Part shown: positions 1 through 64,000 of the stretch, piece after piece
How the letters are laid out: every line of letters starts with the position of its first letter
Numbering within the stretch: the first letter of the stretch is position 1
Origin: Aldrovandia affinis
Lineage: Eukaryota > Chordata > Actinopteri > Notacanthiformes > Halosauridae
Assembly: GCA_029706075.1 (NCBI GenBank)
Contig: JAINUG010000026.1
Coordinates: 7,210,674-7,274,673 of the forward strand
Length of the DNA: 64,000 nucleotides
Direction: 5' to 3'
The notes under the pieces: model-generated
The model's database searches: none
What the model saw: the letters and a program-made list of their open reading frames with translations, nothing else
What the model was told of the DNA's origin: nothing
Program-made: the position numbers and the translations under genes

Positions 1-1163
1 AGACTCAGGTAGGCCATGGCATTTAAACAATGCTCAATTGGTATTAAGGGGCCTAATGTGTGCCAAGAAAACATTCCCCACACCATTATACCACCACCAT
101 CAGCCTGAACTGTTGACACAAGGCAGGATGGATGCATGGATTCATGTTGTTTACGCCAAATTCTGACCCTACCATCTGTATGTCGCAGCAGAAATGGAGA
201 TTTGTCAGACCAGGTGACATTTTTCCAATCTTCAACTGTGCAGTTTTGGTGAGCCTGTGCCCACTGTAGCCTCACTTTCCTGTTCTTAGTTGACAGGAGT
301 AGAACCCAGTGTGGTTTTCTGCTGCTGTAGCCTATCCACTTCAAGGTTCGACATGTTGTGCATTCAGAGATGCTCTTCTGCATACTACTGTTGTAACGCG
401 TGGTTATTTGAGTTACTGTTGCCTTCCTGTCAGCTTGAACCAGTCTGGCTATTCTCCTCTGACCTCTCTCATTAACAAGGCGTTTTCGCCCACAGAACTG
501 TAACGGTTCCTGCTCGCCGCCAGAGGGCGGTATTGGACTTTTGTGTTCCCTAATTGTTTCATTATTTTATTGGTTAATTGTTTTATTATTTTGAGTGTTT
601 CCACCTGTGTCTTGTTTCCCTGCCATTATTTAAGCCACCTGTTTTGTTTGCTCTGTCTTAAATGTCTCTTCCCTGTGTTTGCTAGTCACTGTTACCATTT
701 TGAGCTTTTTTCGTACTACTCGTGTTTGGTGTGTGTAAGTGTTTTATTACTTTATTCTCGTGTTTATTTTCTTCCCATTGTGAGTTTTGTTCTTGTTAAT
801 TCCGTCTTGTTGAATAAATATTTATTTTATTTATTTTATTGCTGCCTCTGGCTTCATCTCTGTGCCTGGGTCTCATCTCTCTGCATAGTTTTAAGAACTG
901 CTGCTCACTGGATTTTTGATTTTTGATCAGCATTTTTTGAGATACTCACACCACCCCGTCTGGCACCAACAATCATTCCACGCTCAAAGTCACTTAAATC
1001 ACATTTCTTCCCAACTCTGATTTTTGGTCTGAATAACAACTGAACCTGTTGACCATGTCTGCATGCTTTTATGCATTGAGTTGCTGCCACATGATTGGTT
1101 GATTAGATAATTGCATTAGCGAGCAGGTGTACAGGTGCACCTAATAAAGTGGCCACTGAGTGT
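1..1163 (-). mobile_element. Tc1-like DNA transposon, split by an LTR-like insertion
   Basis: Tc1/mariner transposons move by cut-and-paste with a DDE/D transposase and insert at TA. On the minus strand the N-terminal helix-turn-helix region reads from about 1090 to 905 (includes CDLSDFERGMIVGARRGG). After a foreign insertion the reading resumes from about 498 (GRKRLVNERGQRRIARLVQA) and runs on to DWKNVTWSDKSPFLLRH and GGGIMVWGMFSWHTLGPL, the first catalytic Asp region. The terminal stretch at 1115-1163 (acctaataaagtggccactg) is the usual end of this family, next to TA repeats. The window edge cuts off the C-terminal part. A few substitutions and the insertion make it inactive. The family call is firm; the subfamily is not. 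Confidence 0.85.
499..894 (+). mobile_element. Probable solo LTR inserted in the Tc1-like element
   Basis: This block interrupts an otherwise continuous Tc1-like transposase reading. The host word agaactg occurs on both sides, so a target duplication of 4-7 bp is likely. It begins TGTAACGG, has an AATAAA signal near 814 and ends in a 'gcctgggtctcat' stretch typical of fish Gypsy LTR ends. No internal coding part is present. Treated as an old LTR fossil; the right end is imperfect, so a different retroposon is possible. Confidence 0.5.
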
Positions 1164-1177
1164 ATATATATATATAT

Positions 1178-1387
1178 TGTGGCAGAATCAGGGGTGTGGG
1201 GTTTCCACACAGCTATGATCAATAATAAAACCTCACCTACAAAGGAGAAATTCTGCACTTTTATTTCCCCCAGCCCACTGAGGTAAACAAGTGTCAGGTG
1301 TAGCCCTTCTTCTCATAATCCCATTCAAGACACAGGGTGGAGCCAGCGTGCCTCAATTACCATCCCCCAAACCTTCAGCTGGTTGCC

Positions 1388-1390
<3 letters not shown>
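1178..1390 (-). mobile_element. Short solo LTR in a (TA)n tract
   Basis: The block starts tgtggcag and ends gccaca and sits directly between TA dinucleotide runs (atat on both sides). It shares the stretch atgatcaataataaa and the TGTGGCA end with the larger LTR near 9453-9941. Read on the minus strand it has an AATAAA-like signal before its end. I take it as a solo LTR of a Gypsy-like family; no internal region remains. Confidence 0.5.

Positions 1391-1452
<62 letters not shown>
1391..1452. repeat. (TA)n microsatellite
   Basis: About 30 uninterrupted TA units next to the solo LTR. Short open frames here (YIYIYI) are an effect of the repeat. Confidence 0.95.
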
Positions 1453-1455
<3 letters not shown>

Positions 1456-2780
1456 GTTATCCCTGTATTTGTGTCAGCATTGAAGTAAGAATACCTACAC
1501 TCTTGTCAATAGCATAACCTGGACTGTAAAGCATTTTTATGCATTGTACCCAACCTAAGCATTAACATTAAGACCTTATATTGTCGTCATATTTTTTTAT
1601 AGATACCACTAAATTATCAGTGAAGATCAGGCTTAACCCAGAGCATGAACAGTTTAATGCTGAGGACCTCAAGCACATGATTATGATCATTAATTCAGCA
1701 TAACTGGCCATTAATTAATGTTAAGAGGTGGGAATGAACAAAAAGCTGAAATAAACTCCTTCAGTACATGACCAGGGTTGTCAACCCTGAATTTTCAGTT
1801 CAAACTGTATCTTCAATTAACTGGGCGATTCCTCTCCCCTGTGCCAGTTGTAGAACTCAACCAGCCAACGATTAGCTCCTCTGAAGGAGTGCAGAAGTTG
1901 GGAGTGGAACCTTTGATGAAAATAAGATCCAATTCCCCCACTTCACTGAAAAAAAGAAAGAAAAAACTAGCAGATGCTAATTTTTTGTCATTCTAACGCA
2001 TATATTTTGGGCAATATAAAATGAGAAATAGAGCACTCTAAATAGGGCAGCTTGGCCAGGATTTGTTTTTACGTGGCTTTGGACAGTGTGTGTAGGCATG
2101 GAAATGTTTAAGACATTGACCACACTCACACCAGGGTTAATGAAATAGGATTGAGGGAAACTGTAAGGTATCCACACATTGGTACAAAAACGGAAGTAAA
2201 CTAGCCATTTAAACAAATGCCACAAAACTGCTACAGGTGGAACACAGATATGGCATGGTGGTGGGACAGCTGAGGGTCATGTGTTTGAATCTAAAATGGT
2301 GGTAAAGTCATTTTGTATTGAAACCTGTCAATTATCTAGCCCTGGCTTCTGTTCCCATTGATTCTCCCATTAACAGTGCCTGCTTTGAGCTGAGTGTAAT
2401 CCTGTCAGTTTGGGATCTTTGGCACAGCACACCCTCAGGCTGAGATCATTTCAGAATTAGAGAAAACCTTTACTGATTCCTCAGGCTGCTGGCACATTGT
2501 TCTGTGGTATATTGGAAAATCCAGATGCATCGACCACTCCTGCACCTGTCATCAGACTGCTGTCAATAAAAAAAACAACTGGCAGACAGTACCTTCAAGT
2601 GAAGGTGTTCTGGCCAGATTTCCCACCCAACTCTCTTAATCTGGTCACCTGATCATCCCCAAATTGAACTGCCAAATAATCCCTCCCTCCTCACCTCAGC
2701 TGATGTGTGCTGAGCGTTCTGGTCCAAAATGGCTGCGGTGCATCACCCAGGTGTGTGCTACACATTGGTAGTGATTTAGG
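1453..2780. other. Unassigned noncoding stretch
   Basis: AT-rich sequence with no coding signature on either strand and no clear transposon ends. Around 2240-2300 there is a stretch with a faint tRNA-promoter look (gggtcatgtgtttgaatc) that could be the head of an old SINE. Confidence 0.4.
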
Positions 2781-2862
2781 TAAGTAACCTCCCTTCACTG
2801 TAAAGCCCTTTGAAATCATGAGATGAAAGTCACTCTATAAATGCAATCAATTATTATTCCTC
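2781..2862 (+). repeat. SINE/LINE-type 3' tail
   Basis: Contains ttcactgtaaagccctttgaaatcatgagatgaaagtcactctataaatgcaatcaattattatt in outline, the familiar 'aagccctttgag...tataaatgcaat...ttattatt' tail of old fish retroposons. Only the tail is clear. Confidence 0.45.
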
Positions 2863-3355
2863 TATACAATACCTGAGTGTGTCCATGCACTTGGTGTTTT
2901 AAGTTTTCCCTGTAAAAAAATGCCATGCTAAATAACCGAAGGAATAGAATTAATAAAACAGGACACATGTGTCAACATTCTTTTAATATTTGATTTTTTT
3001 GCTACACATTTTATGGAGTTAATCAGTGTGTTTGATGCGTTTATACAATTCATCCACAGAGAGGGTTGATAAAGTGTGATTATATTTACTAAGATGTTAA
3101 TGGGGCTTTTAGTATGCAGAAACATTTAATCTAATAGATCTCTTGAATACATTAATGAGTCAAATGTACTGCCCTTAGCCTGTCAGTCTTAATCTGTCAG
3201 TATTATAAAAAATTATCTTGAAGCAATTATCAGCTTGGGAGAAAATTAGATCAAAGGAAGTTCTGTACCAAACAGGTTTCAGGAGATATCATAGTTTGCT
3301 GTTCTCAATATAAAATGGCATTGAAAAATGTAGTGCTGAACATTGCTTGGCAGTA
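2863..3355. other. Unassigned noncoding stretch
   Basis: AT-rich, no convincing coding frame, no repeat ends seen. Confidence 0.4.
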
Positions 3356-3360
3356 CAGAG

Positions 3361-3545
3361 TAGGGGTTAGGGAATTAGACATGTAACTTGCAGGAGGGTT
3401 GCCAGTTTGAATCCAAGATGAGACTGCTGTTTTACCTGAGAAAGGTGGTTAAAGGCTTCCGTATCCAAATAAAGAGATTATGCTAACTGTAAACTATGAA
3501 AGGTACCTTAGGCATGGGAATCATCTAAGCAAATACAAAATGATT
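3361..3545 (+). repeat. Old tRNA-type SINE
   Basis: A B-box-like stretch (gggttgccagtttgaatcc) near 3400 is followed by a tail ending 'catgggaatcatctaagcaaatacaaa', the decayed form of 'taaaagcatctgctaa'. The same architecture recurs at 4890-5100, which supports a dispersed SINE. Confidence 0.45.
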
Positions 3546-4888
3546 GTTTATTGAATTTCTAAGATTTGTTCATTGAAGTGTTTCTCAAAATCAGGCCCCT
3601 TGTAAATTCCAACCAATGGCTCATTATATAAACCCAATTGCCCAAGAATGAGACAAGAATGATATATTTATATATTAATTCATTTATCAAATAACTTTGA
3701 AAAAGTTGCACTGTGGAGGAGACACCCTGCTTTATTAAAATGTAATAAATTGCACATTTGTTCTTTAAACAAGGCATATCTGTATTATTTATTTATTTAT
3801 TATATTTGTCTGATTATGTATTATTTATTCATTATAATTTATCTTATTGTATTTGCATTGTTTTAATTATTTCGTTTATATGGTACATTTGGGTTTATAT
3901 TACGAAAAAACCCAAATGATGGGTAGTATTAAAAGTATAAATATGCATAAGGATGCATAGAGAGAGAACAGATATTTTCCCGGCTATAAAGGCAGACTGG
4001 ATTCTTTCATTTGGGGTGTCTGTACCTTTCCCCTGAAAGGAGCAGCTGGAATGCCCTTTTAAAGCCAATGGGTGCTCACAGCTGTTCAAAAGTGCTTTAC
4101 ACATCTCAATGATTTTTTTTCCTACAGTGAAGCAAGGTTGAGTTGACTGACACCTGAATTGTTTTTAGCACATACCATATTGACAATCTTGTTTTGATAG
4201 GTACTTGACTTTAAGGCTACCAAACCAACATGTAATAGAAAAGTTAAAATTGATTCAATAAATGATCTATAAAACAGGGTAGAAGGGATGCTTTTGTCAA
4301 CTGAATTTTGATTGAAGAAAAACTCTATAAACATTATTTATACTGCCTACATAATAATACCACTGCATTATTATATAACCATAAATATATTTCATGTTGT
4401 AGTCATTCAACAAAGGGATCCAGGAGTTGGGGTGACCAATGAACTGCCAATTTTTAAATTACATTTTTTATGGGCGCTTGGTCTCCTTGACTGGTGACAA
4501 CAGCTCGATAAGACAACATTCTAAAAACAACAGAGCAAATTTGATCATGAAGATTGTTATTTTTTGACCAAATGTTGTGGTTAGAGTTCAATTGACACAA
4601 GGAAACATTTACACTTTAAGGCTGAAATACAAAACAAGATTTTTTTGTTTTCTGTACTATTAAGCATTTTGTTCTGAAAATGAGTTTACAACATATTCTC
4701 CTCCCAAATTTTCAGCTACTTCAATACTTAGTGCTCTGAAGTAATACATGTTATTTTTGAGTGCAAAACAATGATTCTCCATATGGGGTTCATTCTTACC
4801 AGAGCTATTCCCATGTGGCCTCAAACTCTTATTTTTACCTTCTGTTTATATATAAACTGCTGCAGGTCTAGTCTAAATGACAAGAGCG
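3546..4888. other. Unassigned noncoding stretch
   Basis: AT-rich DNA including a TTTATTTATT-rich part near 3780-3900. No gene or mobile element ends recognised. Confidence 0.4.
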
Positions 4889-4889
4889 T

Positions 4890-5105
4890 GTGAGTTATAA
4901 CTGTGATGCTGAGGTTAAGAATTTGAGATCACAAACCAGTTGCCAGTTCAAATCTCACATACAGCACCCCTGTCTTTCCCCTCGAGCAAGCAACCCTTTA
5001 GTCTATCTAATGGTTTAAATAAATACCCAGCTATATAATTTGAAGTAGTATGGAAATATAACTTGCCCTAGATAAGGGTGCCTTCTAAGCAAATTAAAAG
5101 GTTTT
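4890..5105 (+). repeat. Old tRNA-type SINE
   Basis: Shows a tRNA-like head with a B-box-like gttgccagttcaaatctcac near 4940, a body, and a tail 'agataagggtgccttctaagcaaat' resembling the L2-type tail. It resembles the copy at 3361-3545 in layout. Strongly diverged. Confidence 0.5.
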
Positions 5106-5185
5106 TTTGGTTTGCTTTTGGTTGTATTTGTTTCAGATGAGATTTGTACACATGTGTTAGTTTGTATCTACTTTTATATTTATTT

Positions 5186-5690
5186 TTTGTACATTTTACA
5201 TTTTACATTTTAAGCATTTAGCAGACGCTCTTATCCAGAGCGACTTACAAGATGTGCATTAATACAAGGTAAGAACAATCATAGTTAGCGCACAAGATCA
5301 GTGCAGTAATACAGCAATAGACATCATTGCAGGTGTCTGCGTATCATACCTGTAACACTGGGAAAGAAAAGGTCAGTGTGTTTTTTTTATAGTGTAGAAC
5401 AAGTAAACAGTGGTGAGGACAGATTGACTAGCTGGACAGTGTTCAGTGGTAGTGGAGTCTGAAGAGGTGGGTTTTGAGTCTCTTGCAGAAGATTGGAAGT
5501 GATTCCGCAGTTCTGACCGATTGCGGGAGGTCGTTCCACCAGCAAGGGACCAGGACAGAGAAGAGGCGAAACCGTGAGGAGCGGCTGCCAGGCGCCCGGA
5601 GGGATGGGGCAGTCAGTTTGCCAGAGGAGGCGGAGCGGAGGGGTCTGGGCGGGGTGTAGGGTGTGATGAGTGATGTACAAACTATCAATC
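5186..5690 (-). mobile_element. L2-type LINE, 5'-truncated 3' end
   Basis: L2-clade LINEs insert by target-primed reverse transcription and are usually cut short at the 5' end. On the minus strand, from about 5660 to 5445, the sequence encodes the extreme C-terminus of the reverse transcriptase ORF (PCWWNDLPQSVRTAESLPIF, then RLKTHLFRLHYH). It continues through a 3' UTR to taagtcgctctggataagag near 5245 and reiterated taaaatgtaaaatg at 5190-5225. Three related copies lie at 14.6, 41.7 and 45.7 kb. Confidence 0.85.
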
Positions 5691-7240
5691 CTCATTTGAG
5701 CATATTGTATATCAATGGGAAGAACCAACATATCTCATGGATTATAAAATATGTCAACAGCACTTTTTTATTTATTATAATTGTATTTATCTATTTCACA
5801 GGGACAATGTTGGACAATTTCCAAAACGAGTGCATCCAGTATATTGTTCTAGTTAGTTCAAACAGTAAAATGATAATAAATTACCCTGGGAAGGTCAGAA
5901 CAATAATATAGTAACGTTTAAAAAGTCAAACAAACAATGTAAGAGATCAGGACAGATTACTGGGGAGCATTGAATTGCTGCAGTATTTTGGAGCATTGCG
6001 AGGATTCTGGTTTTGACCAGGAAGGTCACACGAAACCTCAATTTTCTGCAACACCTTTTTCTCTAATGTTTTGGGCATGTCAACGTGAAGAAGGTGTTCC
6101 TGAGGTGGCCAGGAACGTTGGCCATCTCAGCAGTAGCTGCGACTGACAGGAGACTAATTAAGCATCAGGAAACTCCTGAAAGTGTTGGCAATGCTTTACA
6201 AATGTAACCGTTGCAGTTTAGCTGGAACAGAGGTCATTCAATATGATTTATGTCATGAATACATTAGAAATGTTAATGTATTGCCTATGATTAGAATTAT
6301 TACATTTATTATTATTTTTTTTACCTATGCTGGGGTTAGGAAGTTCAAATATTATTAGTGGTTAGATTTTCCATATATAAAATGTATTATTTCATATCAA
6401 TGGGCTCTGCACACAGGACGCAAGTGCACTGGGAGTGTTTTGCAACTGGATGCTTCATTCAGCACCATTTCCATGTTAAACTGCTTTATGAAGCTGAATG
6501 CACTGCTGGTGCCACCGCTTGTGCCAGAATATGTATAAAACTGTATTGAAGGTGCAAAGAATTCATTCAAACAGTTTACATTTAAATGAATATGTGCAGC
6601 CCAACAATGGTTTAATATTACCTTTATCCCATTGCTTTCCACAAGGGACAATACAAGCCTTAAAGCAGTTATTGCTCCAATGTCAAACAGTTCAAATGTG
6701 AAATAGGTCTTGGCTCACACTGTTCCTGTACCATACTTCTTGTTTTTCCTCTGTCTGCGTTTGTATCTCCTGTAGTGTGATATGGGTCTGAGGTGCCAAG
6801 AGCAAAAATATGGGCTGAATTTCAAAGCAAGCAGAAAATAGTTCTGTGTTTAATCTATCTGAAAGGCTATTTTAAACTTAGCCCACGGGGCCGGAAAGGG
6901 AGCATTAATGGGAGATAAAGACAGATGCTTGGATCTTCCATCACTTCGAGAGAAAGGGGGTTAGGGAACACTAACTGTGGATTTCAAAATGTTAACCCTG
7001 TGAGACACAGTTTGAGGAAAAGAGAAAAAAAGTAAAGTGTTTAAAGAACTGCTATGTGACGTACTGTTCTACTCTACTTGAGGGCTACACTCCTCTGCTT
7101 GAGGGCTACACTCCTCATGGTGGTCTTGGGACTTGCAACCCCTAGCAATGATTTGGGAAGTAATCATTTTACCTTTCAGGTGGCCTTAGGATACGTAGTT
7201 CCACATAATATTACACATTCAATATAGTAACCTCATAACT
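5691..7240. other. Noncoding stretch, possible conserved element at 6840-6965
   Basis: No coding or transposon signature seen. The part around 6870-6965 is less AT-rich and holds gcattaatgggagataaaga, which joins a homeodomain-type ATTAATGG and a GATA-type AGATAA word. A 20-bp direct repeat (ttgagggctacactcctc) sits at 7078-7116. Regulatory function is only a guess. Confidence 0.3.
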
Positions 7241-7255
7241 ATATCCATCAGAACC

Positions 7256-7880
7256 AAGCCAACTCAATGAGGTTTGAGGGCTGCCTGGCATGAACAGCCC
7301 ACTTCAGGTCCTGCCACAGCATCTTAATTGGAATTAATTGGCCAAACCAAAACACAAAACTTCTTTCTCCTGAGCCATTCTTTGGTAGATTTTCTTGAAT
7401 GCTTCGAATTATTGTTTTGTTAGAACACCCACCTTCGGCGAAGTTTTAGGTCTCGGACTGATGGCCTGATGTTCTGTTAAAGAATTCTGTGATATCCCTC
7501 AGAAATTATAGTTCCGTTAATGGTGTCATCCAGGCCCAGAGGAAGAAAAGCAGCCCCAGATCATAACACTCCTGCCACCATGCTTGACCGTAGGGATTAG
7601 GTTATTTTGGTGGTGGGCAGTGTTGGGTTTTCGCCAGACATGGCATTTTTGATTGTGACCAAAAAGGTAAATTTTTGACTCATCCATCTAGAGAACAGAC
7701 TTCCAGAAACCTTCAGGTTTGTCAAAGTGGTCTCTGGCAAACTTAAGACGGGCAGTTTGGTTCTTTTTAGACAGCAGAGCCTTCTTCCTGGCATGGCAGT
7801 TCTATTCAGCATTCGTCTTATTGTTGATAGATGCCCAATGACACAAGGATTTTGTGGTAAAAACTGTAGATTTCTATGAT
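7256..7880 (-). mobile_element. Tc1-like transposon remnant
   Basis: On the minus strand the sequence translates, with breaks, to RLKFARDHFDKPEGFWKSVL, then MDESKIYLFGHNQ, then a GG-R/G-SVMIWGCFSSSGPG stretch. This is the central DDE region of a Tc1-like transposase. It is a different subfamily from the copy at 1-1163. Inverted ends were not found and the frame has several breaks. Confidence 0.75.
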
Positions 7881-7928
7881 TGCACAAGGGGCTCACATAT
7901 ATATATGTGTGTATATATACAGTATATG

Positions 7929-8852
7929 CACTACCAGTCAAAAGATTTAGAACACCCCCATTTTCCAGTTTTTACTGAAATTTAAGCAGTTCAAGTCCAG
8001 TGAATAACCTGAAATGGTACAAAGGTAAGCGGTAAACTGCCAGAGGTTAAAGAAAAAAGTTTAGGTTACCAAAAATTGAAAAGTAATGTACATGTTTTGG
8101 CAGTGAGTAGTTTCCTACACTATCAAAAGGCACTTGGAAACTGAAGGAACCTCTGACAGGAAGAGATCTGGCAGACCCAAAGCCACAACAAAATCGGACG
8201 ACTAATTTCTGAGAGTCAACAGCCTGCGTGATAGGCGGCTCACAGGACAACAGCTTCAAGCACAGCTTAACACTGGTCGAAGTAAGGAAGTCTCAGTTTC
8301 AACTGTGTAGAGAAGACTTCGAGCTGCAGGTTTGACAGGTTGAGTGGCAGTAAGAAAGCCATTGCTAAGATGGCAAAATAAGAAAAAGAGGCTTGCTTGG
8401 GCCATGAAGCACTGCCAGTGGACTGCTGAAGACTGGAAGGTCTTATGGACTGATGAATCAAAATGTGAAATCTTCGGTTCATCACACAGGGTTTTTGTAC
8501 GCCGTCAAGTAGGCGAAAGGATGGTTCCTCAGTGTGTGACACCAACTGTCAAACATGGAGGAGGAAGCGTGATGGTCTGGGGCTCTTTTGCTGGATCCAG
8601 AGTCAGCGGCTTGCACAGAGTGGCTGTTAACCCACGTTAACCCATTACTTGTTCACTGAAAAGGGCCTTTTTTTATAACTCTGAAATGTACATTCTTTTT
8701 CAGTTTTTGGCAATCTAAACTTTTTTATGTTTTACCTCTGGCAGTTTACCGCTTACCTTTGTACCATTTTTGGTTATTCACTGGACTTGAACTGCTTTTT
8801 TTTCAGGAAAAACTGGAAAATGGGGGTGTTCTAAAACTTTTGACCGGTAGTG
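7929..8852 (+). mobile_element. Tc1-like transposon with both inverted repeats
   Basis: The ends form a long inverted repeat of roughly 120 bp: cactaccagtcaaaagattt at the left and the reverse complement of cactaccggtcaaaagtttt at the right, each followed by matching 'ccattttccagttttt' and 'ggtaagcggtaaactgccag' blocks. TA follows the right end. Inside, the plus strand encodes part of the transposase (KCEIFGSSHRVFVRR and GGGSVMVWGSFAGSRV). At about 924 bp it is much shorter than a complete Tc1 element (usually 1.3-1.6 kb), so it is internally deleted and non-autonomous. Confidence 0.88.
8344..8640 (+). pseudogene. Tc1-like transposase fragment
   Basis: An open stretch of 98 codons inside the Tc1-like element covers the first catalytic Asp region: EDWKVLWTDESKCEIFGSSH, then VKHGGGSVMVWGSFAGS. 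A full transposase has about 340 residues, with an N-terminal paired-type DNA-binding domain and a DDE/D nuclease domain. Here the second D and the final E/D region are absent, so it cannot be active. Confidence 0.8.
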
Positions 8853-8869
8853 TACATATATATATATAC

Positions 8870-9436
8870 TGTGGTGTCCCCAGGGGTTGGGCGACACGCA
8901 CGGACCTTGCAGAGGGCGTAGGCAAGTTAAAGAACCCAGAGGAGGCAGTAATATAAACAAAATGATAATTTATTAACTACTAATCTTGACAACACAAAAC
9001 AAAGGGTGGGGTCTTCGGGAGAATACAAACACAAAGTCCGCAATCCTTATCTCTTTGTCAATGTCCGTTCCAATCCAAAATCCGGGTCCAAGTCCACAAT
9101 CCAGTCCGTAGTCGATATTCCAAAGCAATCCAATTTCAAACACACAAACACACTCCAACACTCCTTTTCAAATCCTGGCTGGTCAACGACTTCCACAGGT
9201 TTCTCTCTCTTCAAACACACAGCACTCCTTCCCAAACACGTTCCTACTCCTCTCCCAGTGTAGTGGGAATCAGCAGTTTAAATAGGCCTTGAAATGGCCT
9301 TCAGCTGATCGTTAGTCCCGTTACTTTCACTCGGCTCAGGTGTTACTGTGGTCTGCTGGGTAATGTAGTGTTTTGGGGCTGCCATGTGTTGTAGGCCAGG
9401 CAGCCATTTCCTAGTGCAGCCCATCAGGCTGCCACA
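8870..9436 (-). mobile_element. Solo LTR, same family as the coiled-coil LTR element
   Basis: Bounded by tgtggtgtcccc at the left and gctgccaca at the right, which on the minus strand reads TGTGGCAG...CACCACA. A 4-bp duplication atac flanks both ends (8866-8869 and 9437-9440). Its reverse complement matches the 5' LTR at 19853-20523 over nearly its whole length. It has no TGCG expansion. No internal region is present, so it is a solo LTR. Confidence 0.85.
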
Positions 9437-9452
9437 ATACATATACATACAT

Positions 9453-9938
9453 ACAAGACCCGGGGTGTTGAGTTGCAACTCCGCCAATGATCAATAATAA
9501 ATTCAACATACACAGGTAAATGCAACCAAAATAGGGTGTTTATTTTGGGGTATCCAGAAAAAGGGGAAGGGGAAAAAGGGAAAACAGGTTTAGTTCACAA
9601 TCCGTGCTTGTTGTCCTATTCCATAATCCAAATCCTTTGTCCAAGTCGGTTTCTGCTGCCAAAAATGGGCCACACACAAACGGGTTCTAAAAACAGTCCA
9701 CGTCGTTATCCTTAATCAAAATACAGTTAATTCACTCTTTCTCTCTCAGTCACGCATTTCCCTTTGTACTGACTGACACGGCTTGTGCCTCTTTATCTCT
9801 GTGTCTGCAGCTTGAATGGTCTGCAGGTTCATTCCAACATTTCCTGTTTGCCCAAATAAGGAGAAGGGGTGGAGCCAGCGTCCCACCATGTACCTCCCAT
9901 CAATCACTAGCCCTGGGGTTGCCTCCGGGGCCGCTGCC

Positions 9939-9941
<3 letters not shown>
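9453..9941 (-). mobile_element. Solo LTR of a related family
   Basis: On the minus strand it begins TGTGGCAGCGGCC and carries repeated GGATT words and an AATAAA signal, as do the LTRs at 8870-9436 and 19853-20523, but it is too different to be the same family. The right end lies against a (TA)n tract, the left against a catacatac tract. The left boundary is approximate. No internal region. Confidence 0.6.

Positions 9942-9972
<31 letters not shown>
9942..9972. repeat. (TA)n microsatellite
   Basis: Run of TA units between the solo LTR and the next Tc1-like element. Confidence 0.9.
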
Positions 9973-9973
<1 letters not shown>

Positions 9974-9990
9974 TGTATACTGTATATATA

Positions 9991-10831
9991 CAGTGCATTC
10001 AGAAAGTATTCACTTAATTCCACATTTTGTTATAACATAACATAAGGGGAAGACGAGAACAGGCCATTCAGCCCAACACTGCTCGTCCATTATCGTTATG
10101 TAACAGCCTTATTCTAAAATGGATGAAATTCTTATTTTTCCTCATCAATCTACACACAATACCCCATAATGACAAAGCAAAAACAAGTTTTTAGAAATGT
10201 AAAAATAAAAAATATCACATTTACATAAGTATTCAGACCCTTTGCTATGACACTCAGAGCTCAGATACATCCTGTTCCCTTTGATCATCCTTGAGATGTC
10301 TCTAGAACTTGATTGTAGTCCACCTGTGGCAAATTAAATTGATTGTACAAGCTTTAGAAAGGCACACACCTGTCTATATAAGGTCCCATAGTTCACAGTG
10401 CATGTCAGAGAAAAAAGCAAGCCATGAAGTCCTAGGAACTCTCCATAGACCTCCGAGATAGAATTGTGTTGAGGCATAGATCTGGGGAAGGGTATAAAAA
10501 CATTGCTAAAGCATTGAATGTCCCCACAAGCACAGTGGGCTCCATCATTGTGAAATGGAAGAAGTTTGGAACCACCACAACTCTTCTTAGAGCTGGCCGT
10601 CCGGCCAAACTCACTAACCGGGCAAGAAGGGCCTTAGTCAGGGAGGTGACCAAGAACCCAATGGCCACTCTAAGACAGCTTCAGAGTTCCTCTGCAGCAA
10701 TGGGAGAACCTGGCAGAAGGATAACCATCTCTGCAGCACTCCATCAATTCTTTAATCCATTTTAGAATAAGACTGTAACATAACAAAATGTGGAAAAAGC
10801 GAAGGGGTCTGAATACTTTCCGAATGCACCG
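9991..10831 (+). mobile_element. Tc1-like transposon, internally deleted
   Basis: Left end cagtgcattcagaaagtatt and right end (reverse complement) cggtgcattcggaaagtatt form inverted repeats flanked by TA. The plus strand encodes the N-terminal DNA-binding part of a Tc1-like transposase. The catalytic part is missing, so it is a non-autonomous remnant of about 840 bp. Around 10034-10097 a short foreign block (gaacaggccattcagcccaa) interrupts the left arm and looks like an unrelated dispersed repeat. Confidence 0.88.
10466..10765 (+). pseudogene. Tc1-like transposase N-terminal fragment
   Basis: Open stretch of 99 codons covering the helix-turn-helix DNA-binding region: HRSGEGYKNIAKALNVPTST, then IVKWKKFGTT and AGRPAKLTNRARRALVREV (the GRP motif that contacts the inverted-repeat DNA). 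The frame ends where the element jumps to its 3' end, so no DDE domain follows. Confidence 0.82.
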
Positions 10832-11737
10832 TATAATGTGTGTGTATTTACTTGCAATTTTTCCAGCAAAACATGTCATGTCACCTTCCCTTCTTGGAAG
10901 ACCACAATGGAAATGTCCTTGACTTTCTTGTGCAGTACTTGATAGTATTTAATTAATATACTTTTAATTTGTTGGTAGATGTATGAATGGTATGTGTTTT
11001 GATCATTATCAAATAGAAGTATGAACTAAAAAAGTGACTCCCTTCCATACTTTTGCATGAGAGTTACATAGCTGGTATGGTACTAAATTCTAAATACTAA
11101 ATATAAGTAATGTATGAGTTTGGTTATTATGCAATTAAATCATCCAATTTCTTGTTAAAATGAAAAATAATGTAGTTTAAATAGGTGGAAAATATGTTTC
11201 AAATGTGTGTGTCAAACTGTGTCACTTTGATAAATAAACTCACAAGGACAACTGGATTTGGGTTTGCTAAGTAACAAATGAAAGCAGAAAAATACAAGTA
11301 GGTACTACATATAAAATGTTACACTGTGGTGACAGTGGCAAGCCCAAGACCCTGAGACTAGGTACCACAGACGGGATGTGCAGAGAGAGTGTGGATGCTA
11401 TACAGGTCATAAACAAGATAGATGAGCATTAAGAAGACATTTATCCCAATCAAATCACACCAGGTGACCAGCAATAGAGAGCTGCCAATATGTTTTCACA
11501 GATGACCTTTTCATCAACCATAGAGATCCAGTGAGCCTTGAAAATTATGGCTTGCGGATACTCACCCACGTGGACCTCCACAGAGAAACCTCACCAAGGG
11601 CAGCTTTTCCTGGACCCCCAGTCCTACAGGTACTTTTTTTATGCTTTTTTTCTTTAATCCAAGCTGAGCTCTCAATTAATTATGGTTGATTGAGCTGCTG
11701 AATGCTGATCTTTATTTGACCTCTCTGTATTTAATCT
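10832..11737. other. Unassigned noncoding stretch
   Basis: AT-rich up to 11330, then a moderately GC-rich part at 11335-11630 with no open frame of note. No element ends recognised. Confidence 0.35.
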
Positions 11738-11830
11738 GTGGTCCCGAGTGGCTCAGTCGACCGAGGCTCTTGCCGCTGTAGCCCAGACTTCATGAGTGGG
11801 CTATCAAGGCCGCCTGCAGGATTTTACCTT
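11738..11830 (+). repeat. Possible tRNA-type SINE head
   Basis: Contains tcccgagtggctcagtcgac, which fits a Pol III A box, but a clear B box is not visible. Weak call. Confidence 0.3.
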
Positions 11831-14446
11831 ATGGTGCACACAAACCAACTAAACATGCCCCCCCCCGCCCCCAACCACTCACACATACGCACATGGAGAG
11901 GAACACAATATGTCTACAGCCAAGGCTTACTGATAAAATTGAATTAAATCTGGTTCTTGCCTATTTGAAGTTTACTGTTTGTCGCTTAAGACTCGTGCAG
12001 CACTCTCACCTGTTACTGTCTATTTTCATCTCATGGTGAATGTTCATCAAAAACTGTAGAAAAAAAAGTTGTGAGTGCATCGGTTATAGAAGATCATATA
12101 GTTAAAGTGATATAGAAACAAACCAGGTGTCAGAATGAGAAAAACGGCTCGCTAATGACTGGCAGTCGCCAGCCATCATTTCAACGTTTAGGTGTAGACT
12201 CGTCCCACTCCTTTTGGGAATTTTATTGGTATAGGCATGTTTCTGTTCTGGAGCAGGGACAGTAGCTCAGTGTGATGCATACAGTTGTTGACAGTGAGAG
12301 ACACGCTTCCGCTCCAATCAGCACAAGCTCTCCTGTAGTACTGTGTGACCTAATCACTGGCTCGGGCAATTGCATTAAGAGAATGCACTTATTTCAGAGA
12401 CAGTGCACCTTGCACAGGTACAGATGCGGGTGGCACAGTGGTGATTTGAGAGGCACAAATGCCAATTCTAAAAAGGGGAAAATTGTGAATAAAAACATTT
12501 AATTAACTAAAATATAAATAATTTCAGGAACACATTTAACAACATAACTTCCAGCAACCCTTATCTGTAGGAGTATCAACTGCAGGTACTTGTTAAACGA
12601 TATGAACTCAATCAAACCTAATTCATTGAAAGCTCAGGACCAGGGTAAGGGGAGCACTGCTCAAGAGGACTGTTTCACTTCCTGTTCAATGATTTCCAGG
12701 TAACCTTGACTGATTTCCTTTGAGTAACATTGGCCTCCATTCAATCCAGCTTCAATGCACAATTCTTTGTATGACTTTTTTCATGTGTTGCGTAACATTT
12801 TTTGTTCAGTGGCCACTAGAATTTGATGAAAAATACTTTTGAACAATAAAAAAGCCATTCCTGTAGAAGATTGATTACATTGATGTAATATTGAATTGAT
12901 GCATTTGGGCTCACACAAAAGTGTGAAAGTTGTGAATGAGTTGACAGAAACAAAAAACTGACAGAAAATGTTAAACACAAGATTGGTCCGTTACGGATTA
13001 CCAGATTGCACGGTTAAAAAAAACTAAACAACTAAAATAATTTAGAACGTGTGAGCATTAATGCAGTTATGGGAAATTTGTCACTGAAATAAAGAGCATG
13101 AAAAAATATATATCACTAATAAAAGACGAATATAAAATGGTCCTGCTTCAGACTTCAATGTCACTGTGAAGGGAGTGAGTTGGTTCAATGCCAGAGCAAC
13201 TGTAATTACTCCTCTAGGACCCGTATTAAGGTAAGCACTTTATAATTGCAATTAGATTATATCTGTCTCAGGGTATTAACATGATTAAATTAGCAATAGT
13301 GGTTACATCATTACAAAATATATAATATACAATGTTACATTATAATATAAGATAAAGAAAATGTACAAATGCTAAATTGCTACATAGTTGAAATTATTGT
13401 GCATTCATACTTACATGCGCAAGTAAGAGTTGGCATCAATGTAATATTGCATGCAAGAAGAAGCACATAAACATGTCCAAAGGCCTAAGATGGAGAAATA
13501 GCCAAGAGAGACAGTAGAAAGAAAAGGAAGCAATGACATGCTTATTAAAAATGCTCCCTCCACCATTTCTCACCATCTGTGTCGATGGAGGGGGGAACCA
13601 GTGATTTTCAATTACCTGTTTATTTAATAAAGGTAAGCTATGAGGACCCATTTGGATATTTCATTATCCTTCACAAATCTTAAACAGCTCATTAGATGCA
13701 CCACAGTAATGAACTGTTTTATTTTGACTGTTGAGAATGATCTTGTCAAAGGGTGTCCACTCAAAATTCACATTTGCATATGGTAAGCTAGCCCTCCTGT
13801 TCCATTGGTGCTTCCTGTGAGGTACTGTGATAGGTCTGGGGATGCAAAGCGAATATCACTCCGCTCTTTAATTTCTTTCCACACCAAGCCTTTGTCCAGA
13901 TACAAATCGGAGGTGTATGCAATGCCAGGAAAGGCAAAGGAGGTGCATAATCTAATAAAATATTTTACATAAGAAATGTATAAGCAATTTACAAGAATGG
14001 CTTGCATGATTATACATTGGGCAAAGAGTTTTTAGTGGTTTGGCTCATTAGGTAGAACACCGGTTCTGAGATGGCAAAAGAGGCGCGGTGTTCAGTGCAC
14101 TGAAAAGTTGTTTTGCCTGAAAGGTAGTGCCAGTTTAATCATAGCATCTTCTCTGTTTTTTGCCTCTGCAGGTTGCTGTGGTTACTGTGACTAGGAGCTC
14201 AAAGGTTGTGGCTACTCGCCCACCTTTGTTATAAGAATCTGAGATGATAACGCTAAGAGCCGCAAACTGGGGGAGAAATGTAAGCAGTGCTTTCTGGGAA
14301 GTGCAGCCCAGACATACTACCAGAAATTGGAATGTCCAATCACATTCCTGAAGGATTAAAGTCTCACTGCCTGAAGGCTTTCCTATGCCAAAAGATGTGC
14401 ATTAATTTATGGATGTACTCTGTTTAACCACTTAAGATGTATATAT
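11831..14446. other. Unassigned noncoding stretch
   Basis: No coding region or complete repeat recognised. A faint SINE-like head (tggctcattaggtagaacac) lies near 14040. Confidence 0.35.
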
Positions 14447-14640
14447 ACAGTACTGTGCAAAAGTTTTAGGCCACCTGAGAAAATTATATTTAAAGCTATT
14501 TATCTGGGCAGTAAATGTTTATTTCCTTGGACACTATATAACATTATAATAAATACAAATAAACATTAATACAATAAAAAGTAACAAAAATGTATTTTTT
14601 TCCAAAACGTTATAGATATCTTGGGAGATAGCTAGAAGAA
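14447..14640 (+). mobile_element. Tc1/mariner-type terminal fragment
   Basis: Begins acagtactgtgcaaaagttt followed by taggccacctgag, a typical Tc1-like terminal sequence next to a TATATA target. An L2 piece follows directly. A matching right end was not identified with confidence. Confidence 0.5.
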
Positions 14641-14644
14641 GACA

Positions 14645-15063
14645 GGTTTAGTTCCCAAATCTCTCCTCAAGGCACTCCGGCAAACAATCTTCCACACTCG
14701 GTCAGGACCGCGGAATCACTGGCCATCTTCCGCAAGAGACTCAAAACCAACCTCTTCAGACAGCACTACCACTGAAATCTGTACATCTAACTAATTGTCA
14801 TCACCACTGCTTACATGTTTAATACTTCGTTTTGTAATATGTATCCTTGTTTAAAACTTTCTCAAACAAACAAAAACTTTTTTTTTTACTAACCTTTTCC
14901 TTCCCGGTTTTACAAGTGTGGTATGCAGCTGCCAACAATGATGTCTATTGCTGTATTACTACACTGAACAATGATTGATCATACCATGTATTATTGCACA
15001 TCTTGTAAGTCGCTCTGGATAAGAGTGTCTGCTAAATGCTTAAAATGTAAATGTAAAATGTAG
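14645..15063 (+). mobile_element. L2-type LINE, 5'-truncated 3' end
   Basis: Encodes the C-terminal reverse transcriptase tail in decayed form (RTAESLAIFRKRLKTNLFRQ, about 14705-14765), then a 3' UTR ending tcttgtaagtcgctctggat at about 15000-15020 and aaaatgtaaatgtaaaatgt. Same family as 5186-5690 in the opposite orientation. Confidence 0.85.
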
Positions 15064-15398
15064 GCCACTGTATAGTTCCATAACCTTCCAATGGATTTCA
15101 AATAAGTTGTATATTTATGAAGATTAGTTTTTGTTGGATTAAATTTAAAAGAATAGTTAGGGGTGTGATCCAGATGTTTTCTGTGAAAAAATATTATGAA
15201 TAAAACAAAATGTTTTTCTGAACAATTGTATTAGTATTGTAGGTTTGGAATGTTCTGAATTGTTTGAGCATAAAATATACCTCATTACTTATGTAGTTTA
15301 TTTTATACAATCTCTTTTGTTCATCTTTATCAAGAGTATGAATAAAAACGGAGTCTACTGTATATACATGTGGGGACATATATATATACAGTACATAC
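15064..15398. other. Unassigned AT-rich stretch
   Basis: No coding signature. TA-rich tracts near 15360-15392 adjoin the next solo LTR. Confidence 0.35.
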
Positions 15399-15716
15399 AG
15401 ACTGAAATACATACAGACCACAAACCATTTATTTGTCCAAATTCATAATCCAAAGTCAAAATCCAATGTAGTTCCTCAATCAATCCAAAGTCGGTACACA
15501 ATCAGCAATCCAGAAAACAATTATTCAAAACACTCTCCAAACACTCTCCAAGGGCTTTAAATAGGCCTCCAAATTGGCCTCAGCTGCCATCAGTCAGCTG
15601 GTCATCAAGTGGGACTGCAGGCTGCTGGGAACTGTAGTCCTTTTATTTCCTCCAGTGGCTCCTAAGTATTAAAGGGCCAGGCAGCCTTTTTCCGGTGCAG
15701 CCCCTTGAGATGCAAC
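15399..15716 (-). mobile_element. Solo LTR, third relative of the TGTGGCAG family
   Basis: On the minus strand it begins TGTTGCATCTCAAGGGGCTG and shows the same body plan as the LTRs at 8870-9436 and 19853-20523: a 'cagctgaggcc...aggcctatttaaag'-like promoter region, then repeated GGATT words. TA-rich microsatellite lies on both sides. The left boundary is uncertain (could start near 15369). Confidence 0.55.
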
Positions 15717-15744
15717 AATATACACACACATATATATATATATA

Positions 15745-17000
15745 TGGGGTAAACGAACGGTGGCAAGCAAGCTGGGCAGATCACAAGAATGAACAAGCAA
15801 CATGGACCGGTGTGACCGAGACGAGCATGTGAACTGGACATGTGAGCTGAGGACGGAATTTTTCGAAGCAAGTGCCGGCCTAGTACACCCAGCTGATGCA
15901 AGGGTGCTTTTTCCCTCACAAGCGAAGTGACTTGTTTTATCGTGCTCCTGCTGCCTGCTCCTGCCTATAGTTTGCCCCTGTTGTTTTAAACTTTGATAGT
16001 TTTATCATTTTTTTAACTAGTGTTTTACTGGTGCTCAAGGGGAGGCCATTTTAACTTTCCTCTGGTGTGTTCACTACTTGTTGTGCCTTTTTCTGGGCAC
16101 CCTGTTCAGCGCCTATGTGAATTGGAGACCTTTGTATGAATATGCTAGGTCGATTAGAGAACTTGAAATAGCATTAGGTTTTTTTCTTTGGTTTAGTTTG
16201 CCCTCTTTAATTGCGGCTTCCGATGGTTGAAGCCTAACGAATATAGGCCCTTGTTTATTTTTTAAAATTGTTTTTAATTGTCCTATTTGTCACGCTAGCT
16301 TCCATTAGTGCTGTTTAAAGTGGCATCCTTGACTAGGTTAACCTCATGTTGTGTAGAGGTATAACATTTGGGATCTATTAGGCTGTTAAAGCCCACTAGT
16401 ATAGCTACTAGTACTATTCACTGTTTGATACAGCTGCAAACATTTAACAGCTTAACCTAGAGTGAGGGTTTCCAGCAGCGTGCCTTTGTTTCATTTTATG
16501 TTTTATTTGTTATTATAAGGTGCCCTTTTATTTTTAGAGACCTCCCCCCCATTGCTGTCCCTTGTGTTTTTAACTTTGTAGTAGATACCCCTGTTTCCTA
16601 CGGGTGCCTTGTACTGGCAGGTTTGTCCTGTCCTACCCTTATCAGGTATTCCCGAGGCGTTGCCCCTTTAGGCTGACCCTACCCCCTGATGATGCCTGCC
16701 GGTTTTAGTGCTGTCCTCCCCTGGCCCTGCAAAGACGGTTGCACCCCCCTTGACAACTGCACCTTATGGTTGTGGCTGCATTGGAGACAAGACATATTAC
16801 TAGTGACTTTTGTATCAACAAGTGTGCAAATAAAATTGGTTTAATTTGTCCCTGCCTTCTGTGTCTGCGTGTTCAGAGGTCATCCACTCTAGTACCACCA
16901 GGTATACGAACCAGTAGCCTACCACTAAGTTTGGGGCTTTGGGGTCCTAGTGCCCCGTCATCACTAGGTGGCGTAGTTGAGCAGATACACATTTGTCACC
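15745..17000 (+). other. Unassigned block, possibly a long LTR
   Basis: A moderately GC-balanced block unlike its flanks. It has an AATAAA signal near 16829 followed by about 170 bp ending 'aggtggcgtagttgagcaga' and 'cacatttgtcacca', which resembles the R-U5 end of a fish LTR. No coding region and no second copy in the window, so this stays tentative. Confidence 0.3.
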
Positions 17001-17289
17001 ATGTATAGACAGAAATATAGATAAATGGAAAGATACCATAAGTTGTGAAGTGTTTATTAATGTGCATTGTTTTTCTTCAACAAACCTAATAAATCATGTG
17101 AATGTTATGTGCCATGTATAATATTCTCTTCTTTTTCTTTGTTATTGATTTTTAGGGGGGGTTTTTCTGTAAAAATCTGTTTCTAAAAATGATAAATGGA
17201 GCTTGTAAGCCATGTAAATATCACATCTTTCAGAGAGAACCGAGCCAGTCTTCCCCCTGCAATTTAATTGCAATAAAGCAATTCCTTCT

Positions 17290-17508
17290 CTTACATTTTA
17301 CATTTTTAGACATTTAGCAGACGCTCATCCAGAACAAATGTATTTTACATAGGCCTACAATCCATTTATACAGCTGGATATTTTACTGAAGCAATTCAGG
17401 TTAAGTACCTTGCTCAAGGGTACAACAGCAGTGTCCCACCTGGGAATTGAACCTGGAACCTCTGAGTTACAAGTCCAGCTCCCTAACCATTACACTACAA
17501 TGCCGCCC
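17290..17508 (+). repeat. Dispersed SINE-like repeat with 'ctcaagggtacaacagcagt' body
   Basis: Starts with acatttagcagacgctcatc and continues through ttgctcaagggtacaacagc to a tRNA-like end gggaattgaacctggaacct...ccattacactacaatgccgc. Decayed relatives occur at 42560-42735 and 63385-63560. Confidence 0.6.
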
Positions 17509-19852
17509 ATATGTGGCTTTTCACTGGAATGGTAAGGTTATTATGAATGCAATGCTCACTAAAGGCATTTTCTATGTCGCGCCTATTGCGGTTGTCGTGT
17601 TTGCTCTGGCATTGAACTAAGATGAGTTTGGTTGGGGGGGGGGGGCAGTGAAAGGTTGGGATTAGTGTGTTTTCATTACCCATGGGTGTTTTGAACCCAA
17701 CTGCTTCCAAATAAGTGACCTTCATTGTAATGAAATCTGTGGAAACTCCAGGAGTCGCAGTGCCTGTCAGGGAGCGACTCACTTTAAATAATCCATAACA
17801 AAGCCCGCCAGTGCCATGTTAGCTTCTTAAGTCACAACATTGAGATGCTTTTTTCCATGGGTTAGGATGAATACAGTACTTATCTAGGAAGATAAGTGTG
17901 GGCAGGTGGGAGTAGCATGATTTTGAAGTTACAAGATAATGTATGAGAGATCGTCTGCCCTGAACACAGAAAGGGAACGTGCTGGGAATAAGAGGCATAA
18001 AGAACATGTTTAGCACGCATGTATGCATGCGTGTGTAGGCGTGTCTGCATATGTGTGTGTGCTTCTATGTGCGCGTGCATACGTGTATGTGTGTGTGTTT
18101 GTTCTCTTGTTTTGGGACTGCCTTTGACATATTAAAAAATGCAATATGTTTTGATTAATTTTCTAGATCATGTAGATCATGAACAAACTATGAGATAATG
18201 GTTTATACATTTCTAATAACTATTTACAAATGATTGGTAACTGATTAATGGCCTTTTAAAATCATTAGTAAATGATATATTAACTTAAAAAAATGATCTA
18301 TGAATGATCACTAAATCATTGTTGACTATTACTTAACAATCCATTCAATATTTCTGGTGGATTTTAACCAATTATTTATAAATATTTATATAATTAATTT
18401 ATGACTAGTTAATGAAGCATTAGCTAATTGGTATCTGATCATTATTGACTGATTTGTAAATTGTTAGTAATGCATTTGTAAAGCCAATATTAATCATTTA
18501 TAGACATTTTCTGGACCCCTTTCTAAAGTTACTATTACTATTGGTTATTAATATTCATCGTCCACAAACATTTCTAAATGTTTTTTATACATGAAATATT
18601 TTCATAAATAATATATTAGGAATGTATCATTTATATCTTTGGAAAATATTATGAATTATATACATAAGGTGAGTATTGTAAGAAAGGGAAGAAATGAGAA
18701 TGTGAATTAATCATCATAATCATAATCAATATTAAGAATGACATAAATCCAAACAACATATAAAGTAATTTGCTTGTGGAGTTTCAAATAAACATACAAA
18801 CAGATTCCCCAAGATACCAAAAAATTGAAGTTGAAACAACAGAGGGTTAATGAGCTGAAACGGTTTGAAGCGGGGGCTGTATCCAAACTAGGCGTGTGAC
18901 ATCAATGTCCAAAGAAATGCTGTATTGCTATGGGATAGCAAGGAGTAGCCTACAAAAGAATCGAAAAACGCAAAACAATAACATGCTGTATAAATATGTT
19001 AGTATAATATAGGCATTTGGATTGGAATATAAATGCATACCTGAGAAAAAACAACATACACACTTACATTAGTGGGCATATTAGCTTGTATAGACATTGC
19101 GTGCTTGCTCGTATTTTGTCATCAGAAAGACGATGAAATATGTAGTCATCCATGACATACAGGTGTCACTGTAAATGTTTCATCTTCTTTCTTCATCTAG
19201 CAATTATCGAGTGACTAAGTTGAATGCAAGGTGAACTGAAAATATTCTCGGCTCTCTGGAAGCGCATTCTGTTTACCGGAGTCAGTATCTCGAAGATCAT
19301 ATGCCAGATTATACGGTCTACAAAAAAAAAAAAGTATTTCTTGCATGGACTTTGGAAACTGGTTTTGGCTCATTTTGGGCTGCTGAATCCAATTCTGAGC
19401 TCAGATTTGCTCTATCACATCAAGTTTTTGTGCTATCTATGCTCCATATTCATGGATTTTACAAAAGTTGACCATCCAGTCTGGCAATCTTTGTGGGGAT
19501 AAAACAGCAAAAGCTTGATTATTCTCACCAAAACTTCATTTAGGGCCTTAAAATAATTGTACAAATGTTTTAAGTCATAAAAACATGTTTTACATAAGTT
19601 TATATTTTTTGTGATTTGTAGCTGTGAAGACTCTACCTAATCTGCTGTTAAGACTCTAATTTTTACAATTAAATATTGTAATTGAAGTAGGTACCTTTCA
19701 TTTTTGAATCTATCGATCTTCTAATGCAAAAAAAATTTCAGCTTTGAGTGATGTGATAGGTAAAAACTAATGCCAGATTTGGATTCAGCACCCAAAAGTT
19801 GGGTAGAATCCATTGGAAAAACAAGAATGCAAGAAAAATCGTGTTGACCAGT
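17509..19852. other. Unassigned noncoding stretch
   Basis: Contains an imperfect TG-rich tract at 18015-18100 and a long AT-rich part at 18150-18660 reiterating words such as atgattagtaa and aatgatcatt. No gene recognised. Confidence 0.4.
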
Positions 19853-20066
19853 TGTGGCAGCGCAAGGGGCTGCACAAGGAAATGGCTGCCGGGTCCTTCA
19901 ACAAATGGGAGCCGAAAACACTACATTTCCCAGCAGGCCACAGTAACACCTGAACCGAGTAAAGGCAATGGGACTAACGAACAGCTGAAGGCCATTTCAA
20001 GGCCTATTTAAAGGGCTGACTCCCATCACACTGCGAGAGGAGTAGGAACGTGTTTGGGAAGGAGTT

Positions 20067-20068
20067 GC

Positions 20069-20120
<52 letters not shown>

Positions 20121-20123
20121 TCG

Positions 20124-20155
<32 letters not shown>

Positions 20156-20157
20156 TG
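20067..20157. repeat. (TGCG)n microsatellite inside the LTR
   Basis: About 22 TGCG units, with one interruption, in the U3/R part of the 5' LTR. The related solo LTR at 8870-9436 has only tgctgtgtgtttg at the matching spot, so this is a local expansion. Alternating purine-pyrimidine makes it a Z-DNA-prone, CpG-rich tract. Confidence 0.95.
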
Positions 20158-20659
20158 TTTGGAGAGTATACCTGTGAAGTCTTTTGACCAGCCAGGATTT
20201 GGAAAGAGAGTGTTAGAGTGTTGTTTTTTTTGTGTATGAAATTGGATTGCTTTGAGGACCCCCCTTTGGATTGACTACGCCTACGGACTGGATTGCGGAA
20301 CTGACTTGGATTTTGAATTGGATTACGGACATTGACAACAAGCTAGGATTGTGGACTTTATGTTTTTGTATTCCCCTGAAGACCCCACCCTTTGTTTTGT
20401 GTGTCAGTATTTGTTTATTAAATTATCATTTTGTTTATATTACTGCCTCCTCTGTGTTCTTGAACTTGCCTACGCCCCCTCTGCAAGGTCCGTGAGTGTC
20501 GCCCAACCCCTGGGGACACCACATATGGTGGAGAATGCGGGCAGAGGATAGGCAAGATCACATATAGGCAAGAGGAGGTAGTGCAACTGTGAGCAGGATT
20601 CAGTTTTTTTTGTTTGTGATTTTTGAAAGCGATACTCCATGATGGAAGGGGACTGAACA

Positions 20660-22447
20660 ATGGATCCAGACATGGAGGCTTGGCTGGAGGCAGAGGGTCC
20701 CAAGCATCTGTCTAAAGCACACCAACGGTCCCTCAAAGTGTTTTTCCAGGCAAGTCCAGCCCTCAAATGCTCCTTTTTGACTGGAATGGCGCCCGACGTT
20801 GCTGAGGCCATTGGTGAAATGGAGAAGGTGTTGAGAACCATGAAGGGGCAACAAGAGATGAGAAAAGTCCAAAAGAAGAATGGCCACTCCCGCTCGGTGG
20901 TGCCCCCTAGGGAAAAGGGAAAGATCCCAGGTAGGCCACAAAAGCAGCATACTAGTGGAGTGGAAAAATGTGCTGGTTTAGAGGCAGAGTTGGGAGAGGC
21001 GCAAGCATTCATCAAGGGCCAAGAGGAAGTGATCCAAAAACTGGAGAAATTGTGTGGTGACCAGAAGGAAAACCTGGTGAAGAACCAGAGGTGGGCGGCC
21101 ATGGTTGAAGACAGATGGCGAGTCACCCTCCAGGAGGTTCATGAGCTGAAGAATGTCCAGTCTGAGCTGTACAGGACAAAAGCTGAGTTGGGGACCTCGG
21201 AGGAGCGCCATCTGGTGGCCGTTGGGAGATTGCTGCAGGAGCACACTGACTCGCTGAGAGTGCTGGGAATCATGGCTGGGGACCTGGAGAAGGACAAAGC
21301 ATCCCTTGTCGATGAAGTGAGACAGGTAGAGGCCCACAACCTGGCGCTCGAAGAGAAGGTGAGAAACCTAAACAGGATGTTGGAGGACGAGCATCTGCAG
21401 GGTCTGAACATTCAGAAAGCCCAGAAACAGGCTAAAGAGGAATATGCCAGGGCCTTGGGGGATGTACAGACCAGGCTCGCCCAGAAGGAGGCGGAGCTAA
21501 AGAGAGAAGCGGAGAACCATGCGTCCGAAGCGGAGCAACTCCAGAGCCAAGTGGAGCAGGAGAGCGAGGAAGGCAGGAGCTGGAGGCTCAGCTGGAAGAG
21601 GTGAAGTTTGTTCTAAAAGAACAAGAAGAGAAGATTTTTGTTTTGCAGGAACTGCACCAAACCACCTCTGCAGCCCTCCTGACTGAACAAAAGGAAAATG
21701 AAGAGCTCCCTGTTTTGAAAGAGCAACTGCGTGATTTAAAGCAGAGGCTGGACCAAAAAGAAGCCCAGCAGCGGGCCACGGAGAACTCTTTTTGTGAAGT
21801 CCTGAAGGTAAAAACTGAGACTCTGCTGGACCTACAAGACCGACTGGAAGGGGTGAGTGAAGAGCTGGGATGTGCAAAGTGTATTCCTGTCACCAAAGAC
21901 GCTAGCACGCAGGTGGAGGTCTCGCAGCCAGCGGAGCTGGGAGGAGATGATGACCAGACGTTGGAGTCGGAGCGGGATAGATGGTCCTCAGTCCCACTCG
22001 ACCTGCAGGACCTTGGAAGGGGACTGGAGGAGCAGTATGCTGACGAGGAGCTATGGTTGGACCATGGTGTGGAGGAAAACCTCTTGGCCATGGCTGAGGC
22101 CGGGTGGAACACCCAACCATTTCCTGACCTGGTGAGTCCATCCCCTTCCATAAAGTTTAAAAGGAAAAGACTAGAGGTTCTCACCTGAAGAGAAAGAACG
22201 GCGTGAAAGTAAAGGGAATGACTGTATGAAAAGTTTATGGAAAGGGGATTTGAAGACTAATGTGGAAAATAACTTTAAGGAGAATGCTAACTCTGTTTTG
22301 AAGAGCATGTTTTCCCCGGTTACCAAACCTGACTATCGGGAAGCAGCCTGGAAGGGGCAGAAAAGGCCAAAGAGCGGACCACGGAGTGAGAGACGGCACA
22401 AAGTGCGCTGGTGGAGCCATGGAACGTTGGTGAAGCCCAGAGCCTGA
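20660..22447 (+). pseudogene. Coiled-coil coding region of the LTR element, copy 1 (fossil)
   Basis: Starts after the primer-binding site at MDPDMEAWLEAEGPKHLSKA. A short N-terminal region is followed by long heptad-rich helices full of E, K, Q and L (for example ELGEAQAFIKGQEEVIQKLE and AQKEAELKREAENHASEAEQ), then an acidic part and a basic Ser/Lys/Arg-rich C-terminus. No zinc knuckle, protease or polymerase motif is visible. Its position suggests a gag-like or captured structural role, but that is inference. Broken, with about two or three breaks. Confidence 0.6.
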
Positions 22448-22716
22448 GGGGTGATTGTCCGGTCCATGAAGCACAGACCCAGTACCCACATGTGGCCAGT
22501 TGGGGGCAGACATGGTGAGCAACTTGCGCCACTTACTAATGTCTGTCAGAGGCTGTTTCAGGTGATGAATGGAATCTGGACATTTGATCCCGGCGGAGCA
22601 CTGCCGGAGTGGACCTGGAGAGGGGGGCCCTCCTGGTTGGACATAGGCCGCTCAGCCTTCCCGAGGTCAGAGCTGAGGAGGAGGGTGTCGCCCAACCCCT
22701 GGGGACACCACACAGT

Positions 22717-25700
22717 GTTATGATCAAAATAGACTGACTTCATCAAAAAGACACCAGGAGACTACTGATAAGTTTAATATATTCATACTTTTAACATAGC
22801 CAGCACGTATAGCAAAAATTGTAATCTGTTTGTGTATCGTGAGACGGTTCTGTAACGTGAAAGTAATGATTATCTGAGGTGTTTGTTCGGAGTTGTTCAC
22901 TCAAAAAGCTATGAACGTCATTTTGGTAATCATTTGACGATTAACTGTCATGAAATATTACTTTTGCCCATATTTTGTTGTGTTTTCATTATGCACATAT
23001 GACAAAATTGTAAACAATCAAGTTACTTTGCAGTGGGGAGTGAACACTTTCATGTTTCATTGCTTTTAATTATATACAGCCTTGCAAACAACCAGGAATA
23101 ATTTAGACCACCATGAAGCCCAGTTTCTTAACGATGTATGACATGTTTGTCAACATCAAAGTTCCTAAGATTTAGGTCTCTCTTGATATAATTTGATATA
23201 ATTTGAAATGGGCTTCTTGTTGCCAGAGTGGGGCAGAGTTATTTTTAATAAAATGATTATAAAAAATCCCAGCTCTTAGTGTTCCTTGGCGTGGTTTTGA
23301 AAATAGCCTTAGTTTGCAACTTTGAATTTTTGTTAACCTTTTACATCCAGGCTTGTAAGATTGTTGATATATGCAATTTAAACCATTTCAGCTGCAAATC
23401 AGACTATATAGCACAGGCGATTCTAGGATTTGACCTTTAGCGGGGCTCAGCCTCCAATGAGAATGTGAGATTGCACATGCAAAGCACAAGCCTACATTTT
23501 TATTAATTTACTGTTACATTCCCCAAAACAAAAACACCACAATGGTGGTCGCTCTCAAACTGGCAAACTAAAAAATAAACACTCCAAATGCCATGAAAAG
23601 GGGGTTTTAAAATGTGTATATGAAGGTGCCAACTGCCAACTAAAGGTCATGAAATCACCACTGTCCAATCTGCAGCAACTGTGTGCTTGCATCTGCATGG
23701 ACCAACATTTCTGTGGAATGTGTCCATGTCCGACACATTTATCAATGTTTGTCCATGCCGCAATTTAGGACCTGTGTCCTTATCCCCCAATTCGTCCGAT
23801 GAAAAGATGCTGCTGCCTGTGCTTCGCGGCCTATATCCTGCTCACTCTCTCTGTCTTAACATGTGGCTTTTCTGTCCTGCTGTCCCTCTCTCTTTCTTCA
23901 TAGGTCTCTCTGGCCTGCTCTCTCCTCCCCCATGGCCTCTGCCTCTTGTTCTCTCTCTCCTTGTACTGTGACAATCACAAACAACACTTAAAACAACACT
24001 TACTTGAAAATATTTTTCAATGTAAAAGGGTGTCATGATTAGAATGAAACTAACTTTTTGCAATATCCACTAATAAGTGTACAAAGTGTACTTCTAGAAA
24101 GTATTTAAAGTGTAAAAGGGTGGAAGAAATGGAAGAACAAAAAAACAACTAGATGTGCAGTTAGCATTCCTGTAATACATGTAAAATTATATCATGACTG
24201 GAATGAATCTACCTTCTTTCAACATCCCTTAATAATTGTTTTCCTGTCCGCCGAATAGTTTAGCTAGTTACTTGTGAGTCTACATCTGCTTAGGAGGTGA
24301 CAGAGATGCAAGAAAGGGGAAAATCATTTTGAGATGCACTACAATTAATGTGGGCAATACAGGTGCTTTCTGTGATACACTTATCAGACTACTACTTGCA
24401 AACGAAAGACTGGGAAGTACAGGACGTTGCTGACTGGATATTAAAAATGATAGCAGAGTTTGCTCATTGTTTCTTGCTGGCGCTGTTTTCAGTCAATCTA
24501 CCAGCCCGCACACTTCGGACGAGAGCCCAAAACCGAGGGGCTTAAATTAATTTTAGATAATGACTAAACATTTTCATGGGGGCTGAGATGAAAGACCCCC
24601 TAAATAGGGTCTAAAATTGCCACTGCTATATAGTATAGTGGTTCCGAAGGCTTGTGCGTGCATCTTTTATATTTTTATTTAGCTTTGGCCTGCTGTTTGA
24701 ATGTATTTCAAAATTCCAAAACTGTTTTGAAAGAATTTACAAAATAAATAATATTTTTTATTTAATCTGTGGTTTTGTTTATTTGGTCCATCTCACATTT
24801 TAGGTTACATTTTACATTCATATTACATACATTACATTACATTACTGTACATTACCATTACAGGTTCATTGTTGTATGAGTATTCTAGCCTTTTGAAATG
24901 TGCTAACTTTAGACCTCAGGGTCTGCAAAAAGCATTATTGATTACTAATATAATATATTTAATTACATTTACTAATTATTTTTATAGTACCTGTGTAGTG
25001 TGAGTAATCCTTCAATTTTTAAGAACAATTATCAGACAAACAGATGCCAACACCTACTCAGATTCAGCTCAGTCTTATTCTATCTTAAAACTTTTTTTCC
25101 GACAGGGATTTCACAAACTTGCCTGTGACTTATTGTTTTTTCCACTTCTGTGTAAATTGACTGTGATATTTATCACTCTGGTAATAGCATTTGTTTCCCT
25201 GACATTCCGGTCATTACTGCAACCGAAGGCTCCCAATCCAGCGGGCGGTAATGGCCATGATGGGTCACACAATGATATTACCACCATATTGATGTCAGCC
25301 ATTACCCAGAATCCTTGCAGTTTGTGCTGGATATCTTTCCCTTATTTAAAAATAAGAGATAGGGGGGAGAAGCAATAAAGCCCATTTTACCGAGATGTGC
25401 ACAAGGGATTTAAATAAATTTATATTCTGCCATTTGAAAGCTAATGATAATGGCATATTTCAGAAATGCTCTAAACCAATTTACTCCTAAAATGCATTCA
25501 TAGTCTCTCAAACCTAGCCTCACAGCTATACTTTACTTTAAGTGGTGCCTTTGGAGAGTACCCAAGCACTAGGGGCCTGAACTAAACTTGTGCATTGTCT
25601 CCCTCTACTTAAAAAGCCCTTGCTCATGCAAATTACTTGATGGCATACTGCTAGTGCAAAAGAAGAGCGATCCCCCAAATCTCAGTGGATTTCATGGAGT

Positions 25701-25831
25701 TATTCTTACAGTTCCTCTGGATAACCAGATAGCCAGTACACATTCCCACTATGCTAAAGGCTTCATTTTTGAATGGCAATGGTAACATAAGTCTGTCAGT
25801 GGCATTATAAGCAGGAAACAAAGTGGAGACC
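22717..25831. other. Unassigned flanking DNA inside duplication unit 1
   Basis: No coding gene recognised. Holds a pyrimidine-rich stretch at 23860-23970, a CATTA-rich stretch near 24805-24860, and a non-repetitive balanced block at 25140-25380 that could be conserved noncoding DNA. The same sequence recurs in unit 2. Confidence 0.4.
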
Positions 25832-28186
25832 ATGTTTTTGTATTCCCCTGAAGACCCCACCCTTTGTTTTGTGTGTCAGTATTTGTTTATTAAATTATCA
25901 TTTTGTTTATATTACTGCCTCCTCTGTGTTCTTGAACTTGCCTACGCCCCCTCTGCAAGGTCCGTGAGTGTCGCCCAACCCCTGGGGACACCACATATGG
26001 TGGAGAATGCGGGCAGAGGATAGGCAAGATCACATATAGGCAAGAGGAGGTAGTGCAACTGTGAGCAGGATTCAGTTTTTTTTGTTTGTGATTTTTGAAA
26101 GCGATACTCCATGATGGAAGGGGACTGAACAATGGATCCAGACATGGAGGCTTGGCTGGAGGCAGAGGGTCCCAAGCATCTGTCTAAAGCACACCAACGG
26201 TCCCTCAAAGTGTTTTTCCAGGCAAGTCCAGCCCTCAAATGCTCCTTTTTGACTGGAATGGCGCCCGGCGTTGCTGAGGCCATTGGTGAAATGGAGAAGG
26301 TGTTGAGAACCATGAAGGGGCAACAAGAGATGAGAAAAGTCCAAAAGAAGAATGGCCACTCCCGCTCGGTGGTGCCCCCTAGGGAAAAGGAAAGATCCCA
26401 GGTAGGCCACAAAAGCAGCATACTAGTGGAGTGGAAAAATGTGCTGGTTTAGAGGCAGAGTTGGGAGAGGCGCAAGCATTCATCAAGGGCCAAGAGGAAG
26501 TGATCCAAAAACTGGAGAAATTGTGTGGTGACCAGAAGGAAAACCTGGTGAAGAACCAGAGGTGGGCGGCCATGGTTGAAGACAGATGGCGAGTCACCCT
26601 CCAGGAGGTTCATGAGCTGAAGAATGTCCAGTCTGAGCTGTACAGGACAAAAGCTGAGTTGGGGACCTCGGAGGAGCGCCATCTGGTGGCCGTTGGGAGA
26701 TTGCTGCAGGAGCACACTGACTCGCTGAGAGTGCTGGGAATCATGGCTGGGGACCTGGAGAAGGACAAAGCATCCCTTGTCGATGAAGTGAGACAGGTAG
26801 AGGCCCACAACCTGGCGCTCGAAGAGAAGGTGAGAAACCTAAACAGGATGTTGGAGGACGAGCATCTGCAGGGTCTGAACATTCAGAAAGCCCAGAAACA
26901 GGCTAAAGAGGAATATGCCAGGGCCTTGGGGGATGTACAGACCAGGCTCGCCCAGAAGGAGGCGGAGCTAAAGAGAGAAGCGGAGAACCATGCGTCCGAA
27001 GCGGAGCAACTCCAGAGCCAAGTGGAGCAGGAGAGCGAGGGAAGGCAGGAGCTGGAGGCTCAGCTGGAAGAGGTGAAGTTTGTTCTAAAAGAACAAGAAG
27101 AGAAGATTTTTGTTTTGCAGGAACTGCACCAAACCACCTCTGCAGCCCTCCTGACTGAACAAAAGGAAAATGAAGAGCTCCCTGTTTTGAAAGAGCAACT
27201 GCGTGATTTAAAGCAGAGGCTGGACCAAAAAGAAGCCCAGCAGCGGGCCACGGAGAACTCTTTTTGTGAAGTCCTGAAGGTAAAAACTGAGACTCTGCTG
27301 GACCTACAAGACCGACTGGAAGGGGTGAGTGAAGAGCTGGGATGTGCAAAGTGTATTCCTGTCACCAAAGACGCTAGCACGCAGGTGGAGGTCTCGCAGC
27401 CAGCGGAGCTGGGAGGAGATGATGACCAGACGTTGGAGTCGGAGCGGGATAGATGGTCCTCAGTCCCACTCGACCTGCAGGACCTTGGAAGGGGACTGGA
27501 GGAGCAGTATGCTGACGAGGAGCTATGGTTGGACCATGGTGTGGAGGAAAACCTCTTGGCCATGGCTGAGGCCGGGTGGAACACCCAACCATTTCCTGAC
27601 CTGGTGAGTCCATCCCCTTCCATAAAGTTTAAAAGGGAAAAGACTAGAGGTTCTCACCTGAAGAGAAAGAACGGGCGTGAAAGTAAAGGGAATGACTGTA
27701 TGAAAAGTTTATGGAAAGGGGATTTGAAGACTAATGTGGAAAATAACTTTAAGGAGAATGCTAACTCTGTTTTGAAGAGCATGTTTTCCCCGGTTACCAA
27801 ACCTGACTATCGGGAAGCAGCCTGGAAGGGGCAGAAAAGGCCAAAGAGCGGACCACGGAGTGAGAGACGGCACAAAGTGCGCTGGTGGAGCCATGGAACG
27901 TTGGTGAAGCCCAGAGCCTGAGGGGTGATTGTCCGGTCCATGAAGCACAGACCCAGTACCCACATGTGGCCAGTTGGGGGCAGACATGGTGAGCAACTTG
28001 CGCCACTTACTAATGTCTGTCAGAGGCTGTTTCAGGTGATGAATGGAATCTGGACATTTGATCCCGGCGGAGCACTGCCGGAGTGGACCTGGAGAGGGGG
28101 GCCCTCCTGGTTGGACATAGGCCGCTCAGCCTTCCCGAGGTCAGAGCTGAGGAGGAGGGTGTCGCCCAACCCCTGGGGACACCACA
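25832..28186 (+). mobile_element. LTR element with coiled-coil coding region (copy 2, partial 5' LTR)
   Basis: Arose with the tandem duplication rather than by a second insertion: it carries only the last 164 bp of the 5' LTR (to 25995), then the same TGGTGGAGAATGCGGGC site, body and right end, followed by the same cagt (28187-28190). The coding region stays open for longer here than in copy 1. Fossil of recent origin. Confidence 0.8.
26132..27921 (+). pseudogene. Coiled-coil coding region of the LTR element, copy 2 (fossil)
   Basis: Near-identical to copy 1 and the better preserved of the two; one continuous stretch of 496 codons (26431-27921) covers most of it. Order: helical N-terminus, about 300 residues of coiled coil (for example LEEKVRNLNRMLEDEHLQGL), an acidic linker (STQVEVSQPAELGGDDDQTL), then a basic tail (PKSGPRSERRHKVRWWSHG). 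Similarity to golgin- or myosin-tail-like proteins reflects coiled-coil composition, not proven homology. About one break. Confidence 0.6.
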
Positions 28187-28190
28187 CAGT

Positions 28191-31100
28191 GTTATGATCA
28201 AAATAGACTGACTTCATCAAAAGACACCAGGAGACTACTGATAAGTTTAATATATTCATACTTTTAACATAGCCAGCACGTATAGCAAAAATTGTAATCT
28301 GTTTGTGTATCGTGAGACGGTTCTGTAACGTGAAAGTAATGATTATCTGAGGTGTTTGTTCGGAGTTGTTCACTCAAAAAGCTATGAACGTCATTTTGGT
28401 AATCATTTGACGATTAACTGTCATGAAATATTACTTTTGCCCATATTTTGTTGTGTTTTCATTATGCACATATGACAAAATTGTAAACAATCAAGTTACT
28501 TTGCAGTGGGGAGTGAACACTTTCATGTTTCATTGCTTTTAATTATATACAGCCTTGCAAACAACCAGGAATAATTTAGACCACCATGAAGCCCAGTTTC
28601 TTAACGATGTATGACATGTTTGTCAACATCAAAGTTCCTAAGATTTAGGTCTCTCTTGATATAATTTGATATAATTTGAAATGGGCTTCTTGTTGCCAGA
28701 GTGGGGCAGAGTTATTTTTTTAATAAAATGATTATAAAAAAATCCCAGCTCTTAGTGTTCCTTGGCGTGGTTTTGAAAATAGCCTTAGTTTGCAACTTTG
28801 AATTTTTGTTAACCTTTTACATCCAGGCTTGTAAGATTGTTGATATATGCAATTTAAACCATTTCAGCTGCAAATCAGACTATATAGCACAGGCGATTCT
28901 AGGATTTGACCTTTAGCGGGGCTCAGCCTCCAATGAGAATGTGAGATTGCACATGCAAAGCACAAGCCTACATTTTTTATTAATTTACTGTTACATTCCC
29001 CAAAACAAAAACACCACAATGGTGGTCGCTCTCAAACTGGCAAACTAAAAAATAAACACTCCAAATGCCATGAAAAGGGGGTTTTAAAATGTGTATATGA
29101 AGGTGCCAACTGCCAACTAAAGGTCATGAAATCACCACTGTCCAATCTGCAGCAACTGTGTGCTTGCATCTGCATGGACCAACATTTCTGTGGAATGTGT
29201 CCATGTCCGACACATTTATCAATGTTTGTCCATGCCGCAATTTAGGACCTGTGTCCTTATCCCCCAATTCGTTCCGATGAAAAGATGCTGCTGCCTGTGC
29301 TTCGCGGCCTATATCCTGCTCACTCTCTCTGTCTTAACATGTGGCTTTTCTGTCCTGCTGTCCCTCTCTCTTTCTTCATAGGTCTCTCTGGCCTGCTCTC
29401 TCCTCCCCCATGGCCTCTGCCTCTTGTTCTCTCTCTCCTTGTACTGTGACAATCACAAACAACACTTAAAACAACACTTACTTGAAAATATTTTTCAATG
29501 TAAAAGGGTGTCATGATTAGAATGAAACTAACTTTTTGCAATATCCACTAATAAGTGTACAAAGTGTACTTCTAGAAAGTATTTAAAGTGTAAAGGGTGG
29601 AAGAAATGGAAGAACAAAAAAACAACTAGATGTGCAGTTAGCATTCCTGTAATACATGTAAAATTATATCATGACTGGAATGAATCTACCTTCTTTCAAC
29701 ATCCCTTAATAATTGTTTTCCTGTCCGCCGAATAGTTTAGCTAGTTACTTGTGAGTCTACATCTGCTTAGGAGGTGACAGAGATGCAAGAAAGGGGAAAA
29801 TCATTTTGAGATGCACTACAATTAATGTGGGCAATACAGGTGCTTTCTGTGATACACTTATCAGACTACTACTTGCAAACGAAAGACTGGGAAGTACAGG
29901 ACGTTGCTGACTGGATATTAAAAATGATAGCAGAGTTTGCTCATTGTTTCTTGCTGGCGCTGTTTTCAGTCAATCTACCAGCCCGCACACTTCGGACGAG
30001 AGCCCAAAACCAGGGGCTTAAATTAATTTTAGATAATGACTAAACATTTTCATGGGGGCTGAGATGAAAGACCCCCTAAATAGGGTCTAAAATTGCCACT
30101 GCTATATAGTATAGTGGTTCCGAAGGCTTGTGCGTGCATCTTTTATATTTTTATTTAGCTTTGGCCTGCTGTTTGAATGTATTTCAAAATTCCAAAACTG
30201 TTTTGAAAGAATTTACAAAATAAATAATATTTTTATTTAATCTGTGGTTTTGTTTATTTGGTCCATCTCACATTTTAGGTTACATTTTACATTCATATTA
30301 CATACATTACATTACATTACTGTACATTACCATTACAGGTTCATTGTTGTATGAGTATTCTAGCCTTTTGAAATGTGCTAACTTTAGACCTCAGGGTCTG
30401 CAAAAAGCATTATTGATTACTAATATAATATATTTAATTACATTTACTAATTATTTTTATAGTACCTGTGTAGTGTGAGTAATCCTTCAATTTTTAAGAA
30501 CAATTATCAGACAAACAGATGCCAACACCTACTCAGATTCAGCTCAGTCTTATTCTATCTTAAAACTTTTTTTCCGACAGGGATTTCACAAACTTGCCTG
30601 TGACTTATTGTTTTTTTCCACTTCTGTGTAAATTGACTGTGATATTTATCACTCTGGTAATAGCATTTGTTTCCCTGACATTCCGGTCATTACTGCAACC
30701 GAAGGCTCCCAATCCAGCGGGCGGTAATGGCCATGATGGGTCACACAATGATATTACCACCATATTGATGTCAGCCATTACCCAGAATCCTTGCAGTTTG
30801 TGCTGGATATCTTTCCCTTATTTAAAAATAAGAGATAGGGGGGAGAAGCAATAAAGCCCATTTTACCGAGATGTGCACAAGGGATTTAAATAAATTTATA
30901 TTCTGCCATTTGAAAGCTAATGATAATGGCATATTTCAGAAATGCTCTAAACCAATTTACTCCTAAAATGCATTCATAGTCTCTCAAACCTAGCCTCACA
31001 GCTATACTTTACTTTAAGTGGTGCCTTTGGAGAGTACCCAAGCACTAGGGGCCTGAACTAAACTTGTGCATTGTCTCCCTCTACTTAAAAAGCCCTTGCT

Positions 31101-31308
31101 CATGCAAATTACTTGATGGCATACTGCTAGTGCAAAAGAAGAGCGATCCCCCAAATCTCAGTGGATTTCATGGAGTTATTCTTACAGTTCCTCTGGATAA
31201 CCAGATAGCCAGTACACATTCCCACTATGCTAAAGGCTTCATTTTTGAATGGCAATGGTAACATAAGTCTGTCAGTGGCATTATAAGCAGGAAACAAAGT
31301 GGAGACCA
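28191..31308. other. Unassigned flanking DNA inside duplication unit 2
   Basis: Repeats 22717-25831 with the same features: pyrimidine-rich stretch, CATTA-rich stretch and the candidate conserved block at about 30606-30845. No gene recognised. Confidence 0.4.
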
Positions 31309-31855
31309 CTCAGAGACCTGTTAAAACTGCACTTAGTGAATAAGTGGAGCTAATTGCTGTGGAATTCATGGTGACAGAGGGGAGGGTGCAGAGCAAGGAT
31401 CATACCCACTAAGACAACAATGATCAATTTTCAGACTTGGAGGGAAAAAAATATATTAAAATGGCTTTAACCGGGTTGGGACCCTGATTAACTACAGCGG
31501 CAAGGTTATTAATGACATAGCCACAATCCCGGGGGAAGGTGTAGTCAGACGCTCCTGAACAGGATTAGAGAGGAAAGTGTCTCAGCAAATAGGGCTGCAA
31601 TGCATTGTGGTCACCCTGACAGTGGTAGTTGGTGAGCCCAGGCATTAATCAAAGAGATGCTGCAAGTTGATAGCTGGGATCTTCTGGGTATTCTCGGTGC
31701 CTATGGCTGTGAAGGGCCGCCATTGATATTTTTACATTTATTTTTTATTTTCTAACCAGCATTTCAAGCTTTTTTTTGCTATGGTCTCTCAGACAGTTAA
31801 GGTTTTGGAATGAATGAATATTAATTAATGAATATTTTATTAGAGTGTTCTCCCG
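31309..31855. other. Possible conserved noncoding block
   Basis: Balanced composition, no repeat family recognised and no open frame. Words such as gattaactacagcggcaagg and gcattaatcaaagagatgct read like dense transcription-factor-site DNA. Conservation cannot be judged from one sequence. Confidence 0.25.
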
Positions 31856-31857
31856 AA

Positions 31858-32218
31858 GGCCTCCCGCGTGGTCCAGTGGTTACAACGTTCGTCACTGGCC
31901 ATGGCGACCAGGGTTCAATTCCCCAAGTCGGCTCTGACCGGCAGTGCCACCGGGGGCGGTGATTGGCTGTCTGCCCCAGGGAGGGGGGAGTGAAGCTTAC
32001 AGGATGTTCGCTGTGCACAGGAGTGGCTCTGGAGTGGCTCTGGAGTGCCGGGTTACAGTCGATGGCCTGGCAAGTGCCGTCTCAGAGGAGACGATACTTT
32101 GCCTTCGTCACTACCGGTCACAGGGCTACAGCAGCAAACTCACATTACAAGGGGGGGATTGACTTGAAAAATATCAGGTGTAATTGGGAGAAAATTATGT
32201 TTTTCTTAAAAAAAACAT
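31858..32218 (+). repeat. tRNA-headed SINE
   Basis: The head cctcccgcgtggtccagtgg...cagggttcaattccccaagt carries A-box- and B-box-like parts. The body has ctgtctgccccagggagggg, and the tail is 'taattgggagaaaattatg' followed by an A-rich run. The copy at 43999-44372 is the same family. Two adjacent ggagtggctct units near 32020-32045 are a small internal duplication. Confidence 0.75.
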
Positions 32219-32820
32219 AAGAGCCAATCACTTATAGGATTATAAGACACTGTATTATCATTATACACTACAGCAATCTTATTCTTAGCAACACAGAGGT
32301 AATAGTACCTGCGACAGGGAAAGGGTTATTACAAATAAGGTTATTGATTGGATCAAGTGCATAAGTATAAAGCATTGGGGGCTATAGGTCTGGGATCTAT
32401 CTTTCATTTCCTCTACCTACGTTTGACAGAGTCATAAAGAGACAATTTACAGAGTGACAACTGATATCAGTATTGGCACTTGGTGCTGAAAGAAACACGA
32501 CAGTAGGCTCCGAACGGAAATCTGTGTTCACAGGCCCAGCAGTCACAGGAATATTTCAAAATACCCACAAGTCTAACTGTGCACAAGCCTCACTTTTTTT
32601 GCAGTTTGAGTCATTAACCTTTTATACGATACATGGAGGCTCCTGGGGGTGATGAAAATAAAGTTAATTGTATTTATTTATATATTTATTTGTTTTGCAG
32701 ATGCATGGACAGTCCAAGACTTGAGTCTTTGAAAGGAATATCATTCCACTACTAGGGGAAGAATGAGCAGGTCCTTGCTATGAAACTTACCAGATAAGAG
32801 ATGATACCTAAGTGAGCCAG
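32219..32820. other. Unassigned noncoding stretch
   Basis: No coding frame or element ends recognised. Confidence 0.35.
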
Positions 32821-32821
32821 T

Positions 32822-33265
32822 GTGGTTAAGGGCCTGATGAGCTAGTAATGTGGTTTTGGAGCACACATGCTCCGATGGAAAAAACTCCCATTATCTGGAG
32901 ATGCTTCTCTGCTTCAGGGACTGGAAAACCTGTCAAAATAGAGCGGAAAATGGATGGCGCAAGATATAGACAAACTTGAAGGAAAACCTGCTGCAGTCTG
33001 CAAGAGACTTGGGACTTGGGAGATTTATATTCCAGCAGGACAATGATGACCCAAAGCATACAGCAAAAGCCACATTGGAGTGGTTTAAAAACAAAAAGAG
33101 CTATGTTCTGGAGTGGTCCGGTCAAAGCCCAGACCTCAATCCCATTAAGAATCTGTGAAAAGATTCGAAAATTGCTGTTCACCACCATTGTCGGGGAGGT
33201 GCATTTTGATCATCCTGCACAGGCAAACAGAATGTGGCCCAGCCTAACCTAAATTCTAATAAACA
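32822..33265 (+). mobile_element. Tc1-like transposon remnant (C-terminal transposase)
   Basis: The plus strand encodes [20 protein letters not shown] and [17 protein letters not shown], the second catalytic Asp region and the conserved PDLNPIE(N)L end of a Tc1-like DDE domain (an inserted residue in DNDDPKH and a K for E are visible). The upstream part (32822-32975) is the decayed middle of the gene. No inverted repeats found. Confidence 0.82.
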
Positions 33266-33554
33266 AACCATGGTGCCATCATTGACAGGTTTATTACTCT
33301 ATGAATGAAACCAGGGCACTAAGGTATGTCACTTTGGCAGCCAGCGCAGTCCATATTAGATCAGCACACCAAACTCACACGCTTATGTCACACACCACAA
33401 TTTCAGGGTTCTACCTACAAGCTGGAAATTATGTATCAGGGAGAAAATAATTATAGCCCACAAGATTGAAAGTGGAGGTCAACATTGATGTCTCTCCAAA
33501 TATCAGCTCAACTAATATCTCTGTATAAACTAAGCTGTCTTCCCCAGGCCCTAT

Positions 33555-33850
33555 TGTTACAATCCAAGGTCGGGTGGACCGAACAAAGTGGAGACCAGGC
33601 AAGTTTTCGGTGCAAAAAAATGATTTATTACACCTGGATACTAACAACAAAAGAATACTACTGATTTAAGAAATTACATGGTGACATCCATTCGGCTGGA
33701 CTGGGAGCTCTCGACCGACTCCACCGTCTGGCCTTATATAGCTCCTCCAATTGATTAATTAAGCCCCGCCACCTGCTGGCCAAACACTGTCCTGCACAGA
33801 AAGACAAAAAGCAGTAGACAGCAACAGGGGCCAAGCACAAACATGTTAGT
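33555..33850 (-). repeat. 3' LTR of the Gypsy fossil
   Basis: Matches the 5' LTR over about 295 bp with roughly ten substitutions. Starts tgttacaatccaaggtcggg on the plus strand. Confidence 0.85.
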
Positions 33851-34103
33851 GCCCTTAAGAAGGCTGGCCTACGAGGCAGCCAAAACACACAACTCCAAAC
33901 ACACAACACACAACTAAGATTTTGCGTTTTTAAAATGGGACACGATAAAAACGCAGTTCAGCCGGTTCAGCGCCAGCGACATCAATGTCGCGCTCAACCA
34001 CATTGGTTTGGGATGGCACGTCGGCAAACAAGGACAAACGCTAATTAATTAAACTGACAATGTCAGAGCATTGTTCCTCAGTTAGATAAAACAACTGGGA
34101 CTC

Positions 34104-35492
34104 TTATGTGGCGAGATATTCCGAATTTTTTAATCGCCCCTGAAACACGGGCTCATCAGGTAATTCAAAGTCTTCAGTTTTGTTAGAACCAGGGAGGCTG
34201 TCAGCAATGCTGTTACTGAAGGAAGCAACCGAGCGATGCAACAACTCACCGGTTTGGACAAACGAACGGCTAACCGTGGACACAGGCTTCACGGCTACGT
34301 CGCTCTCCCCATTTCCTGTATCAACAGTGGTAGACTCAGGAGCGTAAAAAGGTTTCATTAAGTTAATGTGACACAACTGAAACTTCTTCCTTCGATCAGG
34401 AGTATGGACTAAATAATTCAAATTTGACACACAACGATCCACAGTGTAAGGACCGCAATACTTAGCCTGGAATGGGGGACCAAGTATAGGCAACAATGTC
34501 AACACTTGATCACCAGGCTGAAATTTCCGGCTTTCAGCCTTGCCATCATAACGGGATTTCATTTTAGACTGTGCAACAGATAGGTTTTCTTTCATAAACT
34601 CGCACGCTCTATACAGCCTCAGACGGAAGTCATTAACATAGGACAATCAAATGTAATGGACCCCTCACAGTATGTCCAAAGACCAAATTGTTCGTACTAA
34701 AACCAGCGCTTTCCTGCACTACTTCACGAATGGCCAGCAACATCCAGGGCAATCCACTCCCCCAATCACGGGAAAATTCAATACAATAAGACCACAACAT
34801 GGATTTTAAAGTGTGATGAAAACGTTCTAGAACACCTTGACTTTGGGGGTGATACGCGCTCGACAAATTATGTGTGATGTGTCGTTTTTTCAAAAACTGA
34901 GAAAATGCTCGGGAGGTGAAATTTGAGCCTTGATCAGTTTGAATCGTCTTGGCTATGCCGAAGATGAAAGTGCTTTAATGATGTTTTTGGCTTTAATTGC
35001 GTGCAGAGGCAAGGCAGGATATCTAGTGCTTTTGCACATCACAGTCAACAAATATTGATTTCCTCCTTGAGATATTGGAAGGGGGCCAACACAATCCAAA
35101 ATCAGGTAATCAAAAGGATTTTCCTCCATCACAGGGATGGGCTCAAGAGGTGCAGGGCGAATTTTCCTATTCGGTTTACTGGAGACTTGACAAACATGAC
35201 ACGTTTTAATATACACTGAAATGTCACGTTTCAATTTGGGCCAGTAGAATTGACGGAGAACACGGTCGTATATTTTACGGACACCCAAATGCCCAGACGA
35301 ACCAGCATGCGCCACACGCGTTACCTCACCTCTGAATTGTAACGGCAGTACAATTTGCGTGATTTGGACATCGTCTAACAGAGCGGGGTGTAACAGCCAT
35401 TTGCGCAACAGTAAACCGTCCTGCATATGATAACCCGATTCAGTTTTTTCAAGTTCGGCGTCTGAACGAATCATGTCGAATAAAGTAGTCAA
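34104..35492 (-). pseudogene. Integrase region of the Gypsy fossil
   Basis: Domain order on the minus strand: an HHCC-type zinc-binding region (HAGSSGHLGVRKIYDRVLRQ...CHVCQ), the start of the DDE catalytic core (DYLILDCVGPLP), the later core (SSAYHPQSQGVLERFHHTLK, with the conserved Glu) and the C-terminal GPY/F-type domain (FQAKYCGPYTVDRCVSNLNY). Integrase inserts the cDNA copy. The domain set is clear; the fossil is broken. Confidence 0.85.
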
Positions 35493-35513
35493 AGTAGGGT
35501 CAGACTCATTTGG

Positions 35514-36070
35514 CTATGGCTTAATGGGTACATCAGGGGATAGAGTAATCACCTTTACGTCAGAGGATTCACCCTCTGTGAGGATCGTATCCATGACACA
35601 TGGCTGTTCCGCCTCACGCTTGGCCATGGAGCGCGTCAGCACACAGGCTGTGAAAACCTGCGGGTGTCGGCCGGCAACCTCATCCAGCTCCCCAGACGTT
35701 GTCGGCTCGGCTTTCAACCGCAGAGGTGGAGTAATGTCTTTCCAGACAAAACCCTTAACCAGATAATTCCCGAGGATAACTTGCACACCCTCTACAGGTA
35801 GGGATGGTCTCACTCCTACAACGACGTTGCCCTGTATTAGATCAGTACATAGGTGAATTTTATGCAAAGGAACATTCACTGTAGTCATTTCTACGGCATG
35901 AACCATCACGCTTTCCCCAGTAGCAGTCTCATCATCGAAAGGCAAAACACCATCTAAGATGAAGCTCTGTAATGCCCCTGTATCCCGTAACACGCGCACC
36001 GGCTTTCTCTCCTGACACCCCTGCAAAGACACAAAACCGTCAGTAACAAAAGGAGCAAAATCAGGGTCAG
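35514..36070 (-). pseudogene. Retropepsin-like protease region of the Gypsy fossil
   Basis: Contains RVLRDTGALQSFILDGVLPF, the DTGA active-site motif of an aspartic protease, and downstream VILGNYLVKGFVWKDITPPL, the ILG(N/D) flap-side motif. Fossil part of a Gypsy pol gene. Confidence 0.8.
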
Positions 36071-36079
36071 GAACACTGG

Positions 36080-37371
36080 GCCGACCTGGGACGTTTTGTA
36101 TAAAACCAGTGACATGAAGTGTCAGAACGTGGCTGTACTGCCAAAATAGCAGGCTTGGAGAACACAATGGGACATTCCCCTTTCCAATGACCCTTGTTTT
36201 TACATGCATGACAAATTAGATTGCTATCATATTTGCAATTGGTACCAGGGACAGATCTCACAGCGGGAGGGTTGCCATAGCGATTATTTTTCCACTGGTC
36301 AAATGGGCCATTTCCTTTTTGACGGAGACCACTAAAAGTGTGTTTGTGAAGGAGCGCATATTATCGGGCGTAGCAGCAGCTTCTATCGGATTAGACACTG
36401 CGCGCTCGCTGAGATGAGTAGCAATTTGTTCTGGAATCATATTTTTTAACTGTTCTAAAATTATTACATTTCAAAGTTCGTCATACTCAGTCACTTTGGA
36501 CGCTTTACGCCAGTGATCAAATTGAACCATCAGATCTCTCACGAACTCAACGTGGGTCTGCTTATCAGCGTGTTTCAAATTTCTAAATCACTGCCGATAA
36601 ACTTCAGGGACTAATTCGTAGGCCTGCAAAATCGCATTTTTAACACGAGAATGGGACTCGAGTGTGTTGGAATCCAACGCAGTAAAAACCTCTTGGGCCT
36701 TACCTGTCACAACACATTGGAGCAACAGAATCTGATCAGCTTCGGACCAGAGCCTATTTGCAGCAACTCTTTCAAATAGAGTAAAGAAAGTATCCAGATC
36801 TCAGTCATTGAATCCAGGAACCAATTTTAAATGATGCACAACATTCCTACTGCCAGATTAATTGGGCTCATCTATATCACCACCACCAGATAACACAGAT
36901 GAATCTAGCTTTCCAATTTAAACTAACTCCAAGCAGTGAGTTTGGTACGCTTCTGCGTCTTTTTGTTTGCGAACTTCTAATTTCACTTTTTCCTCAGCTA
37001 AAGCAAATTATTTTTCTTTGAGCTTGTCATTGATCCTTGCAATTTACTTTGCGATTTCCAATTTCTTTAATTCTATTTCAGCGAGCTTCACGGCTTCGGA
37101 TTCGACCAGAGTGTCAACTTTAAATAGCCCTCGCTCCACAGCGAGTCCCGACAAATACTCATGAAGATCAGACACGTTAAATTGTTTACTACACAGTGAG
37201 GCAGATGCTGAGTCACCCCAATGCTGAGCAAGCAACAATAATTCCTCCTTAACAAGGAAACATAAATACATTTCTGACGGACGCAACAGAAACTCGTTAA
37301 CACGCAGATTTGTATGTAACTGAGAAAGCCCACGGCTTCGACTAGAATACTAATTAGAATCAGAAGACATT
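36080..37371 (-). pseudogene. gag region of the Gypsy fossil
   Basis: Begins near MSSDSN just after the primer-binding region. Includes EYLSGLAVERGLFKVDTLVE and helix-forming EAVKLAEIELKKLEIAK, and ends with the zinc knuckle CHACKNKGHWKGEC (CX2CX4HX4C) near 36190-36235. Gag forms the particle and binds RNA through the knuckle. Fossil, broken in several places. Confidence 0.75.
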
Positions 37372-38057
37372 CAGTTACAACAAGAAAACACTGATTACCT
37401 TTACACAGAACGGCAATTCTAAATGGAGAACTTTACTGCGACGCAAACACACACGTCGGACAACACACTACCAGATTGGTTAATGCAAGTCTCAGTACGC
37501 AAAACAAGGAAGTAGGCTTAAACGAACTCACGGTTTGTAATCACTCATCATAGCATTGCACAAGTGAAACCAGCATCTTCCCCGAAATATACATCCCTCA
37601 ATTGTATGCTCCGTATTCCCAAAAGCTCACTATGAGAGTATTTAAATGCAAGAAACCACTCCCACCAGTGCAGATAACAAAGGCCATTTGATAACCAGCA
37701 TGATAACACACGGAACGCGTTTCCCGTAATGAGGTAAATTTAGGCCAACTTACTTATTCTAGGGAATAAGCCAGATCACCATACCAATAACCATACAAGT
37801 ATTACTTACTTTTTGATTCTCCAGTGCAACGTGACCTGGAGACAAAGCAACACACAAACTCCTCTCCCAAACGCCACTGATCTCAAAAGTATCAAAAACT
37901 CTTTCCTGGTCTCCCACAGCTCATACCGCCACACAATATGCACCACCTAAACAACGCAAATAAACAACTCGCATAGTGCGAATACCGACTAAGACAAAGG
38001 GTGCTATATGAACGCCACTGTATCAAAACTAGCACCATCCCACTTCTGACACCATTT

Positions 38058-38363
38058 TGTTACAATCCAAGGTTGGGTGGGCTGAACAAAGTGGAGACCA
38101 GGTGAGTTTTCGGTGCAAAAAAAGGATTTATTACACCTGGATACTAACAACAAAAGAATACTACTGATTTAAGAAATTACGTGGTGACATCCATTCGGCT
38201 GGACCGGGAGCTCTCGACCGACTCCACAGTCTGGCCTTATATAGCTCCTCCAATTGATTAATTAAGCCCCGCCGCCTGCTGGCCAAACACTGTCCTGCAC
38301 AGAAAGACAAAAAGCAGTAGACAGCAACAGGGGCCAAGCACAAACATGTTAGGAACCGTAACA
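38058..38363 (-). repeat. 5' LTR of the Gypsy fossil
   Basis: On the minus strand it runs from TGTTACGGTTCC to GGATTGTAACA. It contains a tatataaggccag-type promoter word near 38235-38247 and a TAATAAATCC signal near 38125. Confidence 0.9.
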
Positions 38364-38374
38364 CTATCGATGTT

Positions 38375-38580
38375 TGGTATCACCACGACTCTCAACATGA
38401 GAGGACCATATTAATGAAGACCTTGAAAATATATTTTGTGTTAGTAAGTGACTCAAAACTAAAATATAAATAGGGGCTGTGAAGCTGGCTTGCACTGAGC
38501 CTTCCCCCAAATCTTAAATTAATCATGCATGAGCTAAGGAGGGAGGGACCCAATCCCCCTCCCCTCCTCCAAACACTTAA
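38375..38580 (+). repeat. Dispersed repeat also present at 45005-45300
   Basis: Shares ctctcaacatgagagga, agtaagtgac, aaaatataaa and gcttgca/gtgctgggcctt stretches in the same order with 45020-45160. The Gypsy fossil inserted at its left edge. Confidence 0.6.
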
Positions 38581-38818
38581 AGTGTGAGCTATTGATTGAG
38601 GTTTTTGGCTGTTTTAGAGGAGTCCAGCAGTTCAAGGGTGATTCGTCTTTCCTGCTTTTGTGGGAGATCTGGTCCCAGCTCACACCTCGGCTGTGTGTGC
38701 TTGCTTTTGGAGAGAGACAAACTTGGTTCGGTATCATTTTCTTCCATTTCATCTCTTTTGTGATTGTTACATGTCAATTGTATGTCTAGGATTTAGTATT
38801 TGTTAAGGTAGTTGAAAC

Positions 38819-38882
38819 TACGTCTCAGTGGGAAACCTGCACTCTAGGCAAGTGCATTACCGGTTGAGCCATCCGGGGGCCC
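38819..38882 (-). repeat. tRNA-type SINE head
   Basis: On the minus strand: ggatggctcaaccggtaatg, then gcacttgcctagagtgcagg, a tRNA-like head with an A box. Short fragment. Confidence 0.45.
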
Positions 38883-38889
38883 TTTTATT

Positions 38890-39052
38890 TGTAATTAATT
38901 AAAAAAAATAGTTTAGGTTTTTTTTCATTATTTGGCATTATAGAGTATTTTATGATGATCCGTGGCAAGAGATCCCAATGAAATCCAAATGTGATAAGAA
39001 AATAAAATGTGAAAAATGCTAAAGGGTTGAATACTTATGATGCCCACTGTAT
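38890..39052 (+). mobile_element. Tc1-like transposon 3' end
   Basis: Contains attatttggcattatagagt and ends 'aaaatgtgaaaaatgctaaagggttgaatacttatg...cccactgtat', the standard right end of a Tc1 subfamily ('gtgaaaaacgcaaaggg...gaatacttt'). No left end in place. Confidence 0.6.
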
Positions 39053-41743
39053 GTCATATACGTATATATCTCATCTGGCTAAATTAGCCAGCTATAGCTA
39101 GTTACTTAAAATACAAGAAAATGTCAGCTAACATCCTACTCATCTATGGTTTATTACTAACTGCAACTCGTTCTCATTGGTGTTTTTCCAGATAGTTCTG
39201 GCAAAGGTTAAAGGTCATAGCTTGTCACAAAGTGCTTTCCAGTACTGAACACAATTTTCCATGCTAACATGCTACCATTATCCAAAGTTCATATTCCAAC
39301 CATGTACTTAAGTGGAGCACGATAGTCGAGAGCATGGCAGTACACGATTTAAGACACAGCTATGGACTGTAAGGAGGTTAGGACAGGGAAGGCCCGTTGG
39401 GCTGAAGAGTTCTGGATGAAGTCAAACAGATGGGGTTGGCAGCAATTCCTACCATTGGGGACTTGGTAGTCCATCCAGGGTTTTAACAACCAGCTGTACA
39501 AACCAGGGGGTGAGAAACAGACAGATTCTGAAAGATACAAACAAGAAAATATTATTTTAGTATTGTCTTATGAATTAACCATTTACAAGTCACTATTAGC
39601 ATTTCTTTATTACCATTAAATGTTTGTTTTGAAGTTCTTTCAGTCATAAACATTTATAAGGTTGTAGTAACTATGCTAAATTTCACTACTTGACTATATT
39701 GGTTGACTTGTTGTGCAGGGCCTGTTTTAGTTATTTTAAAGAGGTGGGCAATATCTACTTTACGCCAGGTACTGCAATAAAGGTCAATAACTTGAATAAT
39801 TTATACATTAATATGGCCTTTATATAAAGCATTCCACAAGATGGTTATATCACACATCACCAACATAGGTCCATCATATCAAACAACAACAATAGTGCAG
39901 GTCTGTTCCATTATGCAACACCTGTGTAGATCTGTTACACCGCATGTTGCCCACATGGATTTTCCTCCCCTCAAAACAATGGCAGAATTGGTTCCAGCTT
40001 GTAGGTCATTTATTACTGTGCTGACACATTAAACTTTATAAATAAAGTAGCAGAAGCATTGCCTGCAATGAAGATGGTCTACATTGTTAGCCCAATCTAA
40101 TCCATTTCCTGTAATTTAATATTTCCTGAGCTTAAATGGCAAATGATGAAATACAGTGACAGGGGTGGCTCAGTTGTTTATGCGGGCCCCCTCTGCAGGA
40201 TAGCTGCTTATTTGTGGCTTAATAAAGCCATTAACCTGATGGTACCTAATTTGATACCAGCTGAAATACTGTATGTGAGGATTGGGAGAGATATTGGGGA
40301 TTTATGACCCCACATTAACTCCAATAATATGACCCTGTGAAAATATCAAATCTGCACAGCGATGGCTAAATTAACCCATCTCCCAGATCTGCACGACGAT
40401 GGCTAAATGAACCCATCCCCCGCCCCTGAAACTAATTTCCTCTCGATAGATTACCCATGAATAAGAGCTCTGCATGACATGTCTTCTGTGGGAGATCCTT
40501 TTGATCCGCTGCTCAAGTGTTAATGGTGGGAAAATTCGCCTATAAAGGGATTCAAATGAGCCGCAATGGAGGAACAAGGGAAGGCCTTTGCTCTCAGAGC
40601 CTTTGAATAATGTGTCACCATGCACCGGCTGCCACCTGCTAATGATTCTGGGTGCGCACCGCAGTGGAGGTGTTTGTCAGCCATATCCTGAGGCTCTTGC
40701 CCTGACTTTTTTGTTTTTTTCTCCCTCCAAGGTCCTGACACCGTTCCGCACATCACTCAATATATTACAGAAACCATTAGTGTCAGGCAGGGGTTGGCGG
40801 CTTTGGGGTAGGTGGGGAGAACTGACGAATTCATTCCAGATTCCCATTCTGCATATAAAGCAGCTATTTTTCCCACTAAATACCAACGACGGCCCTCATT
40901 ACGCATGATGGACGAGGTTCATCATCGGATCACACTGTACTTCGGACCGTTAATGAGTCGCACTGACCTGTTTTTCCTGCTCGCCCATTTCCATTGCTGC
41001 AAGAAACCACAGTGAACGGCCCCATCGAACCGGCTGTCTCGAGAAGTCTGAGATGTCAGTTGTCTTCTCGATGGTAAAAAAATGAACAATAATGAAAATA
41101 ATAAGGAACAGTTTTTTCTCTCTTTTGTGATAACTATATTTCAGCTTAGTGTCCAATGCCTATACTATAAATTATTAGTGATGTTCTCTTTCATGGCCTT
41201 TTTTCTTTGTGTTGTTATATTATATATATATATTATGAATTAATTTATCAGTCCCTCATCCAGTGCATCCCCAGCCCCTAGTGGTTTAACCGGTCAAAGA
41301 ATTATGACTCATCACAAATTCATAATGCATATCTGATAAACCTGTCGCAATTTCACACTTCATTCGACTATCCTACAGCTAACAACACTGTTCTGAGCCC
41401 AATCAGCTCTTCCTCTAGCTCAAGGCAATAAAAAACGTGCCCATCCCCCACAGCTCCCCATGCCTAGATTACACCCAGTTCCAAATCATAAACATATATT
41501 TTTTCCCTATTTTTACCACTGCATACATTTTATTTTTAATAAGACCTTTCAGGACAGAGCATTCAAATGCTTCAGAGTATCCAATAAAGTATTGTATAAT
41601 AATGGTCTTCAATGTACTCACGTTTCAGCCACTTCTGGTAAATCCAAAACACCAAGCTTAAAATGGATGTTGTGTTTAGATCATTATCCACATGAAACTA
41701 CTGTAAAATCTACGAGGGTTGTTACATATGCGTTTTTGGTTGA
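39053..41743. other. Noncoding stretch with a possible conserved block
   Basis: No gene recognised. 40430-41060 is non-repetitive, balanced in composition and rich in TAAT-type homeodomain words, and could be an old conserved noncoding element. Just before it, two tandem copies of a 36-37 bp unit (tctgcacagcgatggctaaa) lie at 40349-40422. Confidence 0.35.
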
Positions 41744-41960
41744 CATTAAAATTTTACATTTTACATTTTAAGCATTTAACAGACAATCTTATCCAGAGCG
41801 ACTTACAAGATGTGCATTAATACATGGTAGGAATGATCATAGTTTGCGCAAGACATCAGTGGAGTAATACAGCGATAGACATTGTTGTAGGCAGCTGCAT
41901 ACCATACCTGTAACACTGGGAAGGAAAAGGTTAGTAATTTTTTTTTTAAATGAGGAGTAA
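41744..41960 (-). mobile_element. L2-type LINE 3' UTR fragment
   Basis: Contains, reading the plus strand, acattttaagcatttaacag and cttatccagagcgacttaca, then the same 3' UTR as the copy at 5186-5690 (gtgcattaatacatggtagg; gtaacactgggaaggaaaag). No coding part remains. Confidence 0.8.
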
Positions 41961-42559
41961 GCAGGGATACATATACAAGAAGGTTGACAGCCATGCTTTC
42001 CTTGCAGTATATCGAGTACCAATCATATTTCACAGATACAGGGTGCAGGGTATGTGTTTTGTCCTTGATTGACAACGATTGACAGATCTAAAACTCTCTC
42101 ACATAAAAATAGGTTTGAAGCTGTTTGAGGGGCACCAGGAGCATCAAATCACTTTGCGATGATCAGGTAAAGGTTTTCAATTGACTGCATGCGATATCCC
42201 TATAGTCCAACAAACCTTAATTTGGCCCAGAGAGGGGGTGAACCAGAGAGGCTAACCAGAGGGCCAGGTAGGAAACAAGCCTATAGAATCTTACTGCTTT
42301 TAGATATGTGCACCAAATTTGTTGCAAAGGTGCTATACATTAATTTACTCCCAGACTGATGTAAATTTGCCAAAATAAAAAGTACAATAATTACAGTATG
42401 AAGCATGATGTTTTGATTCTGATTTTTTTAAACATTTTTATGTACATTATGTGTATACTGTGAATATTTATTCAAATATTTCATAAGTTTGAAACTTCAG
42501 TCCTGATGGTGCACATGTTATCTTCAAATCCAGCCATCAGCCATGTCTCCATGTCTACT
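41961..42559. other. Unassigned noncoding stretch
   Basis: AT-rich, nothing recognised. Confidence 0.35.
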
Positions 42560-42735
42560 ACAAAGTTATAAGACTTTATTTTTGAGTAGTGAGGTTAAAA
42601 CAGATTATCTTCACGTCATCCATTTATACATCTGGATATTTGTTACAAGAGAAATGCCATTCCTGGGATTCAAAATTGCAGCATTTGAGTTAAGGAAGGC
42701 CAATTCCTTAACCTCTACACTACACTGCTGATGAA
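42560..42735 (+). repeat. Decayed dispersed repeat, relative of 17290-17508
   Basis: Shares tccatttataca(t/g)ctggatattt, tgggattcaaaattgcagca and ttccttaacctctacactac with the better copy at 17290-17508. Confidence 0.45.
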
Positions 42736-42796
42736 TACCCTATGGATACTCAAAACGCCCATCAAAAGACACTATTAACTAACCCGGCTTAATGGT

Positions 42797-43045
42797 CCAG
42801 GGGCCTCATTTATCAAACTGAGTGTATGCTGAAATCTATAATATTGCACATGCATGAATATTTTCATATTTGTTTAAGTTGTGTACGCCACACATATGCA
42901 CGGTTTTGTTGATAAATCACACTTATCCTATGAATGTGCATACATGCATGAGCTCAGGTTCCAAGCCTAGTTAACGCCCTTTACTAGCTTTATATGGTGG
43001 GCCATTCATGAGCCATTCATCATCATCATGTGCGAAGAAGTCTGC
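42797..43045. mobile_element. MITE-like fragment beginning 'ggggcctcatttatcaa'
   Basis: The start caggggcctcatttatcaaa and the following 'tgtgtacgccacacatatgcacggttttgttgataaatcac' resemble a common fish non-autonomous element with a 'GGGGCCTCATTTATAAA' end. The right end was not located. Confidence 0.4.
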
Positions 43046-43319
43046 TTGTTTGTGGAACACATACTGACACCAAAACTCTCAGTTTTCCTATATCCTAATG
43101 CAGCCATGTTGCACACAGAACAGAAAAGAACTAGGTGTATTTATGTCAAAGTGGAATAATTATTTAAATTCTTACACCGACACTATATAATATTTATAAG
43201 TGATGTCACCATGTCTTATTCATTTAATCACACTGACATATTTTTGTACAGTGCCCTCTTTTCACATTATGTTTATCCATTCGTGCTGATGCATTAATTT
43301 TATAGGATGCATTATATTC

Positions 43320-43887
43320 TGTTACAACCCTCAAAGCCACCTGCGCTGCAATAGCCAGGTGACTGACCTAATAGGACATAACAAACAAATTTGTCAGTCT
43401 GGATATAAAAATACACAAAGTTTATTTAACAGGTAAATAAAAATACATACTCACATAATAAGCAAAACAGTTAGCTAAGCTAAGCTCAAAAAAATGTTTT
43501 TACCCTAACTACCGAGGTAAAACAAAATTGGTGAATTTCTTCTGAGAAGTTAGCTAAACCCTGCGCTTTTCTATCTATCCAAAAGTGCACAAAAGAAAGG
43601 GAAGGTAGAGAAAACAAAAGGCAGGTCAAAAACCGACATCACAAAAAACGTTGTCACACAAAAATCTCTCAAAAAAACCTTGTCACATAAAAAAGCTTGC
43701 AGAAGCTTTGCAGGCCCTTTCATACTCCAGACGGGGGTGTGGACAGACGAGGTCAGGGAGAAGGCAACTGCAAAACACTTTAATTGCCAGAGGGCTTGAT
43801 CATGCATTCCCAGGGTGGTTTCAATTAGCAATCAAGCACCTGCCGTTTATCAATTATTCAGGGGTCAAATTTTGGCCAACCGTAACA
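43320..43887 (-). mobile_element. Solo LTR of a Gypsy-like family
   Basis: Plus-strand ends tgttacaaccctc and ccaaccgtaaca give TGTTACGG...TTGTAACA on the minus strand, with a 4-bp attc on both sides (43316-43319 and 43888-43891). End sequence and duplication size match the Gypsy fossil at 33555-38363, but the body differs. No internal region. Confidence 0.8.
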
Positions 43888-43998
43888 ATTCTTTCACCAT
43901 ACTTTTCACTTTTTTCTCACTGGGATGGTTTATTTGTGAAGACTTCTGTAAGAAATTCATAATTATTTATATTGGTGAAACAAACTGCTACAAAAATG

Positions 43999-44372
43999 TC
44001 CTTTGAGGGCCTCGGATAGCGTACCAGTCTAACGCACTCGCATTAGCTGGTGCTTTGCAAGTGTGAGCTACCTATTGCGGTTGCGGTTCGAAACCCAACC
44101 GTACCAGACCAGCCCTGGCCGGGAGCCCCAATCGGAGGCGGCATTTGACTGTCTGCCCAAGGGGGAGGGGGGTGGGTGAGCTGGCACAAACTTGCTGAGA
44201 AGCGCAAAGGGTGTCTCCAGAAGTAGGTGGGCGAGTTCTGTCTCGAAGGAGGCGGATCATCGCTGACCTCAGGGAATTGGCTTGACATGGAGGATGGGCG
44301 GTGAGTTTGTGGGGAGGGTGAATCTAAATAAATAGAGGGTATAATTGGTTACTAAATTGGCCGAAAAATGGG
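43999..44372 (+). repeat. tRNA-headed SINE
   Basis: Head agggcctcggatagcgtacc, B-box-like gcggttcgaaacccaaccgt, body ttgactgtctgcccaagggg and tail 'ggtataattggttactaaattggccgaaaaatggg'. Same family as 31858-32218. Confidence 0.75.
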
Positions 44373-44639
44373 AAATGGCTACGTGTGTTCTCTGTCCCTC
44401 TCCTAATAGGTATGCTGCCATAGCTTACACTTGTCGGGGCTATCTATATATCTCCTATGCTTGTGCTCCCCTGCTCTCACATAATGCTACAAATGCTACT
44501 GGATATAGCACTGCCCGCCCCCGAGCCTTATATCCTGCAAGAAGTGTGAGCTGTCCCTATCAGCCCTCGCCCATTAGCTTGATTCCAGAATGGTCCTCCC
44601 ACACCTACCCCAGTCCCTGGATCTGGACCCCACTTCAAA

Positions 44640-44797
44640 TGTTCTGTGTGGCTCAGTAGGTAGAGCACGGCGTTGGCAATGCTGAGGTTGTGGGTTCAAT
44701 TCCCACCGGGACCACATGTACTGAAAAATGGATGCATTCACTACTGTAAGTCGCTTTGGACAAAAGCGTCTGCTAAATGGCATATATTATTATATAT
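44640..44797 (+). repeat. tRNA-headed SINE with an L2-like tail
   Basis: A box in tgtggctcagtaggtagagc, B box in ggttgtgggttcaattccca, then tail gtaagtcgctttggacaaaa and gcgtctgctaaatggcatat. The tail is shared in design with the L2 copies, which suggests mobilisation by the L2 reverse transcriptase. Confidence 0.85.
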
Positions 44798-44809
44798 TAC
44801 ATGATTTAG

Positions 44810-45160
44810 ACTCAGGTGCGCAAAGTCATCCAGCCCTGCATCACCTTTGGACTGACTATGATACAGTCTATGTTGGACACACCCTGTGCCGGTCAGAAGA
44901 GGATGAGCTCCCCAGCTTTAGTCAGGTTCCTCCCAAGGTTTCTCCCTATCAAGGGTGGTTTTCCTTGCCACTGTCGCCCTAGACTTGCTTTTGGGGGTCT
45001 AGACCTGCGTTTGATATCGCCACGATTCTCAACATGAGAGGAGCATATCAATGGTGACCTTAAAAAGATATCTTGTGGTAGTAAGTGACCCAAAACAAAA
45101 ATATAAAAATGGGGTCTGAACTTGGCTTGTGCTGGGCCTTCTTCCAAATTGTAAATCAAT
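44810..45160 (+). repeat. Dispersed fish repeat ('aggttcctcccaaggtttct')
   Basis: Holds tcaggttcctcccaaggttt and ggttttccttgccactgtcg, a widespread fish repeat core, followed by the part shared with 38375-38580. Confidence 0.6.
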
Positions 45161-45412
45161 CATGAGAGAGATATACCCGGGGGCTTTTGTAATCATCAAA
45201 TTTGACAGGTTGGTATGTGACCTTTGACCCTAAGAACAGGTTGGGGGGGGGGTGTTGGCTCCCTCTCCCTTCAAACACTTTAACCTTAACAGGGATGTAA
45301 CAAGGGATTCTTAGCCCATGCATGATAGAGAGCTATACCCAGGGGGTTTTTTTTGGTAAAATTTGACAGGTTGGTATGTGACCTTTGACCCTAAGAACAG
45401 GTTAGGGTGGGG
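45157..45412 (+). repeat. Tandem repeat, about 161-bp period, with DR1-like motifs
   Basis: Two units share catga(g/t)agag...tataccc...gggg, then aaatttgacaggttggtatg and tgacctttgaccctaagaac. The core TGACCTTTGACCC at 45218-45230 and 45379-45391 is the complement of GGGTCAAAGGTCA, a DR1 hexamer pair. Confidence 0.75.
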
Positions 45413-45715
45413 GGGCCCCTAATGGAATCTTAATATGACACTTCCCATTTGCCGTTCAAATCATTAGGCTTGGCAAACTTTGTCCTGAAACTTCCGATTT
45501 TGTTTTCAGGATACATGTCCAATGATGTATTGCTTGGGAGCGTAATATAAAACACACGTGAGGCTGTCTTAATTTTTCTGTAGCTTAAAACTACTGGAAA
45601 TAAGCAACAGATGTTTATTCCGAAGGGGGGGAAATATATAATAACGGATCCATTATGTTTAATTGACCTGAATATATTGAATCTAAGGACAGCTCAGAAC
45701 TTAAAAAATGTAATA

Positions 45716-45815
45716 GATTGTTCCTACTATGTATTAATGCACATATTGTAAGTCGCTCTGGATAAGAGCATCTGCTAAATTCATAAAATGTACAATGTAA
45801 ATGTAAAATGTAATA
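45716..45815 (+). mobile_element. L2-type LINE tail fragment
   Basis: Contains attgtaagtcgctctggata, then agagcatctgctaaattcat and aatgtacaatgtaaatgtaa. Only the last 100 bp of the family are present. Confidence 0.75.
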
Positions 45816-48377
45816 GTGTCCAACAATCAAAATTGTTTAAGGTAACTTTTTGAGGGTGAATATTTTAGCACTTTTGTAAAAGCAACACAATATGTCACTA
45901 CAACATTATGTCCTATTTTTTCTTTTATGAAATATACCTTGTAAATAGCTGATCGGGCATTATTATCTTAACTTATCTTAAAGTATGAAAATTTATTCTT
46001 TCTATTTGTTCGTTTTTTCATGCAAGTGAACTATTTTTCAACTAACACACAATCAGTTCTTGAAGCATGTGGAAAGCGAATTGTGTATTGAATGTTATTC
46101 TTTAAATAATCCAAAAGTAGCATACATATTTTCCCTTCAGAAAGTGTACATTTTGTAAGTTTTAAAATGTTTAGTACATCAGCATACACGAGCAGCTTAT
46201 TAGTATATGTTAGGTATGAGAGGCCTCACGCGCAGTGTTTAAGTAATGAACTTTTTGGGAAATATGTACATCGGCTGAATCCCACGGCTACAAATTGCCT
46301 TAACAGTTCAAAGTAGATGCAAGCCTATGAGGCCATGTGAAAACGTTATTATTAAGTAATGCTAAATGCTATGCTGTTTTTCCTTCTCCATTAAATAATC
46401 TTTCAAAATTGAGAATGGATGTCACAATACATTTTTGTAAGCAATGGAAATAACAGTTTACAGGGATGTAAATAAATCTTATCTAAAGGTACTAGAGTTT
46501 GTTTATCAGTCATGTTGGTATGTAGTTACAGTTGAAAGGTAATTATAGTCGTCCTATATCTAGCTAACCTACCCTGCCTACAAGACAAAGTGTGACCACC
46601 CGTGACTGTTCTGGACATGACAGCTCCAGTCCTTGCCTGTTTTGTTTCCTTTCTTCTCTTTGTGCTTTTCAAATATCATTCCTTTTCTTACTTCATGTTA
46701 CCTCCTTTTTTTTAAACCCTTTTGACATTTTTTTGGTACAATAGCTAACACCTCAGGACTTCAGTGGCACGGTGGCAAGCTAGCTAGTTGTCATTGCTAC
46801 AGGGGTTAAAACCAGAAATACTTCCTTGACTGAAACTGAAAGTCATTGGTTTTGGGCCAGGCATTTGCCTATTGATCATTGTATGTTTATACGGCCACTA
46901 CTTTTTAAATACATTTTTATCAAATTTGTCACTGCTGTGTTAGCATTACAGGCAGTGCCAAAACAAACTCTCCATTTCAAAATTAAAGTGTCCATATGTG
47001 TAGTAATTCTTATTGATTCAGAAATGTTTTACATAAATGAATCTGACATTACTGACAAGACAAAGAAAACACAGAAAAGTCCTTTCTATCACACTGGAAT
47101 CCAGCAGTGTGAGGTGAAAGACTTGTTCGAAATTAAGAGAAACCCGAACACAATTTCTGTTAAACCATTTTCTAGGCTACTTTCTAGAGAGAATTTCTTC
47201 ATAGAGAGAATTGATTATCTGACGAGATCTGGGGGTGATGTTTTTAAGGCCCTTTGATACGTTATCTCATGAAAAGAACTAAACATATTTTATTCCCATA
47301 GAATATAAACGATAGCAAAACAACTTCTGTTCATCCTTTTATCACAATACATTTTGCCATATATTTGAATGTAATCATATTTAGCAAATAGCCTACTTAA
47401 GAGTTTCTGTTGAAAATGTATATATATTTGATCCAACACACTACAAATTTTGCAATATGTATGCCAACTTTGAAAAGAAAATGTTTAAAAATAGAAAAAA
47501 TAAAAGATAATTTATGTTAACAAGTCAATCTACTACTGTAATCCATGACTGGTTACACACTGGTGACAACTCTGTTCTCAAAAATGATATGAGATACATG
47601 TAAAATAGTCACTGGCTCATAGGTGAGTCATTTTTTTTAAGAATATATAAAACAGTATTCACGAGTGAATGAAACAGAGTGGAAAAATATGTACTTACAG
47701 TCCACCGTGGCAGGTAAATATAAGTATGATGTGTCAAAAGGTTAAATACAATTCCCTTTGTTCGTACCCCATTTCCCTGATACCTTTATTGTAATGAGCA
47801 AGAGCCACATTGTTGGGGAGAGAGAATCATTTCTGTGATAGCTTTAGCTCATGGTGACAGGTACAATGAATACCAGTGTGCTCTGCTGTTCAGGTTCGAG
47901 GCAATGTGCATTCTCCACAGAGCCTCACGTTCACATCATCGCCTCTCCAATCGCCAGCTGACGTCTCCGTGGGAATGACTGATTGTTGCAGAAATGGAAA
48001 CGACACTCTTTGTTTCCCTCTGAGAATGTGGCGTTTGAAATGCATTTTCCTCACACAATAACATTTCACCATCAAATGTGTGCTGGAATGGGGAAGACTG
48101 CACCCATCAGCGCTCTCAAAGTGAGTGCAACAACCATCACCTTGATTACAGGTACTTTGTTCTTCAGTTGATATTGTCTTTTAACTGAAAGCCGCTTTAC
48201 AATAAGTGTCAAAACTATAGTTGTTTTTCTTTAAACTTTCATCTCCTTGCCATTGAAATAGCAGTATACTTGAAACATTATTTTTGTATGTATGTCAGGT
48301 GTTTACAGGTGACTGCTGTCTCTCTCTTAATATTTAAGTTAATTAGCAAGGTCTTTGTAACAGGAAAATCCTTAATA
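45816..48377. other. Noncoding stretch; one unexplained open frame; possible conserved block
   Basis: Mostly AT-rich. A 143-codon open frame at 46826-47257 (MTETESHWFWARHLPIDHCM at its start) matches nothing I recognise and is probably chance. 47780-48150 is balanced, unique-looking DNA (for example tcgccagctgacgtctccgt) and could be conserved noncoding sequence. Confidence 0.3.
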
Positions 48378-48817
48378 GAGTGGTTCCAAAACTGTGGGAT
48401 CTGGAACCGAGATCTTAGCTAGATCATTTGATTATGAGCTAGCTAATGCTAGCACTACAAGCTACCAGTGTAACGCTAGCACATTACCTGGGTAGGCAAG
48501 CTGGCTAATGCAACAATTTAATTATCAAGCCAGCTAGCTTGCTCATCAGCTAATGAAACCAGAAACATTCAATATCAACATTGACTGCAAAAAGGTTGTG
48601 TTTCATCCGTCACTTCAGACAGTAACTCCTCTCAACTCCTCCCATCTTCAGGTTCTGGAAGTCTGATGGAAATGCAATCAAAAACCAAAATAATAATAAT
48701 AATAAAAATTATAATTATAATTAGTTCAAGTTCCAGATTGTTCCAACAGTTTTTGGAACAAATGGTTCCCATACTAGTCAAGACCAAAAATGAACAAATT
48801 CCCCTGGATAAAATGCG

Positions 48818-48839
48818 GTAGGCATTTTTGAGGAAAAGT
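48818..48839 (+). repeat. Left arm of a 22-bp perfect inverted repeat
   Basis: Begins gtaggcatttttgaggaaaa. Its exact reverse complement lies at 52318-52339. Flanking bases differ, so the match is exactly 22 bp. Confidence 0.95.
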
Positions 48840-49269
48840 ACTTCATGTGTTGTTTCTATATGATTTTTAGGTGCTGAATCCATTTCTGTAGTATAACAAG
48901 CTGTAAAAGTTGTTGTTTAGTCATAAATAATAAAAAACTAAATGGCCTCCAAAACGGTTTTATTCTGTTTATTAAATCCAACCAAAGCAAGAAACAAGCA
49001 AAAAAAGTGGCTGGTACAGTTTAAATCTTAAGCTAATTTAAAAAAAAAAATGCATTCACAGATTCTTCAAGCATGTAAATGATGGAAAACCAGCATGACC
49101 CTGAAAGAGACACATCTAAGTAGTCCGAACGGATTGTCTTCAATACAAAGCAAAAAATAAGCTACACTATTTCCAAACTCTGTGATCAGAAATCTTTCAA
49201 ACAAAATAAATGATCAGTAATATGACTTGCAAAAACACAAAACATCCCACAAGTTACTGATTCATGCAA

Positions 49270-51850
49270 GTATCACTGGACTTTCTACACTTGCAAAATG
49301 CAGTACACGGGTTAGGCTTGCAGCCGCATCAGGCTGTCTGGCATCCAGTGGTGCACGCACAGGTGATTAACTCCTCACAAGCATCTGGAACTGGAGGCAG
49401 TGACATGAGTTGAGGAACGAGCAAATTCTCCTCCATCTTCCAACCCATAGTTTCAGGGGGTGGCAGAACTGGGTGCTGCAAGTGGGCCTGCCTCCAGAAC
49501 AAACCCTGGAAGTGAGAACACTGAATGTGAAAGTAGAGAGAATCTCTGGTTGGTGGTAGTCTCTCTATTGTCATGCCCTTAACAAACATGCTTGACCGAA
49601 CTTCATTGATGTTGTCAGCATTCATTGCACCATAGAATTAGCAGAAAAACACTTATGCATCCCGAATGGTGTGGTCACTAAGTTCAGGACCTTCGCCAAG
49701 CCCCTTAAGTAGATGGTTATGCTCTACAAACACATCCCAGCACATCTTCTTCGAATGTCCAGCAATGTACGAGGCTGAGTCGCTCCTAGTCAGAGCATGG
49801 AAATATGGAAGCAGCTTGAGGACCTGTGCTTCCATCTGCAGCTGTTCCACTATGGCATGAACTGGGATGTACTTTCTTTTCTTTGCTGTCCCTGCCTTCA
49901 TCCAGATTTTTTGGCACGGCATCATGTGGAAGTAAGCGATCAGCAGTACCAAGATATCTGTGTCTCTTGCAGAGACAACAATGCTTGCTGCTCTGCTTCT
50001 AATGCAGTGAAGAACAACTCTTGTGTCTGCTTCTTCATGTTTAGCTTCCAAGCTGTCAGTCTCAATGGTTGTGTCAGAAGCTTCGACCCTCTCATCGTCG
50101 CTGAAGCCACCTGCAGCGACTATGGTCTTGTTAGCTGGTGCTCTCAGAATCAGTTGTTGTGAGATAAAGCGAGCAAGGTCTGCCTTGTTGTCCTCGTGAG
50201 CAATGAAGTTCTGCCACTTTGCAGGAAGAGGCAAATCTCTGCTCTCAACTGGTCTCCTGATTTCCACCGAGCCTCTTCCACGCCGTTTCCGTGTTCCACT
50301 TTTGATTGAGTGCTTGTGGTAATGATCGAAAAGGACATCAATTCGCTGGAACTGTGCTCCACTTTGGAGAACGGTTTCTACAAAGACATCTGCAAGGTCT
50401 CCAAATGTCTTTGCTGCTTGTGGCTTTCCAATAGCAATGACCAGAGCTTGACCATCAATGACAAGCATTGGTTCATCCTGTAGGTCTCTGGCTTCAAGGT
50501 GGTTGGGACATGGAATGTCAGCAGTCAACATCTTAGCAAGTATTGCCTTTGAACCTGAACGAAGCTGCCCATTAACTTCTGCCAAAGACAGAGGTACAAC
50601 AAACAGTTCATGCGTCATAATGTTGTTGAGGTTGACTGGGCATCCTGCTTCATATGCAGCAATGAGGCGCTGTAAGATGTTTCTGTCTGCCTTGACAGTT
50701 TTTGCCTTCCCAGTTATTGGGTCTGACTGTTGCGCTTAAAACAGGGAAGCAAAAGTCAAATACTTGTTCTGTGTCAGTTTGTTTCTGAAAGTGACTCTTC
50801 TCTCCTCAGATGGCAACAGCCTCTCCTCCACAAATGCATCCAGCTGATCTTGCCCTTTCTGTTGAGCTGTCAACAGATCATCTTCAATTTCCTGGGTAGC
50901 CAATGAATAACACATTATTCATTGGCTATTCTTTGTTTGCAATGTTTTGCAGTGTCAGGGGCAGGTTAGCTGAAACTGCACAAGACTGTGAGCAAAGCAT
51001 CTTCATCTTTTGAGTCCCGTTCCATTCTGCCTTTCGTGGTTTCATTGTGGATGAAGTCGTCACCCGTTCCCAGACCAAAAGCAACTCTGGTGTCATGGGC
51101 AAGATGGGATCGGAGGTTGAAAGACAGAGCCCACCTGCTGAGAGCTGAAGATGTCTTTGTGATTCCAATGATGCCTCCTCCCTTTTTGCCAACACCGCCT
51201 AGCCACTCCTGACTCTGGTCTGGGTCCACTTGGTTGAAGCAATGCAAAGAGCGCTTGACTACAAAGTTTCCAGCCTCAAACTCCTTCTTGACAAGCTGTG
51301 GAAGTTGGTGCATCTCATTCAGGTAGATGGTCCCCCAGCGAGCATAGTTGACGTGGTTATACCGCATGAAATAGGGCAACATTCGCTGGAATGCACAAAG
51401 GTGAAGGTCCCAGATTCCATCCCTCTGAGCACGAGTAAACAACAGAACAAACCTGAAGTTTGGGTTGTCGTTGGCTGCAACGTAGGCTTCTGTGACAGCT
51501 TCAAACTCTTTGGAAGCAAACAATGTCACAAGTTATTCTGCAGGGCCGTTCTTTGTCTTGTCCAATAATTCTTTCAGGTCAGGATTCCTGTCTTCCAGGA
51601 AGCTAAGCAGCTGAGGAAAAAGTATCCTCCACATGGATTGGAGAGTGATTTTGTGGGCTCTAATTGCTTTGGTGTAGGACTTTACTGCCATAACTTGCTC
51701 AGCAGGTTTTGGACCAAGTAGGTTGCCTTCAAGCCATGCTTCCAACAGTCCAGATGATTGGATGTGCTTGCCGATGACTACCATGAATTTCATGGCAGTA
51801 TGAAGGCCACCTAATCTGACAATAAGGCATTCAAGATAGTCAGCATTTTC
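49270..51850 (-). pseudogene. Decayed intronless PIN/FEN-like protein gene with Cys-rich tail
   Basis: I recognise a large metazoan family without an established function. Reading on the minus strand, the N-terminal part has LGGLHTAMKFMVVIGKHIQS, the middle has NHVNYARWGTIYLNEMHQLP and FNQVDPDQSQEWLGGVGKKG, followed by TSSALSRWALSFNLRSH. The 322-codon stretch at 49653-50618 holds an acidic set laid out as in FEN/XPG nucleases: VIDGQALV (Asp55), FDHYHKHSIKSGTRKRR (Asp98), HEEADTR (Glu195/196, Asp198) and SARDTDILVLL (Asp219, Asp221). A tail with CACTTGC and CGCKPNPCTAFCKC is Cys-rich. The copy has about six breaks: in-frame stops near 51532, 50737, 49653, 49640 and 49336 and a frame change between 50966 and 50745. 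A nuclease role is inference. Confidence 0.65.
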
Positions 51851-52317
51851 CCATGATGCCGCTTATTTATAGTTATGTGATGCTAAAGATACATCACTGA
51901 TATAAAAAAAACAGCTTCTGTTTCAGGCTGCCTGAGGATGTCTGTGACATCAGCTGGTATGCTAACATTACTAGCTAGTAGCCTAAATAGGCCATAGAGA
52001 ATGTGAAGTTGATGGCACACGCTCTATTCTTCAGTTGTAGCCTATTTTAGTGTCATTCAGTAAGCTTGCCTTAGCATGCAATATCTGATCATATTTTGAT
52101 TTACTTACCTTTATCTCAGGGTAAATTTGATCTGACCTTCCTACACCGAGTTATGGCCATTTGAACGCCCATCCCCCTCAAATCCCCAGACGAAATCTCC
52201 CTCCGGACAATCCATTCTAGCATCGACCAATTATGAAAGACTGGGACCCTTATTTCAATGTTATACAGTGGGTCCTAATTTGGGAGACATTGAACTTTAC
52301 AAAAATGCAGTATAACA

Positions 52318-52339
52318 ACTTTTCCTCAAAAATGCCTAC
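52318..52339 (-). repeat. Right arm of the 22-bp perfect inverted repeat
   Basis: Reads acttttcctcaaaaatgcct on the plus strand. Lies upstream of the PIN/FEN-like gene, 245 bp inside the element's right end. Confidence 0.95.
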
Positions 52340-52592
52340 AGGGTTACAGAGTTTTGAATTTACGGCCCTGACTATACTGTTTTGTGCCATGGAAAAGCAG
52401 CAATACTTTACATTGACATTCACATCAGGCAGATTGAACACTGGACTAGTTATACCCACTGCAAGTGTACATGTTTTGACATGTGTTAAGATAGTTTATT
52501 TCCATATTTGTATTTGGGGTGGATCACAGAAGATGTATTTTCTCATTAAGTGCGTCTTGTGCTCAGGACGTTTGGGAATCACTGCCTTAATG

Positions 52593-54227
52593 TTTTGAAA
52601 TTCGACTGACATAATACAGACAGGAACACATACGTAGATAGGATAACGTGTTTTGTAATAAATCAAAGTTAAATCAAATGACTGCTTCAATCCTCTGAAT
52701 CAGAGGTGTCAGCTATTGATAATTCAAATTTATAATGACAGTACCAAAATAAATCTTTTCTCAAGTCCCTTAAATACCAGGCCAAATGGTAGATTTCTAC
52801 TGGATAGAAACAAAGCTTAAGCTCACAGATTGGATTTTTTTGATTGGCAGCAGAAGAGACCATGGAGTTTATGATTTAATGAGAAAGTAAGTCGTCCTCC
52901 ATGAAGATCCTTTCTCTGTGTCTGCTGTTGATTCTGTAGAATTAGCTTAAGGGATGAATGATTGAGGAATTCCTGTGGGTGATTTGGCAGAGTGAACTGG
53001 TGGAAGGTTGTAAACCACAGAGAAATAGAGCTGCCGGACTGATGGGAGAAGACAGTGATTGATGTGTTGATCCTATATGGAGAGTGAACAGTTGTTCAGC
53101 CTCAAATTGGGCTAAGGCCTACCAGAATTGTCCAAGTAGATTAAACAAGTCGCTTGATCAGTCTGGAAGCCATTGTCAGTCTCTATCTAACCTTAATTAT
53201 TTTTTTCTTTTTCTTTTATTTGACAGTGAAAAAAGAAAATATTTCTTGCCTCCAAGTCTTCAAAGTCTTCATGTAGGAGTGTCACACTGTAAAGATAAAA
53301 CTATTTTAGTTGAGAGTTTATTACATTGATACAATCACTTCTAACTGTTGCAAATGGTCTATAATCAGGACATGAATGGCAAGTTTCATACCCATTATTC
53401 AACTGTTACATTGATTTTCAAATAGTCCAGAGGATTTAAGCATGTGTTCCTAAAGCCTTCGCAAGTGTATAACGCCCTCATTGTGCTCTTAAGACATTCA
53501 TAAGCAAATTCAGTGCTTCATGAAAGATAACATAATACATATTATGTAAAATTATATCATCAACACATGACGTACTTGACTTTAGGTCAGCCTTCTGACC
53601 GCAATTCCTTGACACATACTTATGATTATAAAGATGTTATGTCATGTTAATAATGTGTTATTCATAGCTCATGAAGGGATACATACTTCGTTTTATGGTG
53701 ACAAAGGTCATTATATGTTGGTTCCTATTAGTGTTACATGGAGTCTCACAATCTGGTTTTAGTCACTACTGCAAAAATTTACTGATTAATATTGCACTAC
53801 AAAAGAGTGAGTTGACATTGTAATTTTAATGTAAAATTGTAATTGTATATTTGCCTTTATAAATGATTACACAGAATTGTAAAACATGAATATAGTTTAG
53901 TTTAATCATAACAACTACTGAATGCAGTTAATTGGTTCACTACAGGACCTATATAAAATAAAACTTCAGCCAGACAGAGGAAGGAGAAATAGTTATTTTA
54001 CATATTCTCAAGTGTAGACATGTACTTTTTATACAACAAATGTACTTTGTTGTATAAAAAATGCATAAAATACAACTACTTGTATGTCCTATGCACTTAA
54101 ATATCTCAAAATACATGTTTGTTGGCCTTATAATCATTTATTGCTTTAATTATTTCCCTCTTTGTGTCATTGACTATATTTTTCATTATAGAAAAGAGAA
54201 ACTAGGTAAAGTATGATGGCGTATAAA

Positions 54228-54229
<2 letters not shown>
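52593..54229. other. Unassigned noncoding stretch
   Basis: No gene recognised. The part at 53450-53720 is rich in ttcataa/catgaa words similar in style to 59610-59890. Confidence 0.35.
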
Positions 54230-54294
<65 letters not shown>

Positions 54295-54304
54295 TGTGTG
54301 TGTA
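54230..54304. repeat. (TG)n microsatellite
   Basis: About 35 TG units with two interruptions. Open frames of His-Thr repeats here are artefacts. Confidence 0.95.
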
Positions 54305-54358
54305 TATGAATGCATGCATGTGTATAAATAAGAGCATTTGCGTGTAGCCTACATACAC

Positions 54359-54830
54359 ACGTAACTTCCAAAATAAAGGAAACACCAACATAAAGTGTCT
54401 AAATATGGCGTTAGGCCACCACGAGCCACCAGTGTGTGGAACTCTGTTTAAGGGATACAACACCAATCTTCCACAAGAAATTCCATAATTTGGTGTTTTG
54501 TTGATGATGGTTGAAAACAGCCTTAGGCGGCGCTCCAGAATGTTCCATAAGTATGTAATTGGGTTTAAATATGGTCACTGAGATGGCCATGGCATATGGT
54601 TTGCATCGTTTTCATGCTCATCAAACCATTCAGTGACCACTCATGCCCTGTTGGTGGGAGCAGCATAATCCTGGAAGAGACCACTCCATCAGGATCTAAA
54701 TCTTCACCATAGGATGTAGGTGATCACTCAGAATGGCTTTGCATTTATTGCCATTTACCTTGCCCCCCTTGACCTAAGCCATGCAAGGAAATTCACTCCA
54801 CACCAAAACAGAGCTGCCAGTATCACTCAT
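54359..54830 (-). mobile_element. Tc1-like transposon remnant (C-terminal half)
   Basis: Contains ttccaaaataaaggaaacac, the common terminal sequence of a Tc1 subfamily. On the minus strand it translates in decayed form to AILSDHLHPM, then MAISVTIFKPN (for MPWPSQSPDLN) and NHHQQNTKLWNFLWKIGVVS. This is the end of the DDE domain with many breaks. Confidence 0.8.
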
Positions 54831-55427
54831 TTACTCAAGTGTTTCCTTTACTTTGGCAGTTACCAGTGTGTGTGTTTGTGTTTGCATGTGTGTGTACATG
54901 TGAGAATGCAAGCATGTGTATGTGTAAAATCATTTCTGTGTGCATACGTGTGTACCTGATAACAATGCACCTCAGACCCCAGGCAGCTGGTCAGTGGCAC
55001 AGAATGAACAGGTGTGCGAGGGGTCACCACAAGGTGGAAATGACCTCACTATACTAAAGCAGCAGCAGTCTGGACCTGGTGAATGTGTGCATGTGTGTTC
55101 AGGGCCCTGCGCCACACCACAGGTGGAATGTTGTCCTCAGTCTTAAACAAGCCTGACTGCTCTTCAGAGAGAAATAAAAGCTTTTAGAATAACTAGAGCT
55201 GGTAAAACAGTCCTAAAAATGGCTATGCAATAATGCATACAGAGAGTGCAGGTAGTTTCTGAGTAGTAAGGTGCAATAACCCATTTTTATAATTACCATC
55301 ATATCATTATAGCTTATTGTTGCACATAATAGTTTATAAATCTATTATGAAAGGTAAAATGTTCATGACTTTACATGAACTACATGAAATTAATGAATGA
55401 AGCCTTAATGTGAATGTTACAAAGTCT
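54831..55427. other. Unassigned noncoding stretch with imperfect TG tract
   Basis: An interrupted TG-rich tract lies at 54864-54955. The rest shows no coding signature. Confidence 0.35.
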
Positions 55428-56376
55428 CATGTCAAACCCTTTCTGTTATGTTTTGCAATTTTCTGTTCTGCTTGTTTTTGTATTTTATTATTTTCTCAGT
55501 ATTCACTTATCATTCATGTCAGTTTCCCCGTCTGTCTGTGTTCCTTGTTATTCGGTATCCACTCCTTGTCTTTGTTGTTGCACTATTCGGGTGATTCTGG
55601 CTATACGGGTTTCTGCCTTATTTTCTATCTCGTTTACTTCCTTCTTTCTTTCTTTCTATCTGTACATATTAGTTAGGTGTAAATAGTACTAACCAACTAA
55701 TCTACTAACGTTAGGGATTTTGATTACGTTACTAACATTTACTAATTACTAATTATCTTGCGTTTCTATCTACTGCTATCATTCTCTCTTTCGTTTTCCT
55801 ATCCTTGTGCGTTTCTCTCTTATCGCATTTTCTGCACGCGTTTTCTACCTATGCGCTCCTCCCCTCCGAACTGTGCACGTGTCTACCTGCTCTTCCAGGT
55901 CGTTTATTTTCATTGTGTCTATGTGCTTCCCAGTCCGTGTCTTTTGTCTCCCCTTGTTATTGTATTAGTGATCCTAATTATTCTCACCTGTGTTCTTGCC
56001 CTTTTCCCCTCCCAGCCACACCTGATTCCTCTTGTGTTATCTTCCCCGTTTGTATTTAAGTTCCTTGTTTGCACTTGTTTGATGTTAGAACATTGATCAA
56101 ATTTCCCAGTGCCAATTGTTTGTAAGCCTGAGTTTTTTGTGATTTCCGAGACACCCCTTTTGTTTGACTCCGAGTTTTTGCCTGCCGATTCTGTTTTGTT
56201 TGCCTATCTGCTTATTTGGTTTTGATCTTTGGACTGCCCTTTACTACTCTTTTTGGATTTTGTTCTTGTACCTTCTCTGGCTCTGATTACTGGCTTTGAA
56301 CTTGGATTGATCAATAAACGTTCCTTCCCTGCCATATCCTGGTCTGCGCCTGGGTCCTTGTCCAGTCCCTCACACT
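55428..56376 (+). mobile_element. LTR-like block, probable solo LTR
   Basis: Pyrimidine-rich DNA ending with an AATAAA signal at 56312-56318 and ggtctgcgcctgggtccttg to ccctcaca, the usual end of a fish Gypsy LTR. The left boundary is a guess at tgtcaaaccc. Open frames across it are composition effects. Confidence 0.45.
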
Positions 56377-56378
56377 TT

Positions 56379-56892
56379 CATATCGTCACCTTCTTAAAAT
56401 AATGGCCTATGTCATATTTTCAAGTTTTTCAAAAAACTGAACCAAATATGGAATATATGATATTTATTAATCATTTCACACAAAAAGGTTATGACAATAT
56501 ATGACTATTGACATACAAACAACGCTGTCTGTCAATTATGTAACATAAGAGGATTAGATTACTTAGGCCAATTTACGAACATGCTGTTGTGACTTAGGCA
56601 ATTTTAAACCTGACTTAGGCCAAATTACTTGTGGAGTAAGTGACTTAGGCAAGCAGCCGCCATCTTGAAAGCTTGTAAAATTGCCTAAGTCACATTGTCT
56701 TGTGACTTAGGCAAAAAATAAAACGGCCTAATTCACACTCTTGACGTAGGCCATTATACTACCGGGGTAGGAACAGCATGATCTTTTCAATTAAGGATGT
56801 AAGCAATTTTACCAGAGGTGGCTAGCATCATGAAGAGATGAATTTTCCTCAAAAAATTACTTAGGCCATTATTTTAAGAAGGTGACGATATG
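56379..56892. mobile_element. Inverted-repeat element with a reiterated 'gacttaggc' motif
   Basis: The ends catatcgtcaccttcttaaa and (reverse complement) catatcgtcaccttcttaaa match and continue through aataatggcct, giving inverted repeats of about 30 bp. Between them the word (g)tgacttaggca or its complement recurs about nine times (near 56559, 56591, 56610, 56640, 56682, 56701, 56726, 56744 and 56861). No coding region. If TA is the target, the element is 56383-56888 between TA dinucleotides. I do not recognise the family. Confidence 0.75.
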
Positions 56893-57280
56893 GATAATGT
56901 TGTTATATGCACATTAAACAGTCAAGTCATGCTAGTGAGTGTACAGTGACATTGGCTTTTTCATTATAATAACAGTTTATTATTATTATAATTAATCAGT
57001 TTCTATCACTCTTATTTAAAGTGACTTTTGAAATATTCCTCACATTACCACTGCTGGTCTGTTGAAGTGGTTCATCTGAGTACCATACCAGGTGTAAGTG
57101 TACAACAGTTTGCACAGTATTAACTAAACAAATAGTCTATGTAGTACTTCATATGTATAAAATAATTAACCTAATCTAATAATATTAGCTAAATAAAATT
57201 AGATCAAAATGTCTTGCTCTGAAAATAGGGACATTACAGCCGTGCTTCACGCAGCTCTCATCTGATGAACCTCACCAACT
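56893..57280. other. Probable 5' region of the hAT element
   Basis: AT-rich DNA upstream of the BED-type transposase gene. I could not find a left inverted repeat matching the right end at 59595. Confidence 0.35.
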
Positions 57281-57324
57281 TTGCTCTCTTACATTTCAAG
57301 TGTTGCTGTGCATTTTCATACAAA

Positions 57325-59121
57325 ATGGACAAGTTCATCCATTGAAACAAGTTACAGTCAATCAAGACCTGACCAATCAACTTCTAGTGCCAATTCAACC
57401 GCCGAGAGTGCCGCTGTCTTGGACACAGATGGTGAGAACACAGAAGCTGCAAGTATTAAAAGGAAAAATGCTTAGCTAAAGCAAAATCGGCAAAATGTTG
57501 GAAATACGAACACAGTTAACTTAATTATGGAGCAAAGGCTCACCACAACCACAACGTGTAATTTGTTCTCAAGTGCTATCCAATGAGTGTTTGAGACCCT
57601 CCAAGTTGATCAGACGCTTACAGACAAAACATGACTATTACAAGGACAAGCCCAAGGTATTTTTGGAGCAAAGGGCAAAAGTGATACACAAGCAAAGATG
57701 AAAGCAACTACCACTGTGGATAAGAAACTGCTTTAAAATATCATATGCCGTGGGCCAGAAGATAGCTCAAGAAAAAAAAACTCATACTATCGGGGAAACA
57801 TTGGTTATGCCTTATGCAACAGAGATAGTGAGAGAATTGTTTGGAGAGGAGAAGGCCAAGCAGTTAGCAAAAAATCCAATATCAAATGACACAGTTAAAT
57901 GCTGCATCTCATCAATGTCGGAGGATGTAACGGTACAGTGCGCTGCGCGTCTTCACGGAAATGACTTTGCCATCCAATTAGACAAGTCGACAGACGTGTC
58001 TAAAATGTTGCATCTACTCGCATACGTTCGCTATGAATGGGAAAAGGAGATTTTTTGTTTTGTAAAGAGCTCAAGACGACTACAACGGCAAAATATGTTT
58101 TTGAAGCACTAGATGATTTCATGAGGTCAAATGGAATAAGATGGATCAACTGCATTGTAGTGTGCATGGATGGAGCCGCAGTAATGACGGGCAGACACAG
58201 TAGTTAAAAGAATAAAAGCTCCCTGTGCCATCTCAACGCATTGTGTTCTGCACAATGCAGAACCCAGGTCAGACGCACTTGCCACAAAGGACATTAATCC
58301 CAGGCCTCACAAACTTTTGAACAATGCTGTGATCATTGTGAACTTAAAGCAAGAGCCACAAACTCCAGGTTATTCACTGCCCTTTGTGAAGAGGTGGGTT
58401 CTGACCATCACTCCCTTCTCATGCATACTGAGGTAAGATGGCTGTCCCGCGGAAGGATGCTGATGCACAAACAACAAACAAACAAACAAACAAACTCAAT
58501 AAAACAATGCAGGGTGGAAGCACAAACATCATTGCCCAGCATGAAAGAGTGGAGGCTTTCAAAAGAAAGTTAAAAATGTGGAAAAATCGAGCCTCATCAG
58601 GAACCACTGATATGTTCGAACAGTTGCATGCCTTCCTTCAGGAGGAAAATATGTATTTCAGAACCATCAAGCGCCAGGTAACAGCACACTTAAACAACAA
58701 GTTCAACAGTTATTTCCCTGAACTCAGCGAGGAGGAAGCAGCTTCCTACCTCTGGATAAAGAACCCCTTTACAGAACATTGAGACCAAGCTTCCTGACAC
58801 ACCTGCAGCCAAACTCTTGGAAGAAGTCATTGAAATCTCATCTGATACCACCTGGAGAGCTCGTTTCAGTGAAGTGCCCCTGGAAACATTCTGGTCTGAG
58901 TGTGGTGCTGAGTACCAAGTATCTCATGATGCAGCAGTTAAGGACATTGAGCACCACATATCTGTGCAAAGCTGGCTTTTCAGTCATGACAGCTCTGAAA
59001 ACAAAATATAGGGCCAGGTTGAGCCTTGAGGATGACATGCGTATCGCCTTGTCAAAGACCTCCCCACGTATTGATCGTATTATTAGCCTGCAGCAGCAAC
59101 AGACCTCACAGTTAGAAATGT
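57325..59121 (+). pseudogene. hAT transposase (BED-finger, ZBED5/SCAND3-like type), broken
   Basis: hAT transposases cut out and reinsert DNA with an RNase-H-like domain and dimerise through a C-terminal region. Seen in order: a start MDKFIH; a BED-finger part (CVICSQVLSNECLRPSKLIR, then LQTKHDYYKDKPKV); IGETLVMPYATEIVRELFGE; FAIQLDKSTDVSKMLHLLAY (the first catalytic region, normally LDES/T); FEQLHAFLQEENMYFRTIKR; TFWSECGAEYQVSHDAAVK; and the dimerisation end LSTTYLCKAGFSVMTALKTKYRARLSLEDDM in outline. Several stops and frame shifts separate the pieces, so it cannot be made as one protein. Confidence 0.85.
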
Positions 59122-59595
59122 CCACTGTGAATGAGTGCTTATTTTCTGTATTTATTTTTATTTTTGGAGAAATGGTAACTTGGTGATCCTTTTCTGTATT
59201 TATTTTTTTTATAATGATTTTCTGTTTTTGAGAAATGATCAAACTTATCCAAAGATGCCATTTGTATGGAAAATAGTGCAACTGCAACAGAAAGCACTTG
59301 ACAGACAGAAAGTGATCATTTTCGGTCATTTTATTTAAAAAATGAATTATGAATTATTTTTTTTGAGAAATGGTCAAACATATCCAAAGATGCTATTTGG
59401 CTTTACTATTACAAGCAGTGTAATGGCAACAGTAAGCACTTAAATAAACCTTATTTTTAAAACAAACACTTGTCACACTGTCATGATTGTAGCAAAAACG
59501 ACAGGAGGGGAAACGTTTTTAGCGTATGTAGGGGGTCCTGGAATATTTTATTGGACACAAGGGGGCCTTGGCATCACAAAGGTTCAGAACCACTG
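57325..59595 (+). mobile_element. hAT transposon remnant with BED-type transposase
   Basis: The body encodes a broken hAT transposase and the right end reads ccttggcatcacaaaggttc then agaaccactg, which is the complement of a typical hAT terminus CAGTGGTTCTGAACC. The left terminus is not identified, so the element is truncated or diverged there. Confidence 0.8.
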
Positions 59596-60321
59596 GTGTA
59601 GTCTACTACACAGCCATATCACACTTCATATCTGGAATATTATGATGCATTCATAAATGCTTTTTGTAACTGTTACATAATTATTTCTGAATGTTTATTA
59701 ATGCATTCTTAGAAATGTTATCCTCAGGTCTGACTTATCCAATGTGGTGATACACTGTTTTTTGTAATGTACAGGTAAAACAGGTCATAAAGCATTCATA
59801 ATGCCCTATGTCATTGTAATGTACCATTTTTTCATGCTCATGAATACATTATGAATGCTTTATGAACATAGAGTTAATGTAATTCATTGGCAAATATTCT
59901 GTACACATACAGTATCCACAGGATATTATATGTATCAGTGAGGTGAAACATTATCCTCTCTTGTTCTCATCATATAAATGTATAAGTGAATATGTGTCAA
60001 TATAAAATAGTCCAAGAGTCATTCATTAATAATACAGATTGGATACAGAATGTTGGTTGTGCCCATTGCAATGTGCGCCTTCTTTTAGAAATTGCCGCTC
60101 TCCTTCGATCCATAATCGCAGTGAGCACAAACATAAATCTTTTTGCTCTTTGTACCATTTCAAAACTTCATCAAAAAACATCTGTTTGGAAATTGTAGTT
60201 AGCTTACTCACACAATAGATTGGCCCGCACAGCCTTATTCACATTGACAATTGATAATTAAGCAATCATATTGCTTTGTCTTCTCCCCTCCTCTCACCCA
60301 TTCTCACCCATTAGACTAATG
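59596..60321. other. Unassigned stretch with 'ttcataa/atgaat' reiterations
   Basis: 59610-59890 repeats cattcataa(a/t)gc and atgaatgcttta words on both strands, the look of an old palindromic repeat. The rest shows nothing recognisable. Confidence 0.4.
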
Positions 60322-60577
60322 CAGTGTTTCTCAAATAGTGGGGCGCGCCCCCCTGGGGGGGCGCGGTGCGATGCCAGTGGGGGCGCGTGTGACCAGCTTT
60401 TTTTTCGCGTAGCACCCCCTCCCCCGGTCCGCGAAATAAACGAACTGGTCTCAGCTTTTTTCGCGTAGCAACCCCCCCCCCCGGTCCGCGAAATAAACGA
60501 ACTGGTCTCAGCTTTTTTTCGCGAAATGTTTTCTTCTTCCTAGGGGGGGCGTAACAGAAAATAATTGAGAAGCACTG
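60322..60577. mobile_element. hAT MITE with perfect 8-bp target duplication
   Basis: The ends cagtgtttctcaa and (reverse complement) cagtgcttctcaa are inverted repeats, and gactaatg flanks both sides exactly (60314-60321 and 60578-60585). The GC-rich interior holds two copies of a ~70-bp unit including ccggtccgcgaaataaacga and actggtctcagctttttt. No coding capacity. A recent non-autonomous hAT insertion. Confidence 0.92.
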
Positions 60578-60585
60578 GACTAATG

Positions 60586-62480
60586 GATATGTGATACATG
60601 ACACAATAAGTGGGACATGTGCATTTCAATGTCCCATTATCATATGTTTGGGAGAGTCAGTGTTATATTTGCGTTAGAGGCATAAGTGTAGTATTGTACA
60701 GTTGAGGTTTTGTTACATTTAAATTAAAACAAGGCAAGTATGTTGAAAACACATATATACTGTGGGAAAAGTCAGGCACTGGGGTTGACGTGAATTTCCC
60801 AACGGCTAAATTATTTGAATTTTAAAATCAAGCCTGAAAACATCATAGCGCTACTAGTCTTAATCTGGTTTGCTAACTAACTAGTCCTAGTTAACTTGCA
60901 AGCACAATCTGGGTTGCACTTGACCAACTAAAAAGATATAGAGAAGGATTTAAAGATTTCTCATTTCTATCTACACACAATAACTATTAACTAGAACTAT
61001 AAACTTCAGGCTATCTATTTGTAAGCCAGCGGGATAGCAATGATACCAAAGTTGGCTAACTTGCTAACTACTCATTTCAGGCTATGCACAAAGACCAAAG
61101 CTAGAACAGCTTTAGCTTGAGACAGAGATAGCTAGCTAAACTGTATGACACCATGGCATGTGACTAGTTTATAGGTCACCATTGCTTGTCTCAGATGAAA
61201 TAGCTGGCTAGCTCGCTAAAAGGACTTGCATGTGTGCCACTTTCAGTGTTTTCGTGCAGAATTTTAATTTTGAAAATAATTTATGACAGTCATTTAATTT
61301 ATCATTCTTCAATAAGTAGTCTCAGCCTTACTGAGTAGTGTATTGCAAAACAGGTAATATAGACAAAATATCTGGCAGATATTACATGAAAATCTGAATT
61401 GTTTATTGTTAGGTATTTCTCAAATGTTCTTGTTATTGAGGTCACAATGTTTTTTAAGGGCTTCATATGGTCATAAATATGGTAATATGGTACAATTTAT
61501 TAGACAGAACCATCTGAAAGGAACCAACTCATAAGATTATTTCAGGGCTGGAACCTTGTAACAAAGAGTGAGATTTCACCCCAGTGGAGTGGGGGGTGTT
61601 TGCTCTACTAGCATAGTGAGGAGCTTCAGGAAGACAGTAACTTATTATAAACTGACTTGCAACCACTTCGTTCAAAACAAGCCTAATTGTAGAGGGCAAG
61701 GTATGGTGTAACAAATGGAAACCATAGATATACATGATTTAGGTCAATGTTTCTTATATAAGCTGCAGATTAAAATGCGTAAGAAACTACAGGTGTGGTG
61801 TGAGAATTGATACTCAAGCTCAATGTGTGAGAATTGGCAGCCCTGTTATTAATGAATAAGGGCATGCATTTTTCACCACCTGTCAGGAACCTGCAGTTCC
61901 GTCCTACCACACCAAGAGGTCGATGGAGGACTTTCTGAAGCTACTTGTTAAGCAATGAACACATTACGATCTAAAGTAATCAGTCATTTATCACAAATGA
62001 AGTGCACATTGCAGTGTAGTGGACTAGTCAGCACTGCACACACCCACACGTAATTATACTGATTGATTTGTAAGTAGGTTACTACTTTCAATTGTGAAAA
62101 TACGTCTGTTGACACTTCTGTAGGACATATCATGCCCGTCCTGGAGCAAATAAATGTTGAAATGAGTGGGTGGATATTTTGAATAATAATTGAAGGCAAG
62201 AGGAAAATGTTTTTTGGCAGCCTAAAGGCAAAATAAAAATACAAAGAACAAAATTTTTATTGATGGGATGCCTTGATTTTTAAAATTCAGTTAAGGGAGC
62301 ACAATATTTTATGTTTTAGTGTCAAATTGAATCATTGTCAGATGATTTGTTGTTTCCTCTTTGACTTGTTTCCGACATTACTTACTTTGTAGAGGTGTAA
62401 AAAACTTGTCCATGAGGAAATATTCATCTCCACCTTGGAATTGTTTACAAATGGTAAATATTGATTTGCCATTCATGTCT
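60586..62480. other. Unassigned noncoding stretch
   Basis: AT-rich, with GCTAGCT-type words around 61110-61220. No coding region or element ends recognised. Confidence 0.35.
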
Positions 62481-62489
62481 GATTGGGAA

Positions 62490-63350
62490 GAGATTGGCTT
62501 ATTTCAGGACTGTTCCTGAAATTCAAGTTCACGACTGCCGCTCTTCTTTGCGTGACATACTAATTTTATCATCTCTGATTTACAGTCATCCTCAAAGCTA
62601 GGAATAGATTCTAAGCAAAGGATCTCCATGCTCGGGTTGCTCAGTTGCTGCAGGTCGAAAAGCCACACGGCCTTGAGAAATTTATGAGATGGTTGAACGA
62701 ATCTTGGTTTCTGTTTTAACTGTTTGGGGTTGAAATATGCGTTGAGTTTGACGGTGACTTGACTGAATGTTTTTGGTACATTGTTTGTTTATTGATCCAT
62801 TGTTGGTGTGCACCTGCTGTGCAAATGTTTGGTATTCATTGACCAGATCCTCAATTTTATTGCAAGTTTGGGCAATTCAGATTTTTTGACTCTCAAACCA
62901 TTTTATCAGGTCGTTCTGATTTTTTCTGTGTTTAGAAATAAGGGACAGTTGTTCCTTCAAACATTTTCTGTCCCTCAGCAATGCCATAATTTCTGTCAGT
63001 GCAGCTGTATTAGGTGAGATGTCTAACTCATCTTTTACAAAGCTGCTGTAAAAGTTGATTTACTGAGCATGGTAGGCCACGGATGCATACCAAGTACCCC
63101 AACGCATCTTACATGGCTCAGGTGGCAGTTTTATTGCTGTCTGGGCAGTTGTTCCAAATAACTTAATTGCATAATTGGTCATGTTCCTTTGAGTAATTGC
63201 CACCAATTACTGAAAATAGAGTGCCCACAGCCTTGAGGATCTGAAAGGAACTGCAGCTTCTTGAGAGAGGTGGTGAAAAACGCATGCCCTTAGAATATTC
63301 TGTATTGCCATGTTACACACAAGGTAATTGGAATGTGTATTTTCCCATAC
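62490..63350 (-). pseudogene. Decayed hAT-like transposase fragment
   Basis: On the minus strand, near 63130-63080, PPEPCKMRWGTWYASVAYHA shows the RWGTW motif found in several hAT-type transposases. It is followed by TEIMALLRDRKCLKEQLSLI and NKIEDLVNEYQTFAQQV, and further down FLKAVWLFDLQQLSNPSMEI. There are several stops and frame changes. No termini were located. Confidence 0.55.
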
Positions 63351-63384
63351 CTCTGATAAGAGAGGTCCAAGCACAGGGTCACCC

Positions 63385-63560
63385 ATAGTACGGCACCCCT
63401 TGAGCAGTTAGGGGTTCAGTGCTTTGCTCAAGGGCACTTTGGCAGTGCCCCAGGAAGTGAACTAGCATCCCTCCGGTTTCCAGTTCATTGTTTTTTCATT
63501 TGGCCTTCCTGGGATTCAAACCAGCAACCCTCCGCTTGCCAGCTCATGTTGCTAACCACT
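63385..63560 (+). repeat. Decayed dispersed repeat, relative of 17290-17508
   Basis: Contains gtgctttgctcaagggcact, ttcctgggattcaaaccagc and caaccctccgcttgccagct, matching the tRNA-like end of the repeat at 17290-17508. Confidence 0.55.
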
Positions 63561-64000
63561 AATGAACCAGTAATTAACCATTAATGTCACTCTTTACATG
63601 CACATCAAGGACACCATGTACATTCACTTATGATATTTTTGTAACACTCTAAACCACTTTACCAGTTTTCAAACAACCTGCTGTGGTCTAAAAGACTTGG
63701 ATTGTGTGTGCGCTCTCTTAAAGAGGAAGTCAAATGCAGTTTGGGGGTAAGTAGCGTTGCCATATTCATTATTACTGTATGTCAAAAGCATTCATGCAAA
63801 TCATGCAGATAAAGTGAACCTGTTAATACTGGGCAGCTCTTATAAAAGGAAAGAAAAAGTCACAGAAAAAGGTTTTCTTTACAGTGTAACAATACAGGTG
63901 AAATTTTGCTTAATTCACCTTAAAATAGGATTAAATACGACATTATCACATCTGATGATTGGCCAACTGCTTGATGGAATTTGGGATTAGCACCAACTAA
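63561..64000. other. Unassigned noncoding stretch
   Basis: No coding or repeat signature recognised up to the window end. Confidence 0.35.

Follow-up and report, generated by a model that had tools for sequence, protein, structure and literature searches.

Three nested repeats in the Aldrovandia affinis genome, the innermost a probable Academ-type DNA transposon carrying the remnant of a transposase-like gene with a putative FEN/XPG-like nuclease domain

The window, i.e., the whole 64,000-nucleotide stretch of Aldrovandia affinis DNA that was analysed, contains a locus where three repeats lie one inside another (Table 1). The outermost one is an old, non-autonomous, hAT-like repeat (48378...52584), with the hAT label given by its ends only and no transposase in it. 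Within it sits a middle repeat, at about 48448...52402, which in turn harbours a DNA transposon having its own ends, its own 3-bp target duplication and a broken coding region. The first-pass annotation had described one intronless gene as the only cargo between hAT-type transposon ends. The open frame with all four motifs that it had picked out, VIDGQ, FDHYH, HEEADTR and SARDTD, is indeed present at 49653-50735(-), but it is one open piece of a longer coding region broken into four pieces (49329-51862), and the middle repeat and the complete inner element (48775-52374) intervene between the gene and the hAT ends.

Table 1. Coordinates of the nested repeats and of the coding remnants in the window
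Feature	Position	Strand	Remarks
Left 8-bp target duplication of the outer hAT-type repeat	48370..48377	.	CCTTAATA
hAT-like repeat, left arm	48378..48412	.	About 35 bp up to the interruption; inner limit approximate, by eye
Middle repeat, left part, insertion target of the element	48448..48774	.	44/58 genome match rows and alignment; outer limit approximate
3-bp target duplication TAC, left	48772..48774	.	By eye
Probable Academ-type DNA transposon, internally deleted copy	48775..52374	- (coding)	3600 bp, ends TAGTCAAGACC...GGCCCTGACTA; copies elsewhere stop there
Subterminal inverted repeat, left arm, 22 bp, perfect	48818..48839	.	
C-terminal coding remnant	49329..49637	-	Stop lies inside a CXC-type cysteine cluster
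Putative FEN/XPG-like nuclease domain	49653..50735	-	Open frame, 360 codons
Coding remnant NYARW...DPDQSQEW...GGGIIGIT	50966..51532	-	DPDQSQEW near the site of the conserved E; at least 150 genome matches
Coding remnant with GGLH motif, adjoining the deletion	51533..51862	-	
Internal-deletion junction relative to copy L009	51853..51854	.	1892 bp missing; 2-bp overlap AT
Subterminal inverted repeat, right arm, 22 bp, perfect	52318..52339	.	
3-bp target duplication TAC, right	52375..52377	.	By eye
Middle repeat, right part	52378..52402	.	BLAST of copies and alignment; right limit approximate
hAT-like repeat, right arm	52403..52584	.	Common terminus at 52584; inner limit approximate
Right partner of the outer 8-bp duplication	52585-52592		CCTTAATG, 7/8 the same as CCTTAATA

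The inner element has the termini TAGTCA...TGACTA, with partial copies of 48772-52376 present at five other places of the genome (C33, C2122, C757, C1758 and C2100; 12 match rows), and none of these 12 match rows reaches the hAT ends. The 3-bp duplications, as read by eye, differ in all three copies of the window's family that have both ends readable, being TAC, TAA and ATT. Among the 11 relatives, both ends are readable in 7, all of which have 3-bp duplications (TAT, ATT, TTT, CTA, CTA, TTA and TAT) and end types of TAGTC, TAGTG or TAGGC, again by eye, with the other 4 left out of the count since an end was not readable; perfect terminal inverted repeats of 12-17 bp are seen in relatives L038, L043, L049 and L052. 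Two copies have incomplete ends, L011 being without the terminal TAG and L010 without the right end. In 6 of the 9 fetched copies of the middle repeat the BLAST alignment crosses the joint, showing the empty site. It is noted that some copies of the middle repeat possibly extend to about 48410, as judged by eye.

If the gene were the cargo or a helper of a hAT element, it would move together with the hAT ends, a reading prompted by its enclosure between hAT-like ends and a 7/8 duplication. However, the copies of the gene elsewhere stop at the equivalents of 48775 and 52374, short of the hAT ends, the element has its own 3-bp duplications, the middle repeat shows the empty sites, and, of the fetched hAT copies, the three whose left end seems recognisable (L065, L067 and L069) hold less than 300 bp between their ends and no gene. 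We thus give this explanation almost no probability. The genome search for gene copies lacking the hAT ends, proposed with the first-pass annotation, found such copies, and with them its suggestion of a hAT helper falls; its more general suggestion that the gene is transposon-borne is borne out by the position of the gene within an element having its own ends and 3-bp duplication.

The outer repeat itself deserves some discussion. Its ends read GAGTGGTTCCAAAACT at the left and, as the reverse complement, CAGTGATTCCCAAACG at the right, with an inverted match of 11/14 (12/16), and the 7/8 direct repeat lies outside these ends, as had been claimed. One such pair is present in the flanks versus 1 in 60 mononucleotide shuffles, the pair being picked and the thresholds fixed after the fact. 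With the right flank, 52403-52640, as the query, 17 of the 39 non-self genome matches terminate at 52583-52585, while 5/39 extend 2-11 bases beyond and 17/39 end earlier (scored candidates, 40/49); among the matches listed for the long query there were no such hAT copies, which the dedicated flank query found. Position 52584 is therefore a genuine repeat terminus. The left end at 48378 is less well backed than the right end: when the 131 bp at 48340-48470 were searched alone in the genome, only the self-match was found, and of the six fetched copies compared for a similar left end, L065 scored 26/60 and L069 25/60, with the other four scoring 16-19, among which L067 alone looks right by eye. 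The claimed hAT-like terminal repeats are thus confirmed at the right end and more weakly supported at the left. An 8-bp duplication matching at 7/8 is also present in L067. With its hAT-like ends and degenerate 8-bp duplication, the outermost repeat resembles the hAT non-autonomous repeats; the gene does not belong to it, and it only encloses the insertions nested within it. Since the middle repeat was not seen by eye in the fetched hAT copies, we infer that the middle repeat entered the hAT-like repeat and not the other way round.

The longest copy observed of the window's family, L009, is about 5.4 kb long. Relative to it, the 1.9-kb deletion in the first half has removed the two conserved Asp motifs of the window copy together with its Cys/His region. 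The nuclease region appears as a lone cargo because this part of the first half is missing, and, given both the deletion and the broken frames, the window copy is movable at most in trans.

Examination of the longer copies and the relatives indicates that the family would encode one large protein with N-terminal Cys/His pairs, a putative RNase H-like D...D...E core, a FEN/XPG-like nuclease domain and a CXC domain, where this four-domain arrangement is drawn from overlapping frames of the longer copies and relatives and no single examined frame has all four. Long single frames of 1292, 1164 and 1044 aa each extend from the D..D..E region to the nuclease, the one in L036 stopping early in the latter. 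In the D..D..E region, among the alignment rows having a letter, the residues are conserved at D 6/6, D 10/11, H 9/9 and E 9/9, with no match to a Pfam transposase or in PDB. The CXC domain is detected in relative L038 (E 3.2e-5, above the Pfam cut-off), and the cysteine cluster, interrupted in the window, carries on in copy L010. Genome matches number at least 114 for the nuclease region and at least 150 for the middle region; among the matches listed, 42/114 nuclease matches have a middle-domain match on the same strand less than 4 kb upstream, with a median gap of 392 bp, versus 0.03 such pairings expected by chance. Both halves of the protein are under purifying selection in the one informative pair, L037 versus L038, with dN/dS of 0.20-0.21 in each half, and the young copies give 0.61-0.90, with one pair at 1.9 on seven differences.

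As the open frame of the window spans 360 codons, it might be regarded as a domesticated host gene. This is very improbable, though, as the frame lies inside the transposon ends, the adjacent frames are broken, the nuclease region recurs so often in the genome, and the window copy and L009 differ with dN/dS of 0.61 on 18 differences, giving no sign of strong constraint.

No XPG, PIN or transposase model of Pfam matched the window copy or the relatives examined, no Pfam model matched the Cys/His region of L009 and L040, the PDB searches with single sequences and with the middle region gave no relevant match, and the searches with short patterns confirmed no prokaryotic or viral relatives. DUF6589 (PF20231) matched below the cut-off in 5 of the 11 members (best E 0.0072); genome-wide it has zero matches, and likewise zero in the control genomes, and in the literature it was found in one unrelated paper only. 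It was thus rejected as a firm family name, being sub-threshold in the members and absent genome-wide.

The nuclease region resembles the FEN/XPG nucleases, FEN1 included, and may have a PIN/FEN fold. The FEN/XPG nucleases (Rad2, the Pol I 5'-nuclease) and the region here have in common the order D, D, E-x-D, D-x-D, D followed by an H3TH-like G-x-G-K-K-T-A stretch, while the latter differs in having no match to the Pfam XPG models, as searched among 16 members, and in being embedded in a transposase-like protein; the five XPG_I matches found genome-wide are all at other places. The acidic residues, whose FEN/XPG-type spacing the first-pass annotation had remarked upon, are conserved in the relatives: among the rows with a letter, D94 is found in 13/14, D137 in 15/15, D319 in 13/13, and E235, D237, D258 and D260 each in 14/14, several of the rows being close relatives. 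The exceptions are L035, with Y for the first Asp, and L039, with R in the column of the second Asp, at the start of its frame. The profile comparison with FEN (hhalign), which includes the H3TH region, gives E 5.6e-4 with a modest probability of 29.7% (8.7% under other settings and 6.3% with the four-sequence set), and its score is reached by 0/200 column shuffles. In the FEN profile comparisons the alignment is confined to the latter half of the nuclease region, and in three of these comparisons the H3TH region is aligned, at the profile level only, after the last acidic cluster. The proposed profile check therefore supports a FEN likeness, with the Pfam XPG and PIN models silent.

Alternatively, the domain could be a generic RNase of the PIN/NYN type rather than FEN/XPG-like, in that the best PDB profile match is a YacP protein, which we take to be of the PIN/NYN type, at a non-significant E of 0.18. 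Against this, the FEN alignment spans EADT/EADD, DTD/DKD and the G-x-G-K-K-T-A / G-x-G-x-K-T-A stretch, a FEN/XPG trait, and we consider the generic RNase rather improbable, preferring the FEN/XPG-like assignment.

Academ transposons carry an XPG nuclease. Since it has 3-bp duplications and a predicted encoded nuclease, the element fits the AcademX branch, and we regard it as a probable member of Academ, i.e., of a known kind, as assigned from published descriptions. AcademX is described as having 3-4 bp target duplications and an encoded nuclease, and AcademH of the same superfamily as having 9-10 bp duplications and a helicase (PMC10045372); the curated mean length of Academ in bivalves is 5565 bp (PMC10294476). 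The terminal inverted repeats of AcademX are present here as the TAGTCA.G.CC ends and the 22-bp subterminal repeat, duplications of 3 bp are found in 3/3 family copies and 7/7 relatives with both ends readable, a nuclease within the element's protein is predicted by profile and residues, and the longest copy is close to that mean length, where the comparison rests on descriptions of AcademX and the window copy is internally deleted. Both the 9-10 bp duplications and the helicase of AcademH are absent, no helicase model of Pfam matching the element or the relatives examined.

That the element belongs to a superfamily apart from Academ, sharing the 3-bp duplications and the nuclease by chance, would accord with the absence of a Pfam transposase match and with Academ having been compared by description; however, the duplication length, the nuclease and the length of about 5.5 kb all agree with the AcademX and Academ descriptions, which makes a separate superfamily improbable. 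No Academ-named model matched, and XPG had zero occurrences among the matches listed for the literature on Academ, transposon and superfamily. Note also that CACTA, Harbinger and other superfamilies make 3-bp duplications as well; these were rejected, as no Pfam transposase model matched. The earlier idea of an unrecognised kind of transposase thus holds in that the gene is part of a transposase-like protein, but "unrecognised" is too strong, as AcademX fits.

We therefore hold with considerable confidence that the locus consists of three nested repeats, the innermost being a probable AcademX transposon whose family would encode a large transposase-like protein with a FEN/XPG-like nuclease. 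In this history, the old hAT-like repeat would first have been entered by the middle repeat; the DNA transposon inserted into the middle repeat, duplicating TAC. In the most probable mechanism, the Cys/His region and the CXC domain would bind the element ends, and the DDE-type core would attach the 3' ends to target DNA at positions staggered by 3 bp. The FEN/XPG-like domain would cleave flapped or branched intermediates at the element ends, either in the course of excision or once joining has taken place; both the catalysis and this order of steps are what we infer. It is possible, though doubtful, that two DNA-cutting centres, the DDE core and the flap nuclease, reside in one polypeptide and are both needed for transposition, with the nuclease, rather than a hairpin or a second DDE cut, processing the second DNA strand at the ends of the element. 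The constraint, equal in both halves in the one informative pair, fits such a pairing.

These results suggest that a large protein family of this genome, unrecognised by Pfam, consists of transposases rather than host genes, and the element ends and the duplication rule are now given for the family members examined. The paired domains also offer a system for testing what a flap nuclease does in the transposition of eukaryotic DNA elements. The locus also illustrates that internal deletion and nesting can disguise a transposase fragment as the cargo of another element.

Finally, we note that the ends of one relative, L052, which read TAGTG...CACTA, are the CACTA ends reversed.

The same-genome search with the full 4207 bp gave 58 match rows (best 40 of 165 candidates). 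Apart from the window's own match, five other places account for 12 rows that cover parts of 48772-52376, one row is a distant coding relative, and the remaining 44 rows come from a different, middle repeat (72-96% identity) and, among the matches listed, do not extend past 48778. No listed non-self row passes beyond 48450 on the left or 52376 on the right. The gene-bearing element, delimited by pairwise alignment and the printed match edges, carries a perfect 22-bp subterminal inverted repeat, and 3-bp duplications are seen by eye in all three family copies with both ends readable: TAC in the window, TAA in copy L009 and ATT in copy L013. Three copies are incomplete, L010 being without the right end, L011 without the terminal TAG, and L014 having the right end only. 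Note also that L013 has undergone several internal deletions and is MITE-like, with about 1.3 kb left between its ends.

It is noted that the first-pass annotation took the gene to be the only cargo between hAT-type ends at 48378 and 52584. A link of the gene to a transposon indeed exists, and the hAT-like ends are present together with the 7/8 direct repeat on reading the sequence, but the gene is not hAT cargo: it belongs to another element, with its own ends. The cargo reading is rejected by the gene copies, which among the matches listed stay within the inner interval and have their own 3-bp duplications, and by empty sites in the middle repeat. Nine middle-repeat copies were fetched and compared with the joined flanks of the element: six of them (L016, L017, L018, L019, L023 and L024) match across the joint in BLAST and alignment, with no crossing in BLAST for L015, L020 and L022.

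The hAT-like end pair with direct repeat occurs once in the flanks versus 1 in 60 shuffles, the pair and the thresholds having both been picked after the fact. With 52403-52640 as query, 40 matches (39 non-self) were obtained from the best 40 of 49 candidates, and among these listed non-self matches 17 end at 52583-52585, five extend 2-11 bases beyond and 17 end short. Since 17 of the 39 stop there, 52584 is a true repeat end. The left end is less well supported than the right, because the scores (of 60) are uneven across the six fetched copies, with 26 for L065, 25 for L069 and 16-19 for the remainder, and because 48340-48470 searched alone matched only itself; in L067 the left end is recognisable by eye, with a 7/8 8-bp duplication. 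As L065, L067 and L069 have less than 300 bp between the hAT ends, with no middle repeat seen there by eye, the middle repeat probably entered the hAT-like repeat.

The L009 copy, of about 5.4 kb, has additional upstream coding sequence. Compared with L009, the window copy is short of 1892 bp at 51853/51854, where the junction shows a 2-bp overlap. Among what was deleted are two conserved Asp motifs and the Cys/His pairs, which were recognised by eye and match no Pfam model. In relatives, single frames of 1292, 1164 and 1044 codons start in the middle region and extend to the nuclease, although the one in L036 reaches only the nuclease start. None of the frames examined combines the Cys/His pairs, the D..D..E region, the complete nuclease and the CXC domain, and the protein layout was assembled from overlapping frames. 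The C-terminal CXC domain of L038 scores above the Pfam cut-off (E 3.2e-5). In an 11-row alignment (A3), counting only rows that have a letter at the position, the DNxD Asp is conserved in 6/6, the second D in 10/11, the GGxH His in 9/9 and the E in 9/9. The conserved D, D and E columns would form a D..D..E core, which we keep as putative because no Pfam transposase model and no PDB profile matches the region.

The FEN-like acidic residues described in the first-pass annotation hold up in a nuclease alignment of 16 rows (A1), of which two are pieces of one locus and several are close relatives: among rows with a letter, D94 is kept in 13/14, D137 in 15/15, E235, D237, D258 and D260 each in 14/14, and D319 in 13/13, preceded by G in 12/13 rows and by R in the window. 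A FEN-type profile of ten proteins (the E. coli Pol I N-terminal domain, YgdG and eight phage nucleases) matches A1 with E 5.6e-4 and probability 29.7%, pairing EADT with EADD, DTD with DKD, and the H3TH region with the stretch that follows the final acidic cluster; the alignment leaves out the first half of the nuclease. Under other settings the score is 29.9 (probability 8.7%), versus 14.1 for the reversed profile and a maximum of 25.2 in 200 column shuffles (mean 13.1, sd 2.4; 0/200 reach 29.9), and a four-sequence alignment gives E 0.0058 and probability 6.3%. Considering these residues and the profile score against the modest probability and the lack of a Pfam XPG match or a significant PDB sequence match, a FEN/XPG-like nuclease domain is well supported, though not proved. 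Some nuclease matches form a group with about 30% identity over query positions of about 14-353, and many members of this group have one in-frame TAG, possibly a stop inherited in one family; examples from the group are C1769:282743-283747 and C1825:358675-359679.

The genome holds at least 114 nuclease matches (best 113 of 579 candidates) and at least 150 middle-domain matches (best 150 of 271). Among those listed, at least 42 of the 114 are preceded on their own strand by a middle-domain match no more than 4 kb away, with 0.03 expected and a median gap of 392 bp; 42 is a lower bound because both figures are minimum counts. Judged from sequence, the nuclease is part of the transposase-like machine. 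The comparison of relatives L037 and L038 gives a dN/dS of 0.20-0.21 over the D..D..E half and of 0.20 over the nuclease half. Young within-family copies give 0.61-0.90, and L009 versus L010 gives 1.9 on seven differences, as expected for decaying copies.

Both ends are readable in seven of 11 relatives, all with short duplications by the same rule as the window element (by eye: L043 and L038 TAT, L044 ATT, L049 TTT or TTTT, L050 and L052 CTA, L037 TTA); in L041, L045 and L051 only the right end can be read, and in L046 only the left. End types are TAGTC, TAGTG and TAGGC. According to PMC10045372, duplications are 9 or 10 bp for AcademH and 3 or 4 bp for AcademX, the length being seemingly tied to the encoded helicase or nuclease, respectively. 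Other sources count Academ among the DDD/E-transposase superfamilies (PMC9587614), put its curated mean length for bivalves at 5565 bp (PMC10294476) and report Academ in zebrafish, medaka and stickleback (PMC4746887). The element matches AcademX as described on the points that could be tested, and the locus holds a nested, broken and internally deleted copy of what is probably an AcademX transposon, only probably because the comparison is with descriptions rather than a reference sequence.

Features of the window
Feature	Position	Strand	Remarks
hAT-like repeat	48378-52584		outermost
Middle repeat	~48448-52402		right ends resemble GGAAAAGCGGCAT
Gene-bearing element	48775-52374	-	ends TAGTCAAGACC...GGCCCTGACTA
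Nuclease frame	49653-50735	-	360 codons
Duplicated open frames	20473-22256; 25945-27918		~5.5 kb apart, near-identical, coiled-coil-like by eye; no Pfam match (two frames scanned)
Retroelement remnants	34107-36215	-	2/3 frames match Integrase_p58_C, Integrase_H2C2
Tc3-like transposase fragment	3-566	-	HTH_Tnp_Tc3_2, E 3.9e-17
Predicted tRNA-Ala (GGC)	44641-44713	+	ARAGORN; gene or tRNA-derived repeat
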